This document shows, in pieces, positions 1-64,000 of a stretch of DNA of 64,000 bases (positions within the stretch are counted from its first letter, which is position 1; the number at the start of each line of letters is the position of its first letter). The DNA lies in assembly GCF_001432305.1 (NCBI RefSeq), contig NZ_KQ483358.1:2973710-3037709 (forward strand), given 5' to 3'. Made by a program: the position numbers and the translations under genes. This DNA is from Curvibacter sp. PAE-UM (lineage in GTDB: Bacteria; Pseudomonadota; Gammaproteobacteria; Burkholderiales; Burkholderiaceae_C). The notes beneath the pieces were generated by a model that saw only the letters and a program-made list of their open reading frames with translations, was not told the origin of the DNA and did no database searches.

Positions 1-120
1 ATCGTCATCAAGGGCTACATCACCGCCTCCGCCAAGGTCACGCGTTATCGCCTGGTGGAGCCGCTGCGCGCGGAGGGGATCAATCCCGATGATTACCGCG
101 AGGATTTTGACTACGAGTGA
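1..120 (+). CDS. C-terminal fragment of an unidentified protein
   Basis: Frame 1 is open from the window edge to a TGA at 118-120 and gives 39 residues, with a basic stretch (KVTRYR) and a very acidic end (DYREDFDYE). The codons are GC-rich in the third position like real genes here, and a strong terminator follows 24 bases downstream, so this is very probably the true end of a plus-strand gene. I do not recognise the family from this piece. Confidence 0.6.
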   Translation: MVIKGYITASAKVTRYRLVEPLRAEGINPDDYREDFDYE

Positions 121-143
121 GCTGGAGCGCGAGCGCCAAGGAG

Positions 144-170
144 AACGGGGCCGAAAGGCCCCGTTTTGTT
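144..170 (+). terminator. rho-independent terminator after the first gene
   Basis: Perfect 9-bp stem (AACGGGGCC / GGCCCCGTT) with a GAAA tetraloop followed by a short T-rich run. It closes the transcript of the gene ending at 120. The rest of the gap up to 328 holds nothing I can support. Confidence 0.85.
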
Positions 171-328
171 CTGAATGTCTCTTGCCAACCCGTTGCGGAC
201 GGTTGCAATCAGTGAAGCAGTCGCTCTACGTTCGAGCCAAGCGAACCGCGCTGGCATGGCGCCTGAGCCGCGAGGCGGATGATGACACTGGCCGCCTGCG
301 CCACCGAAACGCCGCGCCCGGTGACCAA

Positions 329-835
329 TCAGGGATTGCCCAGATAGTCCCGCTTGCCGATCTCCACGCCGTTGTGCCGCAGGATGGCGTAGGTGGTGGT
401 GACGTGGAAGTAGAAGTTGGGCACGGCGTGGCCCAGCATGAACTGCATGCCGGTGTAGCGGGTTTCCTTGTCGCCGCGCTTGATGACGATTTCCTTGTCT
501 TCCGTGCCGTCGATCTGCGCGGGCTTGAAGCTCTGCAGGTAGGCGATGGTCTTGGCGATGCGGGCCTGCAGTTCGGCCATGGTCTTCTCCGTGTCTTCGT
601 AGACCGGGATCTCCACGCCGGCCAGGCGCGCGGCCAGGCCCTTGGCGGTGTCGGTGACGATCATGACCTGGCGGGCCATGGGCAGCATGTCGGGGTAGAG
701 GCGAAAACCGGTGAGCGCGGTCTCGTCCAGCTTCTTCGCCAGCACATGGGCCTGCGCCTTGTCCAGGATGGCGCTGAGGTTGCCGAGGATGTTGATGAAA
801 CGCGGCACGCTGGCCTGGTACATGGAAATGCTCAT
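329..835 (-). CDS. DUF1993 family protein
   Basis: 168 residues, the usual length for the DUF1993 family, which is related to DinB-like four-helix bundles. The body is helical with the family's C-terminal histidine-rich segment (HAVPNFYFHVTTTYAILRH). No signal peptide or membrane segment is visible, so a soluble cytoplasmic protein is expected. Start chosen because GGAG lies 6 bases upstream of this ATG; an internal ATG four codons later is less well placed. Biochemical function of the family is unknown. It stands alone and converges on the first gene. Confidence 0.85.
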   Translation of the reverse strand: MSISMYQASVPRFINILGNLSAILDKAQAHVLAKKLDETALTGFRLYPDMLPMARQVMIVTDTAKGLAARLAGVEIPVYEDTEKTMAELQARIAKTIAYLQSFKPAQIDGTEDKEIVIKRGDKETRYTGMQFMLGHAVPNFYFHVTTTYAILRHNGVEIGKRDYLGNP

Positions 836-926
836 GGAAGTCTCCGGGGTGATGGCAATGAAACAGCGCGCATTGTGGTGCCGCCGGCCAGCACCTGCTG
901 GCGCAAGGGCTTTGCCGCGGGGCGTT

Positions 927-1169
927 TCAGGGCCGGGCGGCGCGCAGGGCCAGGTTGAGCTGGTCGGTCACTTCGGCCCAGTCGGCATCGTCCACCAGCT
1001 GCTCGCGCAGCAGCGCAGCCTGGGCCGGCGTCCAGAAGGGCGCGTCTTCCAGCCGGGTGGCGGGGGGCAGCGGCGAATGGCTCTGGATGAAGGCGGCGAT
1101 GCTGGGCACATCGGCGGGCAGGCCCAGCTGGGCGAACAGTTCACAGAACCGGTGGTAGTGGGGCGACAT
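927..1169 (-). CDS. DUF2789 family small protein
   Basis: 80 residues beginning MSPHYHRF, with the family's LFAQLGLPAD start, a central FI(Q)SHSPLPP loop and the ending DADWAEVTDQLN. The length is normal for DUF2789. The frame is open further upstream, but an AGAAAGGA ribosome site lies just before this ATG, so the longer version is rejected. Function of the family is unknown; members are small helical cytoplasmic proteins of beta- and gammaproteobacteria. It is transcribed divergently from fumC. Confidence 0.85.
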   Translation of the reverse strand: MSPHYHRFCELFAQLGLPADVPSIAAFIQSHSPLPPATRLEDAPFWTPAQAALLREQLVDDADWAEVTDQLNLALRAARP

Positions 1170-1290
1170 GACAGGTTTCCTTTCTGGCCGTGCCCGGCAG
1201 TGCCGGGGGCACAGGCTGTATTGAACCCGCATCTGGCGCGGCGCACAATGGTGGCGGTGGAATGACCCACCGCAGCACGGGAGCATCACC

Positions 1291-2724
1291 ATGTCCCTCA
1301 GCACCCCCCCTCCCCCCGCGCCCACACGCACCGAGCACGACAGCTTCGGCCCCATCGAGGTACCCACCGGGCGGCTCTGGGGCGCGCAGACGCAGCGCTC
1401 GCTGGCCTGCTTCGACATCTCCACCGAGCGCATGCCGGTGGAGATCGTCCAGGCGCTGGCCATGGTCAAGCTGGCCAGCGCCCGCGTGAACCTGGAGCTG
1501 GCCCTGCTGGCGCCCGACAAGGCCATGGCCATCGCCAGCGCGGCGGAAGAAGTGCTGGACGGCGAGCACTACGCCGAGTTCCCGCTCTCGGTCTGGCAGA
1601 CCGGCTCGGGCACGCAGAGCCACATGAACATGAACGAGGTGCTGGCCAACCGGGCTTCCGAGCTGCTGGGCGGCCCGCGCGGCGCCGCCCGGCTGGTGCA
1701 CCCGAATGACGACGTGAACCTGGGCCAGTCGTCCAACGACGTGTTCCCCACGGCCATGCACCTGGCGGCGGCGCACAGCATCTCCGTGTCGCTGCTGCCG
1801 GCGCTGGCCCGGCTGCGTAAGACGCTGACGGCCAAGGCGGCGGACTTCGGCGACATCGTGAAGATCGGCCGCACCCACCTGCAGGACGCGACGCCGCTGA
1901 CGCTGGGCGACGAATTCTCGGGGTATGCGGCGCAGCTGGAGCATGCGCAAACGCTGATCCACGCCACGCTGGCCTCGCTCTACCCGCTGGCCATCGGCGG
2001 CACGGCGGTGGGCACGGGCCTGAACACGCACCCCGAGTTCGGCACGCGGGTCGCGGCCGAACTGGCGCGCGGCGCGCAGCTGCCCTTCACCAGCGCGCCC
2101 AACAAGTTCGCCGCACTGGCCGCGCACGACGGCGCGGTGGCCGTGCACGGCGCGCTCAAGACGCTGGCGGTGGCGCTGATGAAGATCGCCAACGACGTGC
2201 GCTGGCTGGCCTCGGGCCCGCGCTCGGGCCTGGGCGAGATCACCATCCCCGAGAACGAGCCGGGCAGTTCCATCATGCCGGGCAAGGTGAACCCCACGCA
2301 GTGCGAAGCGCTCACCATGCTCTGCTGCCAGGTCATGGGCAATGATGTGGCCATCACCCTGGGCGGGGCCTCGGGGAATTTCGAGCTCAACGTCTACAAG
2401 CCGCTGATCGCCCACAACCTGCTGCAGAGCATCCGCCTGCTGGCCGACGGCATGGCCAGCTTCGACGCGTTTTGCGCGCAAGGCATCGAACCCCGGCGCG
2501 AGCGCATCCAGGAACTGCTGGACCGCTCGCTGATGCTGGTGACGGCGCTGACCCCGCACATCGGCTACGACCGCGCCGCCGAGATCGCCAAGCGCGCGCA
2601 CCACGATGGTTGCACCCTGCGCGAGGCGGCGCTGGCGCTGGGCCATGTGAGCGCGGCGGACTTCGACCGCTGGGTGAACCCGGCCCACATGGTGCGGCCT
2701 GCGACACCCCCCGGGCCGGCCTGA
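1291..2724 (+). CDS. fumC: class II fumarate hydratase
   Basis: Converts fumarate and L-malate in the TCA cycle; an iron-free homotetramer. 477 residues, with the family signature [16 protein letters not shown] near residue 328 and the other conserved blocks ([37 protein letters not shown]). The start overlaps no other gene, and GGGAG lies upstream. The last 15 residues (RPATPPGPA) are a proline-rich extension beyond the usual end. The iron independence of FumC fits the neighbourhood, where the next gene repairs damaged Fe-S clusters, although co-regulation is only inference. Confidence 0.97.
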
Positions 2725-2793
2725 AGGCCCACGATTTCCCTGCGCGCTCCAGGGGCATCCGCCCCAAATGGCTGAAGCTTGCGCCAGATCAAC

Positions 2794-2822
2794 TTGAAGA
2801 TATGCACAAAGTATTTCTTCAA
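2794..2822. promoter_or_regulatory. palindromic operator upstream of ric, NsrR-like
   Basis: TTGAAGA at 2794-2800 and TCTTCAA at 2816-2822 form perfect 7-bp arms around a centre at 2808. The inner 23 bases (2797-2819) start AAGAT and end TTTCTT, which is the 11-1-11 layout and end sequence of NsrR sites. The site lies about 40 bases before the start of the Fe-S repair gene, a classical NsrR target. An NsrR gene is not in the window. Confidence 0.55.
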
Positions 2823-2863
2823 ATTCATAATGGCTGCACCTCATACAGACATGGAGTATTGTG

Positions 2864-3595
2864 ATGAACGCCCGACTGGAAACCACCGCCCCCGACACCC
2901 TGAGCGCCGACCAGGCCATCGGCCAGATCGCCGTGCAGCTGCCCGGTGCCACCGCCGTGTTCCGCCGCCTGAAGCTGGACTTCTGCTGCGGCGGCCAGGT
3001 CAGCCTGCGCGACGCCGCGGCCGACAAGGGCCTGGACCTCCCCGCCCTGATGGAAGAGCTGGGCGCCCTGCAGCGCCCCAGCACGATGCCGGCCGCCAGC
3101 GAGCCTGGCGCGCTGATCGACCACATCCTGGCCCGTTACCACGAGGTGCACCGCGCGCAGCTGCCCGAGCTGATCCGCATGGCGCGCCGGGTGGAGGCCG
3201 TGCACCGCGATAACCCGGACGTGCCCGCCGGGCTGGCCGACTTCCTGGAGCACATGGAGCAGGAGCTGCTCTCGCACATGATGAAGGAGGAGCAGATCCT
3301 GTTCCCCATGCTCAAGGCCGGCGGCAACGCCTTCGTGGTGCAGCCCATCGGCATGATGCGGCACGAGCACGTGGACCACGGCGAGGCCCTGGAACGCCTG
3401 GCCGCCCTCACCCACGACGCCACGCCGCCCCAAGGCGCCTGCAACACCTGGCGCGCGCTGTACGCCGGCATCGCCCAGCTCAACGAGGATCTGATCAACC
3501 ACATCCACCTGGAGAACAACGTGCTGTTCCCGCAGTTCGAGACGCCGCAGCCGGCGCAGGGCTGCGGCTCGGGTTCGGCTTGCGGTTGCGGCTGA
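2864..3595 (+). CDS. ric: RIC-family iron-sulfur cluster repair di-iron protein
   Basis: Restores Fe-S clusters damaged by nitric oxide or oxidants. The N-terminal ScdA_N/DUF542 domain carries the CCGG motif (Cys41-Cys42). The hemerythrin-like domain follows with its iron-ligand pattern: HEVH, HMEQELLSHMMKEEQ, RHEHVDH and HIHLENN. ATG 2864 is preferred over GTG 2861 because GGAG at 2853-2856 is 7 bases from it. The C-terminus ends in an unusual Cys/Gly tail (GCGSGSACGCG) of unknown role. A palindromic NsrR-like operator precedes it and a strong terminator follows. Confidence 0.93.
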   Translation: MNARLETTAPDTLSADQAIGQIAVQLPGATAVFRRLKLDFCCGGQVSLRDAAADKGLDLPALMEELGALQRPSTMPAASEPGALIDHILARYHEVHRAQLPELIRMARRVEAVHRDNPDVPAGLADFLEHMEQELLSHMMKEEQILFPMLKAGGNAFVVQPIGMMRHEHVDHGEALERLAALTHDATPPQGACNTWRALYAGIAQLNEDLINHIHLENNVLFPQFETPQPAQGCGSGSACGCG

Positions 3596-3607
3596 AGCGG
3601 CACGAGC

Positions 3608-3643
3608 GCCCGGTCGGCCTGCGGGCCGGCCGGGCTTTTTTTT
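3608..3643 (+). terminator. rho-independent terminator of ric
   Basis: A 12-bp stem, GCCCGGTCGGCC paired with GGCCGGCCGGGC (one mismatch), loop TGCG, followed by eight T. It separates ric from the convergent ccoG. Confidence 0.9.
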
Positions 3644-3650
3644 GCCCGGC

Positions 3651-5099
3651 TCAGCGCGGCACCAGGAAGGTGGACTTCACCCGCGTGGTCTTCTCCTCGC
3701 CCTCCTGCACCGTGGTGACCGTGAACACGATGGGCCTGGCCTGGCCCGGGTGGGCCTGGGCGGTTTCAGGCGGCAAGGTCAGGCGCAGCGGCAGGGTGCC
3801 GATGTCCAGCGCGTCGACCGCCAGTTCGGTGGGCGTGACGATGGCCAGCCCCTCCAGCCCGGCCACGCCGATGCGGTAGTGCTGCGGGTGTTCGCTGCCA
3901 TTGGTGATCTGCATGCGGTAGACGTTCTCCACCACGCCCTGCCCCACCACACGCGCCATGGCGCCGCGGTCCTTGATGACGTCGACCACGAAACCCTGGC
4001 GCAGCGAGAGGCTGACCACGAAGGCCAGGCTCATGGCCAGAAGCAAGGCGCCATAGATCAGCACCCGCGGGCGCCAGACACGGCGCAGCATCTGCGCGGG
4101 CGACCAGGACTTGACGATGGCGTTGCCCGATGAATAGCGGATCAAGCCCTGGGCGTAGCCCATCTTGTCCATGACGTCGTCGCAGACGTCGATGCAGGCG
4201 GCGCAGGCGATGCATTCGTTCTGCAGGCCCTGGCGGATGTCGATGCCCGTGGGGCAGACCTGAACGCACAGGGTGCAGTCGATGCAGTCACCCAGGCCCA
4301 GGGCCTTGGGATCGGCCTGGCGCGAACGCGAGCCGCGCGCCTCGCCACGCTGGCTGTCGTAGGCGATGACCAGCGAATCCATGTCGATCAGCGCGCTCTG
4401 GAAACGGGCGTAGGGGCACATGTACTTGCAGACCTGCTCGCGCAGGTAGCCGGCGTTGCCGTAGGTGGCCAAACCGTAGAACAGCACCCAGAACCATTCC
4501 CAGGGCGAGAAGGACAGCGCGGCCGCCTCTGCCGCCAGGGTGTGGATGGGCGTGAAATAACCGACGAAGGTGAAGCCGGTGTACAGGCCGATGGCCAGCC
4601 ACATGATCTGCTTGCTGCCCTTGCGGGCGATCTTCTGCGCGCTCCAGGGAGCGGCGTCCAGGCGCATGCGCGCGCTGCGGTCGCCTTCGGTGTGGCGCTC
4701 TACCCAGAGGAACATCTCGGTGTAGACCGTCTGCGGGCAGGCGTAGCCGCACCACAGGCGCCCGGCCACCGCCGTGAAGAAGAACAGGGCCATGGCCGAG
4801 ATCACCAGCAGCGCCGCGAGGTAGATGAAGTCCTGCGGGTGCAGCACCAGGCCCAGCACGTAGAAGCGTCGTTCGTTCAGGTCGAACAGCACGGCCTGGC
4901 GTTCGTTCCACTGCAGCCAGGGCAGGCCGTAGAACACGAGCTGGGTGAGCCAGACCATGGTCCAGCGCCAGCGGGCGAACCAGCCGCTGACGGCGCGGGG
5001 GTAGATCTTCTTCTGCTTCTCGTAGAGCGAGACCATGAGCTCCGGGTCCGGAGCCTGGGGCTGGATGGGGATGATGCGGGCGGGGGTGGGGTCGGTCAT
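3651..5099 (-). CDS. ccoG: cytochrome c oxidase accessory protein CcoG (FixG)
   Basis: Membrane ferredoxin needed for maturation of cbb3-type cytochrome oxidase, associated with copper handling. 482 residues from the ATG at 5099; a TTG at 5108 is an alternative. The N-terminal half has several membrane helices and the 4Fe-4S motifs follow (CIDCTLCVQVCP and CIACAACIDVCD). The C-terminal periplasmic part is an Ig-like domain ending in a short basic tail. The usual ccoNOP partners are not adjacent. Two FNR-like boxes lie upstream, in keeping with oxygen-limited expression. Confidence 0.95.
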   Translation of the reverse strand: MTDPTPARIIPIQPQAPDPELMVSLYEKQKKIYPRAVSGWFARWRWTMVWLTQLVFYGLPWLQWNERQAVLFDLNERRFYVLGLVLHPQDFIYLAALLVISAMALFFFTAVAGRLWCGYACPQTVYTEMFLWVERHTEGDRSARMRLDAAPWSAQKIARKGSKQIMWLAIGLYTGFTFVGYFTPIHTLAAEAAALSFSPWEWFWVLFYGLATYGNAGYLREQVCKYMCPYARFQSALIDMDSLVIAYDSQRGEARGSRSRQADPKALGLGDCIDCTLCVQVCPTGIDIRQGLQNECIACAACIDVCDDVMDKMGYAQGLIRYSSGNAIVKSWSPAQMLRRVWRPRVLIYGALLLAMSLAFVVSLSLRQGFVVDVIKDRGAMARVVGQGVVENVYRMQITNGSEHPQHYRIGVAGLEGLAIVTPTELAVDALDIGTLPLRLTLPPETAQAHPGQARPIVFTVTTVQEGEEKTTRVKSTFLVPR

Positions 5100-5156
5100 G
5101 GGCGGCAAGGCGCAGGCCCTATAGATGTATCTGTTGTGAATCTTATAGGGTTTGCC

Positions 5157-5170
5157 TTGATGCGGGTCAT
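5157..5170. promoter_or_regulatory. FNR-like box upstream of ccoG
   Basis: TTGATGCGGGTCAT matches the FNR consensus TTGAT-N4-ATCAA at 8 of 10 positions. Its centre is about 65 bases before the ccoG start, compatible with activation of that minus-strand promoter. Assignment to FNR/Anr is by consensus only. Confidence 0.5.
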
Positions 5171-5242
5171 ATACACCTGCCCCACGCAGGGTTTAGCCGG
5201 GCGGGTTGCCCGCATCGGTCCTGTCAGCCGGATGCGTTAACC

Positions 5243-5256
5243 TTGAGACCAGTCAA
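5243..5256. promoter_or_regulatory. second FNR-like inverted repeat
   Basis: TTGAGACCAGTCAA keeps both outer half-sites (TTGA-N6-TCAA) with the exact FNR spacing but lacks the inner T/A pair. It sits between ccoG and the dioxygenase gene, about 155 bases before the latter and 145 before ccoG. Confidence 0.35.
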
Positions 5257-5409
5257 GACATTCCATGTCCACCCAGTTCCTGATCATCGGCCAGCACCTG
5301 GCGCGCAGCACGCGCGGGCGGCCCTGCGCGCCGCCTTGGCGCCGCTGTTGACACAACAACGGCGGGGCCTGCGTGCCCGCGCATTGATCATTTTTTCTGG
5401 AGACCTCTC

Positions 5410-6489
5410 ATGGCTGATCTGTTCGACAATCCCATGGGCCTGTGCGGCTTCGAGTTCGTTGAATTCGCCTCGCCCGCGCCCAACACCCTGGAGCCCCTGT
5501 TCGAGAAGATGGGCTTCTCCCTGGTAGCACGCCACCGCAGCAAGGACGTGCTGCTCTACCGCCAGGGCCACATCAACTTCATCGTCAACCGCGAACCGCG
5601 CAGCCTGGCCGGCTACTTTGCCGCCGAGCATGGCCCCAGCGCCTGCGCCATGGCCTTTCGTGTGCGCGATTCACACCAGGCCTATGCCCGTGCGCTGGAG
5701 CTGGGCGCGCAGCCGGTGGACGTTCCCACCGGGCCCATGGAGCTGCGCCTGCCGGCGATCAAGGGCATCGGCGGCGCGTCGCTCTATCTGATCGACCGCT
5801 TCGAGGACGGCAAGAGCATCTACGACATCGACTTCGAATTCATCGAGGGCGTGGACCGCCACCCGCGCGGCCATGGCTTCCAGGTGATCGACCATCTGAC
5901 GCACAACGTCTACCGCGGCCGCATGGCCTTCTGGGGCGCCTTCTACGAACGCATCTTCAACTTCCGCGAGATCCGCTACTTCGACATCAAAGGCGAGTAC
6001 ACCGGCTTGACCAGCCGCGCCATGATGGCGCCCGACGGGCTGATCCGCATCCCGCTGAATGAGGAATCGGGCCGCGGCACGGGCCAGATCGAGGAGTACC
6101 TGATGAAGTTCAGCGGCGAGGGCATCCAGCACATCGCCCTGCTGACGGACAACCTGATCGAGAGCGTGGATGCACTGCAGCTTGCCGGCATTCCGCTGAT
6201 GACAGCGCCCAACGACATCTATTACGACATGCTGGCCGAGCGCCTGCCCGGCCACGGCGAGCCCGTGCCCGAACTGCAGGCGCGCGGCATTTTGCTCGAC
6301 GGCTCCACCAAGGACGGACGGCCACGCCTGCTGCTGCAGATCTTCTCCGAGACGCTGCTGGGCCCGGTGTTCTTCGAGTTCATCCAGCGCAAGGCCGACG
6401 AGGGTTTTGGCGAGGGCAACTTCAAGGCCCTGTTCGAAAGCCTGGAGCGCGACCAGATCCGCCGCGGCGCGCTGAAAGTGGGCAACTGA
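5410..6489 (+). CDS. hppD: 4-hydroxyphenylpyruvate dioxygenase
   Basis: Converts 4-hydroxyphenylpyruvate to homogentisate in tyrosine degradation, using Fe(II). 359 residues, the bacterial length, made of two vicinal-oxygen-chelate halves. The iron ligands are visible as His162 (DHLTHN), His241 (QHIALLT) and Glu323 (FFEFIQRK), one residue offset from the Pseudomonas enzyme. The start has GGAG 9 bases upstream. No other homogentisate-pathway gene is nearby, so the rest of the pathway must be elsewhere. Confidence 0.97.
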
Positions 6490-6516
6490 GGCGCCCGGCG
6501 CGTCAGCCGACTTCCG

Positions 6517-7989
6517 TCAGTGCGCGAGCACGAAGTCGATGAAGCCGCGCTCCACCGAGGTGGAAACCAGCTTCACGCGCAGCGCCTGCCCCACCCGCAG
6601 TTCGGGTAGATCGCCCGTGAGGCGGCCCTCGGCCGGCGGCTCGAAGATGCGCACCCAGGTGCCGCTGGGGCTGATGCCGGTGACCAGGGCGTCAAAACGC
6701 TGGCCAATGCGGTCATGCAGCAGGAGTGCCGCCTCGGACTTGCGTACCTGCCGCTCCACCTTCTGCGCGGCGTCTTCCTGCGCGGTGCAGTGCGCCGCCA
6801 GCTCGGCCAGCTCCTCGTTGGAGTATGGCGGCCGCTCGCCGGCCAGTGCCGCCTTGAGCAGGCGCTGGGTGATGAGGTCCGGGTAACGGCGGTTGGGCGC
6901 CGTGGAGTGCATGTAGTCCTGCACGGCCAGGCCGAAATGGCCGATGGGCGGGCCCTGCGGGCGCTCCACCACGTATTCACCCGAACCCATGAGCTTGACG
7001 ATGACGAGTGACAGGTCCGGAAAGCGCAGCGGGTCCAGCCGGTGCTGCCGGGCCAGGAAGGCCTCCAGCGCCCTGGCGTCGGGCTCGTGCGGCAGCGCCG
7101 TGCCGTAGCCCTGCGCCACTTCGACGATGCGCAACCAGCGCTCGGGCGAGCGCACCACACGCCGCAGCGAGGCCGCGCCCTGCGCCGCCAGGTAGCGTGC
7201 GGTGCAGCCGTTGGTGGCGATCATGAATTCCTCGATCAGCTGGCGCGCACGGTTCTGCGGCTGCAGGCGGATGTCGGTGATGCGCTCGCCGTCGAACAGC
7301 GCGCGCGGCTGGAAGGTCTCGAATTCCAGCGAGCCTTCGGCGCGGCGCAGCACGCGCAGCTTCTGCGCCAGCGCGTCCTGCAGATGCAGCTGCGCGTCCA
7401 GGCCGGCGATGCGACGGGCGACGGCGGGCAGCTCGCCCTGGTCCTCCAGCCAGTCGGACACGGTGTCGTAGGCCAGCTGCGCCTGGTTGCGCACGCGGGC
7501 ACGGTAGATGACGGAGGCGGTCATGATGCCGTCGTCGCTGAACTCCATTTCGCAGACCACGGCCAGGCGATCTTCATCGGGGTTGAGCGAGGTGAGGTCG
7601 TGGCTCAGGCGCTCGGGCAGCATGGGAAAAACGCGCGCCGAGGTGTAGACCGAGGTGGTGTTGATGCGCGCATGCTCGTCGACGGGAGAGCCTTTTTTCA
7701 CCAGCGCGTCCACGTCGGCCACGGCGACGAAGAGACGCATGCGGCCGTGCGGCAGCACCTCGCCCGCGGTGAGCTGGTCCAGATCGCGCGAGTCATCGTT
7801 GTCGATGGAGCACCAGGGCAGCGCGCTGAGGTCGCGGATGCGGCTGTCCTGCTCCTGCGCCGGGCCCTTGAGCCGGGCCAGTTGCTGCTGCACCGCCGGC
7901 GGGAACTCGGGCTGCAGGCCGCGGCTGAACATGGCCCAGCTGGCAATCGTCGACAGATCGGTGCGGTGATGGATCAAGGCGTGGCGCAT
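6517..7989 (-). CDS. RNB-domain 3'-5' exoribonuclease (RNase II/R-like)
   Basis: 490 residues from the ATG at 7989; the frame is open further upstream but that part is not protein-like. The RNB catalytic block with clustered aspartates (SIDNDDSRDLDQL, near residue 60-72) and the later APNRRYPDLITQR motif show an active RNase II-type hydrolase that degrades single-stranded RNA in the 3'-5' direction. The C-terminal ~70 residues form an S1-like RNA-binding fold. It lacks the N-terminal cold-shock domains of full RNase II/R, as is common in short betaproteobacterial homologues. Confidence 0.9.
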   Translation of the reverse strand: MRHALIHHRTDLSTIASWAMFSRGLQPEFPPAVQQQLARLKGPAQEQDSRIRDLSALPWCSIDNDDSRDLDQLTAGEVLPHGRMRLFVAVADVDALVKKGSPVDEHARINTTSVYTSARVFPMLPERLSHDLTSLNPDEDRLAVVCEMEFSDDGIMTASVIYRARVRNQAQLAYDTVSDWLEDQGELPAVARRIAGLDAQLHLQDALAQKLRVLRRAEGSLEFETFQPRALFDGERITDIRLQPQNRARQLIEEFMIATNGCTARYLAAQGAASLRRVVRSPERWLRIVEVAQGYGTALPHEPDARALEAFLARQHRLDPLRFPDLSLVIVKLMGSGEYVVERPQGPPIGHFGLAVQDYMHSTAPNRRYPDLITQRLLKAALAGERPPYSNEELAELAAHCTAQEDAAQKVERQVRKSEAALLLHDRIGQRFDALVTGISPSGTWVRIFEPPAEGRLTGDLPELRVGQALRVKLVSTSVERGFIDFVLAH

Positions 7990-8080
7990 CAGAACCCCTG
8001 GGCTGGTAGGCGGCCTGATTGTGCGCCCTTGCCGGGGCCTGCCCCGCGATGAAACGTCGCGGTCGTCGACGCGGCGCTCT

Positions 8081-8233
8081 TCAGTAGTACGGCACCTGGC
8101 GGCCCGGGCGTTCGGCCTGCGCGCACAGGGCCTGCCACTGGCGCAGGCCCCAGGCGGCCAGGGCACGGCCGGCCTGGCGCAAGGGAGCCATCAGGGAAAC
8201 GGGCTGGCTGGCAAGGGCGGGAATGTGGTGCAT
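8081..8233 (-). CDS. small hypothetical protein, 50 residues
   Basis: Begins MHHIPALA and ends RPGRQVPYY. GGAG lies 7 bases before the ATG and codon use resembles its neighbours. A short amphipathic stretch (LAAWGLRQWQALCAQAE) dominates, and the pattern loosely resembles small basic DUF1127-type proteins, but I do not recognise the family. It follows the hydrolase-LuxR gene by about 100 bases on the same strand and may share its transcript. Confidence 0.5.
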   Translation of the reverse strand: MHHIPALASQPVSLMAPLRQAGRALAAWGLRQWQALCAQAERPGRQVPYY

Positions 8234-8340
8234 GGCGATCTCCGGTGGTGATGGCCTCATTGCACCGCCACCGGGCTGATCTGCACAGATGACGGGCGTC
8301 CCGGCGCCGACCCGGGACACCCGTCCCGCCACGCGCAGCT

Positions 8341-9417
8341 TCAGCGCGGCAGGGCTTTGAGGCCGTAGCCCGCCATGCGCGCCTTGACGATGGCCTGGGC
8401 GCGGGTTTCCACCTGCAGCTTGTCGAAGACGGCACTGACCTTGTTGCGCACGGTCTTCTCGGCCAGGCCCAGGTGGGCGGCGATCTGCAGGTTGTCCAGG
8501 CCATGGGCCAGCAGCTCCAGCAGTTCGTGTTCGCGCGGCGTCAGGTCCAGCCGGGGCGCCGCCTGGTCCTGGCCGTGGCGCGCCATGAAATCGCGGATCT
8601 GCTCCATGCATTGCGCGAAGGCCGGCTCGTCTTGCAGCAGCACGTGGTTGCGGCCTTCCAGCGGCACGAACTGCGCGCCGGGTATGGCGCCGGCCACCCG
8701 CCGGCCCTCCTCGAAAGGCACGCGGGCATCGCCGCGCGCGTGCAGGACCAGCGTGGGGCACTGCACCTGGCGCGCCTGATCGCTCACGTCCAGATCGCTG
8801 AGCGCGCGCAGCGTGCGCAGGGCATTGGCCGGGGTGGTCGAGCGGCGTTCGAGCTCGTTGAACCATTCCATCTGCTCCAGCGTGCCGCCCGGGATGAAGA
8901 GCGATGTATAGACCTGCCGGAAAGCCGGGTTCTCGCGGCCCCAGCCCAGCTCCACCAGATCGAGCATGAGCCTGGCCTCGCGCAACTGCTCGGGCGCCAG
9001 CTCGCGCCGTGCGATCCCGCGCAGATAACCGCCGAACAGCACGAGCGCGCTGACACGCTCCGGGTGGCGTACGGCGTAGGCGATGGAAATGGCGCAACCC
9101 TGCGAACAGCCCAGCAGGGTGAAGCGCTCCAGCCCGGCCGCATCCACCACGGCCTCCAGGTCGGCCACCCAGTCGTCCAGCGTGGGCTCGGTGGCGCTGC
9201 TGTCGGACAGGCCGCAATTGCGGCCGTCGTAGCGCACCAGCTGGTGGCCACGGTTGAGCTCCTGCAGCCAGGGGCGCCAGACCGGGGTTTCGATGTCGAA
9301 TTCGAGGTGGGTCAGGAAGTGCGCGGCCCGCACCAGCGGCAGACCCTGGCCTTCGACGGCATAGGCCAGGCGCACGCCGTCGCGCGCCTGGCAGAAACGG
9401 ATGGTTTGAGAAGGCAT
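8341..9417 (-). CDS. alpha/beta hydrolase fused to a LuxR-type DNA-binding domain
   Basis: 358 residues. Residues 1-275 are an alpha/beta hydrolase with nucleophile Ser105 in GCSQG and the catalytic His in GRNHVLL near the domain end. Residues 285-345 are a LuxR/GerE helix-turn-helix (LTPREHELLELLAHGLDNLQ, then IAAHLGLAEKTVRNKVSAVF). This domain pair suggests a regulator that binds or cleaves a small ester or lactone-like ligand; the ligand is unknown and the idea is inference. Start ATG gives the normal hydrolase N-terminus. Targets may include itself and the small gene downstream. Confidence 0.88.
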   Translation of the reverse strand: MPSQTIRFCQARDGVRLAYAVEGQGLPLVRAAHFLTHLEFDIETPVWRPWLQELNRGHQLVRYDGRNCGLSDSSATEPTLDDWVADLEAVVDAAGLERFTLLGCSQGCAISIAYAVRHPERVSALVLFGGYLRGIARRELAPEQLREARLMLDLVELGWGRENPAFRQVYTSLFIPGGTLEQMEWFNELERRSTTPANALRTLRALSDLDVSDQARQVQCPTLVLHARGDARVPFEEGRRVAGAIPGAQFVPLEGRNHVLLQDEPAFAQCMEQIRDFMARHGQDQAAPRLDLTPREHELLELLAHGLDNLQIAAHLGLAEKTVRNKVSAVFDKLQVETRAQAIVKARMAGYGLKALPR

Positions 9418-9507
9418 GGCCCATGGTCGCCCGGCGGGCCCCCGGGTGTCAAGGCATGGCGCGCAGGCGGTCGGGACAAAGTGCCCGACAGCACCCCGCC
9501 TGGCGCC

Positions 9508-12405
9508 TCAGCCCTGCTGCGCCAGCCAATCCTGCAGCGGCAGCGGCCGCGCGTAAAGGTAACCCTGCAGGCTGGGACAGCCACTTTTGCGCAGGTAGTC
9601 GGCCTGGGCCTGGGTCTCCACGCCCTCGGCCACCACGTGCAGCGAGAAGTTGCGCGCAATGGACAGCACGGTTTCCACGATGCCGCGCGCATGCAGGTCA
9701 TCGGGCAGGCCCTGCACGAAGCTGCGGTCGATCTTGAGTTCGTACAGCGGCATGCGATTCAGGTAGGCCAGGCTGGAGTAGCCGGTGCCGAAGTCGTCGA
9801 TGGAAAAGCGGATGCCCAGGGCCGCCAGTTCATGCATGCGCGCCAGGATCTTGTCCACGTCTTCCACAAGGTGGCCCTCGGTCACCTCGAAGATGAGCCG
9901 GTCCGCCGGGGCGCCAGTGTCGGCCAGCACGCGACGCACCTGCGCCACGAAATCGTGCTCGCGCAGCTGGCGCGGGCTGATGTTGATGGACAGGGGCATC
10001 GTGTATCCGGCCTGCGCCAGCGTGACCAGCATCTGGCAGCCCTGCGCCAGCACCCAGTGACCCAGCTCCAGGATGAGGCCGGTGGATTCGGCCAGGGGGA
10101 TGAACTGCGCCGGCGACACGAAACCGCGCACGGGGTGCTTCCAGCGCAGCAGCAGTTCGGCGCCGCAGGGCCGCCCGGCCGCATCGACCTGGGTCTGCAG
10201 GTGCATGGCAAGCTGCTCCAGGGCGATGGCGTGCTTGAGGTCGAATTCCAGCGCCAGCCGCTGCTGCACCTCGGCGTGCATGGCCGGCTCGTAGAAGGCG
10301 ATGGCATTGCGGCCCGAGGCCTTGGCGCGGTACATGGCGGTATCGGCCTCGCGCAGCAGGTCGTCCACCGAACGGCTTTGCGGCGTGAGCAGGGTCACGC
10401 CGATGCTGCAGCCCGAGGCATAGACCTGGTGCTCCAGCTCCACCGGCTGCTGCAGCGCCTTGCGGATCTTCTCGGCCACGCCCAGCGCGACCAGGCTGGC
10501 CTCGTGCTTGTCGCTGCCCACCTGGGGCAGCAGGATGACGAACTCGTCGCCGCCGATGCGCGCCACCGTGTCCTGCTCGCGCAGCAGGCTGCGCAGGCGT
10601 TCGGCCACCCGCTGCAGCAGGGCATCGCCCACGGCATGGCCGCTGGCGTCGTTGACGTTCTTGAAGTGGTCCAGGTCCAGGAACAGCACGGCGGTGCAGT
10701 CGTCCGAGCGCTGCGCGGTGTGCAGGGCCACGGCCAGCCGGTCCATCAGCAGGCGTCGGTTGGGCAGGTCCGTCATGGGGTCGTAGAAGGCCAGGCGATG
10801 GATGCGCGCCTCGTTCTCGCGCCGCTCGGTGATGTCGACGAAGCTCACGCGCAGCTGCCGGTGCTGATGCGTAGGCATCTGCAGCAGGTTCATCTCGCAC
10901 AGCACGTCACGACCTTCAGCAACAGGACGCACCCGGCACTCCTGCACCACGTGCTGCCCGGGCGGCAGGCTGGCCAGCGTCTGGTCGAGGAAACGCCCGA
11001 TCGACAGCCCGGCAGGCTGGGCCGGGTCCGGTGCAAAAAAACGCCGCAGGTCGGAGCGCATGATCTCCTCGCGCGGGCAGGCGAAGAGCCGTTCCGCGTT
11101 GCGGTTGGCCTCCACGCACCGCTGCGTCTGCAAGTCGTAGACGACGATGGCTTCGGGTGCATGCTCCACCAGCATCTTGACGCTGGCCTCGCTCATCCGC
11201 GCCTCGCGTTCGGCAACGAGACGCCGCCGGTTCTGCAGGGTCAGCGCCACCACCATGCCCGACAGCACGAACAGCGCCGCGCCGGTGGTCAGCACCACAT
11301 TGCGGTGCTCCTCGTACAGGCTGGGCGGGCGATGGATGATGACGCTGTCAGGTGGCAGGACCGAGGTGTCGGCGCCCCAGCGCTGCAGCTGGGCCCAGTC
11401 GAACATGGGCACGCTGCGGCTGGGCAGCGGGGTGACCGCCTCCTGAAGCTGCAGCCGGCCCAACACGATGTCATGGCCCAGACGCGCGGCGCGCTCGCCC
11501 TCGGCGCCGATCGCATACATCATGCCGCCCACGCTGGACTCGACACCGAACCGGGTGTCGAACATATAGAAGGTGGGCACGCTGGTGACGCGCGAGAACT
11601 CCACGCCGACATCGGCCGAGCTGAAGGTCTTGCCGGCGGCGTCCCGGTTGAAGGTGGTGCGCAGAACGATGGTGCCGGCCTGCAGCCGGGCCAGGCGCTG
11701 CAGGATCTGCTCGTGGCTGAGCTCGTTGGTGTAATCGAACTGCAGCCGCCCCTGCCAGCGCGGCGCCAGGGCTTCGAGCTCGCGCCGCGCTGCCAGGTCC
11801 GGCACGCCGGTGCCACCCAGCACCAGCACCTTGCGGGTGGCGGGAAAGAGCTTGAGGGCGATGTCCAGGGTGCCGGCATAGTCGAAGCTGACGTCCTGGC
11901 GCAGGAAGCGCCGCCCGCTCCGGCTGGACTGTTCGGCACTGATGGACGCGTTGGAGGCGATCACCGGCGCCGTCGGGCTCAGGGTCGGCAGTTCTTCGAG
12001 CAGGAAATTGAGCGGCGTCTGCTGGAAGGTGACGATCAGGTCCAGCGAGCGGTTCGCGTATTTGTGCAGCAGCAGTTCGCGGCTGAGCTTGCGGTAGGCC
12101 GGGTCCGGGTTGCGCGCCAGGTCCAGGTACTCCACGTAGACCTTCTCGACCGGCATGCCCAGCTGCCGCCAGGTGGCCACGAAGCTTGCGACGTAGGCAT
12201 CCACGCCGGGCCGGCCATAACCGGGCTGCAGCAACAGGAGCACCTGCTTGCCCGCGTCCGGCGTGGCCGTGACGGCCGGGGTCGTGCGCCCCGAAAGTGT
12301 CTGGGCCGGCACGAGACCACTGGCAAGCACCAGCCCCCAGACCAGCAGCAGACAACTGCGCACGGCAGAACGGGCAAACCAGCGGACGGGAAAGGTGCAA
12401 CCCAT
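9508..12405 (-). CDS. periplasmic sensor - PAS - GGDEF - EAL protein (c-di-GMP turnover)
   Basis: 965 residues. Signal peptide at 1-35 (cut after VPA), a periplasmic ABC_sub_bind-like sensor to about 350, one membrane helix near 371-393, PAS near 405-500, GGDEF and EAL. The cyclase motif is intact (RIGGDEF, about residue 618) with an RxxD inhibitory site (REQD) just before it. The phosphodiesterase motif is ELL in place of EAL (AELLLRW), still with its glutamate, plus DDFGTGYSSL and VAEGVET, so both activities are possible. ATG 12405 is the first in front of the signal peptide. It lies 77 bases after another GGDEF gene and is probably co-transcribed. Confidence 0.92.
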   Translation of the reverse strand: MGCTFPVRWFARSAVRSCLLLVWGLVLASGLVPAQTLSGRTTPAVTATPDAGKQVLLLLQPGYGRPGVDAYVASFVATWRQLGMPVEKVYVEYLDLARNPDPAYRKLSRELLLHKYANRSLDLIVTFQQTPLNFLLEELPTLSPTAPVIASNASISAEQSSRSGRRFLRQDVSFDYAGTLDIALKLFPATRKVLVLGGTGVPDLAARRELEALAPRWQGRLQFDYTNELSHEQILQRLARLQAGTIVLRTTFNRDAAGKTFSSADVGVEFSRVTSVPTFYMFDTRFGVESSVGGMMYAIGAEGERAARLGHDIVLGRLQLQEAVTPLPSRSVPMFDWAQLQRWGADTSVLPPDSVIIHRPPSLYEEHRNVVLTTGAALFVLSGMVVALTLQNRRRLVAEREARMSEASVKMLVEHAPEAIVVYDLQTQRCVEANRNAERLFACPREEIMRSDLRRFFAPDPAQPAGLSIGRFLDQTLASLPPGQHVVQECRVRPVAEGRDVLCEMNLLQMPTHQHRQLRVSFVDITERRENEARIHRLAFYDPMTDLPNRRLLMDRLAVALHTAQRSDDCTAVLFLDLDHFKNVNDASGHAVGDALLQRVAERLRSLLREQDTVARIGGDEFVILLPQVGSDKHEASLVALGVAEKIRKALQQPVELEHQVYASGCSIGVTLLTPQSRSVDDLLREADTAMYRAKASGRNAIAFYEPAMHAEVQQRLALEFDLKHAIALEQLAMHLQTQVDAAGRPCGAELLLRWKHPVRGFVSPAQFIPLAESTGLILELGHWVLAQGCQMLVTLAQAGYTMPLSINISPRQLREHDFVAQVRRVLADTGAPADRLIFEVTEGHLVEDVDKILARMHELAALGIRFSIDDFGTGYSSLAYLNRMPLYELKIDRSFVQGLPDDLHARGIVETVLSIARNFSLHVVAEGVETQAQADYLRKSGCPSLQGYLYARPLPLQDWLAQQG

Positions 12406-12482
12406 GCCGGCAATGGTACATGGGGCTATCGCGCACGGTCCCCTCGGAGACGACACCGGCTGGCAGCGACCGGGCCGTGGTC

Positions 12483-13745
12483 TCAGGCCGCTGTCATGAC
12501 GCGGTTGCGCCCCTGGTGCTTGGCGAGGTAGAGGGCCACGTCGGACTCTTTGAGCAGGGCCTCGGCCTGTTCGGCGCGCTGCACGCGCACCGAGGCCACC
12601 CCGATGCTGATGGTGACGACGCCGGCCACCGGCGAATGTTCGTGCGGCATGGCCCGGCCCTCCACGGCGGCGCGGATGCGCTCGGCCACGTTGCGGGCCT
12701 CGGCCGCGGTGGCGCCGGGCAGCACGAGCACGAACTCCTCGCCGCCGTAGCGCGCCACCAGCTCGCCGGAACGGCGCGCCTCGGCCGCCAGGAGCGACGC
12801 CACCTGGCGCAGGCAGGCATCGCCGGCCTGGTGGCCGTAGTGGTCGTTGTAGGCCTTGAAGTAGTCCACGTCGATCAGGGCCAGGGCCAGCGGCAGGCCC
12901 ATGCGCGCGGCGCGCTGCCATTCGGACTCCCACACTTCGTCAAAACGACGCCGGTTGGCCAGGCCGGTCAGCGCATCGGTGCTGCTGAGCGCGGCGAGCT
13001 GGTGGTTGGCGGCCTCCAGCTCGGCCGTGCGCTCGCGCACGCTTTGCTCCAGCTGCTCGTTGGCCGTGACGATCTCCTGCTGCAGCCGCGCCTGCTCGGC
13101 CACTTCGCTGCGCAGGCGGCGCGAGAACATCCAGCCCACCCAGACCAGCAGGCCCAGTGCCGCCAGGCGCAGGCCGTAGGCCAGCTGGCGCATCTGCTCC
13201 AGCTGGCGGGCGCGCTCGGCCAGCTCGTCGCTCAGCGCGCTGATGACGGATTCGGTGGTGATCTCGTAGATCTTCTTGGCCAGCACGTAGTCGTCCTCGA
13301 AGAGCACGGCGCGCGCCCGGCCCCAGTTGCCCGCGCGCATGTGGCGCAGGGAGCGCGCCTCGGTGACGCGCAGGCCTTTCTGCAGATCGAGCAGCACGGA
13401 GATATCACCCGAGAGTTCCAGCTCGCGGCTGAGTTCGGCCACGGTACCGACCGTGGCGGTGAGGTGTTCGTCGACGCTGTCGTAGCGGCTCACGCGCAGC
13501 AGCTTTTCCTCGAGCACGGCGCCGCTGAGCAGGCTGGTGAGCTCCTGCTCCAGACGCACGATGCGCTCCAGGCGCGTGCTGATGCCCAGATGGCGCACGT
13601 GCATGTCCTCGTTGCGCACGTCCACATAGAGCCCCAGCACAAAGGTCAGGACCAGGATGGCCACGGCGATGTAAGTACTGCCCAGGTATCTCATGTTCGA
13701 GTTGTTGGCGAGCCCAGGGGGCCTCCCGAAAGGCGGAATGGCCAT
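12483..13745 (-). CDS. membrane-bound diguanylate cyclase (GGDEF)
   Basis: 420 residues from the ATG at 13745, chosen because GGAGGG lies 8 bases upstream; the ATG at 13694 has no ribosome site but would start right at the first membrane helix. Helix 1 (about 24-42) and helix 2 (about 185-207) bracket a periplasmic helical sensor, followed by a short coiled coil and the GGDEF domain with YGGEEF near residue 330. It should make c-di-GMP. The usual RxxD inhibitory site reads RSGE, so feedback control may be weakened. Confidence 0.9.
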   Translation of the reverse strand: MAIPPFGRPPGLANNSNMRYLGSTYIAVAILVLTFVLGLYVDVRNEDMHVRHLGISTRLERIVRLEQELTSLLSGAVLEEKLLRVSRYDSVDEHLTATVGTVAELSRELELSGDISVLLDLQKGLRVTEARSLRHMRAGNWGRARAVLFEDDYVLAKKIYEITTESVISALSDELAERARQLEQMRQLAYGLRLAALGLLVWVGWMFSRRLRSEVAEQARLQQEIVTANEQLEQSVRERTAELEAANHQLAALSSTDALTGLANRRRFDEVWESEWQRAARMGLPLALALIDVDYFKAYNDHYGHQAGDACLRQVASLLAAEARRSGELVARYGGEEFVLVLPGATAAEARNVAERIRAAVEGRAMPHEHSPVAGVVTISIGVASVRVQRAEQAEALLKESDVALYLAKHQGRNRVMTAA

Positions 13746-14077
13746 TTTGCCGACCCTCCAGGCGGCCACAAAAGATTTATAGGCACAATTCCACAATACC
13801 GCGTACAATCGCCACGTTGCTGCAACTTGCTTACCTTTGCAGCAGCTGTTGTCTGACTTGGTTCGCGGCACCTACAAGCCGCCCGCCTCACCATCTGGCC
13901 GTTCTCACCGGCCCCCGGTCGTCAAACTCCCCTTCTCTGCGGCGAGCCCTATCCCCGGTCTGTATTTCCTTCCCTGGACCGAAACCCAAAGCGGCTTGTG
14001 CCGCAACGTCCAGCCCCAGGGCTGACGGTTTTTCCTGTTTCTTGCGACGCGTACTGATACGCGCGCCTTTAGTTTTG
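13746..14077. other. intergenic region between the GGDEF gene and a small conserved gene
   Basis: 332 bases carrying the promoters of the divergent neighbours. It contains a short hairpin (CGCGTA-CTGA-TACGCG, 14048-14063) 15 bases before the next gene's start, which could affect its translation. No further gene is convincing; the open frames across it have no ribosome site. Confidence 0.4.
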
Positions 14078-14314
14078 ATGATTACCACCCTAGAAAATGC
14101 ATTCTCGGTGGGCAAGTACCTTGTCTCACCCCTCACCCGAACGACCGATTCGGGCCAGTACACGGCTTCCGTGTCCATCCGTAGCGGCAGCGGCCGCGGC
14201 ACGTCTGACCGTGTTTACCGCTTCGTGCCCGAATTCGCCACCCGCGAAGGCGCCCTGCAGTACGCGGTGGCCGAAGGCCACAGCTGGCTGCAACAGCGCC
14301 AATGCGCGGCCTGA
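14078..14314 (+). CDS. small conserved hypothetical protein
   Basis: 78 residues, [11 protein letters not shown]... to ...LQQRQCAA. It has the look of a small alpha/beta protein with a basic serine-rich loop ([17 protein letters not shown]) and a C-terminal helix. It lies 37 bases before infA in the same direction and may be co-transcribed with it. I do not recognise a named family. GC and codon use are typical of the region. Confidence 0.7.
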
Positions 14315-14351
14315 GCGCCCTTACACTGTCACACCCCACGAGGAATATCCC

Positions 14352-14618
14352 ATGGCCAAGGAAGAATTGATCGAGATGGAAGGCAAGGTCGAGGAAGTGC
14401 TCCCCGATTCCCGCTTTCGCGTGACACTGGACAACGGGCACAGCCTGATCGCCTATACCGGCGGCAAGATGCGCAAGCATCACATCCGCATCCTGGCTGG
14501 CGACAAGGTGTCGCTCGAGCTCTCGCCCTATGACCTGGGCAAGGGCCGCATCACCTTCCGCCACCTCCCTCCCCGCACCGGCGGCGCACCCGCGCCGGCC
14601 CGGCGCACGTTCCGTTGA
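14352..14618 (+). CDS. infA: translation initiation factor IF-1
   Basis: Small OB-fold protein that binds the ribosomal A site during initiation. The core [20 protein letters not shown]...[16 protein letters not shown] is diagnostic. At 88 residues it is longer than the 72 of ordinary IF-1 because of a C-terminal tail ([16 protein letters not shown]). It lies outside a ribosomal-protein operon, next to an RRM protein, which is how the second infA copy of Burkholderiales is usually placed. GAGGAA precedes the start. Confidence 0.93.
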
Positions 14619-14696
14619 CCGTCCAGCCGGACGGTCATTCCCCCTGCGTCACAAGTTGCATTGCGACCCACGGCGCTTTTTTTGAAAGGCTCACTC

Positions 14697-15056
14697 ATGA
14701 GCAGCAAACTTTATGTCGGTAACCTCTCCTACTCGGTGCGGGACGACGATCTGCAACAGAAATTCGGCGAATTCGGCTCCGTCCAGTCCGCCAAGGTCAT
14801 GATGGACCGCGACAGCGGCCGTTCCAAGGGCTTCGGCTTCGTGGAAATGTCCAGCCCGGCGGAAGCCGAAGCTGCGATCCGCGGCATGAACGGCCAGAAC
14901 GTTGACGGCCGCGACATGGTCGTGAACGTCGCCCGTCCGATGGAACCCCGCACCGGTGGTGGCGGCGGCGGCTTCGGCGGCGGCGGCGGTGGCCGTCGTG
15001 AAGGCGGTGGCGGCGGTTACGGTGGTGGCGCCGGCGGCGGCCGTCCCCGTTACTGA
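14697..15056 (+). CDS. glycine-rich RNA-binding protein (single RRM)
   Basis: 119 residues. An RRM at 4-80 with RNP2 (LYVGNL) and RNP1 (KGFGFVEM), followed by a Gly/Arg-rich tail of about 35 residues. It is the bacterial and cyanobacterial cold-inducible Rbp type and probably binds single-stranded RNA at low temperature. ATG 14697 follows GAAAGG; an upstream in-frame TTG is rejected. A strong terminator follows. Its position after IF-1 suggests shared control of translation in the cold, which is inference. Confidence 0.92.
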   Translation: MSSKLYVGNLSYSVRDDDLQQKFGEFGSVQSAKVMMDRDSGRSKGFGFVEMSSPAEAEAAIRGMNGQNVDGRDMVVNVARPMEPRTGGGGGGFGGGGGGRREGGGGGYGGGAGGGRPRY

Positions 15057-15073
15057 AGTCTCGGCTTCCTCTG

Positions 15074-15101
15074 AAAAACCGGCCCTTGGGCCGGTTTTTT
15101 T
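15074..15101 (+). terminator. rho-independent terminator of the RRM gene
   Basis: AAAAACCGGCCC-TT-GGGCCGG followed by seven T, ending 45 bases after the stop. The A-run before and T-run after make it potentially bidirectional. Confidence 0.92.
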
Positions 15102-15164
15102 ATGCCAGCGCCCGATGCAGGCCAGGCAGGTAAGATCACGCTCCTTTATAGCGGAGTATTGGCA

Positions 15165-15527
15165 ATGATCAGGTTCAGCGACGAACACGTGTGGGTGCGG
15201 GTGGAAGGCGATACGGGCGTGGTGGGCATCACCGTGCACGCGCAGGACACGCTGGGCGACATCGTGTTCGTGGAACTGCCGGCCGTGGGCAAGACCCTGG
15301 CCGCCAAGGACGTGGCCGGCGTGGTGGAGTCCGTCAAGGCTGCGGCCGACGTCTACGCCCCGGTCAGCGGCACGGTCACCGAAGTCAACGAGGCGCTGCG
15401 TGCCGACCCCGCCCTGGCCAACAGCGAACCGCTGGGCGCGGGCTGGTTCTACAAGCTCAAGCTGTCCCAGCCCGCCGAGCTCGACGCGCTGATGGACGAA
15501 ACGGCCTACGCCAAGTTCAGCGCCTGA
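15165..15527 (+). CDS. gcvH: glycine cleavage system H-like lipoyl protein
   Basis: 120 residues with the GcvH fold and the lipoyl-lysine motif VVESVKAAAD (Lys58). Function in the family: carries the aminomethyl group between the P and T proteins, or acts as lipoate carrier. The N-terminus is shortened compared with classical GcvH (starts MIRFSDEHVWVRV). No gcvT, gcvP or glycine riboswitch is nearby, so a solitary carrier role is possible. GGAG lies upstream and a CTCC ten bases earlier could mask it. Confidence 0.88.
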   Translation: MIRFSDEHVWVRVEGDTGVVGITVHAQDTLGDIVFVELPAVGKTLAAKDVAGVVESVKAAADVYAPVSGTVTEVNEALRADPALANSEPLGAGWFYKLKLSQPAELDALMDETAYAKFSA

Positions 15528-15567
15528 GCCGGGCACCGCCCCGGCGACGTGCTGTTCTGCCACGGCA

Positions 15568-15585
15568 CTGTCTTCATACTGTCAC
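15568..15585 (+). promoter_or_regulatory. Pho box (PhoB-binding site) upstream of phoX
   Basis: CTGTCTT-CATA-CTGTCAC: two 7-base direct repeats spaced by 4, i.e. the 11-base period of PhoB sites (consensus CTGTCAT-N4-CTGTCAT). It is 71 bases before the PhoX start, which predicts induction by phosphate starvation. Confidence 0.75.
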
Positions 15586-15655
15586 GGTCACGCCTTAAAA
15601 ACACGGGGGTGCCGGTCACACGACCGGTAAACACAACCCTCATCAAGGCAGGATC

Positions 15656-17578
15656 ATGGCCAAAGACTACGCTTCCATGGAGGACAGCAACCGCTCCTCC
15701 AACCCCAGCATCCACGACATTTCCGACCCGACCCGGCGCACGCTGCTGCGCGGCGGCCTGGGCGCCACGCTCAGCGGCCTGCTCGCGCCGCTGGGTGGCG
15801 CAGCCGCCCTGACGGCCTGCGCCAGCACCGGCAGCGCAGGCAGCCCCCTGCTGGGTTTCAAGAGCGTGCCCATCTCGACCACCGACACCATCGTGGTGCC
15901 CGAGGGTTACACGGCGCAGGTGATCGCCCCCTGGGGCGACCCGGTGGGTCTGTCCGGCGAGAACCACGCCTTCAAGGAAGATGGCAGCAACAGTGCTGCC
16001 CAGCAGGAGACGCAGCTGGGCATGCACCATGACGGCATTCACTACTACGCGCTCAACGGCGCACAAAGCGGCATGCTCGTGATGAACCATGAGTACACCG
16101 ACGAGGGCCTGCTCTTCTCCGACGGCATGAAGACCTGGACGCCCGAGAAGGTGCGCAAGGCGCAGGCCGCGCACGGCGTGAGCATCATCGAGGTGGAGCA
16201 GCGCAACGGCCAGTGGGCACTGGTGAACCCCTCGCCCTGGGCCCGCCGTATCACGGCCAGCACGCCCATGACGGTGGGCGGCCCGGCCGCCGGCCATGCC
16301 TTGATGCAGACCGCCGCCGACCCGGGCGGGCGTCGGGTGCTGGGCACCATCAACAACTGCGGCAGCGGCATCACGCCCTGGGGCACCTACCTCACCTGCG
16401 AGGAAAACTTCATCAACTACTTCAGCGGCGGCGACACGCCCAGCGAACATGAGAAACGCTGGGGCCTGAAGAAGGGCGGCGCCGGCGGCTACCGCTGGCA
16501 CGAGCACGACGCGCGCTTCGACGCCACGAAGAACCCCAACGAACCCAACCGCTTCGGCTGGGTGGTGGAGATCGACCCGTCCAACCCCAGCTCCACACCC
16601 GTCAAGCGCACGGCCCTGGGCCGCGCCGCGCACGAAGGCGCCACGGTGGCCGTCACCCAGGACGGCCGCGCCGTGGTCTACATGGGAGAGGACGCGCGTT
16701 TCGAGTACATCTACAAGTTCGTCAGCCGCGACCGCATCCAGCCGGGTGGCGCACGCGCCAACGCCACGCTGCTGGACCACGGCACGCTCTACGTGGCGAA
16801 GTTCAACGCCGACGGCAGCGGCCAGTGGCTGCCGCTCACGCATGGCCAGGGCCCGCTGACCGCGGCCAACGGCTTTGCCGACCAGGGCGAGGTGCTGATC
16901 AAGAGCCGCCAGGCCAGCGACCAGCTGGGTGCCACCAAGATGGACCGCCCCGAGTGGATCGACGTGGACAAGAACGGCTGGGTCTACTGCACACTGACCA
17001 ACAACAGCAACCGCGCCGTGGGCAAGAACCCGGGCCTGGACGCGACCAACCCGCGCGCCAACAACAGCATGGGCAACATCATCCGCTGGAAGGATGAGGG
17101 CGACTTCCATGGCACCACGCTGAAGTGGAACCACTTCGTGCTGGCCGGCGACCCGGCCAACACCCGTGCCGAAGCGCGCGGCAATGTGAAGGGCGATATG
17201 TTCGCCTGCCCGGACGGCCTGTGGACCGATGCGCGCGGCGTGCTCTGGATCCAGACCGACATGTCGACCTCGGCCATGGGCAAGGGTGACCTGGCGCGCC
17301 TGGGCAACAACATGATGCTGGCGGCCGACCCGGCCACGGGCGAGATCCGCCGTTTCCTGACCGGGCCGCGCGGCTGCGAGATCACTGGTGCCACGGGCAC
17401 GCCCGATGGCCGCACGATGTTCATCAACATCCAGCACCCGGGTGAGAGCCCCTCGGAGCGCAGCGACCCGGCCGAGCCCGGCAAGCTCTCCAACTGGCCT
17501 TCGGGCAAGGCCGGCAGCCGTCCGCGCTCGGCCACGGTGGTGATCCGCAAGCGCGACGGTGGTCTGATCGGGACCTGA
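15656..17578 (+). CDS. phoX: PhoX-family alkaline phosphatase, Tat-exported
   Basis: 640 residues, DUF839/PhoX family; calcium- and iron-dependent phosphomonoesterase that frees phosphate outside the cytoplasm. A twin-arginine signal (DPTRRTLLRGG, Arg27-Arg28) leads into a hydrophobic stretch ending ALTAC, where L-T-A-Cys55 reads as a lipobox, so it may be a Tat-secreted lipoprotein. Family blocks seen: TCEENFINYF, VVYMGEDARFEYIYKF, RPEWIDVDKNGWVY. A Pho box precedes it. A hairpin shared with the convergent Anbu gene follows. Confidence 0.93.
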   Translation: MAKDYASMEDSNRSSNPSIHDISDPTRRTLLRGGLGATLSGLLAPLGGAAALTACASTGSAGSPLLGFKSVPISTTDTIVVPEGYTAQVIAPWGDPVGLSGENHAFKEDGSNSAAQQETQLGMHHDGIHYYALNGAQSGMLVMNHEYTDEGLLFSDGMKTWTPEKVRKAQAAHGVSIIEVEQRNGQWALVNPSPWARRITASTPMTVGGPAAGHALMQTAADPGGRRVLGTINNCGSGITPWGTYLTCEENFINYFSGGDTPSEHEKRWGLKKGGAGGYRWHEHDARFDATKNPNEPNRFGWVVEIDPSNPSSTPVKRTALGRAAHEGATVAVTQDGRAVVYMGEDARFEYIYKFVSRDRIQPGGARANATLLDHGTLYVAKFNADGSGQWLPLTHGQGPLTAANGFADQGEVLIKSRQASDQLGATKMDRPEWIDVDKNGWVYCTLTNNSNRAVGKNPGLDATNPRANNSMGNIIRWKDEGDFHGTTLKWNHFVLAGDPANTRAEARGNVKGDMFACPDGLWTDARGVLWIQTDMSTSAMGKGDLARLGNNMMLAADPATGEIRRFLTGPRGCEITGATGTPDGRTMFINIQHPGESPSERSDPAEPGKLSNWPSGKAGSRPRSATVVIRKRDGGLIGT

Positions 17579-17587
17579 GACAGCTAG

Positions 17588-17621
17588 CCCGCGCCGGCTA
17601 TTTCCAATAGCCCGGCGCGGG
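17588..17621. terminator. hairpin between phoX and the Anbu gene
   Basis: CCCGCGCCGGCTATT (17588-17602) pairs with AATAGCCCGGCGCGGG (17606-17621) with one bulged base and a 3-base loop. It overlaps the Anbu stop codon. Its position between convergent genes suggests a bidirectional terminator, although T-runs are short. Confidence 0.55.
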
Positions 17622-18329
17622 CAGCTCGTTGAAGACCTTGCGCAGCTGCTCGCCCCAGCGTTCGCGCAGCGAGGCGAAGTACGGGTCCTTGCTGTCGATC
17701 AGGGTGCGGCGCTGCACCTTGAGCGCGTCCCGCTCGTAGCACAGCAGGTCCAGCGGCAGGCCGACCGAGAGGTTGGACTTCATGGTCGAGTCCATGGAGA
17801 TCAGACAGCACTTGGCCACTTCGTCCAGCGAGAGCTGGCCGCCGACGACACGGTCCAGGATGGGCTTGCCGTACTTGGACTCGCCGATCTGGAAATACGG
17901 CGTCTCGGGCGTGGCCTCGATGAAGTTGCCGGCGGAGTAGATGTTGAAGAGGCGCGGCTCCTCGCCCTTGACCTGCCCGCCGAAGATCAGGCTGACGTTG
18001 AACTCGATGCCGAAGGCCTTGAGAGATTCGGCGTCACGCGCATGCACCTTGCGCACGGCGTCGCCCACCAGCTTGGCGGCGGAGAACATATTGGGCGCCG
18101 AGGCCAGGCTCTTCTCGCCGTGGTTTTCCATCTGCACCCTCAGGCCGCTGGCCACCGACTGGCTGACGGACAGGTTGCCCGCAGTCAGCAGCACCATGAC
18201 CCGTTCGCCCGGCACCTCGTAGACGTGCATCTTGCGAAAGGTGTTGATCTGGTCCACGCCGGCGTTGGTACGCGAGTCGGACAGGAAGACCAGGCCCGCA
18301 TCATTGCGGACGGCGACACAGTAGGTCAT
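17598..18329 (-). CDS. Anbu, proteasome-type Ntn-hydrolase
   Basis: 243 residues, the bacterial ancestral beta-subunit (Anbu) family of self-assembling proteasome-like rings or helices. After removal of Met1 the chain starts with Thr1, and Asp17 (FLSDSR) and a Lys at 32 (FRKMH) match the Thr1/Asp17/Lys33 catalytic set of proteasome beta subunits; no propeptide is present. Substrate is not known for the family. Last gene of a minus-strand trio with alpha-E and ATP-grasp proteins. The stop lies in a palindrome. Confidence 0.93.
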   Translation of the reverse strand: MTYCVAVRNDAGLVFLSDSRTNAGVDQINTFRKMHVYEVPGERVMVLLTAGNLSVSQSVASGLRVQMENHGEKSLASAPNMFSAAKLVGDAVRKVHARDAESLKAFGIEFNVSLIFGGQVKGEEPRLFNIYSAGNFIEATPETPYFQIGESKYGKPILDRVVGGQLSLDEVAKCCLISMDSTMKSNLSVGLPLDLLCYERDALKVQRRTLIDSKDPYFASLRERWGEQLRKVFNELPAPGYWK

Positions 18330-18396
18330 GAAGGTTCACTCGTGGGATAGGGGCAGCCGCCATCTTAGCGGCCGCCCAGGCAGTCAGGCACCGGCC

Positions 18397-19356
18397 TCAG
18401 GCGATTTCGGGCATCAGGAAATCCCGGCTGATACGCAAGCCGATGTCGTTCACGCGGTCCAGGAACTGGGTCAGGAAGGCATGCAGGCCGGTCGCCAGGA
18501 TTTCGTCGATGCGGCCGTATTGCAGCTCGGCGCGCAGCTTGCCGGCATGGCGCAGGGTTTCGCTGCCGCTGTCACTTCCCACCAGGTGCAGGTTGCTCAC
18601 CACCTCGTTCATGCTGGCGTGCAGGGAACGCGGCATGTCGGGGCGCAGGATCAGCAGCTCGGCCACGCGCTCGGGGCGGATCACGTCGCGGTAGACCTTG
18701 CGGTAGATCTCGAAGCCGCTCACGCTGCGCAGGATGGCGCTCCAGTGGTAGAAGTCGTACTCCTGGTCCTTCTGCTTGCCGTTGCCGAAGAAGTCGCGCT
18801 GGGCGGCGTGGAACTTCACGTCCACCAGGCGTGCGGTATTGTCGGCGCGCTCGAGGAAGGTGCCCAGACGCATGAAGTGCAGTGACTCGTCCATCAGCAT
18901 GGTGCCCACGGCGACACCGCGCGAGAGGTGGGAACGGAACTTGACCCATTCGAAGAACTGGCCAGGGTCGCGCTCGAATTCGCCGCTCTTGAGCATGCGG
19001 TTGACCGACAGCCAGGTCTGGTTCTGGGTCTCCCAGACTTCGGTGGTCAGCGTGCCGCGCACGGCGCGCGCATTCTCGCGCGCAGCACGCAGGCAGGAGA
19101 TGATGGACGAAGGGTTGTCCTCGTCGCTGACCATGAACTCCATGACCCCCTTGGCCGTGACCTCGCCGTACAGCGCGGTGTAGGACGGCAGCAGTTCGCT
19201 GATGGACAGCAGGCCCTGCCAGCCGACCTGGGCCACGGCCGCCGACTGCGGCAGAAGCGAGGTCTCGTAGTTCACGTTGAGCATGCGCGCGGTATTCTCT
19301 GCACGCTCGGTGTAGCGGTTCATCCAGTAGAGGTGATCGGCGGTGCGGCTCAGCAT
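18397..19356 (-). CDS. alpha-E domain protein (DUF403)
   Basis: 319 residues, all-helical, with the family start MLSRTADHLYWMNRYTERAENTARML. Alpha-E proteins always travel with circularly permuted ATP-grasp enzymes and are thought to help them; the biochemical role is not established. It begins 21 bases after the ATP-grasp gene (GAGGAGACC ribosome site) and ends 67 bases before Anbu, so the three are one transcription unit. A paralogous alpha-E domain is fused to the second ATP-grasp protein in this cluster. Confidence 0.92.
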   Translation of the reverse strand: MLSRTADHLYWMNRYTERAENTARMLNVNYETSLLPQSAAVAQVGWQGLLSISELLPSYTALYGEVTAKGVMEFMVSDEDNPSSIISCLRAARENARAVRGTLTTEVWETQNQTWLSVNRMLKSGEFERDPGQFFEWVKFRSHLSRGVAVGTMLMDESLHFMRLGTFLERADNTARLVDVKFHAAQRDFFGNGKQKDQEYDFYHWSAILRSVSGFEIYRKVYRDVIRPERVAELLILRPDMPRSLHASMNEVVSNLHLVGSDSGSETLRHAGKLRAELQYGRIDEILATGLHAFLTQFLDRVNDIGLRISRDFLMPEIA

Positions 19357-19377
19357 GATGGTCTCCTCTTCAGTGCT

Positions 19378-20889
19378 TCAGATTTCCAGGATCCAGGTGT
19401 CCTTGGTGCCCCCGCCCTGCGAGGAGTTGACCACCAGGGACCCTTCCTTGAGCGCCACGCGCGTCAGGCCGCCCGGCACCATCTGCACCTCCTTGCCCGA
19501 CAGCACAAAGGGCCGCAGGTCGATGTGGCGCGGGGCAATGCCCTGCTCGACGTAGGTGGGGCAGGTGGACAGGCTCAGCGTGGGCTGGGCGATGTAGTTG
19601 CTCGGGTTGGCTAGCACGGCCTTGCCGAAGTCCTCGATCTCGGCCTTGGTGGAGGCCGGCCCCACCAGCATGCCGTAGCCCCCGGCGCCATGCACTTCCT
19701 TGACCACCAGGTCCTTGAGGTTGGCCATCACGTACTTCAGGTCCTCGGAATTGCGGCACATATAGGTGGGCACGTTGTTGAGGATAGGCTTCTCGCCCAG
19801 GTAGAACTCGATCATCTTGGGCACATAGGGGTAGATGGACTTGTCGTCCGCCACGCCCGTGCCCACGGCATTGCAGATGGCCACGTGACCGGCGCGGTAG
19901 GCGTCCATCAGGCCCGGGCAGCCCAGGGTGGAGCTGGGCCGGAAGACCTTGGGGTCGAGGAAGTCGTCATCGACGCGGCGGTAGATCACATCCACCCGGC
20001 GCGGGCCGCGCGTGGTGCGCATGTAGACGAAGTTGTCCTTGACGAACAGGTCCTGCCCCTCGACCAGTTCCACGCCCATCTGCTGGGCCAGGAAGGCGTG
20101 CTCGAAGTAGGCGCTGTTGTACATGCCGGGCGTGAGCACCACCACCGTGGGTTCGGCCGAGGTGCCGGGGCTGGAGGCGCGCAGGGTCTCCAGCAGCAGG
20201 TCGGGGTAGTGCGCCACCGGCGCCACGCGGTGGGCGCTGAACAGCTCGGGGAACAGCCGCATCATCATCTTGCGGTCTTCGAGCATGTAGCTCACACCGC
20301 TGGGCACACGCAGGTTGTCTTCCAGCACGTAGTACTCGCCCTCGCCCTGCGCATTGGGCGCGCGCACGATGTCGACCCCGCTGATGTGCGAGTAGACCTG
20401 GTTGGGCACGTCCACGCCCATCATCTCCGGGCGGAACTGCGCGTTGTTCAGGATCTGCTCGGCCGGAACGATCCCCGCCTTGATGATCTCCTGCCCGTGG
20501 TAGACGTCGTGGATGAAACGGTTGAGCGCATTGACGCGCTGGATCAGGCCCTTTTCCATGCTGGCCCATTCACGCGCAGGGATGATGCGCGGGATCAGGT
20601 CGAAGGGGATCAGGCGCTCGGTGCCGGCGCCATCCTCGTCCTTGGCACCGTAGACCGCGAAGGTGATGCCCACGCGGCGGAAGATCATCTCGGCTTCCTC
20701 GCGCCGGGCCTTCATGAGTTCGGCGCTCTGGCGCGCCAGCCACTGGCCATAGGTACGGTAGTGCTCCCGCACCCCGGCCGCCGAGGGCAGTCCCTGTGAT
20801 TGCGATTGCGAGGGGCCCTGCCCGGCGCCCTGGCTCTGGCTTTGCCCGGCGGCGGCCGGCGTGGTGTACATCTCGTCGAATTTCTGCAT
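19378..20889 (-). CDS. circularly permuted ATP-grasp protein, type 1
   Basis: 503 residues from the ATG at 20889 (GGAGAAGG ribosome site). An N-terminal Gln/Ser-rich disordered stretch (about 12-40) precedes the DUF404/DUF407 ATP-grasp core: FDLIPRIIPAREWASMEKGL, RRVDDDFLDP, LVVKEVHGAGGYGMLVGP, and the end SQGGGTKDTWILEI. The fold predicts ATP-dependent formation of an amide or peptide bond (amidoligase), but no substrate is known. First gene of the minus-strand trio; divergent from the transglutaminase/DUF2126 gene with a 112-base gap. Confidence 0.92.
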   Translation of the reverse strand: MQKFDEMYTTPAAAGQSQSQGAGQGPSQSQSQGLPSAAGVREHYRTYGQWLARQSAELMKARREEAEMIFRRVGITFAVYGAKDEDGAGTERLIPFDLIPRIIPAREWASMEKGLIQRVNALNRFIHDVYHGQEIIKAGIVPAEQILNNAQFRPEMMGVDVPNQVYSHISGVDIVRAPNAQGEGEYYVLEDNLRVPSGVSYMLEDRKMMMRLFPELFSAHRVAPVAHYPDLLLETLRASSPGTSAEPTVVVLTPGMYNSAYFEHAFLAQQMGVELVEGQDLFVKDNFVYMRTTRGPRRVDVIYRRVDDDFLDPKVFRPSSTLGCPGLMDAYRAGHVAICNAVGTGVADDKSIYPYVPKMIEFYLGEKPILNNVPTYMCRNSEDLKYVMANLKDLVVKEVHGAGGYGMLVGPASTKAEIEDFGKAVLANPSNYIAQPTLSLSTCPTYVEQGIAPRHIDLRPFVLSGKEVQMVPGGLTRVALKEGSLVVNSSQGGGTKDTWILEI

Positions 20890-21001
20890 GGCACCTTCTC
20901 CTGTGGGAGATACAGCAATTTCCGGGCCTGGCGCGGTTCTTGCGGTCTGGAAACCAGGGCCTGCGCTGCCGCGGCGGCCCCCACCCGACCGAGCCCTCGC
21001 C
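20890..21001. promoter_or_regulatory. divergent promoter region of the Anbu cluster
   Basis: 112-base gap between the two divergent arms. It must contain both promoters. I see no clear palindrome or sigma-70 hexamer pair, so no operator is assigned. Confidence 0.4.
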
Positions 21002-24000
21002 ATGTCCATCCACGCTGCCCTGAACCACGTCACCCATTACAAGTACGACCGCCTGGTGAACCTCGGGCCCCAGGTCATCCGCCTGCGCCCGGCCCCGCAC
21101 TGCCGCAGCAAGGTGATCTCGTACTCGCTGAAGATCGAGCCGACCACCCATTTCATCAACTGGCAGCAGGACCCCTTTGCCAACTACCAGGCCCGTCTGG
21201 TCTTCCCGGACAAGACCCGCGAATTCAAGGTCACGGTCGACCTGGTGGTGGAGATGGCGGTCTACAACCCCTTCGACTTCTTCCTGGAGCCCGAGGCCGA
21301 AGAGTTCCCCTTCAGCTACAGCGCACTCACCCGCGAGGAACTGGCGCCCTACCTGGCCGCCGGGCCGCTCACGCCGCACCTGAAGGTCTACATGGCCCGG
21401 ATCGACCGCACGAAGATGCGCACGATCGACTTCCTGGTCAAGCTCAACCAGCAGCTGCAGAACGACATCAAGTACCTGATCCGCATGGAACCCGGCGTGC
21501 AGACGCCCGAGCAGACCCTGGGGCTGGGCAGCGGCTCCTGCCGCGACTCGGGCTGGCTCATGGTGCAGTTGCTGCGCCATTGCGGTCTGGCCGCGCGTTT
21601 TGTCTCGGGTTACCTGATCCAGCTCAAGCCCGATGTGAAATCGCTCGACGGCCCCAGCGGCACCGAGGTCGACTTCACCGACCTGCACGCCTGGTGCGAG
21701 GTCTACCTGCCCGGCGCCGGCTGGGTCGGCCTGGACCCGACCTCGGGCCTGATGGCTGGCGAAGGCCACATCCCGCTGGCCTGCACGCCCCAGCCCTCGG
21801 GCGCGGCCCCGGTGGAAGGCGGCGTGGACGAAAGCGAGGTGGAGTTCGCCCACCGCATGCAGGTCACGCGCATCTACGAATCACCGCGGGTCACGAAACC
21901 CTATACCGACGCGCAATGGAACCAGGTCATGCAACTGGGCGAGGCCGTGGAAAGCCGACTGCAGGCCGGTGACGTGCGCCTGACCATGGGCGGCGAGCCC
22001 ACCTATGTGGCCGCCAGCGACCGCGACGCACCGGAATGGAACACCGACGCCCTGGGCCCGACCAAACGGGCTTATGCCACCGAATTGGTGCACAAACTGC
22101 GCACCGAATACGGGCATGGCGGCTTCCTGCACTTCGGCCAGGGCAAGTGGTACCCGGGCGAGCAGCTGCCGCGCTGGGCCCTGTCGATCTACTGGCGCCA
22201 GGATGGCCAGCCCATCTGGAGCAAACCCGAACTGTTTGCCGACGAGCGCGTGCCCGCCGCCTACACCAGCGAGGATGCGCGCCGTTTCACCCACACCCTG
22301 GCGAAGAAGCTGGGCATGACGGACCAGCACATCCAGCCGGGCTACGAGGACGTCTTCTATTACCTATGGCGCGAGCGCAAGCTGCCGGTCAACGTGGACC
22401 CGTTTGATTCGAAGCTCGACGACGAGATGGAACGCATCCGCCTGCGCCGTGTGTTCGGGCAGAAGCTCGACGCGGTGGTGGGTTATGTGCTGCCCTTGCA
22501 GGCCAAGGACCCGGCCCTGGCCGGCCCGGCCTGGTCGACCGGCCCCTGGTTCTTCCGCGACGATCGCATGTACCTGCTGCCCGGTGACTCCCCCATGGGC
22601 TACCGCCTGCCGCTGGAATCCCTGCCCTGGGTCAGGCAAGGTGACTACCCCTACCTGATCGAGCAGGACCCCTACGCGCCGCGTTCACCGCTGCCGCAGG
22701 CTGCACAGCTGCGCACGCAGTACGCCGCACACCAACGCACCAGCGCAACGGCCCAGGGCGGCACGGCCGGCGCAACCGGCACGGGACAGACAGCTGGCGC
22801 AGGCCCCGCGGGTGCGACGCAGACCCAGGAGCCGAAGCGCTTCGAATCCGCCCACTGGATCACACGCACCGCCCTGTGCGTGGAAGCACGCGACCCCATG
22901 CGCGCCAACGGCCCCAAGGCCGAAGGCGCGCACGGCGGCAAGTCCAGCCTGCTCTACGTCTTCATGCCGCCGCTCTCAAGGCTGGAGGACTACCTGAGCC
23001 TGCTCGCTGCGGTGGAAGCCACGGCCGACGAACTGGGCATGAAGATCGTGCTGGAAGGCTACCCGCCGCCACGCGATGCGCGCCTCAAGCTGCTGCAGGT
23101 CACGCCCGACCCCGGTGTGATCGAGGTCAACATCCACCCCGCGCACAACTGGGGCGAGCTGGTGCAGCACACCGAGTTCCTCTACGACGCGGCCTTCCAG
23201 TGCCGGCTCTCGGCCGAGAAGTTCATGACCGACGGCCGCCACACCGGCACCGGCGGGGGAAACCACATGGTGCTGGGCGGCGCCACACCGGCCGACAGCC
23301 CCTTCCTGCGCCGGCCCGAGCTGCTGGCCAGCCTGCTGCTGTACTGGCACAACCACCCGTCGCTGAGTTACCTCTTCAGCGGCATGTTCATCGGCCCGAC
23401 CAGCCAGGCCCCGCGCGTAGACGAGGCGCGCAACGACCAGCTGTACGAACTGGAAATCGCGCTGCGCGAGATCCAGAGCAACCGGGAAAAGTACGGGGCC
23501 GACATGCCTCCGTGGTTGGTCGATCGCACCTTGCGCAACATCCTGGTCGACATCACGGGCAACACACACCGCAGCGAGTTCTGCATCGACAAGCTCTACT
23601 CGCCCGACAGCGCCACCGGCCGCCTGGGCCTGCTGGAGCTGCGCGCCTTCGAGATGCCGCCGCACGCCCGCATGAGCGTGGTGCAACAGCTGCTGCTGCG
23701 CGCCCTGGTCGCACGCTTCTGGGATACGCCCTACCTGGCACCCGCCACGCGCTGGGGCACCGAACTCCACGACCGTTTCCTGCTGCCCACCTTCGTGCGC
23801 ATGGACTTCGCCGACGTGATGAGCGAGATGCGGCAGGCCGGTTTTGCCTTCGACGATGCCTGGTTCGCCCCGCACTTCGAGTTCCGTTTCCCGCTGGTGG
23901 GCGAGGTGCAGAGCATGGGCATCGCGCTGACCCTGCGCAATGCGCTGGAGCCCTGGCACGTGATGGGCGAGGAAGGCACGTCCGGCGGCACGGCACGTTA

Positions 24001-24436
24001 CGTCGACTCCTCGCTGGAACGCATCGAGGTGCGCGTGAACGGCCTGAACCCCAGCCGTTACACCGTCACCGTCAACGGCCGCGCCCTGCCCCTGCAGCCC
24101 ACGGGCACCGTGGGCGAGTTCGTGGCCGGCGTGCGCTACAAGGCCTGGAACCCGCCGTCCTCGCTGCACCCTTCCATCGGCGTACATGCACCGCTGACCT
24201 TCGACATCGTGGACACCTGGATGAAACGTTCGATGGGCGGCTGCCAGTACCACGTAACGCATCCGGGTGGGCGCAACTACGACACCTTCCCGGTCAATTC
24301 CTACGAGGCCGAGAGCCGGCGCCTGGCGCGTTTCTTCCGCATGGGGCACAGCGATGGTGCACTCGACGTGCCGCCTGCCAACAGCGAGTTGCCTGGAAGC
24401 CGCGAATTCCCGTTCACGCTGGATTTGCGTCACTGA
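21002..24436 (+). CDS. transglutaminase-like / DUF2126 large protein
   Basis: 1144 residues. An N-terminal beta domain (1-110) and transglutaminase core with Cys180 (GSCRDSGW), His229 (LHAWCEV) and Asp245 (LDPTSG) form a cysteine peptidase/amidase-type triad. From about 328 to the end lies DUF2126 (starts LTMGGEPTYVA), a large domain of unknown function with ligase-like motifs and no signal peptide. A Gly/Ala/Thr-rich low-complexity insert (about 572-612) splits DUF2126. ATG 21002 gives the family's MSIHAALNHVTHYKYD start. First gene of the plus-strand arm. Confidence 0.92.
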   Translation: MSIHAALNHVTHYKYDRLVNLGPQVIRLRPAPHCRSKVISYSLKIEPTTHFINWQQDPFANYQARLVFPDKTREFKVTVDLVVEMAVYNPFDFFLEPEAEEFPFSYSALTREELAPYLAAGPLTPHLKVYMARIDRTKMRTIDFLVKLNQQLQNDIKYLIRMEPGVQTPEQTLGLGSGSCRDSGWLMVQLLRHCGLAARFVSGYLIQLKPDVKSLDGPSGTEVDFTDLHAWCEVYLPGAGWVGLDPTSGLMAGEGHIPLACTPQPSGAAPVEGGVDESEVEFAHRMQVTRIYESPRVTKPYTDAQWNQVMQLGEAVESRLQAGDVRLTMGGEPTYVAASDRDAPEWNTDALGPTKRAYATELVHKLRTEYGHGGFLHFGQGKWYPGEQLPRWALSIYWRQDGQPIWSKPELFADERVPAAYTSEDARRFTHTLAKKLGMTDQHIQPGYEDVFYYLWRERKLPVNVDPFDSKLDDEMERIRLRRVFGQKLDAVVGYVLPLQAKDPALAGPAWSTGPWFFRDDRMYLLPGDSPMGYRLPLESLPWVRQGDYPYLIEQDPYAPRSPLPQAAQLRTQYAAHQRTSATAQGGTAGATGTGQTAGAGPAGATQTQEPKRFESAHWITRTALCVEARDPMRANGPKAEGAHGGKSSLLYVFMPPLSRLEDYLSLLAAVEATADELGMKIVLEGYPPPRDARLKLLQVTPDPGVIEVNIHPAHNWGELVQHTEFLYDAAFQCRLSAEKFMTDGRHTGTGGGNHMVLGGATPADSPFLRRPELLASLLLYWHNHPSLSYLFSGMFIGPTSQAPRVDEARNDQLYELEIALREIQSNREKYGADMPPWLVDRTLRNILVDITGNTHRSEFCIDKLYSPDSATGRLGLLELRAFEMPPHARMSVVQQLLLRALVARFWDTPYLAPATRWGTELHDRFLLPTFVRMDFADVMSEMRQAGFAFDDAWFAPHFEFRFPLVGEVQSMGIALTLRNALEPWHVMGEEGTSGGTARYVDSSLERIEVRVNGLNPSRYTVTVNGRALPLQPTGTVGEFVAGVRYKAWNPPSSLHPSIGVHAPLTFDIVDTWMKRSMGGCQYHVTHPGGRNYDTFPVNSYEAESRRLARFFRMGHSDGALDVPPANSELPGSREFPFTLDLRH

Positions 24437-24479
24437 AAGTGCCGATATCAGGCGGGAGTGATGTAACAATACCTTCACA

Positions 24480-27044
24480 GTGGACCACCCCAGCACCGAC
24501 CTCTTCGACACCGCCGCCCCACCCTCGCCAGCCCAGCGGGCGGCGGCCTTGGCGTCACCGGCCAGCAGCGGCCACTACGATGAATTGCGCGGCGGCCTGA
24601 CGGGCCAGAAAACCGCTCCGGCCTGGACGAGTTTCTTCGAACACCTGGGCAACGAGGGCTACGCCGACCTGAACCACCGCGCCCACAGCCTGGCGCGCCA
24701 GATCCGCGACAACGGCGTGAGCTACAACGTGTACAGCGACGCCAGCGGCCCGCAGCGCCCCTGGTCGCTCGACCTGTTTCCGCTGATCGTCACACCCGAG
24801 AGCTGGTCGCAGATCGAAGCCGGCGTGCTGCAGCGCGTGCGCGTGCTGGAACATGTGATGGCCGATGTCTACGGCCCGCAGCAACTGCTCAAGGCTGGCC
24901 TGCTGCCACCCGCCCTGGTGCAGGGCCACCCGGGTTATCTGCGCCCCATGCATGGCGTGGCGCCCGTGGGCGGCACGCACCTGCACATTGCCGCCTTCGA
25001 CCTGGCGCGCGGACCCGACGGCAACTGGTGGGTGATCTCGCAGCGCACGCAGGCGCCTTCGGGCCTGGGTTATCTGCTGGAGAACCGCATCTCGATCTCG
25101 CGCCAGTTCGCACCGGCCTTCGAGGGCATGCACATCCAGCGCCTGGCCGCCACCTACCGCGCGCTGATCGACGCGCTCAAGCAGATGAGCCCGGCCGGTG
25201 CCGATTCGCACATTGCGCTGCTCACGCCCGGCCCCTACAACGAAACCTATTTCGAGCACGCCTACCTCGCGCGTTACCTGGGCCTCACGCTCGTCGAGGG
25301 CAGCGACCTGACGGTGCGCGACCAGAAGCTCTACCTCAAGACCCTGCGCGGCCTGGAGCCGGTGCACGGCCTGCTCAAGCGCCTGGACGACGAGTTCCTC
25401 GATCCGCTGGAGTTGCGCCCCGACTCCACGCTGGGCGTGCCCGGCCTGCTGCAGGCCATCCGCGCCGGCAACGTGCTGGTGGCCAATGCGCCGGGCTCGG
25501 CCTTTCTCGAATCGAGCGCGCTGCTGGGTTTCCTGCCGGCCCTGGCCAGCCACTTGCTGGGGGAAGAACTGTCCCTGCCGGCCCTGCCCACCTGGTGGTG
25601 CGGCGAACGCGCGGGCATGGAGGACGTGCTGCCGCGCCTGGGCGAATGCGTGATCAAGCCGACCTACCCCGGTGCGGCCCACAGCTTCGAGGCCGTGCTC
25701 GGCCGCAACCTGAACCGCAGCGGCCTGGACGAATGGGCCGGCCGCATCCTGCGTGAAGGCGACCAGCACACGGTGCAGAGCTACCTGCCGCCCTCGCAGA
25801 TGCCGACCTGGCAGGACAACACGATCGCGCCGCGTTCGGTCATGCTGCGCGTGTTTGCCGTGGCCGACGGCCCGCAGTCCTGGCGCGTGCTGCCCGGCGG
25901 CCTGGCCCGATTGGTGAATGCCAGCGCGGGCATGGCCTCCATGCAGCGCGGCGGCAGCAGCGCCGACACCTGGGTCATGACCCACGGCGAGGTGGACCGC
26001 ACCACGCTGCTGGCCACCCATCACGCAACGCCCATCCTCACGCAGCGCAAGCGCCTGGTCACCAGCCGCGCCGCCGAGAACCTCTACTGGCTGGGCCGCT
26101 ACACCGAGCGCACCGAAAACAATATCCGGCTGGCCCGCCTCACGCTCGACAGCCTGAACGGGCAGGACCCCTGCTCACCCGCCCTGCTGCGCTGGCTCAG
26201 CGAGCTGGCGGTGCGCAACACCCTGGTGCTGCCCGACGTTCCTACGGCCCAACAGGCGCGCCGGGTGTTCGAACGCTCGCTGATCGCCAGCCTGGGCAGC
26301 CACGACATGGCCACCAGCGTGGGCTACACCCTGCGCGCGCTCAAGCTGGCCGCTGCCGCCGTGCGCGAGCGGCTCTCGCAGGAGCAATGGAACATCATCA
26401 CCCGCGCCGAAGCCGAGATGACCTCATGCTGCGCCGAGCAGGCGGCCCAGGGTGACTACTCTGCCGCGGAAGCCCTGCGTGTGCTGGAGTCGGCCAGCAG
26501 CCACCTGGCCGCCATCACCGGCGCCCAGACCGACCGCATGACACGCGACGACGGCTGGCGCCTGCTGTCCATCGGCCGCCAGATCGAACGCCTGTGTTTT
26601 CTGGCGCCGGCCTTGGCCAGCAGCTTCGAAAGTGGCGCAGTCCATGACGACGGCGGCTTCGAGGCGCTGATCGCCCTCTTCGACAGCACCATCACCTTCC
26701 ACGCCCAGTACCAGCAAAGCCGCGAAGTGCCCGCCCTGCTGGACCTGCTGGTGCTGGACCGCGACAACCCGCGCTCGCTCGGCTGGGTGGTGCAGACCCT
26801 GCGTGGCCGCCTGGCCAAGCTGGCCGGTTGCCCGGCCGGCGAGATGGATGCCCTGGCCCTGCTGGTGCCCGACCCCGAGCGCTGGGACCTGCAGGCCTTG
26901 TGCCAGACGCGCGAAGACGGCATCCTGCCCCAGCTGGCCGAACTGCTGACGCAATGCAACGAGGCCGCCTGGCGTGTCTCCGACGAGATCAGCCTGCGCT
27001 ACTTCACGCACACGGGCGAATCCGGGCAAAGCCTGGGGGCCTGA
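24480..27044 (+). CDS. ATP-grasp (circularly permuted, type 2) fused to alpha-E
   Basis: 854 residues from a GTG start; an upstream GGGAG is rather far (about 23 bases), so the start is not certain. Residues ~50-510 are a second circularly permuted ATP-grasp domain (LLENRISISRQF, LDDEFLDPLELRPDSTLGV, ending SADTWVM). Residues ~525-840 are an alpha-E domain (SRAAENLYWLGRYTERTENN), so this single protein corresponds to the two separate genes on the other arm. The stop lies 32 bases before the last transglutaminase gene. Confidence 0.9.
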   Translation: MDHPSTDLFDTAAPPSPAQRAAALASPASSGHYDELRGGLTGQKTAPAWTSFFEHLGNEGYADLNHRAHSLARQIRDNGVSYNVYSDASGPQRPWSLDLFPLIVTPESWSQIEAGVLQRVRVLEHVMADVYGPQQLLKAGLLPPALVQGHPGYLRPMHGVAPVGGTHLHIAAFDLARGPDGNWWVISQRTQAPSGLGYLLENRISISRQFAPAFEGMHIQRLAATYRALIDALKQMSPAGADSHIALLTPGPYNETYFEHAYLARYLGLTLVEGSDLTVRDQKLYLKTLRGLEPVHGLLKRLDDEFLDPLELRPDSTLGVPGLLQAIRAGNVLVANAPGSAFLESSALLGFLPALASHLLGEELSLPALPTWWCGERAGMEDVLPRLGECVIKPTYPGAAHSFEAVLGRNLNRSGLDEWAGRILREGDQHTVQSYLPPSQMPTWQDNTIAPRSVMLRVFAVADGPQSWRVLPGGLARLVNASAGMASMQRGGSSADTWVMTHGEVDRTTLLATHHATPILTQRKRLVTSRAAENLYWLGRYTERTENNIRLARLTLDSLNGQDPCSPALLRWLSELAVRNTLVLPDVPTAQQARRVFERSLIASLGSHDMATSVGYTLRALKLAAAAVRERLSQEQWNIITRAEAEMTSCCAEQAAQGDYSAAEALRVLESASSHLAAITGAQTDRMTRDDGWRLLSIGRQIERLCFLAPALASSFESGAVHDDGGFEALIALFDSTITFHAQYQQSREVPALLDLLVLDRDNPRSLGWVVQTLRGRLAKLAGCPAGEMDALALLVPDPERWDLQALCQTREDGILPQLAELLTQCNEAAWRVSDEISLRYFTHTGESGQSLGA

Positions 27045-27076
27045 GCCCAAGCACTGGCCCCGGCCTGGACCAGACC

Positions 27077-27988
27077 ATGCACCTGCGCATCACGCACGAG
27101 ACCCTGTACGACTACACGCCGGCCGTCGAGACGGCGCAGCACGTGGCCTATCTGCAGCCCGTGGACACGCCGTACCAGGCCCTGCTGAGCCACCGGCTGG
27201 ACGTGTCGCCGGCACCCGCTCAGTTGACGCAGACCGACGACACCTACGGCAACCGGCGCGTCTTCTTTTCACTGCAGACCCCGCACACCCAGTTGCGCGT
27301 GGTGGCGATCAGCGAAGTTCGCACGCGCGTGCCCGAAGCCGTCGACAGCCACATCAGCTGGGAAGCGCTGCGCGAACAATTTCGTTACCACGCGGACGCG
27401 GCCTGGAGCGCGGCCGCTGAATTCAGCTTTGCCTCAGCACGCGCGCCGCGGCACGAAGACTTCGCGGCTTACGCACGCCCGAGCTTCGGCCCCGGCGTAT
27501 CGGCCCTGGCGGGCGCACGCGACCTGATGCGACGCATCCATACGGACTTCACGTATGAGACGGCCAGCACCGAGGTCAACACCCCGCCGCTGGAGGCGCT
27601 GGCCCAGCGCAAAGGCGTCTGCCAGGATTTCGCGCACATCATGCTGGGCTGCCTGCGCAGCATGGGCCTGGCGGCGCGTTATGTCAGCGGTTATCTGCTG
27701 ACCCAGCCCGCGCCCGGCCAGCCGCGGCTGGTGGGCAGTGACGCCTCGCATGCCTGGGTGTCGATCTTCCTGCCGGATCTGCCCCGCGCCCAGGCGGGCC
27801 AGGGCTGGTACGACCTGGACCCGACCAATGACCGGCACGGCTGGGGCACACCGGGCGAAGACTACGTGACGGTGGCCACGGGCCGCGACTACGCGGACGT
27901 TTCGCCGATCCGTGGGGTCATCCACGGCGGCGGGCAGCACACCCTGGCCGTGGCCGTGACGGTGGAACCCATCGCAGAGGAACTCTAG
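27077..27988 (+). CDS. transglutaminase-like protein
   Basis: 303 residues. An N-terminal beta-sandwich (MHLRITHETLYDYTPAVE) is followed by the transglutaminase core with Cys182 (GVCQDFAH), His225 (ASHAWVS) and Asp248 (DLDPTND), an intact triad. No signal peptide, so cytoplasmic. Predicted to cut or transfer isopeptide/peptide bonds; substrate unknown. Last gene of the plus-strand arm. Its TAG stop overlaps the TAG stop of the convergent DUF2937 gene in the palindrome CTAG at 27985-27988. Confidence 0.92.
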   Translation: MHLRITHETLYDYTPAVETAQHVAYLQPVDTPYQALLSHRLDVSPAPAQLTQTDDTYGNRRVFFSLQTPHTQLRVVAISEVRTRVPEAVDSHISWEALREQFRYHADAAWSAAAEFSFASARAPRHEDFAAYARPSFGPGVSALAGARDLMRRIHTDFTYETASTEVNTPPLEALAQRKGVCQDFAHIMLGCLRSMGLAARYVSGYLLTQPAPGQPRLVGSDASHAWVSIFLPDLPRAQAGQGWYDLDPTNDRHGWGTPGEDYVTVATGRDYADVSPIRGVIHGGGQHTLAVAVTVEPIAEEL

Positions 27989-28518
27989 GCCGCACCGCGC
28001 CAGCGGTGGTTGATGTAGCGCGTGGTCACGGCCTGCAGGCGCCGGCCCCCGGCCATGGCGGCCTCCAGCAGCAGCAGCATGACCAACGCCACGACGCCGC
28101 CGGCGATCAGTGCGTCCTGCGTCAGCGGCACGGTGGCGTTGTACTGGATCAGGGTCTGCTCGCGCAGGTCGGGGTCGGCGCGGAAGGCCACATGCCAGAG
28201 GCGGCCCGGCATGTGGGTCTTCAGCGCCTTGGCCTCCCCTTCGAAACGCAGCTTGCGCTGGTACATGCGCTCGATGGCGTCGCCCTCGGCCTTGAAGGCG
28301 GCCACATTGCTCTGCCGGTGCATGGCGATCAGCGCCTCGACATTGCCGCCGGTGTGCTGGTTGGCAATGATCAGAAAAGGCTGGAAGTTGATGGTGACTT
28401 CGCGCAGCGTGGCGTCCACCCGTTTGGCGTACTGGTCGGCCAGGTGGGGCAGTTGCATGCCCGCCAGCAGGCAGATGCAGGCAACGATGATCATCACATA
28501 ACGCAGCAGGACCGACAT
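27985..28518 (-). CDS. DUF2937 family membrane protein
   Basis: 177 residues. An N-terminal membrane helix (LRYVMIIVACICLLAGMQLP), a helical periplasmic region and a second helix near 140-160 (LIAGGVVALVMLLLLEAAMA), the DUF2937 layout. GGAGG precedes the ATG at 28518 (CGGAGGAAAACC). The frame remains open upstream, but that part lacks a ribosome site. Function unknown. It converges on the Anbu cluster and overlaps it by the stop codon only. Confidence 0.85.
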   Translation of the reverse strand: MSVLLRYVMIIVACICLLAGMQLPHLADQYAKRVDATLREVTINFQPFLIIANQHTGGNVEALIAMHRQSNVAAFKAEGDAIERMYQRKLRFEGEAKALKTHMPGRLWHVAFRADPDLREQTLIQYNATVPLTQDALIAGGVVALVMLLLLEAAMAGGRRLQAVTTRYINHRWRGAA

Positions 28519-28610
28519 GGTTTTCCTCCGGGGGCTTGTCCGGAGATTAAACCAGAGCCACCCGGCCCCAGGGCGGCGGAAACAAACGCTTGCAGTTTGG
28601 TCGGTGCTCT

Positions 28611-29276
28611 TCAGTTCGCCTGGGCAATCTCGCTGGCGATGCGGCGCAGCGCGTCCTCGTAAGCTGCCACGGGCTGCCCGCCCGAGATCAGGTACTGGCG
28701 ATTCACGATGACGGCGGGCACCGAGCTGATGCCGGCCTGCTGCCATTGCAGCTCGTTCTCGCGCACGGCCAGGGCGTATTCGTCACTGCCCAGGATCTCG
28801 CGGGCCCGCGCCTCGTCCAGGCCGACCGTGCGGCAGGCGCGCACCAGCACCTCGGCATCGGACACGTTCTCGGCGCGGCCGTGGTAGGCGGTGAGCAGCT
28901 CCTTCTTCAGGGCGTACTGCTTGTCGAGGCCCAATTCGCCGGCCCAGTGCAGCAGGCGGTGCGCATCGAAGGTGTTCCAGATGCGCCCGCGTCCCTCGGG
29001 CTTGAAGCTGAAGCCGACCTCGGCGCCGCGCGCGCGGATGGTCTCGCGGATCTGTGCCTGCTGCTCGGGCGTGGAGCCGTACTTCTGCGTCAGGTGCTCG
29101 GTCATGTCCTGGCCCTCGGGGCCCATGGCGGGGTTGAGCTCGAAAGGCTGGAAGCTGATGTGCGCATCGACCTGGCCCAGCAGGTTCTCGAGCGCCTGTT
29201 CCAGGCCACCCAGGCCGACGGCGCACCAGGGGCAGGCAATGTCGGAGACAAAGTCGATTTTGAGGGAAGTGGTCAT
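28611..29276 (-). CDS. DsbA-family thiol oxidoreductase (FrnE-like)
   Basis: 221 residues, thioredoxin fold with a helical insert. Redox motif CPWC at Cys15-Cys18 (FVSDIACPWCAVG) and the cis-proline loop SVPAVIVN near residue 180. No signal peptide, so a cytoplasmic FrnE-type disulfide isomerase rather than periplasmic DsbA. Monocistronic by spacing. Confidence 0.92.
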   Translation of the reverse strand: MTTSLKIDFVSDIACPWCAVGLGGLEQALENLLGQVDAHISFQPFELNPAMGPEGQDMTEHLTQKYGSTPEQQAQIRETIRARGAEVGFSFKPEGRGRIWNTFDAHRLLHWAGELGLDKQYALKKELLTAYHGRAENVSDAEVLVRACRTVGLDEARAREILGSDEYALAVRENELQWQQAGISSVPAVIVNRQYLISGGQPVAAYEDALRRIASEIAQAN

Positions 29277-29320
29277 ACCGTAATGCTAGAGCATCCGGAT
29301 TATCCCTGCATCGATTTAGC

Positions 29321-29350
29321 CTGGCAGCTCATTGCCCATTGAGCTGCCAG
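29321..29350. repeat. perfect 10-bp inverted repeat
   Basis: CTGGCAGCTC (29321-29330) and GAGCTGCCAG (29341-29350) around a 10-base loop, in the gap between the DsbA-like gene and the next minus-strand stop. There is no T-run, so it is a weak terminator candidate; a protein-binding site or a repeat remnant is also possible. Confidence 0.6.
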
Positions 29351-29423
29351 CTACGTTGCCCCCCACGACAGGTGCCGTGGGCTGTCCGCATTTGCGGAAC
29401 GGAGTCATGCCCGTCGCGCAGTG

Positions 29424-30935
29424 CTACCGCTTGTCTTGCCCGTCGTAGGGGGTGGAGCATCTGCCGTCGCCCAACTGGTTCTTGGGGCAGATATACGATC
29501 TGCGCGCCACGACCAGTCCATAACGCTTGGCAACGTCATAGTCCCCCGCCCCGAGCGTATGTCCACAGCGATAGGCTTCCCACTGCTGGCCTTTCAAATT
29601 GGGCCCCCCAGCCGCCCAGGTGCCTCCTTTGCAGTGCTGTCTTGCCAAGGCGCTTTCCAGCGTCGGTTCGTCCACAATGATCTGGTTGTCCAGGGCGCCA
29701 TTGCATTCCCACTTTTTGCTTTTCGGACTCTGGCGACAGATCGCAATCGCCTCCAGCTGAACGGGGCCCCACTCAATGGGTTTCTTCTTGGGAGTGGACG
29801 AGGACGGATCGGCCAAATTGCCCTTGGTCGTGTTCGGCACCAACTTGTCATCGGTGAGCGACTGCCGTGGCGCAGTGCCACCAGCGGCGCTTCCACCGCC
29901 AGCAGCAGACGTGGCCTGTGGGTCCTTGATGCAGTAGGCCCCGCCGCCGCCCGCGGTCATCGGCGTCCCGTTGGGGTGCCGCGCCCGGCTGGATCCAGGA
30001 GGGCACGTCTCGGACCATGTTGGAATGGTGACCTGCTGTGGCTGGTACCTGGGTGTACCGGCGGCATTGGCAACACTCGGCGTATTCACCGGGTTGGCTG
30101 CTGGCCGCGGGCTGCCGGAGCTGGACCCGGTTTGTCCGTTGGGACCGGCATATCTGCGATCAGCATAGCCACCCTGGCTGTCAGTCCTTGCGCCAGCGCT
30201 TGGGGGGGCTTGCACTGAGGGCCGGGTATCGCGACTTGCAGGCAGGCTGCCCTGAGTGCCAATCCCTCGATTGTTGCGGTCGGGAATCGAACCATTGTGT
30301 ATGGGTTCTCCGGCAGGTCGCACACGTTCGGGTGGGCGGATGGCGGCCGACTTCCTCTGCTCTGCTGCCTTGGTCTCCGCATCTCGACGACGTTGCTCCG
30401 CGAGCCTCTCTTCCCTCTGTTTCTGCTCTGCGGCACCTGCCTTGCTTCTTTGCTCTTCGCGCCGCTGCTCCTGGCGTCGCTGCTGCTCCTGCTGGCGCTG
30501 CTGTTCCTGACGTTGCTGCTCCTGGCGGCGCTGCTCTTGCTGACGCTGCTCCTGCTGGCGCTGCTGTTCCTGACGTTGCTGCTCCTGACGGCGCTGCTCT
30601 TGCTGACGCTGCTCCTGCTGGCGCTGCTGTTCCTGACGTTGCTGCTCCTGGCGGCGCTGCTCCTGCTGGCGCTGCTGCTCCTGACGTTGCTGTTCCTGGC
30701 GGCGCTGCTCCTGCTGGCGCTGCTGCTCCTGGCGGCGCTGCTCTTGCTGACGCTGCTCCTGCTGACGCTGTTGCTCCTGCCGTGCGCGGTCCTGGGAATA
30801 TTGAGCTAGAAGAATGCGGCCATCAAACGGATCTGCCCCGCCCGATAAGGTCTGGGCGGATGCACCACCCCAGTTGAGCGTTGCACCGCCCAAAAGAAGA
30901 ACCCAAACACCGGCAATTTTTTTTGAATTACGCAT
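29424..30935 (-). CDS. secreted protein with a long Gln/Arg/Glu repeat coiled coil
   Basis: 503 residues. Signal peptide (MRNSKKIAGVWVLLLGGATL, cut near ASA-QT). Residues ~50-155 are a nearly pure Q/R/E tract made of 21-residue units (63-base DNA repeat), expected to form a long charged helix. A Ser/Gly/Pro linker follows, and a C-terminal domain (~300-503) has spaced cysteines (CPPG, CIKD, CRQS, CNG, CKGG, CGHT, CPKN). No family recognised. It starts in a less GC-rich stretch and is likely an accessory gene. Confidence 0.8.
   Translation of the reverse strand: MRNSKKIAGVWVLLLGGATLNWGGASAQTLSGGADPFDGRILLAQYSQDRARQEQQRQQEQRQQEQRRQEQQRQQEQRRQEQQRQEQQRQQEQRRQEQQRQEQQRQQEQRQQEQRRQEQQRQEQQRQQEQRQQEQRRQEQQRQEQQRQQEQQRRQEQRREEQRSKAGAAEQKQREERLAEQRRRDAETKAAEQRKSAAIRPPERVRPAGEPIHNGSIPDRNNRGIGTQGSLPASRDTRPSVQAPPSAGARTDSQGGYADRRYAGPNGQTGSSSGSPRPAANPVNTPSVANAAGTPRYQPQQVTIPTWSETCPPGSSRARHPNGTPMTAGGGGAYCIKDPQATSAAGGGSAAGGTAPRQSLTDDKLVPNTTKGNLADPSSSTPKKKPIEWGPVQLEAIAICRQSPKSKKWECNGALDNQIIVDEPTLESALARQHCKGGTWAAGGPNLKGQQWEAYRCGHTLGAGDYDVAKRYGLVVARRSYICPKNQLGDGRCSTPYDGQDKR
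30482..30670. repeat. 63-bp tandem repeat inside the coiled-coil gene
   Basis: Three near-identical copies begin at 30482, 30545 and 30608 (for example GCTGCTCCTGCTGGCGCTG recurring every 63 bases). Shorter degenerate units extend the tract to about 30790. Because 63 is a multiple of three, copy-number change keeps the reading frame. Confidence 0.85.
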
Positions 30936-31058
30936 TCTCGTGATGTCTCCGCTTGTTGATTTCGTTATGGGCCTTGCTGTTTCACTTCCGTCTCTGAGTG
31001 AACGTCAGGCTGGGTCGAAGCATCCTAGCGAAACACCCCATCAACAACTACCCTCCCA

Positions 31059-31087
31059 AGGGGGTGTATCCCCCTACCCATGTGGGT
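31059..31087. promoter_or_regulatory. two adjoining palindromes, possible operator
   Basis: AGGGGG-TGTAT-CCCCCT (31059-31075) is directly followed by ACCCATGTGGGT (31076-31087). They lie about 125-150 bases before the start of the coiled-coil gene. No known regulator can be assigned from sequence alone. Confidence 0.4.
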
Positions 31088-31166
31088 TACATCAACCAGG
31101 GAAAGCGTTGTTCATCCTCCACAGTTGAGTGGGCCTCACCAAGGGCAGGCGATCTCAGAGTCGAAA

Positions 31167-31250
31167 TCAATGCGAGTCCGAACCGTTGCGCACGCGCCCC
31201 CGCTGCGCCTTGGTCTCGGAGCGCTGGCTCTTGCCTTCGAGCCGCCGCTG
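31167..31250 (-). repeat. detached second copy of the arfB 3' end
   Basis: 84 bases colinear with 32122-32205, the true arfB tail. The 45 bases at 31206-31250 match with one difference; the rest is diverged. Read on the minus strand it encodes QRRLEGKSQRSETKAQRGR and a further short tail in the arfB frame, ending at its own TGA (31167-31169). Confidence 0.85.
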
Positions 31251-31252
31251 TA

Positions 31253-32002
31253 TCAACGGCGACCCTGGGTCTTGGTCGCCGAGAAATTCAGTGCCACAGG
31301 CAAGATGCAGCGGCAGTCGGGGGCCGGCCATGAAGGCATGCGTTCGATGTGATCAGCCACACAGGCCGAATACGGGGTGCGGGGGTGCACCGCCACTTGC
31401 GACAGGCGACCGTCCACCTTCATCGCGCCCACCAGCTTGAACTGGACGCCGAGGTCGGCATCTCCAACCGGACACTGTGCCTCAATCCGCGGAAATTCCT
31501 GCGCCAGGATCGGCATCATCTTGCGACTCATATAGTCCGCGGTGGACCTCTGGATATGCTCCGGGGACAGCTGGGCGACGGGATCAGCTGCTCGTGCGGG
31601 CGCGCGCAGAACCCACACCACTCCCGTGGAGACCACGGCGGCCAACAGAGCCACGAAGAAACTGGCTCCCAGCGAAATCCCCAGGCTGAACGTGAAGCCC
31701 AGAACATAAGCCAGCAGGAACACCCCCAGCAGCAGCACGAGGCCCAGGCCACCAAAGTGACGTATCCCTGTGACGCTGGAGAACTTGAACACCAGGACGC
31801 CGGCCAGCAGCACGAACAGAAAAGACAAACACACGGCCCGCAGAGCATCCCCCCAACTGGCCGGCGCCCCTGATACCTCGCGCGCTGTCAGGCGCACGGT
31901 GATCACGACCAGCAAAAAAGAAGCAGCCAGGCCAATGGTGGTCTGGAGTGGGGCAATGAAAGCAAAGAAGAGAAACGAAAAAATGAAGAGCAGGAGAACC
32001 AT
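31253..32002 (-). CDS. orphan membrane protein with C-terminal TonB-C-like domain
   Basis: 249 residues from the ATG at 32002; an in-frame TTG at 32029 would add nine. About five N-terminal membrane helices (first MVLLLFIFSFLFFAFIAPL) are followed by a ~100-residue soluble domain (VQFKLVGAMKVDGRLSQVAV ... CVADHIERMPSWPAPDC) resembling TonB-C/AgmX C-terminal folds. No family assigned. It lies between the two copies of the arfB tail, its stop only 2 bases from one copy, so it is probably an inserted gene. Confidence 0.75.
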   Translation of the reverse strand: MVLLLFIFSFLFFAFIAPLQTTIGLAASFLLVVITVRLTAREVSGAPASWGDALRAVCLSFLFVLLAGVLVFKFSSVTGIRHFGGLGLVLLLGVFLLAYVLGFTFSLGISLGASFFVALLAAVVSTGVVWVLRAPARAADPVAQLSPEHIQRSTADYMSRKMMPILAQEFPRIEAQCPVGDADLGVQFKLVGAMKVDGRLSQVAVHPRTPYSACVADHIERMPSWPAPDCRCILPVALNFSATKTQGRR

Positions 32003-32121
32003 GGAGATGTGGTTGGAAGGTGACAGCAAGGCGCATTATTGGCGAGCCCGTCAGCTTGCACCATCCCCCAAAAGGGGCATGCAGATGAGCACGTCCGGCT
32101 GGGAGCAGTCGCTGCGTGCGC

Positions 32122-32205
32122 TCAATGCGCGTCCGAATTGCCCCTAACCCGACCCCGCTGCGCCTTGGTCTCGGAGCGCTGGCTCTTGCCTTCGAGTCGC
32201 CGCTG
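32122..32205 (-). repeat. arfB 3' end, proximal copy of the direct repeat
   Basis: Partner of 31167-31250. The shared core (32161-32205 side) is almost identical; the tails encode RGRVRGNSDAH here and RGRVRNGSDSH in the distant copy. Confidence 0.85.
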
Positions 32206-32547
32206 GCGCGAGCCGTAGGTCGGCTTGGTGGCGCGGCGCGTCTTGGGGGCGTGCGCCACGCTGTTGACCAGCTCGTGCAGGCGGGAAAAGGCGTCGAGCC
32301 GGTTCAGGTCCTGGCTGCGGTGCTGCTGGGCCTTGAGGACCAGCACACCTTCCTGCGTGATGCGGCTGTCGCGCAGGGCCAGCAGGCGCTCCTTCACATC
32401 GTCGGGCAATGACGAGGCGGGGATGTCGAAGCGCAGGTGGATCGCGCTGGAGACCTTGTTGACGTTCTGGCCGCCGGCCCCCTGGGCGCGGATCGCGCTG
32501 ATCTGCACCTCGGACTCGTCGACCTGCAGCAGCGCGGGCTGGGACAT
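32122..32547 (-). CDS. arfB: alternative ribosome-rescue peptidyl-tRNA hydrolase ArfB
   Basis: 141 residues. Catalytic GGQ at 25-27 (GAGGQNVNKV) hydrolyses peptidyl-tRNA on stalled ribosomes, and the basic C-terminal tail (RRLEGKSQRSETKAQRGRVR) is the part that enters the empty mRNA channel. Full length. Its last 84 bases are duplicated 955 bases downstream, so the present end may have been supplied by an insertion. It lies 13 bases after trhP on the same strand and may share its transcript. Confidence 0.95.
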   Translation of the reverse strand: MSQPALLQVDESEVQISAIRAQGAGGQNVNKVSSAIHLRFDIPASSLPDDVKERLLALRDSRITQEGVLVLKAQQHRSQDLNRLDAFSRLHELVNSVAHAPKTRRATKPTYGSRQRRLEGKSQRSETKAQRGRVRGNSDAH

Positions 32548-32560
32548 GGCGGGCGCCGCC

Positions 32561-33937
32561 TCAGACGACGGCTGTCTCCGGCACGCCAGCGTTCAGGTTC
32601 ACGTACCGCGCCACAAAGGCGCCGACGGCGCTCGCGGGCAGCGGCAGCCAGACGGTATGGCCGTCACCGGGGGCCACGTCCACGGGCTGACCTTCGGCGT
32701 TTTCCATGCGGCTGATGTCGTAGTCGACATTGCCGGCGGGCTGGATCAGTTCGAGCCGGTCGCCGACAGAAAACTTGTTGCGCACACGCACCTGCGCCAG
32801 GCCGCGCGCGGCATCAAAGGCAAGGACATCGCCCACGTACTGGCTGCGGCCCGATTCGGAATAGCCCTTGAGGTAGTTCTGTGTTTCCTGCGGCGTGTGG
32901 CGCTGGTAGAAGCCCGAGGTGTAACCGCGGTTGGCCAGGCCTTCGAGCTGACCCAGCAGGGCCGGGTCCAGGCCACGGCCGGCGGCGGCATCATCGATGG
33001 CCTGGCGGTAACTCTGCACGGTGCGCGCCACGTAATAGGGGCTCTTGGTGCGGCCCTCGATCTTGAGCGAATCGACGCCGATGGCCACCAGGCGCTGGAT
33101 GTGCTCGATGGCGCGCAGGTCCTTGGAGTTCATCACATAGGTGCCGTGCTCGTCTTCCTCGATGGGCATGAACTCGCCGGGGCGCTTGCTTTCCTCCAGC
33201 AGATAGGAAATCGATTCACGCGCCTCGCTGGGCAGCGTCTCGCCCTGGCCGCAGCTGTGGCCGGCAGCACGCGGGGGCGGGAGCACGTCGCCGCTGGCGT
33301 CCACCTGGGCGGTATGGGTCTTGTAGTCCCAGCGGCAGGCATTGGTGCAGCTGCCCTGGTTGGCGTCGCGGTGGTTGAAATAACCCGAGAGCAGGCAACG
33401 GCCCGAATAGGCGATGCACAGCGCGCCGTGCACGAAGACTTCGAGCTCGCTGTCGGGGCAGTCCTGGCGGATCTGCTCGACCTGGTCGAGCGACAACTCG
33501 CGCGACAGGATGATGCGCTTGACGCCCACCTTGTCCCAGAACTTCACCGCCGCCGAGTTGACCGTATTGGCCTGCACCGAGAGGTGGATCTCCATCTCGG
33601 GCCAGGTCTCGCGCACCAGCATGATGAGGCCCGGGTCGGACATGATCATGGCGTCGGGCTTCAGGGCGATCACCGGCGCCATGTTGCTCACGTAATGCTT
33701 GACCTTGTTGCCGTGCGGGAAGATGTTGGACACCAGGAAGAACTTGCGGCCGAGTTCGTGTGCGCGGTCGATGCCGGTTTTCAGCACCTCGATGTCGCCG
33801 AAATCGTTGTTGCGCACGCGCAGCGAATAACGCGGCTGGCCGGCGTAGATGGCATCCGCCCCGAAGGCGAAGGCCGTCTCCAGCATGGCCAGTGAACCGG
33901 CCGGGGCCAGCAGCTCGGGCGCCTTGCGTGCCATCAT
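32561..33937 (-). CDS. trhP: tRNA 5-hydroxyuridine modification protein TrhP (YegQ, U32 family)
   Basis: 458 residues, U32 peptidase-like fold. The conserved block HGALCIAYSGRCLLSGYFN and the Cys-rich segment (CTNACRWDY) are those of YegQ/TrhP, which makes 5-hydroxyuridine at the wobble position of tRNA with an Fe-S cluster and prephenate. N-terminus ARKAPELLAPAGSLAMLETAFAFGADAIYAG is typical. Two start codons (ATGATG) overlap the aroQ stop, so translation is coupled to aroQ. Prephenate use fits its pairing with a shikimate-pathway gene. Confidence 0.9.
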   Translation of the reverse strand: MMARKAPELLAPAGSLAMLETAFAFGADAIYAGQPRYSLRVRNNDFGDIEVLKTGIDRAHELGRKFFLVSNIFPHGNKVKHYVSNMAPVIALKPDAMIMSDPGLIMLVRETWPEMEIHLSVQANTVNSAAVKFWDKVGVKRIILSRELSLDQVEQIRQDCPDSELEVFVHGALCIAYSGRCLLSGYFNHRDANQGSCTNACRWDYKTHTAQVDASGDVLPPPRAAGHSCGQGETLPSEARESISYLLEESKRPGEFMPIEEDEHGTYVMNSKDLRAIEHIQRLVAIGVDSLKIEGRTKSPYYVARTVQSYRQAIDDAAAGRGLDPALLGQLEGLANRGYTSGFYQRHTPQETQNYLKGYSESGRSQYVGDVLAFDAARGLAQVRVRNKFSVGDRLELIQPAGNVDYDISRMENAEGQPVDVAPGDGHTVWLPLPASAVGAFVARYVNLNAGVPETAVV

Positions 33938-34389
33938 TTCTTCTCGGTCAGCTGCACCAGGCCGGCGATGGCCAGGGCATAGCCGTTGATGCCGAAACCG
34001 GCCATCACGGCCTTGGCCACCGGCGAGATCCAGGACTTGTGGCGGAACTCCTCGCGCGCGTGCACATTGCTGATATGCAGCTCGATCAGCGTCACGCCCG
34101 CGCCCTTGATGGCGTCGTGCAAGGCGATGCTGGTATGGGTGTAGGCGCCGGCGTTGAGGATGACGCCCAGCAGCTTGCCGGCAGCCTGCTGGCGGCCGGC
34201 CTCGTGGATCCAGTCGATCAGCTCGCCTTCGTGGTTGCTCTGGCGGAAATCCAGCTTGAGGCCGTTGGCGGCGCAGGCGCGTTCGCAGAGTTCCTGTACA
34301 TCAGCCAGGGTCTGCGAGCCATAAACGGCCGGCTCGCGCGTGCCGAGCAGGTTGAGGTTGGGGCCGTTGAGGACGAGTGCGGTTTTCAT
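33934..34389 (-). CDS. aroQ: type II 3-dehydroquinate dehydratase
   Basis: 151 residues, third step of the shikimate pathway, dodecameric enzyme. Signature LVLNGPNLNLLGTREPAVYG with the active-site Tyr, then the NAGAYTHTS and HISNVHAREEFRHKS blocks. ATG at 34389 is the family start (MKTALVLNGPN); further upstream the frame is not conserved. It overlaps trhP by the stop/start ATGATGA. Divergent from the amidase gene. Confidence 0.97.
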   Translation of the reverse strand: MKTALVLNGPNLNLLGTREPAVYGSQTLADVQELCERACAANGLKLDFRQSNHEGELIDWIHEAGRQQAAGKLLGVILNAGAYTHTSIALHDAIKGAGVTLIELHISNVHAREEFRHKSWISPVAKAVMAGFGINGYALAIAGLVQLTEKK

Positions 34390-34468
34390 GGAAATCTTTC
34401 CCGGTCTTGGATCGCTGAATTGTGCCATTGGGCTACCATTCGGCGACAAGAATCACGAGGAAGACCGC

Positions 34469-35755
34469 ATGACCACCCCCAAGCTGCACGAACTCGGCGC
34501 CGCCCAGGCCGCCACCCTGCTGGCGCGGCGCGAACTCAAGGCCGAAGACCTGGTGCGCGCCTGCCTCGAACGCGTGGCCGCGCGCAACGACGACATCCAC
34601 GCCTTCGTGCACCTGGACGCCGTCTCGGCCCTGGCCCAGGCCCGCGCGCTCGATGCCGGCCCTGTGCGCGGCCCGCTGCACGGCCTGCCCATCGGCGTGA
34701 AGGACATCTTCGACACCAGCGACCTGCCCACGGGCTATGGCTCGGCGGTCTATGCGCACCATCGCCCGGCGGCCGATGCCGCCAGTGTGGCGCTGTGCCG
34801 CGAGGCCGGTGCCGTGGTGCTGGGCAAGACCGTCACCACCGAGTTCGCCTATTTCGCCCCCGGCGCCACCGTCAACCCGCACAACGCCCTGCACACACCG
34901 GGCGGCTCCTCCAGCGGCTCGGCCGCCGCCGTGGCCGACCACATGGTGCCGCTGGCCCTGGGCACGCAGACGGCCGGCTCCATCATCCGCCCGGCCGCCT
35001 ACTGCGGCGTGGTGGGCTACAAGCCCAGCCTGGGCCGCGTGGTCGGTGCCGGGGTGAAGAGCCTCTCGCCCACGATGGATGTGATCGGCGGCTTCGGCCG
35101 GGACGTGCGCGACGTGGCCCTGCTGGGCGCCGTGCTCACCGGCGACCTGCGCCTGCTCGAAGGCCACGAGCACGGCACCCTGCGCATCGGCCTGTTCCCC
35201 TCGCCGTCCTGGCCGCAGGCCGATGCCGACACACAGAAGGCCTGGGAACAGGCCACGCAGGCCCTGGCCCGCAACAGCGACAGCTGCCAGGACGTGGCCA
35301 TGCCGCAGGACTTCGACGAGCTGATCCAGTTGCAGAAGGACGTGATGACCTTCGAGATGGCACGTTCGCTGAGCTTCGAGCGCCTGCGCCACCGCGAGGC
35401 CCTGAGCCCCCAGCTGGTGGCCCTGCTGGATACCGGCATCAGCATCGACGGCGCCACGCATGCGGCCCGGCTGCAGCGCACGGCCGAATGGCGCCTGCGC
35501 ATCGACGCCCTGTTCGAGCGGCACGACGTGCTGCTCACGCCCAGCACCATGGGCGCGGCACCGGCCGGCCTGGCCGCCACCGGCGACCCGCTGTTCTGCC
35601 GCAGCTGGTCCCTGCTGGGCCTGCCGGCCGTGCACCTGCCCTTTGCCCGCAACGCCAAGGGGCTGCCCGTGGGCCTGCAGCTGGTGGGCCGCATGGGTGA
35701 AGACCACAAGCTGCTGGCCGCGGCGCAGCGCATCCACGACCGCCTGAGGTACTGA
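34469..35755 (+). CDS. amidase signature family hydrolase
   Basis: 428 residues. The Ser-cisSer-Lys triad is complete and at canonical spacing: Lys78 (GVKDIFD), Ser147 (GGSSSGSA) and Ser171 (GTQTAGSIIRP). It hydrolyses an amide, substrate unknown. GatA is unlikely because no gatB/gatC is adjacent and it is shorter than the usual ~485 residues. GAGGAAG lies 6 bases before the ATG. The nitroreductase begins 5 bases after its stop, so the two are co-transcribed. Confidence 0.93.
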   Translation: MTTPKLHELGAAQAATLLARRELKAEDLVRACLERVAARNDDIHAFVHLDAVSALAQARALDAGPVRGPLHGLPIGVKDIFDTSDLPTGYGSAVYAHHRPAADAASVALCREAGAVVLGKTVTTEFAYFAPGATVNPHNALHTPGGSSSGSAAAVADHMVPLALGTQTAGSIIRPAAYCGVVGYKPSLGRVVGAGVKSLSPTMDVIGGFGRDVRDVALLGAVLTGDLRLLEGHEHGTLRIGLFPSPSWPQADADTQKAWEQATQALARNSDSCQDVAMPQDFDELIQLQKDVMTFEMARSLSFERLRHREALSPQLVALLDTGISIDGATHAARLQRTAEWRLRIDALFERHDVLLTPSTMGAAPAGLAATGDPLFCRSWSLLGLPAVHLPFARNAKGLPVGLQLVGRMGEDHKLLAAAQRIHDRLRY

Positions 35756-35760
35756 ACCGC

Positions 35761-36351
35761 ATGAACGATCGCCTGCAACCCACCCTGCCCCCGGCCCTGG
35801 CCGCCCTGCTGAGCCGGCACTCGCTGGGCCCGCGCTGGATGGTGGCGCCCGGGCCCGACGCGCAGCAACTGGCGCTGGCAGCGCAGGCCGCACTGCGCGC
35901 ACCAAACCACGGCCGCCTTCAGCCCTGGCGCCTGGTCACGATCGCCGAGGCCCAGCGCCCGGCCCTGGCCGCGCTGTTCGAGCAGTTCGCGCGCGATGCC
36001 GGCAAGAGCGAGGAAGAGGTGGCCACCGAACGCGAACGCGCCTGGAACGGCCCGGTGCTGGTAGCCTGGGTGGCGCGCATCGATGAGAGCGTGGCCAAGG
36101 TTCCGCCGCACGAACAGTGGATCTGCGTGGGCGCCGCCATGGGCAACTTCATGAACGCGGTGCACAGCATGGGCTTCGGGGCCAAGATCCTGAGCGGCCG
36201 CAAATGCCTGCACCCGGCATTAGTGCAGGCCTTCTGCGAAGAGGGCGAGCAGCTGGTGGGCTTCACCTGCATCGGCACGCCCACACGCGGGCTGGAGCCG
36301 CGCGAGCGCGACGAGGCCGACAAACGCATCGGCCCCTGGCGTAGCGCCTAG
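35761..36351 (+). CDS. nitroreductase-family flavoprotein (YdjA-like)
   Basis: 196 residues, single-domain FMN nitroreductase. The family pattern is visible: AALRAPNHGRLQPWRLV near the N-terminus (FMN-binding) and GAAMGNFMNAVHSMGFGAKIL in the centre, with a GTPTR motif near the end. Probably reduces a nitro or quinone substrate with NAD(P)H; the natural substrate is unknown. Directly follows the amidase gene in the same operon. Confidence 0.88.
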   Translation: MNDRLQPTLPPALAALLSRHSLGPRWMVAPGPDAQQLALAAQAALRAPNHGRLQPWRLVTIAEAQRPALAALFEQFARDAGKSEEEVATERERAWNGPVLVAWVARIDESVAKVPPHEQWICVGAAMGNFMNAVHSMGFGAKILSGRKCLHPALVQAFCEEGEQLVGFTCIGTPTRGLEPRERDEADKRIGPWRSA

Positions 36352-36534
36352 GGTCTGGAGCACCACACCCACGTTGCTGCTGGACAAACCGGACGGGTCG
36401 CCGCGCCCCACTCGAACCAGAGAGGAAGTTCCCACAAACCACACCTTGAATGCACGAGCTTGTCGCTTGTTATGATTTGATAGCAACTGCATAGACAGTC
36501 TGCACAGAAAAACGCTTCTATGGGGAGGAATTAA

Positions 36535-38199
36535 ATGCAGTCGAGGCGCACCGCTTTTTTGGCAGGGCTACTTGTCGTCTTGTCCTTGGGTTTTACGGCC
36601 AAGGTCGCTTGGGATAATCATCTGGCGCAATTGCTGTTCCCGCATCCAGAGTCAAAGCCACTGCCTGGTGAAAACAGTATCTCCAGTATTGAGGTCAGCC
36701 AAAACGACCGCGGGCAGTGGTTTGCCAGCTTCGATTATTTTTTCACCGGAGACCCGGCCAGCCTGTCGGTCACTGTAGAGACGCTGGGCGGTAGCGATCC
36801 GCTGAAGCCCAAAGTACTTCCGCAGAACAATCCATATGTGCCAGCGCAACGCGGCAAGCAGCGCATTACACAAGAACTGAAGAGGCCGTCGGTCACCGAA
36901 GCCGTCTCAGCAACGCAGGTTCGAATCCGGCTTGTTCAATGGTACCCACAAGTCAAAGACATCGTCACGCGTAACGCCCCTGTCCAAATCAATTGGCCAG
37001 ACTATGCGACAGCATTGATTCATGACGAACTGCGCACCAAATCAGCTGACGATTTTTTGCGCGCAACGATCGATCTGATCGATGCGGAAGAGGCGCCCGG
37101 CCTGCTTTCAGCACGCCAACGGCTCGAATTTTTCCTGGAAAAATATCCTCAACGCCATCAAGCCTATCTCGAGTTGGCTCGGGTAGCGATGAAAACCAAT
37201 AGGGGTCCGGAAGGACTGCGCCAATCTGAGACATATGTTGATGCGGCCCGAAAAATTGCACCAGAAGATCCGAACGTATGGATCTTTCAGGCTTATGTCT
37301 ACACCCACCAAGGGCGGTACAAAGAAGCGGAACCTCTCCTTGTTGCCGCCAGCAAGACCAACACACCCAATCTTTGGCTCTGGGCTGACTGGGGCGAATT
37401 TCATCTGCTGCAAGGCAGGACTCAACAAGCCATAGAGATGTTTCAGCGGACGGTCGAACAACCACCTCCCGGCAACGCATATGACCGCGCACGCAAACAC
37501 GCTTACTGGCAGCTTTTAAAGATACTGGACAAGAAGAGCCAGCTGGATCTGGCGGAGTCGCTTTACGAGAAGCGCTACGCGGATTACGGCTCCGTTGCCT
37601 GCTATGGCGCCGAGTTCGCACAATTCATGTTGATGAGACGAGGTAACGTCGCTCGCGCTGCCGAACTCGCCGGCCAGACAGCTCCAGGGACCTGCGAGGA
37701 GCCGAATCCCAGAGAGATCCTGGGCCTTGCCCATTACGTGAGCTGGGCCGAGGCACCTGCGACGGAACAGACGGAACTGCTGAATCGCGCCCGAGTGGTC
37801 TTTCCCTCAGGCATCAGGCTGATCTACCAGCTTGCAAGCAGCGATCACACCGTGAAAGCCCTGAAGGCGTTGCAAGGCGTAGGTGAGCCGATTGATCAGA
37901 TGGACAACCGCAAGATGACGGCCCTGGCCTATGCCCTATCCAACAAAGACCACGACACCGCCAGAAGGTTGTTGCGGCTGCAAGCGCGATCCAACCTTGT
38001 GATCGGGCCATCGGAAATCCCCCTGTCCTTGATTCCGGTGCTAGCCGAAGACTATCCGGGAATTAGGCTGCTACGCCAATCCGGCGTCGACTACACAAAA
38101 ATCAAGTACCAGGATATGACGGCCATTGATCACGCAAAAAGTATCGGCAATCGAAAATTGCTCGAAGCCTTGGGCGGCCATCAGGGGCAGCGCCTCTGA
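36535..38199 (+). CDS. orphan membrane-anchored TPR-like protein with ankyrin-like end
   Basis: 554 residues. N-terminal signal anchor (RTAFLAGLLVVLSLGFTAKVAW) and a beta-rich domain (~50-155). A TPR-like helical array follows (~190-350: YLELARVAMK, WIFQAYVYTHQGRYKEAEPL, LWADWGEFHLLQGRTQQAIE). The C-terminus has an ankyrin-like hairpin (RKMTALAYALSNKDHDTARR). Strong GGGGAGGAA ribosome site. The gene and its upstream gap are clearly less GC-rich than the flanks, suggesting a transferred gene. Family not recognised. Confidence 0.8.
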   Translation: MQSRRTAFLAGLLVVLSLGFTAKVAWDNHLAQLLFPHPESKPLPGENSISSIEVSQNDRGQWFASFDYFFTGDPASLSVTVETLGGSDPLKPKVLPQNNPYVPAQRGKQRITQELKRPSVTEAVSATQVRIRLVQWYPQVKDIVTRNAPVQINWPDYATALIHDELRTKSADDFLRATIDLIDAEEAPGLLSARQRLEFFLEKYPQRHQAYLELARVAMKTNRGPEGLRQSETYVDAARKIAPEDPNVWIFQAYVYTHQGRYKEAEPLLVAASKTNTPNLWLWADWGEFHLLQGRTQQAIEMFQRTVEQPPPGNAYDRARKHAYWQLLKILDKKSQLDLAESLYEKRYADYGSVACYGAEFAQFMLMRRGNVARAAELAGQTAPGTCEEPNPREILGLAHYVSWAEAPATEQTELLNRARVVFPSGIRLIYQLASSDHTVKALKALQGVGEPIDQMDNRKMTALAYALSNKDHDTARRLLRLQARSNLVIGPSEIPLSLIPVLAEDYPGIRLLRQSGVDYTKIKYQDMTAIDHAKSIGNRKLLEALGGHQGQRL

Positions 38200-38204
38200 C
38201 CGAG

Positions 38205-39401
38205 TCAATTGCGTCGGCCTGATATCCGGGCCACCGGGCCATGCAAATGGCGCCAGACCTGCCAGGCACTGAACGTGGCCAGCGCAGCGCACACCAGCCC
38301 GGCCCAGAACACACTGGCCAGGCCCAGGTGGCTGGTCAGCAGGCCACCGGCCAGGCCGCCCAGCACGCCGGGCACGCCATAGGCCAGCACGGTGTACAGC
38401 GCCTGGCCGCGCCCGCGCAGGCTGCCCGGGAAATGGTGTGACAGCAGCGCGATGCAGACCGCGTGGTGCGCGGCAAAGGTGAAGGCGTGCAGGCACTGCG
38501 CCAGCAGCAGCACCGGCCACAGCGCCGCCCCACCGGCTGTCATGCCCATGCGCAGCACCGTGAGCGCGGCGCACAGCAGCAGCCAGCCGCTCAGGCTGAT
38601 CAGCGGCAGCCAGCGGCTCTGGGTGTAGAACCAGACGATCTCCACCACCACCGAGATGCCCCACATCAGACCGATCACGGTCTTGCTGTAGCCCAGCGCA
38701 TCGAGGTGCAGCGAGAAGTAGATGTAGACACCCATGTGCGCCAGCACATGGAAAAAGGCCGAGGCGAAGAACCACTGCACCGGCCGCTGGCGCAGGATGG
38801 GCAGCAGCGGGCGCTTCTGCTCATGCGGGTGCAGCTCTTCCTTGAGGTCGGGCAGCCACCAGACGCAGCCCACCACCAGGGCCATGGAAACCACGGTCCA
38901 GGCCGGGAAATGGCCCATGCCGTAGTGCTCGAACCAGGCGCCGGCCGTGAACACGGTGACCAGGAAACCCAGCGAACCCCACAGGCGCACCCGGCCGTAA
39001 CGCTTGGCATCGAAAGCACCGCCGGCACTCACCAGATGCGCCATGGCCGCCTCGCTCATGGGCATCATGGCGCTGGTGTGCAGGAACATCAGGAAAAGCA
39101 CCCCGGCCAGCCAGGCTACCCCCGCCTCGACCCACAGGCCCAGCGATACGATCAGCGCGGTGGTGGCCGCATAACGCAGCAGCTTGACGCGTTCACCCGT
39201 GTGGTCGCTCAGGGCACCCCAGGCATAGGGCCCGACCAGGCGGGTGACCGCGGGCACCGCCGTCAACAGGCTGATGACCAGCAGGCTGTAACCCCGGTCC
39301 TTGAGCCAGAGCGGCAGGTAGGGGTTGAAGAAACCGATGTGCGCGAAATAACTCGCCGACAGGGCCGAGAAAGGCAGCAGGTGGCGGCGCACGCTCGGCA
39401 C
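38205..39401 (-). CDS. MFS transporter, HcaT-like family
   Basis: 398 residues, about 12 membrane helices, resembling the phenylpropionic-acid/HcaT-type MFS family (MPSVRRHLLPFSALSASYFA, HIGFFNPYLPLWLKDRGYS). The GTG start is 12 bases after the 4-OT stop, with AGGGG upstream. Last gene of the aroC operon. MFS carriers of this kind next to aroC are common in Burkholderiales; substrate unknown, possibly an aromatic or shikimate-like compound (inference). Confidence 0.88.
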   Translation of the reverse strand: MPSVRRHLLPFSALSASYFAHIGFFNPYLPLWLKDRGYSLLVISLLTAVPAVTRLVGPYAWGALSDHTGERVKLLRYAATTALIVSLGLWVEAGVAWLAGVLFLMFLHTSAMMPMSEAAMAHLVSAGGAFDAKRYGRVRLWGSLGFLVTVFTAGAWFEHYGMGHFPAWTVVSMALVVGCVWWLPDLKEELHPHEQKRPLLPILRQRPVQWFFASAFFHVLAHMGVYIYFSLHLDALGYSKTVIGLMWGISVVVEIVWFYTQSRWLPLISLSGWLLLCAALTVLRMGMTAGGAALWPVLLLAQCLHAFTFAAHHAVCIALLSHHFPGSLRGRGQALYTVLAYGVPGVLGGLAGGLLTSHLGLASVFWAGLVCAALATFSAWQVWRHLHGPVARISGRRN

Positions 39402-39413
39402 GAGGAGCGCCCC

Positions 39414-39605
39414 TTATTTCTTCTGCTCGCTCCAGAGCACACCACCGGTGGCCCAGTCGGACTTCTTGATGTCGGTGAGGATCACGTCCACGGCTTCGGG
39501 CGAGGTGCCCAGGGCCTTGACGGTGGCCTCGGTCAGGGCCTTGACGAATTCACGCTTCTGCTCGGGCGTACGGCCTTCGAACATGTCGACGCGGATGGTG
39601 GGCAT
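39414..39605 (-). CDS. 4-oxalocrotonate tautomerase family protein
   Basis: 63 residues, starting MPTIRVDMFEGRTPEQKREF; the exposed Pro after the initiator Met is the catalytic base of this family. Full length for a 4-OT subunit. Tautomerises enol/keto acids; its substrate here is unknown. GAGGAGAAAACC ribosome site. It sits between the aldolase and MFS genes with gaps of 13 and 12 bases. Confidence 0.92.
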   Translation of the reverse strand: MPTIRVDMFEGRTPEQKREFVKALTEATVKALGTSPEAVDVILTDIKKSDWATGGVLWSEQKK

Positions 39606-39618
39606 GGTTTTCTCCTCT

Positions 39619-40365
39619 TCAGTTGCGGTAGGTGGGATCGATCTTGTCGAGCTTGCGCAGCAGCGCCGGCCATTCAGCATCGCCGTCGCGTTCGCTGCCG
39701 TCGCCGGTCCACTGGGCATACGTCCTGGCGGCCACCTCGTCACTGGCGACAAGCACGCGGCCTGCGGTAGCGGCCATGGCACGCAATTGGGCGCGCGCGG
39801 CGCGCTCCAGGTGGTGCATGAGCATATAGGCCTCGGCCACGGTGCGGCCCACGGTCAGGGTGCCATGGTTTTCCAGGATCAGGCCATCGAGTTCACCGAG
39901 GTTCTGCACCAGGCGTTGCCCCTCGGGCTTACTCAGGGCCAGGCCCTCGTAGGTGTGGTGGCCCAGGCGCTGAAACAGGCGCATGGCGTGCTGGGTGGTG
40001 GGCAGCAGGCCGCCGGGCAGCATGGCCAGGGCCAGGCCCCATTCGGTATGCAGGTGCAGCACGCAGCGTGCGCTGGCACGCGCCGCATGGATGGCGCCGT
40101 GGATCGCAAAACCCGTGGGGTTCACGCTGTAGGGCGAATCGTCGAGCTTCTCGCCGCGGGTATTGACCTTGACCAGATTGGACGCACAGACCTCCTCGAA
40201 CAGCAGGCCGTAGGGATTGATCAGGTAGGCGCCCTGCTCGTCCGGAACGGCCGCGGAGATGTGGGTGTAGATGGTGTCGTCCCAGCCGTTGAGCGCGGCC
40301 AGGCGGTAGGCCGCGGCCAGATCGATGCGCGTGGCGCGTTCGGCCTCGGTCATCCTGGCGGCCAT
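39619..40365 (-). CDS. class II aldolase/adducin family protein
   Basis: 248 residues. The zinc ligands appear as HLHTEWG (HxH) and the late LENHGTL histidine. Cleaves or decarboxylates a 3-hydroxy sugar or keto acid; related to fuculose-phosphate aldolase, substrate unknown. It begins 3 bases after the aroC stop and 13 bases before the tautomerase gene, so it belongs to the operon. Confidence 0.9.
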   Translation of the reverse strand: MAARMTEAERATRIDLAAAYRLAALNGWDDTIYTHISAAVPDEQGAYLINPYGLLFEEVCASNLVKVNTRGEKLDDSPYSVNPTGFAIHGAIHAARASARCVLHLHTEWGLALAMLPGGLLPTTQHAMRLFQRLGHHTYEGLALSKPEGQRLVQNLGELDGLILENHGTLTVGRTVAEAYMLMHHLERAARAQLRAMAATAGRVLVASDEVAARTYAQWTGDGSERDGDAEWPALLRKLDKIDPTYRN

Positions 40366-40368
40366 GGT

Positions 40369-41463
40369 TTAAACGGAGCCGGGGATGGGGTCGATCGGCA
40401 GCTGCACGTCACCGCACTGGGCGCGGTGCCGCAGCGCATGGTCCATCACCACCAGGGCCAGCATGGCCTCGGCAATCGGCGTGGCGCGGATGCCCACACA
40501 GGGGTCGTGGCGGCCCTTGGTAATGACCTCGGTGCTGTGCCCTGCCGTGTCGATGGACTCGCGCGGCTGCAGGATGGAACTCGTGGGCTTGACGGCGATG
40601 GAGACTTCCAGGTCCTGCCCGGTGCTGATGCCGCCCAGCACGCCGCCGGCCTTGTTGCCCTTGAAACCGTTGGGTGTGAGCGCATCGCCGTGCGTGCTGC
40701 CCTTGTCGGCCACGCTGGCAAAACCGTAGCCGATCTCCACACCCTTGACAGCGTTGATACCCATCATGGCGTAGGCAATGTCGGCGTCGAGCTTGTCGAA
40801 CAGCGGCTCGCCCAGGCCCACAGGCATGTTCGTGGCGGTCACACGCAGGCGTGCGCCGCAGGAGTCGCCCGACTTGCGCAGCGCTTCCATATAACTCTCC
40901 AGCGCGGACACGTCGGCGGCCGGGGCAAAGAAGGGGTTGTTCGGCACGTGCGACCAGGACTCGAAGGGAATGACCTGCTCGCCGATCTGCGTCATGCAGC
41001 CGCGGAACTCGGTGCCGAACTTTTCCTTCAGCCATTTCTTGGCCACGGCGCCGGCAGCCACCATGGGCGCGGTCAGACGGGCCGAGGAACGGCCACCGCC
41101 GCGCGGGTCGCGGATGCCGTACTTGCGCCAGTAGCTGTAGTCGGCGTGGCCAGGGCGGAAGGTCTGCAGGATCTGGCCGTAGTCCTTGCTGCGCTGGTCG
41201 GTGTTCCTGATGAGCAGGCAGATCGGCGTGCCCGTGGTCTTGCCCTCATACACGCCGGAGATGATCTCCACCGCGTCGGGCTCGTTGCGCTGGGTCACGA
41301 ACTTGGAGGTACCGGGGCGGCGGCGGTCCAGGTCGGGCTGGATGTCGGCCTCGCTGAGTGACATGCCGGGCGGGCAGCCGTCGATCACGCAGCCGATGGC
41401 CGGGCCGTGGGATTCACCGAAGTTGGTGACGGTGAAGAGGTGTCCGAAGGTATTGCCGCTCAT
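40369..41463 (-). CDS. aroC: chorismate synthase
   Basis: 364 residues, last step of the shikimate pathway, FMN-dependent. N-terminal [20 protein letters not shown] and the [20 protein letters not shown] (near residue 100) blocks are diagnostic. Head of the operon aroC - aldolase - 4-OT - MFS; the CBS-domain gene lies 40 bases upstream on the same strand. Confidence 0.98.
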
Positions 41464-41503
41464 GGGATGGGATTATCCCAGAGCGGGAGATGCCAGGTGG
41501 CGT

Positions 41504-41962
41504 TCAGAATTTCGAATCCGGCACGTCGTCCTCCGGCCAGTCGCGGATGTAGGCCTTGAGCATCTTGTTCTCGAAATTCTGGCTGTCGACCACGGCCTTG
41601 GCCACGTCGTAGAAGCTGATCACGCCCATGAGCATCTTCTTGTCCATCACGGGCATGTAACGCGCGTGGCGGTCCAGCATCATGCGGCGCACCTCGTCGA
41701 GCTCGGTTTCCATGGTGCAGGTCAGGGGCGCGTCGTCCATGGCGGTGCGCACCAGCGTCGTGCCCACGCTGCCCCTGTTCTTCACCACCTGCTGGATGAC
41801 TTCGCGGAAGGTCAGCATGCCCACCAGGTCGCCGTGCTCCATGACCACCAGCGAGCCGATGTCTTTCTCGGCCATGGCATCCAGCGCCTTGCCCAGCGGC
41901 TCCTCGGGGGTCACGGTGTACAGGGTGCTGCCCTTGACGCGCAGGATGTCGCTGACTTTCAT
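41504..41962 (-). CDS. CBS-domain pair protein
   Basis: 152 residues, two CBS domains (MKVSDILRVKGSTLYTVTPE and the second from about 78) and no catalytic domain. CBS pairs bind adenosyl nucleotides and regulate partners. CGAGGAGCACATC ribosome site before the ATG. It may be the promoter-proximal member of the aroC transcript. Partner unknown. Confidence 0.9.
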   Translation of the reverse strand: MKVSDILRVKGSTLYTVTPEEPLGKALDAMAEKDIGSLVVMEHGDLVGMLTFREVIQQVVKNRGSVGTTLVRTAMDDAPLTCTMETELDEVRRMMLDRHARYMPVMDKKMLMGVISFYDVAKAVVDSQNFENKMLKAYIRDWPEDDVPDSKF

Positions 41963-42040
41963 GATGTGCTCCTCGTGACGCCAATGTGGCTCGGTTTGCG
42001 ATGAATATAGCCCACAATGTCACCATTCAAACGCTAATGC

Positions 42041-42103
42041 CCGCGCAGGTCAACCGGTAGCAGACACCGGTTTACCCTGATGAAGAGGCTCTAACCTGCG
42101 GAG
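42041..42103 (+). ncRNA. foldable leader of the sulfhydrylase gene, unclassified
   Basis: CGCAGGT (42044-42050) pairs with ACCTGCG (42094-42100), enclosing ACCGGT-AGCAGAC-ACCGGT (42053-42071). The outer stem ends directly on the GGAG ribosome site (42100-42103). It could control translation in response to a methionine-pathway metabolite. I could not match it to a known SAM or SAH riboswitch class, so it is a candidate only. Confidence 0.4.
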
Positions 42104-42109
42104 ACACCC

Positions 42110-43411
42110 ATGCCCGGCTATTCCGACCCCGGCTTCGACACCCTGGCGCTGCACGCCGGTGCCGCACCCGACCCGACCACGGGCGCCCGCGCGGTGCCCA
42201 TCCACCTCACGACCTCCTTTGTCTTCGAGTCCAGTGACCACGCTGCGGCGCTGTTCAACCTGGAACGCGCCGGCCACGTCTACAGCCGCATCAGCAACCC
42301 GACCAACGCGGTTTTCGAGCAACGCATGGCGGCCCTGGAAGGTGGCATCGGCGCCATCGCCGTGGCCAGCGGCCAGGCCGCGCTGCACCTGAGCGTGGCC
42401 ACGCTGATGGGCGCGGGCTCGCACATCGTGGCCAGCACGGCCCTGTACGGCGGCTCGCAGAACCTGCTGCACTACACCCTGCGGCGTTTCGGCATCGACA
42501 CCACCTTCGTGAAACCGGGTGACCTGGACGGCTGGCGCGCCGCCGTGCGCCCGAACACCAAACTCTTCTTTGGCGAGACCGTGGGCAACCCGGGCCTCGA
42601 CGTGCTGGACATCCCCGCGGTGAGTGCCATCGCCCACGAGGCCGGCGTGCCGCTGCTGGTGGATTCCACCCTCACCTCGCCCTGGCTGATCAAACCCTTC
42701 GAGCACGGCGCCGATCTGGTCTACCACTCGGCCACCAAATTCCTCAGCGGCCACGGCACGGTGATCGGCGGCGTGGTGGTGGACGGTGGCAGCTTCGACT
42801 GGGACCGGTCGGGGAAATTTGCCGAGCTGAGCCAGGCCTACGACGGTTTCCACAACATGGTCTTCACCGAAGAGTCGACCATCGGCGCCTTCCTGCTGCG
42901 CGCGCGGCGCGAGGGCCTGCGCGACTTCGGCGCCTGCATGAGCCCGCACACGGCCTGGCTGATCCTGCAGGGCATCGAGACGCTGCCGCTGCGCATGGCG
43001 CGCCACATGAGCAACACGGAGAAGGTGGTGGCGTTCCTGGCCAGCCAGCCTTTTGTGTCGCGTGTGGGTCACCCGCTGCTGGAGAGCCACCCCAGCCATG
43101 CGCTGGCCCAAAAGCTGCTGCCGCGCGGCGCCGGTTCGGTGTTCAGCTTCGACCTCAAGGGCAACCGGGAGCAGGGCAAGGCCTTCATCGAATCCCTCAA
43201 GCTCTTCAGCCACCTGGCCAATGTGGGCGACTGCCGCAGCCTGGTGATCCACCCGGCCAGCACCACCCACTTCCGCATGAGCGACGAGGCCCTGGCCGGC
43301 GCCGGCATCACGCAGGGCACGATCCGCCTGTCCATCGGCCTGGAAGACCCGGATGACCTGATCGAAGACCTCAAGCGCGCGCTCAAGGCGGCTGAAAAGG
43401 CAGGTGCATGA
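42110..43411 (+). CDS. O-acetylhomoserine/O-succinylhomoserine sulfhydrylase
   Basis: 433 residues, Cys/Met-metabolism PLP enzyme that makes homocysteine (methionine synthesis). PLP Lys210 in HSATKFLSGHG, substrate block SRISNPTNAVFEQRMAALEG and the VASGQAALHLSV segment. Length fits MetY-type O-acetylhomoserine sulfhydrylase. A foldable leader (42044-42103) covers the ribosome site. Its TGA overlaps the ATG of the next gene (ATGA), so the two are coupled. Confidence 0.93.
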   Translation: MPGYSDPGFDTLALHAGAAPDPTTGARAVPIHLTTSFVFESSDHAAALFNLERAGHVYSRISNPTNAVFEQRMAALEGGIGAIAVASGQAALHLSVATLMGAGSHIVASTALYGGSQNLLHYTLRRFGIDTTFVKPGDLDGWRAAVRPNTKLFFGETVGNPGLDVLDIPAVSAIAHEAGVPLLVDSTLTSPWLIKPFEHGADLVYHSATKFLSGHGTVIGGVVVDGGSFDWDRSGKFAELSQAYDGFHNMVFTEESTIGAFLLRARREGLRDFGACMSPHTAWLILQGIETLPLRMARHMSNTEKVVAFLASQPFVSRVGHPLLESHPSHALAQKLLPRGAGSVFSFDLKGNREQGKAFIESLKLFSHLANVGDCRSLVIHPASTTHFRMSDEALAGAGITQGTIRLSIGLEDPDDLIEDLKRALKAAEKAGA

Positions 43412-44229
43412 TGAAACTCACCGTCAACGGCGCACCCAGCTACTGCTACACCGGTGGCAAGACGTTCGACCCGGCCAAGCCCACGGTCGTGATGATCCAC
43501 GGCGTGGTGAACGACCACAGCGTCTGGGGCCTGCAGAGCCGTTACCTGGCCAACCACGGCTGGAACGTGCTGGCCGTGGACTTGCCGGGCCACTGCCGCA
43601 GCGCGGGCGAGGCCCCGGCCTCGGTGGAAGAGGCGGCGGGTTTCATCGCCGCCCTGCTCGACGCCGCCGGCCTGCAGTGTGCCGCCCTGGTGGGTCATAG
43701 CTGGGGCTCGCTGATCGCACTTGAAGCCGCCGCGCGACTGAAGGAGCGCATCAGCCACCTGGTGCTGGTGGGCACGGCCTACCCCATGAAGGTCTCGCAG
43801 GCCCTGCTGGACGCCTCGCTGAACGAGCCTGAAAAGGCCCTGAAGATGATCAACGTCTTCTCACGCAGCACCCTGGCCGCGCCCCCCTCCTCGCTGGGGC
43901 CGGGCACCTGGATCTACGGCAGCAGCCTCGCCCTGGGCCGGCGCGTGCTGGCCAGCAACCCCGCCGTCAACGTCTTCCACCGCGGCTTCCAGGCCTGTGA
44001 CCGTTATGCAAATGGCGAACAGGCCGTGGCGCAAATCAGCTGCCCGGTGCTCTTCCTGCTGGGCAGCATGGACCAGATGACGAGCCCGAAGGCGGCACAG
44101 GGCCTGATCGCCAAGGCCCGAGAGAGCGGGAAAAAGGTGGAGGTGGTCAGCCTGCCCGTGGGCCACCACCAGATGACGGAAACGCCGGACGAGACACTGG
44201 CCGCGATCCGGGACTTCCTGCGGCGCTGA
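43408..44229 (+). CDS. alpha/beta hydrolase
   Basis: 273 residues (272 if the second ATG at 43411 is used). Nucleophile Ser98 in GHSWG, oxyanion turn VVMIHGVVND, catalytic His near the end (VGHHQM). Overlaps the sulfhydrylase gene by ATGA, so it is coupled in translation. Substrate unknown; related proteins are annotated as generic esterases or haloperoxidase-like. Confidence 0.9.
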   Translation: MMKLTVNGAPSYCYTGGKTFDPAKPTVVMIHGVVNDHSVWGLQSRYLANHGWNVLAVDLPGHCRSAGEAPASVEEAAGFIAALLDAAGLQCAALVGHSWGSLIALEAAARLKERISHLVLVGTAYPMKVSQALLDASLNEPEKALKMINVFSRSTLAAPPSSLGPGTWIYGSSLALGRRVLASNPAVNVFHRGFQACDRYANGEQAVAQISCPVLFLLGSMDQMTSPKAAQGLIAKARESGKKVEVVSLPVGHHQMTETPDETLAAIRDFLRR

Positions 44230-44241
44230 AGGCCGCGGCGC

Positions 44242-44637
44242 TTATTTGCCGGCCATCAGACGCGCCATGATCTGGTCGGCGTCGGCCTTGAGCGGGCTGT
44301 TGGGGTAGGTCTTGGTGAACTCGGCAAAAGCGGCCTGGGCCTGGGCCTTCTGCTCGGCCTCGACCAGGGCCATGGCCTTCTGGAACGCGCTGAGCTCGTC
44401 GGCATCGATCGACTGGGGCTTGGCCTCGCCCTTCCAGTAGACGTCGGTGGCCTCGACGGCCGCGCCACGCACCCCGCCCACGGCGGTGGTGCTGCCCAGC
44501 TTTTTCTGCGGCGTCATCTGCTCGATCTTCATGCGCAGCCGCTCCCAGAAACCGGTCCAGGAGTCCCCCTGGCCGCCGCTCTGGGCATGGGCGCCAAGCA
44601 GGCTCAGGGCCAGCAGGGCAGTGATCAACTTCTTCAT
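44242..44637 (-). CDS. small periplasmic protein
   Basis: 131 residues. Signal peptide MKKLITALLALSLLGAHAQS (cut after AHA). The mature part has a short amphipathic segment and a TPR-like helix pair (AFAEFTKTYPNSPLKADADQIMARLM). Last of the minus-strand set that includes the NHL giant and the CHASE2 cyclase, but hairpins in the 159-base gap before it suggest its own promoter or partial termination. Family not recognised. Confidence 0.75.
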   Translation of the reverse strand: MKKLITALLALSLLGAHAQSGGQGDSWTGFWERLRMKIEQMTPQKKLGSTTAVGGVRGAAVEATDVYWKGEAKPQSIDADELSAFQKAMALVEAEQKAQAQAAFAEFTKTYPNSPLKADADQIMARLMAGK

Positions 44638-44717
44638 GACCTCACTCCTTCGTGCCACTGCGGCACCCGTGGCATGACACCTGAACGGCGTCGATACCCA
44701 CCACGCTTACAAAGTAT

Positions 44718-44778
44718 GGGCGCAAGCGCCCTGAATTCAAGCCGGCTGTGCGCATGACTTGCGCAATAGTGCCGGCTT
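44718..44778. terminator. nested hairpins between the NHL giant and the small periplasmic gene
   Basis: GGGCGC-AA-GCGCCC (44718-44731) and, next to it, AAGCCGGC (44739-44746) pairing with GCCGGCTT (44771-44778) around an inner TGCGCA...TGCGCA. They lie just after the stop of the large minus-strand gene and may stop or attenuate its transcript. No long T-run is present. Confidence 0.45.
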
Positions 44779-44796
44779 TCATGTCCGCCTGGCAGC

Positions 44797-47700
44797 TTAT
44801 TTTTTCTCACGCGCCGCTGCCGCCGGCCTGGCCCTGGAAGAGGACATGGCGTTCAGCAGCTCCAGGCCCAGCGCCTTGTACTTGTTGGCCATGGCCGGGT
44901 CCACCTTCTGCGCCTGCGTGAAAGCCTCCTTGGCCTTGTCCACGTTCTTGCCGGCCTTGTAGGCCTGGGCCAGGTTGACCAGGATCTCCGGGTCTTTCGG
45001 GTCGGCCTTGGCCGCATCGGCGTAATACTTCTGCGCGTCGGCGTACTGGCTGTCCAGCATGTGCAGATTGCCCAGGTTGTTGAGCGCGGCGGCATTGCGC
45101 GGCTGGTTGTCGACCACCTTGCGGAAGTACTTGCGCGCCTCGGCGCGGTCGCCCTGGCGCGCCAGGATGATGCCGGTCTGCAGGTGCGCGTCCATGTCGG
45201 CCGGGTTTTTCTGGATGGCCTGCAGGTAGCGGCGCGTCATGGTCTGCGAACTGATCTTGAGCACCGACAGCAGGTCGCCGGGGAAGTTGCGCTCGATCAC
45301 ATCGCGCCCCACCACCGGCGCGCGCCAGGGGTCCTCAGGCAGGCCGGCGGGCTTGAACTTCTCCCAGGCCTCGTGCACGTCGAAGATGGCAAAGCCCTCC
45401 TTGCCCTTCTCGCGGTAATAGGTGGCGGCACCGGTTTCCCAGGCCTTGATGAAGGACTTGCCCACCAGCGTGGCCTCGACCGGGATCCACAACATGCCCT
45501 CGTGGACCACGTACATGTCGTTCATGGTGTAGCCGTCGGAGCTGGCTTCCACGCCGGTGGCAAACATCATGAGCATGTGGCCGGGCACCAGCAGCACGCG
45601 CGTGGGGATGCCCAGGCTCTCCAGGGCGGCCGAGTACAAGGCCACCAGGTCGTCACAGTCGCCCGAGCGGCGCTGGATGGTCTCGCGCGGGTACTGGATG
45701 TAGTCCACGTAGTCGACCTTGTTGGACGTCACCTGGTAGGGGTTGATCGGGTCCTGCACATAGGTCACGCCCAGGGCACCCAGGGTGTTGAAGAGCGCCG
45801 CGGCCAGCTGGGTGGGCTCCTTGTTGGCGCCGAACTCGGAGGCCACCGAGCGCGAGAAGTTGATCAGCAGCGGGTCCTTGGGCGTGACGAAGGCGGCATA
45901 CCGGCCGCGCTCGTCCCAGCCCATGCGGTGCTTGTCGTAGATGTTGATGGTCTTGATCTGGCTGTAGACCCGGGGCTGGCCGTTCTCGAAGTAGCTGGCC
46001 TCCAGCTTGGCCTGCACGGGGGTGTCTTCGGTCAGCGTGAGGATGTTGTTGTTGAACACGGCCTTGAGCACGACCTCGCGGCTGGCGCCCGGCGCCAGCT
46101 CCGCAATGCGCTGCTCGGTCGGGAAGTCCATGAAGTTGTTGAGCACGAAGCTGACCTTGATGTCATTCATGGTCGAGCGTGTGTTGTTGACCAGCTTGAT
46201 GGCGCCCACACCGTCCTTCTCGTAGAGCTTGTAGCTGTTGGAGAAGACGTTGTGCAGCTGGCCGGCGTCGATCTCCAGCGGCGCGCGGTTGTCGGCCTGG
46301 GTGCTGGCCGCCACGGCCTGCTTCTCGGACTCCACGCCGTCCACGCTGCGTGCCGCCAGCCAGAAGGTGTAGGCCGTGCCGGGGTTGAGGTTGTCGCGCT
46401 GGAACTCGGGCGTGGTCGTCTCGGCCAGCTTGTTGAATTTCTCGCCCTCCTTCTGGTAGACCACATAGCCGGTGACCAGCCTGGCGTCCAGCGCCTTCCA
46501 GCTGATGCGCACGCGCGCCGTGGTGGCCTCTGCCTTGACCTCCTGCAGGGGTGGCGGGGTGTACTTGAGCGCCGCGCCGGCCACGACCGGGCCGGCCAAG
46601 CCTTCCTGGCCACTGGCCGTGGTGGCCGCCACGCGGTAGTGGAAGGTCTGGTCGGGCTTGAGCTGGGCGTCGCTGTACTGCGCGTTCGGGCTGCTGCCGA
46701 TGCGCACAAAGGGCCCGGCCTCGCTGGCCGCGCGGTAGACGTGGTACTGGCTCACATAGGCCAGCGGGGAAGTGGCCCAGCGCAACTCCACGGCATGCAC
46801 CGCCGGCTGCGCCACCAGCTGCTGCGGCGCGCGCGGTTTGTACTGCGTGCTGAACAGCTGCACCCGCGGGCTGCCGCGCTCGGCGATGTAGAAGCTGCTG
46901 GCATCGCGCAGGGCCATGGCTTCGGCCTCGGAGAGTTCGCCGTTCTCCTTGCCGGGGGCGGCGAAGCTGCGCAACTGGCGCCCCTCGAAGCTGTAGACGC
47001 GCACGCGATCGCTGTCCAGCACGAACAGCTCTTCCTGCGTGGCCAGCAGGGCCACGGGGCGGCTGAGCTTCTCGGCCTCGCGCGCGGGGTCGTTGCCGAA
47101 CTCGCGCAGCGGCTCGCCCGCGGCGGAATAGACCGTGATGGCGTTGCGGCTGGTGTCGAGCACGTAGAGCTGGTCCTGCGCATCGATGGCCAGCGCCGCC
47201 GGGCGGCGCAACTCCTCGCTCACCCCCTTGTTGATCAGCTTGAAGAACACGCCGTCGGCACTGAAACCCTGGATGCGGCCATTGCCGCTGTCGGCCACGT
47301 ACAGGCTGCCGTCGCTGGCGATGACGAAATCGCCCGGCTCGTCGAGCTGGCCGTTGCGGCTGCCGCTGCTGCCCACCGTCAGCGCCGGGTTGCCGGCGGT
47401 GTCGAGCTTGTGCAGGCGCGCGCGGTTGCGCTCCAGCACCCACAGGGCGCCGCTCTTGTCGAAGGCCAGGGCCGTGGGATTCACGTCCTTGAGCGGCATC
47501 TCCTGCACGGCGCCGTCCTTCAGGCGCAGCAGGGCCGGCTTGTCACGCGCCACCGCAAACAGCGTGTCCTTGCCGTCCCAGGCCATGCGGCCGGCGGCCA
47601 CGTTCAGGCTCTGCTGCCAGCGCACATAGGGCACGGCGGTCTGCCGCGGCGTGAGCGCGCTGGCGGGTGCCGCGCCGGTACGGAAGTGGTGCACCAGGCC

Positions 47701-48591
47701 GCGCTCGCGGTCGCCCACGTAGACGTCGCTGCCGGCCAGCGCCAGGCCGCTCAGGCTCTGGAACTGGGCGCGCCCGTCGCCACGCGAGCCGAAGTAGCTG
47801 ACCATACGTCCGCTGGCGTCGTATTTCTGGACGGCATAGCCTTCGGCATCGGCGACGAAGACGCCGTCATGCGCCATCTGCAGGGCCACCGGCTTGCCGT
47901 TCTTGGGCAGCAGGCGCAGATGGCTGCCGTCCTGCGCGTAAACCTTGACCTGGGAGCGGTCGCTGAACAGGCCGCCGGCGGCATCGAGCACGTAGATCTG
48001 GCCCTGCGGGTCCACCGCCACGGCCACCGGCTTGTCCAGCTTGTAGGGCACCTTGCTGTCGTCCAGGCCCCTGTTGGCGGGAGCGCTCGCGATGGGCAGG
48101 GTGCCGAGGAAGACGCCGTTGTCCCCGTACATCTGGATGCGGCTGTTGCCGGTGTCGGCCACGTAGACGATGCCGCCGGCCACGAAGATGCCCTGCGCGG
48201 AGGACAGGCCGCCCTCGCTGCCGCGGCCGCCGAAGCGGCCCTTGTACTTGCCGTCCAGCCCGTACATGACCACACGGCTCTCACCACCATCGACCACGTA
48301 GACGGTGTCCTCGGACACCGCGACCGCTTCGGGCTGTTCCAGCAAGGCGCGGCCTGCGGCATCCCTGGCCTGCAGGCTGAGCAGGACCTGGCCGTTCTGG
48401 CCGGCATCGAGTACATCGACCTGGCCGCTCTTGCGGACCACGTAGAGGCGGTTGCCGCCCATGCCCAGCAGCTTGCGGGTCTCCGTGGCCTGCAGGAAAC
48501 GCACATATTCGACCCGGCTGGGCGCAGCGTTCTGCGCCAGGACGGTGCCCTGCAGCAGCAGGGCCAGGGCGGCGATGGTGAAAAGACGCAT
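44797..48591 (-). CDS. giant secreted NHL - FN3 - transglutaminase - TPR protein
   Basis: 1264 residues. Signal peptide (MRLFTIAALALLLQGTVLAQ), about a dozen NHL/beta-propeller repeats to ~560, and two fibronectin III domains (~595-780). A transglutaminase-like protease core follows (GDCDDLVALYSAALESLGIP; VVHEGMLWIPVEAT), then TPRs to the end (RYLQAIQKNPADMDAH, AAALNNLGNLHML). A protein-binding, protease-containing surface or periplasmic machine is likely; family not recognised as a whole. It follows the CHASE2 cyclase gene by 66 bases. Confidence 0.85.
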   Translation of the reverse strand: MRLFTIAALALLLQGTVLAQNAAPSRVEYVRFLQATETRKLLGMGGNRLYVVRKSGQVDVLDAGQNGQVLLSLQARDAAGRALLEQPEAVAVSEDTVYVVDGGESRVVMYGLDGKYKGRFGGRGSEGGLSSAQGIFVAGGIVYVADTGNSRIQMYGDNGVFLGTLPIASAPANRGLDDSKVPYKLDKPVAVAVDPQGQIYVLDAAGGLFSDRSQVKVYAQDGSHLRLLPKNGKPVALQMAHDGVFVADAEGYAVQKYDASGRMVSYFGSRGDGRAQFQSLSGLALAGSDVYVGDRERGLVHHFRTGAAPASALTPRQTAVPYVRWQQSLNVAAGRMAWDGKDTLFAVARDKPALLRLKDGAVQEMPLKDVNPTALAFDKSGALWVLERNRARLHKLDTAGNPALTVGSSGSRNGQLDEPGDFVIASDGSLYVADSGNGRIQGFSADGVFFKLINKGVSEELRRPAALAIDAQDQLYVLDTSRNAITVYSAAGEPLREFGNDPAREAEKLSRPVALLATQEELFVLDSDRVRVYSFEGRQLRSFAAPGKENGELSEAEAMALRDASSFYIAERGSPRVQLFSTQYKPRAPQQLVAQPAVHAVELRWATSPLAYVSQYHVYRAASEAGPFVRIGSSPNAQYSDAQLKPDQTFHYRVAATTASGQEGLAGPVVAGAALKYTPPPLQEVKAEATTARVRISWKALDARLVTGYVVYQKEGEKFNKLAETTTPEFQRDNLNPGTAYTFWLAARSVDGVESEKQAVAASTQADNRAPLEIDAGQLHNVFSNSYKLYEKDGVGAIKLVNNTRSTMNDIKVSFVLNNFMDFPTEQRIAELAPGASREVVLKAVFNNNILTLTEDTPVQAKLEASYFENGQPRVYSQIKTINIYDKHRMGWDERGRYAAFVTPKDPLLINFSRSVASEFGANKEPTQLAAALFNTLGALGVTYVQDPINPYQVTSNKVDYVDYIQYPRETIQRRSGDCDDLVALYSAALESLGIPTRVLLVPGHMLMMFATGVEASSDGYTMNDMYVVHEGMLWIPVEATLVGKSFIKAWETGAATYYREKGKEGFAIFDVHEAWEKFKPAGLPEDPWRAPVVGRDVIERNFPGDLLSVLKISSQTMTRRYLQAIQKNPADMDAHLQTGIILARQGDRAEARKYFRKVVDNQPRNAAALNNLGNLHMLDSQYADAQKYYADAAKADPKDPEILVNLAQAYKAGKNVDKAKEAFTQAQKVDPAMANKYKALGLELLNAMSSSRARPAAAAREKK

Positions 48592-48657
48592 GGTGTCTGT
48601 CCTCTGGTGGTTCGCGCCTGGCCATCGTGGGCCAGGTCTTCTTTTTTCGCTACGGTT

Positions 48658-50688
48658 CTACTTGTCCTGCCGGTTGAACACGCCATCCCAGTCGGTGGAG
48701 ACGGGCACCGCCTTGAACTGCAGGCAGCGCTCCAAATATAGCCGGCTCGGGATGTCATTGGGGTACTCGGCCAGGATGGCCAGGAAGGCCTGCTCGGCCA
48801 CCTCCCAATGCTTCTGACGGAACTGCACCAGGGCGGCGGCAAACAGGGTCTCCAGGCGGTCCTCGGCGGCCTGCGCGGCGCCACGCAGTTCGTGGATGGC
48901 CACCGGGATGTCCTTGCCCGCCACGCGCACACGGTCCAGGCGCCGGAAACGGAAGCTGTCGCAGGTCTTGAGGTAGGTGGCGTCGCCCACCACGAAGTCC
49001 ACACCGAAGTACTTGGCCATGCCCTCCAGGCGCGAGGCCTGGTTGACGGTGTCACCGATCACCGTGTATTCCATCTTCTGGCCGCGCGAGCCGATGTTGC
49101 CCGCCACCACGTCGCCGGTCTGGATGCCGCCCCGGATCACGAAGGGCTCCACGCCCTGCTGCTGCCATTTGGCCGTGAGCTCGATCATGAGCTGCTTCAT
49201 GGCCAGGGCACAGGCCACGGCGCGTTTGGCGTGGTCGGGCTGGGCCAGCGGGGCGCCCCAGTAGGCCAGGATGCCGTCGCCCATGAACTTGTCGACCGTG
49301 CCGTCGTGCGCGTAGATCAGCTGCACCATGGCGCCCAGGTATTCGTTGAGGCGCGCCACCACCACCTGCGGCTTGTGGCGCTCGCTGAAGGCGGTGAAGC
49401 CCTTGATGTCGGTGAACATCACCGTCACCTCGCGGTTGTCGCCGCCGATGCGCGCCGCGCCCGGGTTTTTCTCAAGCTGGCTGACCAGCTTGCTGGAGAG
49501 ATAGCTGGAGAACATGGCCCGCATCTCGCGCGCGTTGCGCTCCAGCACCATGTAGCGAAAGCCACCACCCACCAGCAGGGCCACCGTGGCCGCCAGCGGC
49601 GGGTAGACCATGCTGACCCATTGCCCCTGCAGGAAGAGCCAGTAGCTCAGGCCCACGTAGGCTGCCCCCAGCAGCAGCACGGCAGGAATGGCGCGGTGCA
49701 GGCGCATGCGCGCCGTCAGGTAGTAGCTCAAGCCGCCGACCAGCACGATCATGACCAGGTCGAACAGGGATTGCAGGCCGGTGCGGTGGATGTAGCGCTG
49801 GCTCAGGATGTCGTCGGCCACGGCGGCGTGCACCTCGACCCCGGGTGAATTGGCATGGAAGGGCGTGACGCGCATGTCGTAGATGCCCAGCGCCGTGGCC
49901 CCCAGGAACACGGTCTTGCCGCGCAGCGGCGCCAGATCGACCCGGCCGTTGACGATGTCGGCAAAGGCGTAACGCGGGTAGTTGCCGGGCGCACCGGTGT
50001 AGTTGATCCACAGGGCGCCGTCGCGCCCCACGGGAATGCTGCGCTCGCCCAGCTGCACCCGGAAGGATTCGGCGCTGAACTGTTTCTCGCCCAGGCTCAG
50101 CATGGCCGCCATCAGGCCCAGCGAGGGCACGGCCTTGCCATCACGCTCGATCTGCAGCAGGTTGCGGCGGTTGACGCCGTCCTCCTCGGGGATCAGGTTG
50201 ATGTGGCCGATGCCGGCCGCCGCCCGCTCCAGCTGGGGCAGACTGCCGGTGCTGCCGCTGACGCGGAACTGGCGGTCGAATTCGAAGGTGGTGGCCAGCA
50301 CCACGTTGCCGGCGCGCCGGATCGCCTCGGCCAGGGCCTGGTCGGTCTCGGCGTTCTCGACCTCGGGGAAAAAGACGTCGAACAGGATGGCGCGGGGCTT
50401 GGCCGTCTCCAGGCGCTCCAGCAGGCGCACGTACTGCTGGCGGCTCCAGGGAAAACGCCCGAGCTCGGCAATGCTCCTGTCATCGATGGTGATGATGGCG
50501 ATGTCAGGGTGCGGCGTGATCGGGCCGCGCAGGCTCTTGAAGCGCAGGTCGTAGGTGCGCGCCTCGAAACCCTCGAGGAAGGCGTTCTGCTTGTAGTAGA
50601 GCAGCGTGACCAGCAGCACCGACACGATGGCCAGCAGGATGGATGCCGCGCGCGAACTGCGCCCTTGCAGTGCCTGACCCAGATCCAT
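48658..50688 (-). CDS. CHASE2-domain adenylate/guanylate cyclase
   Basis: 676 residues. N-terminal membrane helix, CHASE2 periplasmic sensor (~35-310, start TYDLRFKSLRGP), three membrane helices (~305-390) and a class III cyclase domain from ~416. The cyclase metal and base positions are visible (VTVMFTDIKGFTAFSERH, KFMGDGILAYWG, RGGIQTGDVVAGNIG). It makes cAMP or cGMP in response to an extracytoplasmic signal. It heads the operon with the NHL giant and the small periplasmic gene. Confidence 0.92.
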   Translation of the reverse strand: MDLGQALQGRSSRAASILLAIVSVLLVTLLYYKQNAFLEGFEARTYDLRFKSLRGPITPHPDIAIITIDDRSIAELGRFPWSRQQYVRLLERLETAKPRAILFDVFFPEVENAETDQALAEAIRRAGNVVLATTFEFDRQFRVSGSTGSLPQLERAAAGIGHINLIPEEDGVNRRNLLQIERDGKAVPSLGLMAAMLSLGEKQFSAESFRVQLGERSIPVGRDGALWINYTGAPGNYPRYAFADIVNGRVDLAPLRGKTVFLGATALGIYDMRVTPFHANSPGVEVHAAVADDILSQRYIHRTGLQSLFDLVMIVLVGGLSYYLTARMRLHRAIPAVLLLGAAYVGLSYWLFLQGQWVSMVYPPLAATVALLVGGGFRYMVLERNAREMRAMFSSYLSSKLVSQLEKNPGAARIGGDNREVTVMFTDIKGFTAFSERHKPQVVVARLNEYLGAMVQLIYAHDGTVDKFMGDGILAYWGAPLAQPDHAKRAVACALAMKQLMIELTAKWQQQGVEPFVIRGGIQTGDVVAGNIGSRGQKMEYTVIGDTVNQASRLEGMAKYFGVDFVVGDATYLKTCDSFRFRRLDRVRVAGKDIPVAIHELRGAAQAAEDRLETLFAAALVQFRQKHWEVAEQAFLAILAEYPNDIPSRLYLERCLQFKAVPVSTDWDGVFNRQDK

Positions 50689-50743
50689 GCTGTCTCCTCG
50701 ATAAAGTACGGTCTAGGTTACCAGCTTGCCCAGCGTCTGTGTA

Positions 50744-51403
50744 TCAGTTCGGCGCCACGGCGCGCCGGTGCCAGTCCACCCAGTAGGCCCAGAGCACCAG
50801 CAGCCACTGCAGCTGGCCGATCCAGGCGATGGCCTCGACGCTGGGCGGCGGGCTGCCCAGCACATTGCCGGCGTAGACCACGAAGAGGAAGAGCACCAGG
50901 CCCACCAGGCCCCAGCGCCCGGCGCCGTCCAGCGCGCGTGTGCTGCGGCTGTAAAGCCACACGCCCAGCATGAAGAGCGGCACCTCCAGCGCCAGCGTGA
51001 GCAGCAGAGAAGACCACAGGCGCAGGCCGAGCACGGAGCCGCCCCAGGGCCACAGGGGCAGGTCCGGCCGGTGCACCAGCAGGTCCAGCAGCCAATGGCT
51101 CAGGACCAGCCCGGCCAGGATCAGGGCGCTGCGGCGGTCGCGCCGCAGCAGGAAATGCAGGCCGGCCAGCAAGGCGGCCCAGCCCAACACGGCCAGCAGG
51201 CTGTGCGACCAGGGGTAGTGCTCGAAGACCAGGGGCGTGACCGCCGTGGCACCGGGTTCGATGCGCACCCGCTCCAGCCCCATGAGCAGGAAGGTGGGCC
51301 ACAACAGGTCGATGAACTGGGCCGCCAGGAACAGCGTACCCAGCGACACCCGGGGCGCTGCGGTCTTGGCGGCAAAGCCGATGGCGAAGTGGCCGATGAA
51401 CAT
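50744..51403 (-). CDS. YdjM/DUF457-like multi-pass membrane hydrolase
   Basis: 219 residues, about seven hydrophobic segments. The family's HFAIGFAAK start and HSLLAVLGW histidine motif (metal-dependent hydrolase-like membrane proteins) are present. Function uncertain. Monocistronic by spacing, with its stop 55 bases from the divergently organised cyclase gene end. Confidence 0.8.
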   Translation of the reverse strand: MFIGHFAIGFAAKTAAPRVSLGTLFLAAQFIDLLWPTFLLMGLERVRIEPGATAVTPLVFEHYPWSHSLLAVLGWAALLAGLHFLLRRDRRSALILAGLVLSHWLLDLLVHRPDLPLWPWGGSVLGLRLWSSLLLTLALEVPLFMLGVWLYSRSTRALDGAGRWGLVGLVLFLFVVYAGNVLGSPPPSVEAIAWIGQLQWLLVLWAYWVDWHRRAVAPN

Positions 51404-51517
51404 GGGTGTCAGCTCCTGCGGCGTTTCGTGATCGCGGCACTATAACCGGGAGCGCTTGCCGCGACCGGGCCCCGCGCCCTACACTGCGGCATCGAACACC
51501 CCAAGAGGAGACCTGAC

Positions 51518-51844
51518 ATGAGCAGCCCCGCCGCCACCGATCCGCGCAGCTTCACGCGCTTTGCCGACTTCTACCCCTTCTACCTGGGCGAGCACAGCAA
51601 CCGCACCTGCCGCCGCCTGCATTTCATCGGCAGCACGCTGAGCCTGGCCTGCCTGGCCATGCTGGTGGTCACGGCCCAGCCGCAGTACTTCCTCTACGCC
51701 CTGCTGTTGGGCTACGGCTTCGCCTGGCTGGGCCACTTCGGCTTCGAGAAGAACAAACCCGCCAGCTTCAAGCGCCCGCTCTACAGTTTCATGGGCGACT
51801 GGGTCATGTACAAGGACATCTGGACGGGCAAGATTCCGTTCTGA
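51518..51844 (+). CDS. DUF962 / Mpo1-like membrane protein
   Basis: 108 residues. The family pattern is clear: FADFYPFYLGEHSNRTCRRLHFIGSTLSL, then two helices and GYGFAWLGHFGFEKNKPASFKRPLYSFMGDWVMYKD. Yeast Mpo1 relatives are 2-hydroxy fatty acid dioxygenases, but activity of the bacterial members is unproved. AGGAGA precedes the ATG. Convergent with the YihY gene. Confidence 0.92.
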   Translation: MSSPAATDPRSFTRFADFYPFYLGEHSNRTCRRLHFIGSTLSLACLAMLVVTAQPQYFLYALLLGYGFAWLGHFGFEKNKPASFKRPLYSFMGDWVMYKDIWTGKIPF

Positions 51845-51853
51845 CCCGGATTG

Positions 51854-53065
51854 CTACTGTTTCAATAGCGCATCGGCCAGCTTGAGGTCATCCAGCCGAG
51901 CGCTGCCCCAGAAGCCGTCGGTGCTCGCTTCGCGCGGCAGCAGCATGGTCTGCATGAGCGGCGCCAGCGGTGTGCGTGCCGGTTCGGCCAGCAGCACGAG
52001 GCGCGGCAGGCCGTCCTGCCCGTCGTCCACCAGCCGCCCCACCCAGTCCAGCGTCACCAGGGTCTCGATCAGCGGTTCGAGCTGCAGTGGATCGACGTGC
52101 AGTTGCTCGGCCAGCTGCATCAGCGTGAGCCCGCGGCGCGCACTCACCAGCGCCTGCAGCAGCTCCAGTGACAGCCGGAAACGCCAGCCTGGCACCACGG
52201 CCCGCCGCGACACGCCCGCCAGCAGGCTGGGCAGATAGGCCGCGATCACCGCCCCCAGCAGCACGATGGCCCAGGCCACGTAGATCCAGATCAGCAGGAT
52301 GGGCAGTGTGGCGAAGGCGCCGTAGACCGCCGAGTAGGTGGGCACCATGCCGATATAGAGCGTCAGCAGCTTCTTGGCCACCTCGATGGCGGCGGCGGCA
52401 AAGATGCCGCCGGTCCAGGCATGGCCCCATTTGACAGCCGTGTTGGGCACGTAGTGGTAGGTGGCCGCCAGGCCGCCGGCGATCATGAGGAACTCGATGC
52501 CGTCGAGCAGCAGGCGCAGGCCGCCGGGCAGGCCGCCCACCATGCCGCGCGAGGCCGAGACGATGTAGGAGGTGATGGTCAGGCTGCCCGCCAGCAGCAG
52601 CGGCCCCAGGGTGATGGCCACCCAGTAGACCAGCACGCGCTGCCCCAGTGACCGCGGCCGGCGCACGCGCCAGATGGCATTGAGCGTGCGGTCGATGGTG
52701 AAGACCAGGCTCAGCGCCGTGAAAAACAATACCGTGAGACCGGCCCAGCCCAGGCGACCGGCCCGGCCGGCAAACTGCGTCAGATACCCCAGCACCTGGC
52801 GCGCAATGTTGTCGGGCACCAGGCTTTCCACCAGCCACTTCTGCAGCACGTCCTGGAACTTGGCGAACATGGGGAAGGCCGTGAACAGGGCCAGCGCCAC
52901 CGTGAACAGCGGCACCAGGGCGATGGTGGTGGTGAAGGTCAGGCTGCTGGCGGACAGGCCCAGCCGGTCCTCGCGAAAGCGCTCGCGCAGGGTCAGGGCC
53001 GTGGTTTTCCAGGGGAAGCGCGAGAGGTCGGTCAGCAACTCTTGCAGGCGGAGGGACAAGCTCAT
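51854..53065 (-). CDS. YihY/BrkB family membrane protein
   Basis: 403 residues from the ATG at 53065. Six helices in the YihY/virulence-factor BrkB fold (SASSLTFTTTIALVPLFTVAL, YLTQFAGRAGRLGWAGLTV), then a ~120-residue soluble C-terminal extension. Once called RNase BN, the family is not a nuclease; function unknown. Divergent from DUF2069 gene with a 20-base gap. Its TAG stop lies in a GCTA-N9-TAGC palindrome. Confidence 0.88.
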   Translation of the reverse strand: MSLSLRLQELLTDLSRFPWKTTALTLRERFREDRLGLSASSLTFTTTIALVPLFTVALALFTAFPMFAKFQDVLQKWLVESLVPDNIARQVLGYLTQFAGRAGRLGWAGLTVLFFTALSLVFTIDRTLNAIWRVRRPRSLGQRVLVYWVAITLGPLLLAGSLTITSYIVSASRGMVGGLPGGLRLLLDGIEFLMIAGGLAATYHYVPNTAVKWGHAWTGGIFAAAAIEVAKKLLTLYIGMVPTYSAVYGAFATLPILLIWIYVAWAIVLLGAVIAAYLPSLLAGVSRRAVVPGWRFRLSLELLQALVSARRGLTLMQLAEQLHVDPLQLEPLIETLVTLDWVGRLVDDGQDGLPRLVLLAEPARTPLAPLMQTMLLPREASTDGFWGSARLDDLKLADALLKQ

Positions 53066-53085
53066 CCCGCTATGATGCCACCTCC

Positions 53086-53490
53086 ATGCAAGCCACCGAC
53101 ACATCCATCCCCTCCCACGTCCGGCTCAGCCGCCAACTGGCCGTGGCCAGCCTGCTGGGCCTCATCGTGCTGGGCCTGGCCTGGGAACTCTGGCTGGCAC
53201 CGCTGCGCCCGGGTGGCTCCTGGCTGGCGCTCAAGGTGCTGCCGCTGTGCCTGCCCCTGGCCGGCCTGCTGAAGAACCGCATGTACACCTACCGCTGGCT
53301 CAGCCTGCTGCTCTGGTTTTACTTCACCGAAGGCGTGGTGCGCGCCACCAGCGAGCCGGCCCCGGGCGCCTGGCTGGCCGCGCTGGAAGTGCTGCTGAGC
53401 CTGGCCCTGTTTGCCGCCTGCGTGCTGCACATCCGCCTGCGCCAGAAGGCAGCCAAGGCCCAACCCCTATCCGAGACCGTGACACCATGA
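53086..53490 (+). CDS. DUF2069 family membrane protein
   Basis: 134 residues with four membrane helices (AVASLLGLIVLGLAWELWLA; LLWFYFTEGVVRATSEP), the DUF2069 layout. Function unknown. Its TGA overlaps the ATG of the FAD oxidoreductase gene (ATGA), so translation is coupled; a common pairing in Burkholderiales. Confidence 0.9.
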   Translation: MQATDTSIPSHVRLSRQLAVASLLGLIVLGLAWELWLAPLRPGGSWLALKVLPLCLPLAGLLKNRMYTYRWLSLLLWFYFTEGVVRATSEPAPGAWLAALEVLLSLALFAACVLHIRLRQKAAKAQPLSETVTP

Positions 53491-54908
53491 GTACCCATAC
53501 CGAATTGCTCACCCAGCTGCGCCAGATCGTCGGCGCCCCCAACGTCCTCACCGAAGGCGACCTCAGCGCCTGGGAACTCGACTGGCGCAAACGCGAGCGC
53601 GGCCGCGCCCTGGCGGTGGTGCGCCCTGCCTCCACCACCGAAGTGGCGGCCGTCGTCAAGGCCTGTGCCGCCGCGCGTGTGGCCATGGTGCCGCAGGGCG
53701 GCAACACCGGCATGGTGGTGGGCTCCACGCCCGACGCAAGCGGCACCCAGGTGGTGCTCAGCCTGACCCGTATGAACAAGGTGCGCCAGCTCGACGCGGG
53801 CAACCTGACCATCACGGTGGACGCCGGCTGCGTGCTGCAAAGCCTGCAGGAAGAATGCGAAAAAGCCGGTTTCCTGTTCCCGCTGAGCCTGGCCTCGGAA
53901 GGCAGCTGCACCATCGGCGGCAACCTCGGCACGAACGCCGGTGGCACGCAGGTGGTGCGCTACGGCAACACGCGCGAGCTCTGCCTGGGCCTGGAAGTGG
54001 TGACGGCCCAGGGCGAGATCTGGGACGGACTGACCGGCCTGCGCAAGGACAACACCGGTTACGACCTGCGCCACCTTTTCATCGGCTCCGAAGGCACGCT
54101 GGGCGTGATCACCGGCGCCACCATGAAGCTCTACCCCATGCCCAAAGCCCAGCTCACGGCCTACGCCGCCGTGCCCTCGCTGGAAGACGCGGTCAAGCTG
54201 CTGGGCCTGGCGCACGAACACCTGAGCGCCGGCCTGACCGGTTTCGAGGTCATGGGCCAGTTCGCGCTGAGCCTGGTGGTCAAGCACTTCCCGCAGCAGC
54301 GCGTGCCCTTCTGGCAGGAGTCGCCCTGGTGCGTGGTGCTGGAAAACTCGGACAACGAATCGGAGACCCATGCGCGCGAGCAGTTCGAGCGCCTGCTCGA
54401 AGCCGCCATGGAACAGGGTTGCGTGACGGACGCCGTGGTGGCCGAAAGCATGGCGCAGGCCAAGGCGCTGTGGCACATCCGCGAGAGCATCCCGCTGGCC
54501 CAGGCCCAGGAAGGCCTGAACATCAAGCACGACATTTCCATCAACGTTTCGCGCATCCCCGAGTTCGTGCGCGAAACCAATGCCCTGCTGCTGCAGAAGT
54601 TCCCGGGCGCACGCCTGGTGACCTATGGGCATCTGGGCGACGGCAACCTGCACTACAACGTGCAGGCACCTGAAGGTGCGGACCAGGCGCGTTTCCTCAA
54701 CGAGGAGGAGGCCCCCATGAATGCCGTGGTGTACGAGGTGGTAGACCGCTACCGCGGCTCGATCTCGGCCGAACACGGCATCGGCAGCCTCAAGGTGGAT
54801 AAGCTGCCCGACCACAAGTCACCGGTGGCCCTGGGCCTGATGCGCAGCATCAAGCAGGCGCTGGACCCGCACAACCTGATGAATCCTGGGCGCATGATTC
54901 GCGGTTAA
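53487..54908 (+). CDS. GlcD-type FAD-binding 2-hydroxyacid dehydrogenase
   Basis: 473 residues. FAD-binding domain (GGNTGMVVGSTPDASGTQVV, GGNLGTNAGGTQVV, GSEGTLGVITGATMKLYP) and C-terminal FAD-linked oxidase domain (YGHLGDGNLHYNV; SAEHGIGSLKVDKL). It oxidises a D-2-hydroxyacid such as D-lactate, glycolate or D-2-hydroxyglutarate; the subtype is not clear from sequence. Real start is the ATG at 53487; the longer frame upstream lies within the DUF2069 gene. Confidence 0.93.
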   Translation: MSTHTELLTQLRQIVGAPNVLTEGDLSAWELDWRKRERGRALAVVRPASTTEVAAVVKACAAARVAMVPQGGNTGMVVGSTPDASGTQVVLSLTRMNKVRQLDAGNLTITVDAGCVLQSLQEECEKAGFLFPLSLASEGSCTIGGNLGTNAGGTQVVRYGNTRELCLGLEVVTAQGEIWDGLTGLRKDNTGYDLRHLFIGSEGTLGVITGATMKLYPMPKAQLTAYAAVPSLEDAVKLLGLAHEHLSAGLTGFEVMGQFALSLVVKHFPQQRVPFWQESPWCVVLENSDNESETHAREQFERLLEAAMEQGCVTDAVVAESMAQAKALWHIRESIPLAQAQEGLNIKHDISINVSRIPEFVRETNALLLQKFPGARLVTYGHLGDGNLHYNVQAPEGADQARFLNEEEAPMNAVVYEVVDRYRGSISAEHGIGSLKVDKLPDHKSPVALGLMRSIKQALDPHNLMNPGRMIRG

Positions 54909-54930
54909 GGTATTTGGCTATCGTGGCTTT

Positions 54931-55010
54931 GCCGGGTCTCGCCCCGGCGGGCGAGGTACTTTTCTTTGCTTCGCCAAAGCAAAGTACCCAAAAGAAAGGC
55001 GAGCCGGGTG
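54931..55010 (+). repeat. dispersed hairpin repeat, copy 1
   Basis: Begins GCCGGGTCTCGCCCCGGCGG and contains a near-perfect hairpin (CTTTGCTT-CGCC-AAAGCAAAG). The reverse complement recurs at 56581-56660. From memory, similar elements are frequent after genes in Comamonadaceae; a genome search would confirm it. Confidence 0.75.
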
Positions 55011-55336
55011 CGTCGTCCCTGCGCTACGCTCCGGGCACGCTGCGTTGCTCGAACCGGGCGGGGTGCGCGCAAACTCGCTGCGCTCAAACATGCGCGCCCC
55101 ATTCTCCGCCCGCTCCTGCGCTACTCGCCTCCGCACACGGCAGTGGGAACCGGATACCTGAACCCCGCAGTCCACGCTGACGCGTGGGACTACGGGGTTC
55201 ACGGTTTGTCATGAACGACATGCGACGCTATAGTCAGTTAAATTCTTGAAACAAAACTAGCACTTAGCTTGCAGCAAGGGAGGCGCCAGGATGAACGTTC
55301 GTCCATGTTATTCCGCACTTTTGCGGTCCATATCAC

Positions 55337-55348
55337 GTTGGGCGTCAC
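55337..55348. repeat. attC R'-like core box at start of the first cassette
   Basis: GTTGGGC fits the GTTRRRY core, followed by GTCAC. The 12 bases GTTGGGCGTCAC are the exact reverse complement of GTGACGCCCAAC at 55788-55799, just after the first cassette gene. Confidence 0.6.
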
Positions 55349-55398
55349 AGGAGTGCTCGTGAACCAAGTGTTGTTCGTTTATGCGTAGGGAGGCCTGA

Positions 55399-55776
55399 GT
55401 GAGCATCACGAACTTCCTGCTTGCCGTCATCCTTTTCATCCTCGTCAAGCAGTTCTATCCAAGTGCTATCGATACGCTCGGCCCGGTTTTTCTAGGTGCC
55501 GCAGTTATCTATGGCTGCTATTGGTTGGTCGCAAAGCTGCCAGGAAAGAGGAAGCAAAGGAACGCAACGAAGCGACAAGAGGAAGAAGATGAGAAGGCCT
55601 TCTGGGAACACCAAGGAAGGCACAAAGCCATTCGATCCAAGTACGACCCCAAGCACGAGTGGAATGAGGCAACATCTGTTCCAAGTGAATACTTGCGTGA
55701 AGTTCAGCAGTTGAATCTGGAGTACAGAGAAATGCTCCAGCGTCGCAACGGATGGACTGCCGGAGACTTTCAGTAG
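55399..55776 (+). CDS. orphan membrane-associated protein, cassette gene 1
   Basis: 125 residues from a GTG with AGGGAGG directly upstream. An N-terminal helix pair (NFLLAVILFILVKQFY; LGAAVIYGCYWLVAKL) and a charged cytoplasmic tail (KRKQRNATKRQEEEDEKAFW). No family recognised. Less GC-rich than the neighbours and lies between integron-like core boxes, so it is probably a mobile gene cassette. Confidence 0.75.
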   Translation: MSITNFLLAVILFILVKQFYPSAIDTLGPVFLGAAVIYGCYWLVAKLPGKRKQRNATKRQEEEDEKAFWEHQGRHKAIRSKYDPKHEWNEATSVPSEYLREVQQLNLEYREMLQRRNGWTAGDFQ

Positions 55777-55787
55777 TGGGCGAAGCA

Positions 55788-55812
55788 GTGACGCCCAACT
55801 CAAACGTTAGAC
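55788..55812 (+). repeat. attC-like junction between cassette genes 1 and 2
   Basis: GTGACGCCCAAC-TCAAAC-GTTAGAC. GCCCAAC fits the RYYYAAC core and GTTAGAC the GTTRRRY core; AACTCAAACGTTAGAC matches the usual right end of attC sites. Only 6 bases separate the cores, so the internal hairpin of a functional attC is missing. Confidence 0.6.
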
Positions 55813-55816
55813 ACCA

Positions 55817-56371
55817 ATGGTTCCGATCGGATACATGTACAAGCAGGTCGCTCGTCGGCCAGATTGGATTAAAGCCCCCAACGTGGGAGATATCTATTCG
55901 CTGAGTGGATGTGTGTCTAAAGACTTCGCTGATTACATTAATTTCTGGCGGCACAATGGTTATTGGCTCTTCGATTCCCCACGGATCATCGAAGAGATCG
56001 CCTTAGCCAACTCAATCCCCCTTGATGGTTTATCACTGTTCTACTACGAAGCCCATGAAGAACAGTATGACGCGGACGATTGTGTGTGGACACCGTTTGC
56101 CCCTGAGCAATCGTTTGAAACAAACATAGAAATCCCACAATCAAAAACCCTTCAGGGCTTTGATGTGACCACCTTTCTCGTTCAAACTTCACCCGAGTGT
56201 TCACCCCTCTCATGTAACTCTCTGGCTGAAGGAGTTGCTACAAATGAACACTGTCTTCTTGCGACGTTTGACGAGGCGCAAGAGCTGGTGGAAAAAGGTG
56301 TGTTCACCGACGCTGAGCCGGGGCCTTACCGGATCATCGCTGTTTACACCGTGGAGCGTAATAGTGTCTAA
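55817..56371 (+). CDS. orphan protein, cassette gene 2
   Basis: 184 residues, soluble alpha/beta-looking (MYKQVARRPDWIKAPNVGDIYSL; FINFWR-type aromatics; acidic HEEQYDADD). No signal peptide or known domain; family not recognised. The ATG follows the GTTAGAC core by 4 bases, and its TAA stop is inside GTCTAAC, the complement of that core. These are the start and end features of an integron cassette gene. Confidence 0.72.
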   Translation: MVPIGYMYKQVARRPDWIKAPNVGDIYSLSGCVSKDFADYINFWRHNGYWLFDSPRIIEEIALANSIPLDGLSLFYYEAHEEQYDADDCVWTPFAPEQSFETNIEIPQSKTLQGFDVTTFLVQTSPECSPLSCNSLAEGVATNEHCLLATFDEAQELVEKGVFTDAEPGPYRIIAVYTVERNSV

Positions 56372-56372
56372 C
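56364..56372. repeat. attC R''-like core box at the end of cassette gene 2
   Basis: GTGTCTAAC, exact reverse complement of GTTAGACAC at 55806-55814. It contains the RYYYAAC core GTCTAAC and the gene's TAA stop. The rest of an attC is not evident downstream. Confidence 0.55.
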
Positions 56373-56387
56373 CTCTCACTTCACACG

Positions 56388-56421
56388 ACAAGGGCACGCG
56401 ATAGCGTGCCCTTGTCTTTTG
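56388..56421 (+). terminator. hairpin after cassette gene 2
   Basis: ACAAGGGCACGC-GATA-GCGTGCCCTTGT, a perfect 12-bp stem followed by CTTTTGT; a good terminator. The remaining gap to 56697 holds a second dispersed repeat. Confidence 0.8.
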
Positions 56422-56580
56422 TGCCTTCGGTTTTCGGTATCCCCCACCCTTGTGTCTGTGCCGAGAAGCGGAGCGGCAGGGGGGTCAAGAGACGCGCATG
56501 TCTGAGGCGTTAGCCGAGTTTGCGCGGCTCCCGCCTGGCGTGAGCATCGCAGGTTGCCCCGGCGCAGCCGGGGTCACAGA

Positions 56581-56660
56581 CACCAGGGTCGCCTTCTCTT
56601 TGCTTACTTTCTCTTGGCGAAGCAAGAGAAAGTGAGTCGCCCGCCGGGGCGAGACCCGGC
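56581..56660 (-). repeat. dispersed hairpin repeat, copy 2 (inverted)
   Basis: Reverse-complement relative of 54931-55010. It contains the perfect hairpin ACTTTCTCTTG-GCGAAG-CAAGAGAAAGT (56606-56633) and ends with GAGACCCGGC. Confidence 0.75.
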
Positions 56661-56697
56661 TAGCCACGTCAACCAACTCGTCACCCGCCAGCAGATA

Positions 56698-57672
56698 TCA
56701 ATCCAGCTTGACCCCCGCGTCCTTCACCAACTTCACCCAGAACTTCTCATCCTGAACCAGAAAAGCCGCATAGTCCGCCGGCGACTTGGACAAGGAAACC
56801 TCGGTCCCCTCACGCGCCAGCGCCGCCTTGACCGAGTCCTGCTGCATGGCCGTGCGTGTGGCCTCGAAGATCTTCTGCACGATGGCCGGGGGCGTGCCAG
56901 CCGGCACGAAGAAGCCGTACCAGAAGTCCAGGTTGTACTCCGGCAGGCCGGCGTCCTTCATGCCCGGCAGATCCGGGAACAGGGCACTGCGCTCCGTCGC
57001 GCTGATCCCCAGGCCACGCACGCGGCCGGACTGGATGTGCGGCAAGGTGGACGGCGGTGTGCCGAAGTAGATATGCGTATCACCCGCAATCAGCGACTGC
57101 ATGGCCGGCCCGCCCCCGCGGTAGGGAATCTCGGTGAACTTGACCCCGGCCACCTGGGCGAACTGCGCGGCGCCCAGATGGGTGGCCGAGCCGTTGCCGG
57201 CGGTGGCCACGTTCAGGGCGCCCGGGGTGGCCTTGGCCTTGGCGATCAGCTCTTTCACCGAGTTGATGCCGGCGTTCGGGTTGACCGCGATCACCAGCGG
57301 CGAAGCCGTGAGCTTGGTCACGGGTTGCAGATCACTGGGCTTGTAGTTCAGCTTGGGATTGAGCGCGGGGTTGACCGAGATGCTGCTCGGGCTGGCGATC
57401 AGCAGGGTGTAGCCATCGGGGGCCGACTTGGCCACCAGATCCGCGGCAATGCTGGAGCCGGCACCGGCCTTGTTCTCGATCACGATGGGCTGGCCCAGGG
57501 CGCGGCCCAGGGCCTCACCCACGGAACGCGCCACATAGTCGGCGGCCCCTCCCGGGGCAAAACCGACCACCAGCTTGATGGGTTTGTTCGGATAGGCCGG
57601 CGCCTGCGCTGCAGCAGACGAAACTCCCCCCAGGGCCAGCAGCCCCGCGAGCACGATAGACCCCTGTCGCAT
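56698..57672 (-). CDS. Bug-family periplasmic solute receptor, copy 1
   Basis: 324 residues, tripartite tricarboxylate transporter receptor (Bug) family. Signal peptide (LAGLLALGGVSSAAAQAPAY) and the family block YPNKPIKLVVGFAPGGAADY. Binds an organic acid in the periplasm; ligand unknown. Very similar to the next gene, from which it is 86 bases away, so it arose by tandem duplication. No TctA/TctB permease is in the window. Last gene of the operon. Confidence 0.93.
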   Translation of the reverse strand: MRQGSIVLAGLLALGGVSSAAAQAPAYPNKPIKLVVGFAPGGAADYVARSVGEALGRALGQPIVIENKAGAGSSIAADLVAKSAPDGYTLLIASPSSISVNPALNPKLNYKPSDLQPVTKLTASPLVIAVNPNAGINSVKELIAKAKATPGALNVATAGNGSATHLGAAQFAQVAGVKFTEIPYRGGGPAMQSLIAGDTHIYFGTPPSTLPHIQSGRVRGLGISATERSALFPDLPGMKDAGLPEYNLDFWYGFFVPAGTPPAIVQKIFEATRTAMQQDSVKAALAREGTEVSLSKSPADYAAFLVQDEKFWVKLVKDAGVKLD

Positions 57673-57758
57673 GTGATGTCTCCTCGGTTTTTTGGAGTCA
57701 GCTGGCCCCGTTCAAGCGGATGAACCCCCGGCACATCCGAGCTTGGGCGGGCAGCAGG

Positions 57759-58733
57759 TCAATTCAGGGTGACGCCGGCATCCTTGACCAGCTTCACCCA
57801 GAACATCTCGTCCTTGGCCAGGAAGGCCGCAAAGTCTGCGGGCGACCTGGAGATGGAGATGTCGGTGCCTTCGCGGGCCAGTGCCGCCTTCACGGACGGT
57901 TGCTGCAAGGCCTGCTGGGTGGCATCAAAGAGCTTCTGCACAATCGCCGGCGGCGTGCCTGCGGGGACGAAAAAGCCGTACCAGAAGTCGATGGCGTAGT
58001 CCGGCAGGCCGGCTTCCTTCATGCCCGGCAGCTCCGGGAACAAGGGGGTGCGCTCCAGCGTGCTGACCGCCAAGCCGCGCAGGCGACCAGCCTGGATCAT
58101 GGGCAGCACCGAGGGCGGCGTGCCGAAGGTGAGCTGCGTGTCGCCGGCCACCACCGACTGGATGGCCGGGGCGCCACCGCGAAACGGGATGTGCTGCATC
58201 TGCACGCCGGCCACCTGGCTGAAATGGGCCGCACCCAGGTGTGGCGCCGAGCCGTTGCCCGAGGTGGCGTAGTTCAAGGTGCCGGGGGCCGCCTTGGCCT
58301 TGGCGATCAGTTCCTTGACCGAGGTGATGCCTGTGGCCGGATTGGCCGCAATCACCAGGGGCGAAGCCGTCAGCTTGGTGACGGGTAACAGGTCGCTGGC
58401 CTTGTAACCCAGCTTGGGGTTGAGCGCGGGGTTGACCGAAATGCTGCTCGGGCTGGCGATCAGCAGGGTGTAGCCATCGGGCGCGGACTTGGCCACGGCC
58501 TCGGCCGCGATGCTGGAGCCGGCACCCGCCTTGTTCTCGATGACGATGGGCTGACCCAGGGCTCGGCTCAAGGACTCGCCGATCGCACGGGCGACAAAAT
58601 CGGCAGCGCCGCCCGGCGCGAAACCCACCACCAGTTTCACGGGCTTGGCCGGGTAGGCCGGCGCCTGGGCCAGCGCGACGTGGGAACAGCTGCCCAGAAC
58701 CAGGGCAGCCAGCAGCAGTTTGCGTTTGTGCAT
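57759..58733 (-). CDS. Bug-family periplasmic solute receptor, copy 2
   Basis: 324 residues with signal peptide (LLLAALVLGSCSHVALAQAP). Same family and nearly the same blocks as copy 1 (VVGFAPGGAADFVARAIGES, VIENKAGAGSSIAAEAVAKS). Binding residues differ in places (for example MQHIPFRGG against FTEIPYRGG), so it may bind a related acid. Follows the zinc-less alcohol dehydrogenase gene by 52 bases. Confidence 0.93.
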   Translation of the reverse strand: MHKRKLLLAALVLGSCSHVALAQAPAYPAKPVKLVVGFAPGGAADFVARAIGESLSRALGQPIVIENKAGAGSSIAAEAVAKSAPDGYTLLIASPSSISVNPALNPKLGYKASDLLPVTKLTASPLVIAANPATGITSVKELIAKAKAAPGTLNYATSGNGSAPHLGAAHFSQVAGVQMQHIPFRGGAPAIQSVVAGDTQLTFGTPPSVLPMIQAGRLRGLAVSTLERTPLFPELPGMKEAGLPDYAIDFWYGFFVPAGTPPAIVQKLFDATQQALQQPSVKAALAREGTDISISRSPADFAAFLAKDEMFWVKLVKDAGVTLN

Positions 58734-58785
58734 CTCGTATCTCCTCGTTATGAATGGTTGGCTGACGTCGTGACGGAATACAGGC

Positions 58786-59763
58786 TCAGGGCAGACCGGC
58801 CAGCACGATCTTGCCCATGTGCTGGGCGGCTTCCATGGCCGCCTTGGCTTCGGCCAGCTGTTCGAAGGGGAGCACCCGATCGACCAGCGGCACGATGCGG
58901 CCGTCGGCCAGCATCGGCAGGATCTGGGCCTTGAAGGGCGGCACGCCCGCGGCCTTCATGTCGGCGTTGCGCAGCTTGTTGGACACGCCGAAGAGCGTGA
59001 GGCGCTTGGCATGCAGGGCATCCAGGTCGATCTCGGCATGCAGCACACCATCGACATACCCCACCACGGCCAGACGGCCCTGGAAACCCAGGCAGCGCAG
59101 GCTCTCGGCGAACATCGTGCCGCCCACGGCATTGACCACCAGGTTCACGCCCTTGCCGCCGGTGGCCTGCATGACGGTCTCATGAAAATCAGGCTGGCGC
59201 GTACACAGCCCCAAGTCCAGGCCCAGGGTCTTGAGGTGGTCGAGCTTGGCCTGCGAGCCCGAGGTGCCGATCACCTTGGCGCCCAGGGCCTTGGCCATGG
59301 TCAGCGCCGTCACGCCCAGGCCGGAAGACACCCCCGGGATCAGCAGCCACTGGCCCGCCTGCAGTTGCCCCTGCAGCACCAGCATGTCATGCACGACCAG
59401 ACCGGTCAGGGGCACGGCCGCGGCCTGTTCCCAGCTCAAACGCTCGGGCTTGGACATGGCCTCGCGCGCATCCATCAGCACGACTTCCGCAAAACCGCCA
59501 CTGCAGCGGCCCATCACCGGGTCGCCGGTCTTGAAGCCCGTGACGCCCGCACCGCAGGCCACCACCTCGCCCGCCGCTTCCATGCCCGCGGCCTTGGCGC
59601 TGCCTTCGGCCTGCAGGCTGTGGCCGATGATGAACTCACCGCGGTTCAGGCCAGCGGCGCGCACGCGCACCAGCAGCTGGCCCGGCCCGGCTTCGGGGCG
59701 GGGAATGTCGCGCAGCTCCACCTCGATCTTGCCGCCGGTGATCTTGGCCCAGTAGGATTTCAT
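58786..59763 (-). CDS. NADPH:quinone oxidoreductase/MDR-family dehydrogenase
   Basis: 325 residues from the ATG at 59763. GroES-like N-terminal domain (GQLLVRVRAAGLNRGEF) and nucleotide-binding domain (GVSSGLGVTALTMAKALGAKV), without the zinc-ligand cysteines of alcohol dehydrogenases, hence a quinone oxidoreductase-like member of the MDR superfamily. NADPH use is suggested by family. Follows the enoyl-CoA hydratase gene by 19 bases in the same operon; substrate unknown. Confidence 0.9.
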   Translation of the reverse strand: MKSYWAKITGGKIEVELRDIPRPEAGPGQLLVRVRAAGLNRGEFIIGHSLQAEGSAKAAGMEAAGEVVACGAGVTGFKTGDPVMGRCSGGFAEVVLMDAREAMSKPERLSWEQAAAVPLTGLVVHDMLVLQGQLQAGQWLLIPGVSSGLGVTALTMAKALGAKVIGTSGSQAKLDHLKTLGLDLGLCTRQPDFHETVMQATGGKGVNLVVNAVGGTMFAESLRCLGFQGRLAVVGYVDGVLHAEIDLDALHAKRLTLFGVSNKLRNADMKAAGVPPFKAQILPMLADGRIVPLVDRVLPFEQLAEAKAAMEAAQHMGKIVLAGLP

Positions 59764-59782
59764 CTTGTTGTCCTTCGTTGCT

Positions 59783-60598
59783 TCACTTGCCGCGGAACAC
59801 GGGTTTGCGTTTTTCCATGAAGGCCTTGCGGCCCTCGGCATAGTCCTCGCTCTGGAAACAGCCCTGGATCAGCGCGCGGCACTTGTCAAAGTCCACCTCG
59901 GGCGAGGGCTTGAGGATCTCGGCCACGATGGCCTTGCCGGCGCGCACCGTCAGCGGCGCATTGGCGGCCAGCGCCTGGGTGTACTCGGCCAGCAGGGCGG
60001 GCAGCTGGTCCGGCGCGCAGACACGCGAGATCAGGCCCACCTCCTTGGCCTCCACCGCGCTGATACGGCGCGCGGTGAAGAACAGGTCCTTGGCCACACC
60101 GGGGCCGACCAGGTCCACCAGGTTCTTCATGGCCGAATAACGGTAGCCCAGTCCCAGGCGCGCGGCGGGTATGGAGAACACGGCGTCGCTGCTGGCGATG
60201 CGGATGTCGCAGCTCATGGCCACGTTGACCCCGCCACCGATGCAATAACCGCGGATGCAGGCCAGCGTGGGCTTGCTGAAGTTGTAGATGCCCATGAGCG
60301 CCTGCTCGGCCATGAGCTCGTAGCGGGCCACGGCCTCGCGCGCGGCGCGCATGTCCTCGAACTGCGAGATGTCGGCACCGGAGACAAAAGCCTTCTCGCC
60401 CGCGCCGCTGAACACCACCAGGCGCACGCGCTCGTCGGTTTCGGCCTGGGCCAACAGCACCGGCACGGCCTCCCACATGTCCACCGAGAGCGCGTTGTGG
60501 CGCTCGGGGTTGTTGAAGCGGATGTGCAGCGTGCTGCCATCCTCGTCCATCCAGCTCTGCACCCGCTCGGTGGGGGAGGTGTAAGTGATCTCGGCCAT
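59783..60598 (-). CDS. enoyl-CoA hydratase/isomerase family protein
   Basis: 271 residues, crotonase fold. The oxyanion-hole glycines are seen in SGADISQFEDM and IRGYCIGGGVNVAMSCDIR. The usual catalytic Glu positions are partly replaced, so the reaction (hydration, isomerisation or decarboxylation) is not clear. It starts 1 base after the CoA-transferase stop, so the two are coupled in one transcript. Confidence 0.9.
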   Translation of the reverse strand: MAEITYTSPTERVQSWMDEDGSTLHIRFNNPERHNALSVDMWEAVPVLLAQAETDERVRLVVFSGAGEKAFVSGADISQFEDMRAAREAVARYELMAEQALMGIYNFSKPTLACIRGYCIGGGVNVAMSCDIRIASSDAVFSIPAARLGLGYRYSAMKNLVDLVGPGVAKDLFFTARRISAVEAKEVGLISRVCAPDQLPALLAEYTQALAANAPLTVRAGKAIVAEILKPSPEVDFDKCRALIQGCFQSEDYAEGRKAFMEKRKPVFRGK

Positions 60599-60599
60599 C

Positions 60600-61790
60600 T
60601 CAATAGACTCCTTGTGCCTTCAGGCGCTTCATTTCATCATCGGCCAGGCCGAGTTCGTGCAGGATCTCGGCGCTGTGCTCGCCGCGCTTGGGCGCCGCGC
60701 GGGCAATGGTGCTCGGCGTGCGCTCCAGCTGCACCGGCTGGCCCACCAGGCGCTGCGCTCCGTGGTGCGCCGAGACCACCTCCTTGACCATGCCCAGGTG
60801 CTGGATCTGCGGCTCCTCGAACACTTCCTGCACATTGTTGATCAGGCCGCAGGCCACGCCGCCTTCGTTGAAACGTTCGACCCAGTAGGCGCGGTCCTGC
60901 CCGGCCAGGCGGCGGTTGATCTCTTCGTTGAGCGTATCGCGGTTCACCGAGCGCCCCATCTTGTCGTGGTAACGCGCATCCGTCACCCACTCGGGTGCGC
61001 CCAGGATGTCGCAGAAACGTTCCCAGATCTTGGAGCCGAAGACGGCGATGTTCATCCAGCCGTCACGCGCCTTGTAGACGCCCGTGGGGATGCTGGTCGG
61101 GTGGTAGTTGCCGGCTTGCGTGGGCACCTCGCCGTCGATCAACACGCGCGCGGTCTGGAAGTCCATCATGTAGACCATGGACTCCAGCAGCGAGGTGTGC
61201 AGGAACTGGCCCTTGCCAGACGCTTCACGTTCAAGCAGCGCCACCAGGATGCCCTGGGCCGCGAAGATGCCGGCGCAAAGATCGGCAATCGGGATGCCCA
61301 CGCGCATGGGGCCGTCGCCCGGCTTGCCGGTGACCGACATCAGGCCGCTCATGCCCTGGGCGATCTGGTCGAAACCCGGACGCTGGGCCAGGGGACCCGT
61401 CTGGCCGAAGCCCGAGATGCTGGCGTAGACCAGACGCGGGTGATCTTTCGCAAGCGTCTCGTAGTCGATGCCCAGGCGGAACTTCACGTCGGGGCGGAAG
61501 TTCTCGACCACCACGTCGGCCGTGGCGATCAGGCGCTTGAGCACCGCGATGCCTTCGGCCTCTTTCAGATTGAGCGTGATGGAGCGCTTGTTGCGGTGGG
61601 TGTACTGGTAATCGGAGCCGTCCTGGCCACCCAGGGTGTCGTCACCGCGCATGTGCTCGGGCATCTGGACCTGGATGACATCGGCGCCCCAGTCGGCGAG
61701 TTGGCGGCAGCAGGTCGGGCCGGCACGCACCTGGGTCAGGTCGATCACGCGAAAACGCGCCAGGGCGGAGGAAGCAGGGGTATGGGGCAT
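60600..61790 (-). CDS. CaiB/BaiF family CoA transferase
   Basis: 396 residues from the ATG at 61790. Family III CoA transferase with FRVIDLTQVRAGPTCCRQLADWGADVIQV, the NKRSITLNLK segment and the SISGFGQTGPLA block; the catalytic Asp follows in GIPIADLCAGIF. Moves CoA onto a carboxylic acid; substrate unknown. First gene of the operon CoA transferase - enoyl-CoA hydratase - MDR - Bug - Bug, facing a GntR gene across a palindromic operator. Confidence 0.93.
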   Translation of the reverse strand: MPHTPASSALARFRVIDLTQVRAGPTCCRQLADWGADVIQVQMPEHMRGDDTLGGQDGSDYQYTHRNKRSITLNLKEAEGIAVLKRLIATADVVVENFRPDVKFRLGIDYETLAKDHPRLVYASISGFGQTGPLAQRPGFDQIAQGMSGLMSVTGKPGDGPMRVGIPIADLCAGIFAAQGILVALLEREASGKGQFLHTSLLESMVYMMDFQTARVLIDGEVPTQAGNYHPTSIPTGVYKARDGWMNIAVFGSKIWERFCDILGAPEWVTDARYHDKMGRSVNRDTLNEEINRRLAGQDRAYWVERFNEGGVACGLINNVQEVFEEPQIQHLGMVKEVVSAHHGAQRLVGQPVQLERTPSTIARAAPKRGEHSAEILHELGLADDEMKRLKAQGVY

Positions 61791-61842
61791 GGTGGGCAGG
61801 TAGCAGCAAGTCAAACTGGGAGGCAGTGTCCTGCTCATGACC

Positions 61843-61881
61843 AAAAGTGTCAACACTTTTTAATGAATAGATGACACTTTT
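61843..61881. promoter_or_regulatory. operator in the CaiB operon/gntR divergent region
   Basis: AAAAGTGT-CA-ACACTTTT (61843-61860) is a perfect palindrome. AAAAGTGTCA (61843-61852) also pairs with TGACACTTTT (61872-61881), giving three half-sites. It lies between the two divergent starts, the expected site for the adjacent GntR regulator. Confidence 0.65.
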
Positions 61882-61960
61882 AATGGTTTTCCCCAATCCA
61901 TCCCCAACGGCGGGTGCTACCATCCAGCCACCTTCGAAGCCGTATCGCCCGACCTGCCCC

Positions 61961-62626
61961 ATGGACTCCGTCAAAGAAAAAACCGAGCAAGGTCTCTCAC
62001 CCGCCATCGCGGAAGAACTCAAGCGCCTCATCTACAGCGGCGAAATCCAGCCCGGCGACCGGCTGAACGAGGCGGCCCTGGCCCTGCGCATGGGCACCAG
62101 CCGCGGCCCCATCCGTGAAGCCATCCGCATGCTGGCCGGCCTGGGCCTGGTCACGGCCGTGCCCAACCGCGGCGTTTTCGTGCGCCAGATCTCGGTGCGC
62201 GAGATGCTGGAGATCTACGAACTGCGCGCGCTGATCTTCGGTTTCGCCGCCGAACGCGCCTGCGAACACCTGGACGATGCGCACCGCGCCGAGATGGAGC
62301 AATTGCTCGGGCAGATGGACGCTGCCTGCGAGGCCGGCGAAAGCACGGCCTATTACGAACACAACCTGCGCTTTCACGCGCTGATCCTGCAACTCTCGGG
62401 CAACCAGCGTGCCCACCAGGCCTACGACGACCACGTCAAGGAACTGCATCTGTTCCGGCGCCGTTATTTCAACGCCCCCGGCAATATGCGCCGCTCCAAT
62501 GCCGAGCACCGCGCCATCTTCGAAGCCATCGCCAAGGGCGCAGCCAGCCGGGCGCGGACCCTGGCAGAGCGCCATGTGCTTTCGGGGCGTGACCGGCTGC
62601 TGACCCTGCTGGACCGGCCGGCCTGA
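61961..62626 (+). CDS. GntR-family (FCD-domain) transcriptional regulator
   Basis: 221 residues. N-terminal winged helix (EELKRLIYSGEIQPGDRLNE; GTSRGPIREAIRMLAGLGLV) and C-terminal FCD ligand domain with metal/ligand histidines (HNLRFHALILQLSGN; NAEHRAIFEAI), so the FadR subfamily. It probably controls the divergent CoA-transferase operon, responding to an organic acid (inference). ATG 61961 is used; the in-frame ATG at 61871 is inside the operator region. Confidence 0.92.
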   Translation: MDSVKEKTEQGLSPAIAEELKRLIYSGEIQPGDRLNEAALALRMGTSRGPIREAIRMLAGLGLVTAVPNRGVFVRQISVREMLEIYELRALIFGFAAERACEHLDDAHRAEMEQLLGQMDAACEAGESTAYYEHNLRFHALILQLSGNQRAHQAYDDHVKELHLFRRRYFNAPGNMRRSNAEHRAIFEAIAKGAASRARTLAERHVLSGRDRLLTLLDRPA

Positions 62627-62779
62627 AGTCCGGACGGTCGCGCGGCACCGAGGGAGTCCCGGAGGTCGCCGATGGAGCCAAGCTTGTGCGCAACCTCAAG
62701 CACGCTCGACTCGCTGAACCTGACAAACCCGAACCGGGCGATGCGGGACTGGCGCCCAGCTCGTGTCGGGCGCTGTACG

Positions 62780-63598
62780 CTATTTGTAGCTTTGAACGCG
62801 CTCGACCTGCTTGCCGGCCATGGTGTCGTCGAAACGGGCCAGCAGCACATCGACCGCCTTGGTACCGATCTCGACCGCCGAGGGGTGGAATTTCTCGAAG
62901 TCCGCACCACTGAAAGCACTGGTGTCGATGACGATGACGGCCTTGGAATCACCCGGTTCGGCTTCCTTGACGGTCGAGTCCTTCCAGATCACCTCGCCCT
63001 TCTGGTTGTAGGCGACGGCGCCGATGGTGGCGGTGGCGCTGTAGCTCTTCTTGCCGAAGCTCAGGCCATTGATGTTGAAGCGGCCGCCGCCCGTGGAAAT
63101 GCCAAAGGTCACCGTGACCCCGATCACGCCGTCTACCCCCAGGTCCTTGGCCAGCTGGGCGTACTTCTGCGGGTCCGAGTAGAACTTGTAGTTGCCGGCC
63201 ACGTTCATGTCGGCGGAAATGAAGAGCACCTTCACGGCCCGCTCGTCTTCAGCCAGCGCCCGATAGGCCCGGTGATTGAGCACCCGAGACTCCGGCACCA
63301 GCGTGAACTGGCGCGATTTGCCCAGTGCCGAGATGATCTTGGGCTGCAGCTGGTTGATCAGCGGCTGGGTGTTGGCACCGGCGACCGCGTCGGCGCTCTT
63401 GAATGTGTCGGCCATGGACCGTTCGCCATGGAAGGTCTTGAGCGCGGCGATCGACACCACGGCAAAGCGCTTCTTGGCGCCAAAGGCCGTCTTGTCGACA
63501 TCCGGCGCACCGGTGATCGCCATGGGCGAACAGCCCGCCAGCAGCCAGCCCAGCAACGTGGCGATCAGCAGTTTTCCACCTGTCTTGCCTGTGAACAT
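62780..63598 (-). CDS. lipoprotein of unknown function
   Basis: 272 residues. Lipoprotein signal ending LLAGC with Cys23 (MFTGKTGGKLLIATLLGWLLAGC). The mature domain is alpha/beta with repeats of VGVDGVIGVTVTFGI-type strands and could resemble CsgG-like or penicillin-binding lipoprotein cofactor folds, but no family is assigned. GGAGA lies upstream of the ATG. Its TAG stop is inside a GCTA-N4-TAGC palindrome. Confidence 0.82.
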   Translation of the reverse strand: MFTGKTGGKLLIATLLGWLLAGCSPMAITGAPDVDKTAFGAKKRFAVVSIAALKTFHGERSMADTFKSADAVAGANTQPLINQLQPKIISALGKSRQFTLVPESRVLNHRAYRALAEDERAVKVLFISADMNVAGNYKFYSDPQKYAQLAKDLGVDGVIGVTVTFGISTGGGRFNINGLSFGKKSYSATATIGAVAYNQKGEVIWKDSTVKEAEPGDSKAVIVIDTSAFSGADFEKFHPSAVEIGTKAVDVLLARFDDTMAGKQVERVQSYK

Positions 63599-63779
63599 GT
63601 TTTCTCCTTTGCTTTGTTGTAAGTTTGCCGGCGCGGGCGGGAACGGGGGCCGGCCGGAGACGTGCTGGCCTGGCAACAGTGCCCAGACAGCCACCAGGAC
63701 CATAGCACCGCTTGCCACCCCATGTAACCGGCCGGTTACACCCCGGGAGGGGGTGGCTGACTTGTAGGAAAATCGCTGC

Positions 63780-64000
63780 ATGAGCACCCGCCCCGTCCGT
63801 TCCCAGTACGAAGACTTCATGCGCCACGTGTACACCACGGGCGTACCCAAGACCGACCGCACCGGCACCGGCACACGTAGCGTGTTCGGCCACCAGATGC
63901 GCTTCGACCTCAAGGAAGGTTTCCCGCTGGTCACTACCAAGAAGGTGCACCTGCGCTCCATCATCCAGGAGTTGCTGTGGTTCCTCACGGGCTCGAGCAA
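63780..64000 (+). CDS. thyA: thymidylate synthase, 5' part
   Basis: The first 73 codons run off the window. [21 protein letters not shown] with [21 protein letters not shown] and the following [21 protein letters not shown] are diagnostic of ThyA, which methylates dUMP to dTMP. AGGA precedes the ATG. The catalytic cysteine lies beyond the window. Confidence 0.96.

Follow-up and report, generated by a model that had tools for sequence, protein, structure and literature searches.

The integron integrase, IntI, joins attI and attC at GTT, and the promoter Pc drives the first cassettes. Integrons have been described as a single platform, composed of intI, attI and Pc, in which good expression is confined to the first cassettes. 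Several published accounts describe arrangements related to the one that we report. CALIN are groups of at least two attC sites without an integrase that lie at fixed places away from intI, for example in Xanthomonas (PMC12444791), and attG sites are reported to be genomic targets, neither attI nor attC, at which cassettes are found outside the platform of the integron (Loot et al. 2024, Nat Microbiol). In class 1 integrons, ORF-11 within attI1 aids translation, with the first cassette supplying its stop codon (PMC8876359), and partial or total loss of attC fuses neighbouring cassettes in an array (PMC4670013). Off-target and attI-like reactions of IntI have also been described (PMC10127599). 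The literature matches listed included no description of several attI copies lacking intI; such a negative is weak, with subscription journals under-covered.

Here we analyse a cassette locus in a 64-kb window, by which we mean the whole stretch of DNA under study; coordinates without a genome label are positions in this window, and its own genome is labelled G000. The locus is very probably an orphan-attI cassette array, that is, an intI-less attI module at a fixed chromosomal place and one of at least ten such modules in G000. It shares with sedentary chromosomal integrons an attI-like module, a Pc-like promoter, cassette cores and, at sister loci, attC-like sites, but here attI and cassettes stand without intI at at least ten places, and G000 also has one complete integron. 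No intI adjoins the module or occurs elsewhere within the 64-kb window. A preliminary description of this DNA had called the locus CALIN-like. The term is apt in that cassettes occur at a conserved place without a neighbouring intI, as in Xanthomonas (PMC12444791), but the window array is headed by a multi-copy attI-like site, one of at least ten copies, and because no intact attC was found at the locus, against the at least two of the definition, it is not strictly a CALIN. It also has in common with attG sites that cassettes lie away from the integron platform, but the target in the window is a conserved attI-related module and not a non-classical genomic site.

Two probable cassettes without attC hairpins

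Two genes on the + strand, the strand of all features located below in the array and its platform, are bounded by exact inverted core boxes at the positions where the preliminary description had placed them. GTTGGGCGTCAC at 55337–55348 recurs as its exact reverse complement at 55788–55799 (a 12-bp pair), and GTTAGACAC at 55806–55814 recurs in the same way at 56364–56372 (a 9-bp pair). Just two GTTRRRY 7-mers in the 64 kb have an exact reverse complement 100–700 bp downstream, and they belong to these two boxes. In 100 dinucleotide-preserving shuffles of the window, the 12-mer pair did not occur at all, and the 9-mer pair had a mean of 0.26 occurrences (maximum 2, both strands), compared with 4 in the window counted alike, a figure of 4 because every pair appears once per strand. 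The first box, GTTGGGC plus GTCAC (55337–55348), forms the attI core and the start of cassette 1. As previously noted, the ATG of gene 2 (55817) lies four bases past GTTAGAC and its stop codon (56369–56371) falls within GTCTAAC. Both genes thus lie between a GTTRRRY start and a pairing R'' end.

The attC hairpins are missing from these ends, which agrees with the preliminary description. Between the two genes (55793–55812) is a collapsed attC that consists of R'' (GCCCAAC), a 6-bp spacer (TCAAAC) and R' (GTTAGAC), a junction of 20 bp, as against 60–114 bp for attC-like sites with an exact R'' at sister loci. Several of the sister-locus attC-like sites end in TCAAACGTTAG, and a recurring 60-bp attC terminates in CATCTCAAACGTTA; because sister attC sites end likewise, the junction can be described as R'' plus the last 13 bp of an attC of the 60-bp type, and its likeness to the right end of attC, already pointed out, is borne out. 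The same collapsed site lies between other genes at one locus of another genome (G018d), and it may have arisen by slippage. Cassette 2 ends in an R'', GTCTAAC (56364–56372), which matches its own start over 9 bp and lacks the remaining attC. Loss of attC is common to these cassettes and the fused cassettes of PMC4670013; there the setting is a class 1 array, and in the window it is an orphan attI array. With no intI in the 64-kb window and the attC hairpins lost, the idea of an integrase-less, frozen cassette relic stands, and the sequence is best read as two integron cassettes minus their attC hairpins. Because these hairpins are lost, excision of either cassette on its own is probably no longer possible.

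The array appears to end at a terminator-like hairpin of 13 pairs (56387–56416), which was recognized from sequence and congener comparison; at the corresponding locus it also closes the arrays of G010, G018 and G020, and a variant closes that of G013. An intergenic repeat of the CTTTGCTTCGCCAAAG type lies in inverted copies on both sides of the locus, at 54920–55200 and 56590–56665, and CTTTGCTTCGCCAAAG-like repeats are present in congeners at the same locus. Further downstream, two adjacent genes (56698–57672 and 57759–58733) encode similar 324-aa proteins, which we take to resemble tripartite-tricarboxylate (Bug-type) binding proteins.

Cassette gene 1 (55399–55776) has a GTG start and encodes 125 aa, and cassette gene 2 (55817–56371) encodes 184 aa; neither has a family in Pfam, NCBIfam or PADLOC. 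Gene 1 gave a sub-threshold match to PA3371 (E 0.052, 14.5 bits against a cut-off of 50), and no homologue was found in the 59 other genomes, plasmids and viral contigs searched. Gene 2 has homologues in distant phyla; the carriers are MAGs of Acidobacteriota (two), Competibacteraceae and Nitrospira (one each), a Granulicella plasmid, and G058, a member of the same order and the only carrier among the 59 other genomes, where the gene is at another place; there was none in viral contigs. The AlphaFold model of gene 2 is unusable (mean pLDDT 36.2). On a contig of the Competibacteraceae MAG (L006), a homologue with 62% identity over residues 3–135, apparently truncated near residue 135, begins five bases beyond the GTTAGGC that ends a complete 69-bp attC (5921–5989). 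In at least one case, therefore, the gene 2 family is carried as an integron cassette, and the objection that its homologues never occur in integron arrays does not apply to the preliminary description. The remaining homologues had no obvious attC on reading by eye.

An attI-like module heads the array

Immediately left of cassette 1 lies an attI-like platform module, designated type B (55194–55342). It is the sole match in the window (131 bits) to R1, a sequence-only model that we built from 23 type-B platform copies. The conserved layout, approximately 150 bp long, comprises a promoter-like site, a Shine–Dalgarno sequence, a short leader ORF and a GTT core, and homology among copies stops at the core or within about 10 bp of it. 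The promoter-like site (TTGTCA, 17 nt, TATAGT; 55206–55234) matches the consensus at 10 of 12 positions, which by itself is not above chance, with 0.7 such sites expected per shuffle; its TATA part is invariant across the 23 aligned copies. An 18-bp inverted repeat (55160–55200) lies directly 5' of this site.

The leader ORF (55291–55362) runs across the attI core and takes its stop codon from the cassette, and it is preceded by a Shine–Dalgarno-like GGGAGG (55278–55283) that is kept in copies. The spacing between the leader ATG and the core is shared by 38 of 57 copies, 37 of which are open to the core. We considered that the leader might encode a conserved peptide and rejected this idea, as changes fall evenly over codon positions (60, 50 and 68); because there is no codon-position bias, there is no sign of a conserved leader peptide. 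A Shine–Dalgarno sequence and a short ORF that spans the crossover point and ends at a cassette-supplied stop are also features of ORF-11 of class 1 integrons (PMC8876359), but the two sequences are unrelated as far as seen. By analogy in layout, the Pc-like promoter would transcribe the cassettes, and the leader, ending inside the first cassette, would help cassette expression.

The module is dispersed and related to the attI of a resident integron

Searching G000 with R1 identified matches at at least 11 places (E ≤0.001): the window copy, the attI of a resident integron and nine others, at 2818272, 928290, 1845931, 3572823, 33590, 330603, 2971402, 1820498 and 3118617. As 118 candidates per genome were scored in the genome-wide search, copy counts are lower bounds. 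The matches at 33590, 330603, 2971402, 1820498 and 3118617 are weak against the type-B model, and that at 3572823 (E 2.9e-18) is not among them. Three of the five (33590, 1820498 and 3118617) are type-A copies, directly similar to the resident attI; behind the copy at 2971402 lies a cassette that has an exact R'' and an attC-like site, and the match at 330603 is the most doubtful. The 14-kb stretches around these nine copies contained no intI that we could find, and the flanks examined held no intI remnant. Across the genus, at least 78 copies were found in at least 19 of 26 genomes. A nucleotide search of 149 genomes detected type-B modules in these 19 genomes of the genus and in one other genus, and no match was found on plasmids. 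Above the cut-off, intI was detected only in G000 and G023 among genus genomes; 17 of the 19 platform-bearing genomes, many of them drafts, are without it, and G018, a one-contig genome, has at least seven copies and no intI above the cut-off.

The preliminary description had suggested looking for intI elsewhere in the chromosome. None lies beside the locus, but G000 does hold an intact one, at C1:1643185–1644129 and 1.38 Mb from the window locus, which is the only gene above the curated cut-off (456 bits compared with 265). Beside it are an attI with the core GTTAGAA, a cassette that ends in an exact R'' (TTCTAAC) and an attC. The resident attI has the same layout as the platform, with GGGAGG, an ATG and a short frame that reaches TAG in the core, and R1 finds this intI-adjacent attI with an E value of 2.5e-4 in the whole genome and 6.8e-6 among 15 fetched stretches. 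R1 found none of the attI sites of 11 other intI loci. Plain pairwise alignment of the window platform to the resident attI gave a borderline result, its score being equalled or exceeded in 1 of 1000 shuffles, and three other orphan copies align to it at 90.9% identity over 110 bp (G000i), 80.4% over 281 bp (G000j) and 86.2% over 87 bp (G000f).

Several further observations were made on the integrase loci. CTG-N10-CAG occurs at the intI start in G000 (L049, around 1190–1212) and in G023 (L171, near its end), which we take to be a LexA-like box suggesting SOS control. In the resident integron, the final cassette gives way to a segment of approximately 150–230 bp (AAGAAACTGACCGATTGGGGACC...; L049 3908–4057), and the AAGAAACTGACCGATTGGGGACC segment also follows the final cassette of three orphan arrays, G000e (L121), G000j (L126) and G003c (L135); by position it resembles a 3' conserved segment. 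One family member, G035, has two intI genes above the cut-off (C4:1684–2628 and C7:2679–3623).

Three other intI-bearing genomes (G027, G029 and G057) were searched with their own attI regions. Those of two other genera, G027 and G029, each hold at least one intI-less copy of their own attI family. Behind the extra copy in G027 come a gene and a complete attC with a matching R'', and homology of the extra copy in G029 ends at GTT, with its attC not established. No second attI was found in G057.

Cassette signatures behind the module

We analysed 57 loci of the at least 78; the 21 left out were weak matches in genomes other than G000 and G018, and copies close to or at the end of a contig. GTT is present at the core in 44 of the 57 and missing from 13, and removing these 13, together with one locus (G010a) that has the same cassette as G018a, left 43 for permutation. 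The cores of G000f, G018c and G010b were re-placed by script, which left the following count unchanged. In 20 of the 43, the core 7-mer has an exact reverse complement 100–1600 bp downstream, and 23 have no exact R''; when cores were dealt among loci in 2000 trials, the mean was 4.46 and the maximum 12. An exact R'' followed by an attC-like hairpin occurs at 14 of the 43 loci, compared with a mean of 1.99 and a maximum of 6 in 200 permutations. Allowing one R'' mismatch gave 19 of 43 against a mean of 8.8 and a maximum of 15, a weaker contrast for attC. Behind cassette 1, about half of the orphan copies in the window's own genome (G000b, d, e, h and i) retain a complete attC-like site. Cassette boundaries can therefore be read from sequence at many copies of the module.

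Different cassettes occupy the same chromosomal place

At the window locus, the platform is common to five species (G000, G010, G018, G013 and G020), which have four cassette contents among them: G010 and G018 are the same, and G000, G013 and G020 each differ, the comparison for G020 covering the start and the terminator only. Homology among congeners extends to the first core, gives way to different genes and resumes at the hairpin at 56387. None of the 59 other genomes searched carried both window genes at this place without core boxes, a finding that would have told against the preliminary description; congeners have other genes there. A piece of the platform lies at a contig end in G006, and in G014 the two flanking genes are about 40 bp apart with no platform. 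G000 and G018 have four platform places in common, and the genes after the core differ at all four.

The cassette shared by G010 and G018 is 99.6% identical (1373 of 1379 positions), compared with 94.0% for the 150 bp left of the core and 90.0% and 91.6% for the flanking genes. This near-identity extends about 95 bp beyond R'' on the right. A clean IntI exchange would not be expected to leave such an overrun, and a tract of homologous recombination is possible.

No clean empty site was found for the type-A copy G000i in 15 compared of the 24 genomes that have the flank. The place at G000:C1:1819699–1820600, downstream of a gene that is presumably tsaD, is highly variable across G000 and its congeners (L201–L215): G000 has a copy of attI there, G009 an attI-like fragment, G010 a remnant of 44 bp and other congeners different genes.

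Origin of the orphan arrays

We propose that an attI module of approximately 150 bp, without intI and related to the resident attI, holds a fixed chromosomal place, that cassettes would enter at its GTT core, and that the array from there to the terminator would be served by the promoter and leader of the module, both of which we infer to be working. An integron integrase acting in trans, whether the resident IntI or one that preceded it, may have filled the orphan sites, and new cassettes could still enter the window site. Present-day IntI in trans cannot hold for all copies, because 17 of the 19 platform genomes are without intI above the cut-off.

How the modules came to be where they are can be explained in more than one way. 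We give somewhat less than an even chance to the explanation that each orphan attI is the remains of a separate old complete integron from which intI was deleted, the cassettes being inherited or exchanged by homologous recombination only and nothing acting on them in trans now. The orphan copies in G000j and G029 seem to begin within the first ~10 intI codons (the G029 intI start being extrapolated) and end at the core, and for this reason an origin from intI–attI segments that lost intI is favoured. The window and three other places common to several species, the scarcity of detected intI in platform-bearing genomes of the genus, the vanished attC at the window locus and the G010/G018 tract beyond R'' are all consistent with such relics. 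The full attC-like sites behind cassette 1 at five own-genome loci, the intact intI in the same cell and the absence of intI remnants from the flanks examined argue against them.

A more tentative explanation is that attI modules were copied round the chromosome, with one IntI serving all of them in trans. G000 has one intI and at least 11 attI copies, the type-A copies reach 90.9% identity with the attI beside intI, matched R'' sequences and attC-like hairpins lie behind orphan cores, and G027 and G029 have intI-less attI copies too. This explanation has to accommodate, however, the seven or more copies in G018, which has no detected intI, and the G000i place, where no clean empty site was seen; moreover, no mechanism for copying attI itself is known to us. 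It is possible, although we would sooner doubt it, that a single IntI serves, or until recently served, ten or more attI–Pc platforms, each expressing its own first cassette.

It is improbable that the locus is simply a cassette cluster that lost the integrase and whose left edge is unremarkable: core boxes and lost attC would suit such a CALIN in the strict sense, but the locus has no intact attC, and the upstream module is dispersed and matches an intI-adjacent attI, which already contradicts a plain left edge. A dispersed promoter–leader repeat of non-integron origin that precedes accessory genes by chance is very improbable, for although the window copy is only weakly similar to the resident attI in pairwise alignment and other intergenic repeats are abundant here, core/R'' complementarity and attC-like hairpins far exceed permutation, R1 matches the intI-adjacent attI and homology among copies stops at the core.

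The reading of the window locus as an orphan-attI array raises the question of whether IntI inserts cassettes into an attI that has no adjoining intI. Screens that rely on attC or on attI sites already known would miss dispersed platforms, because attI differs between lineages, as illustrated by R1, which recovered none of the 11 other loci. Dispersed attI–Pc copies would explain some integrase-less arrays as attI-headed satellites or integron remains. If the proposal is true, they would also provide many first positions per cell, lifting the limit of one first position, and gene capture in this bacterium may be spread over many places rather than one.
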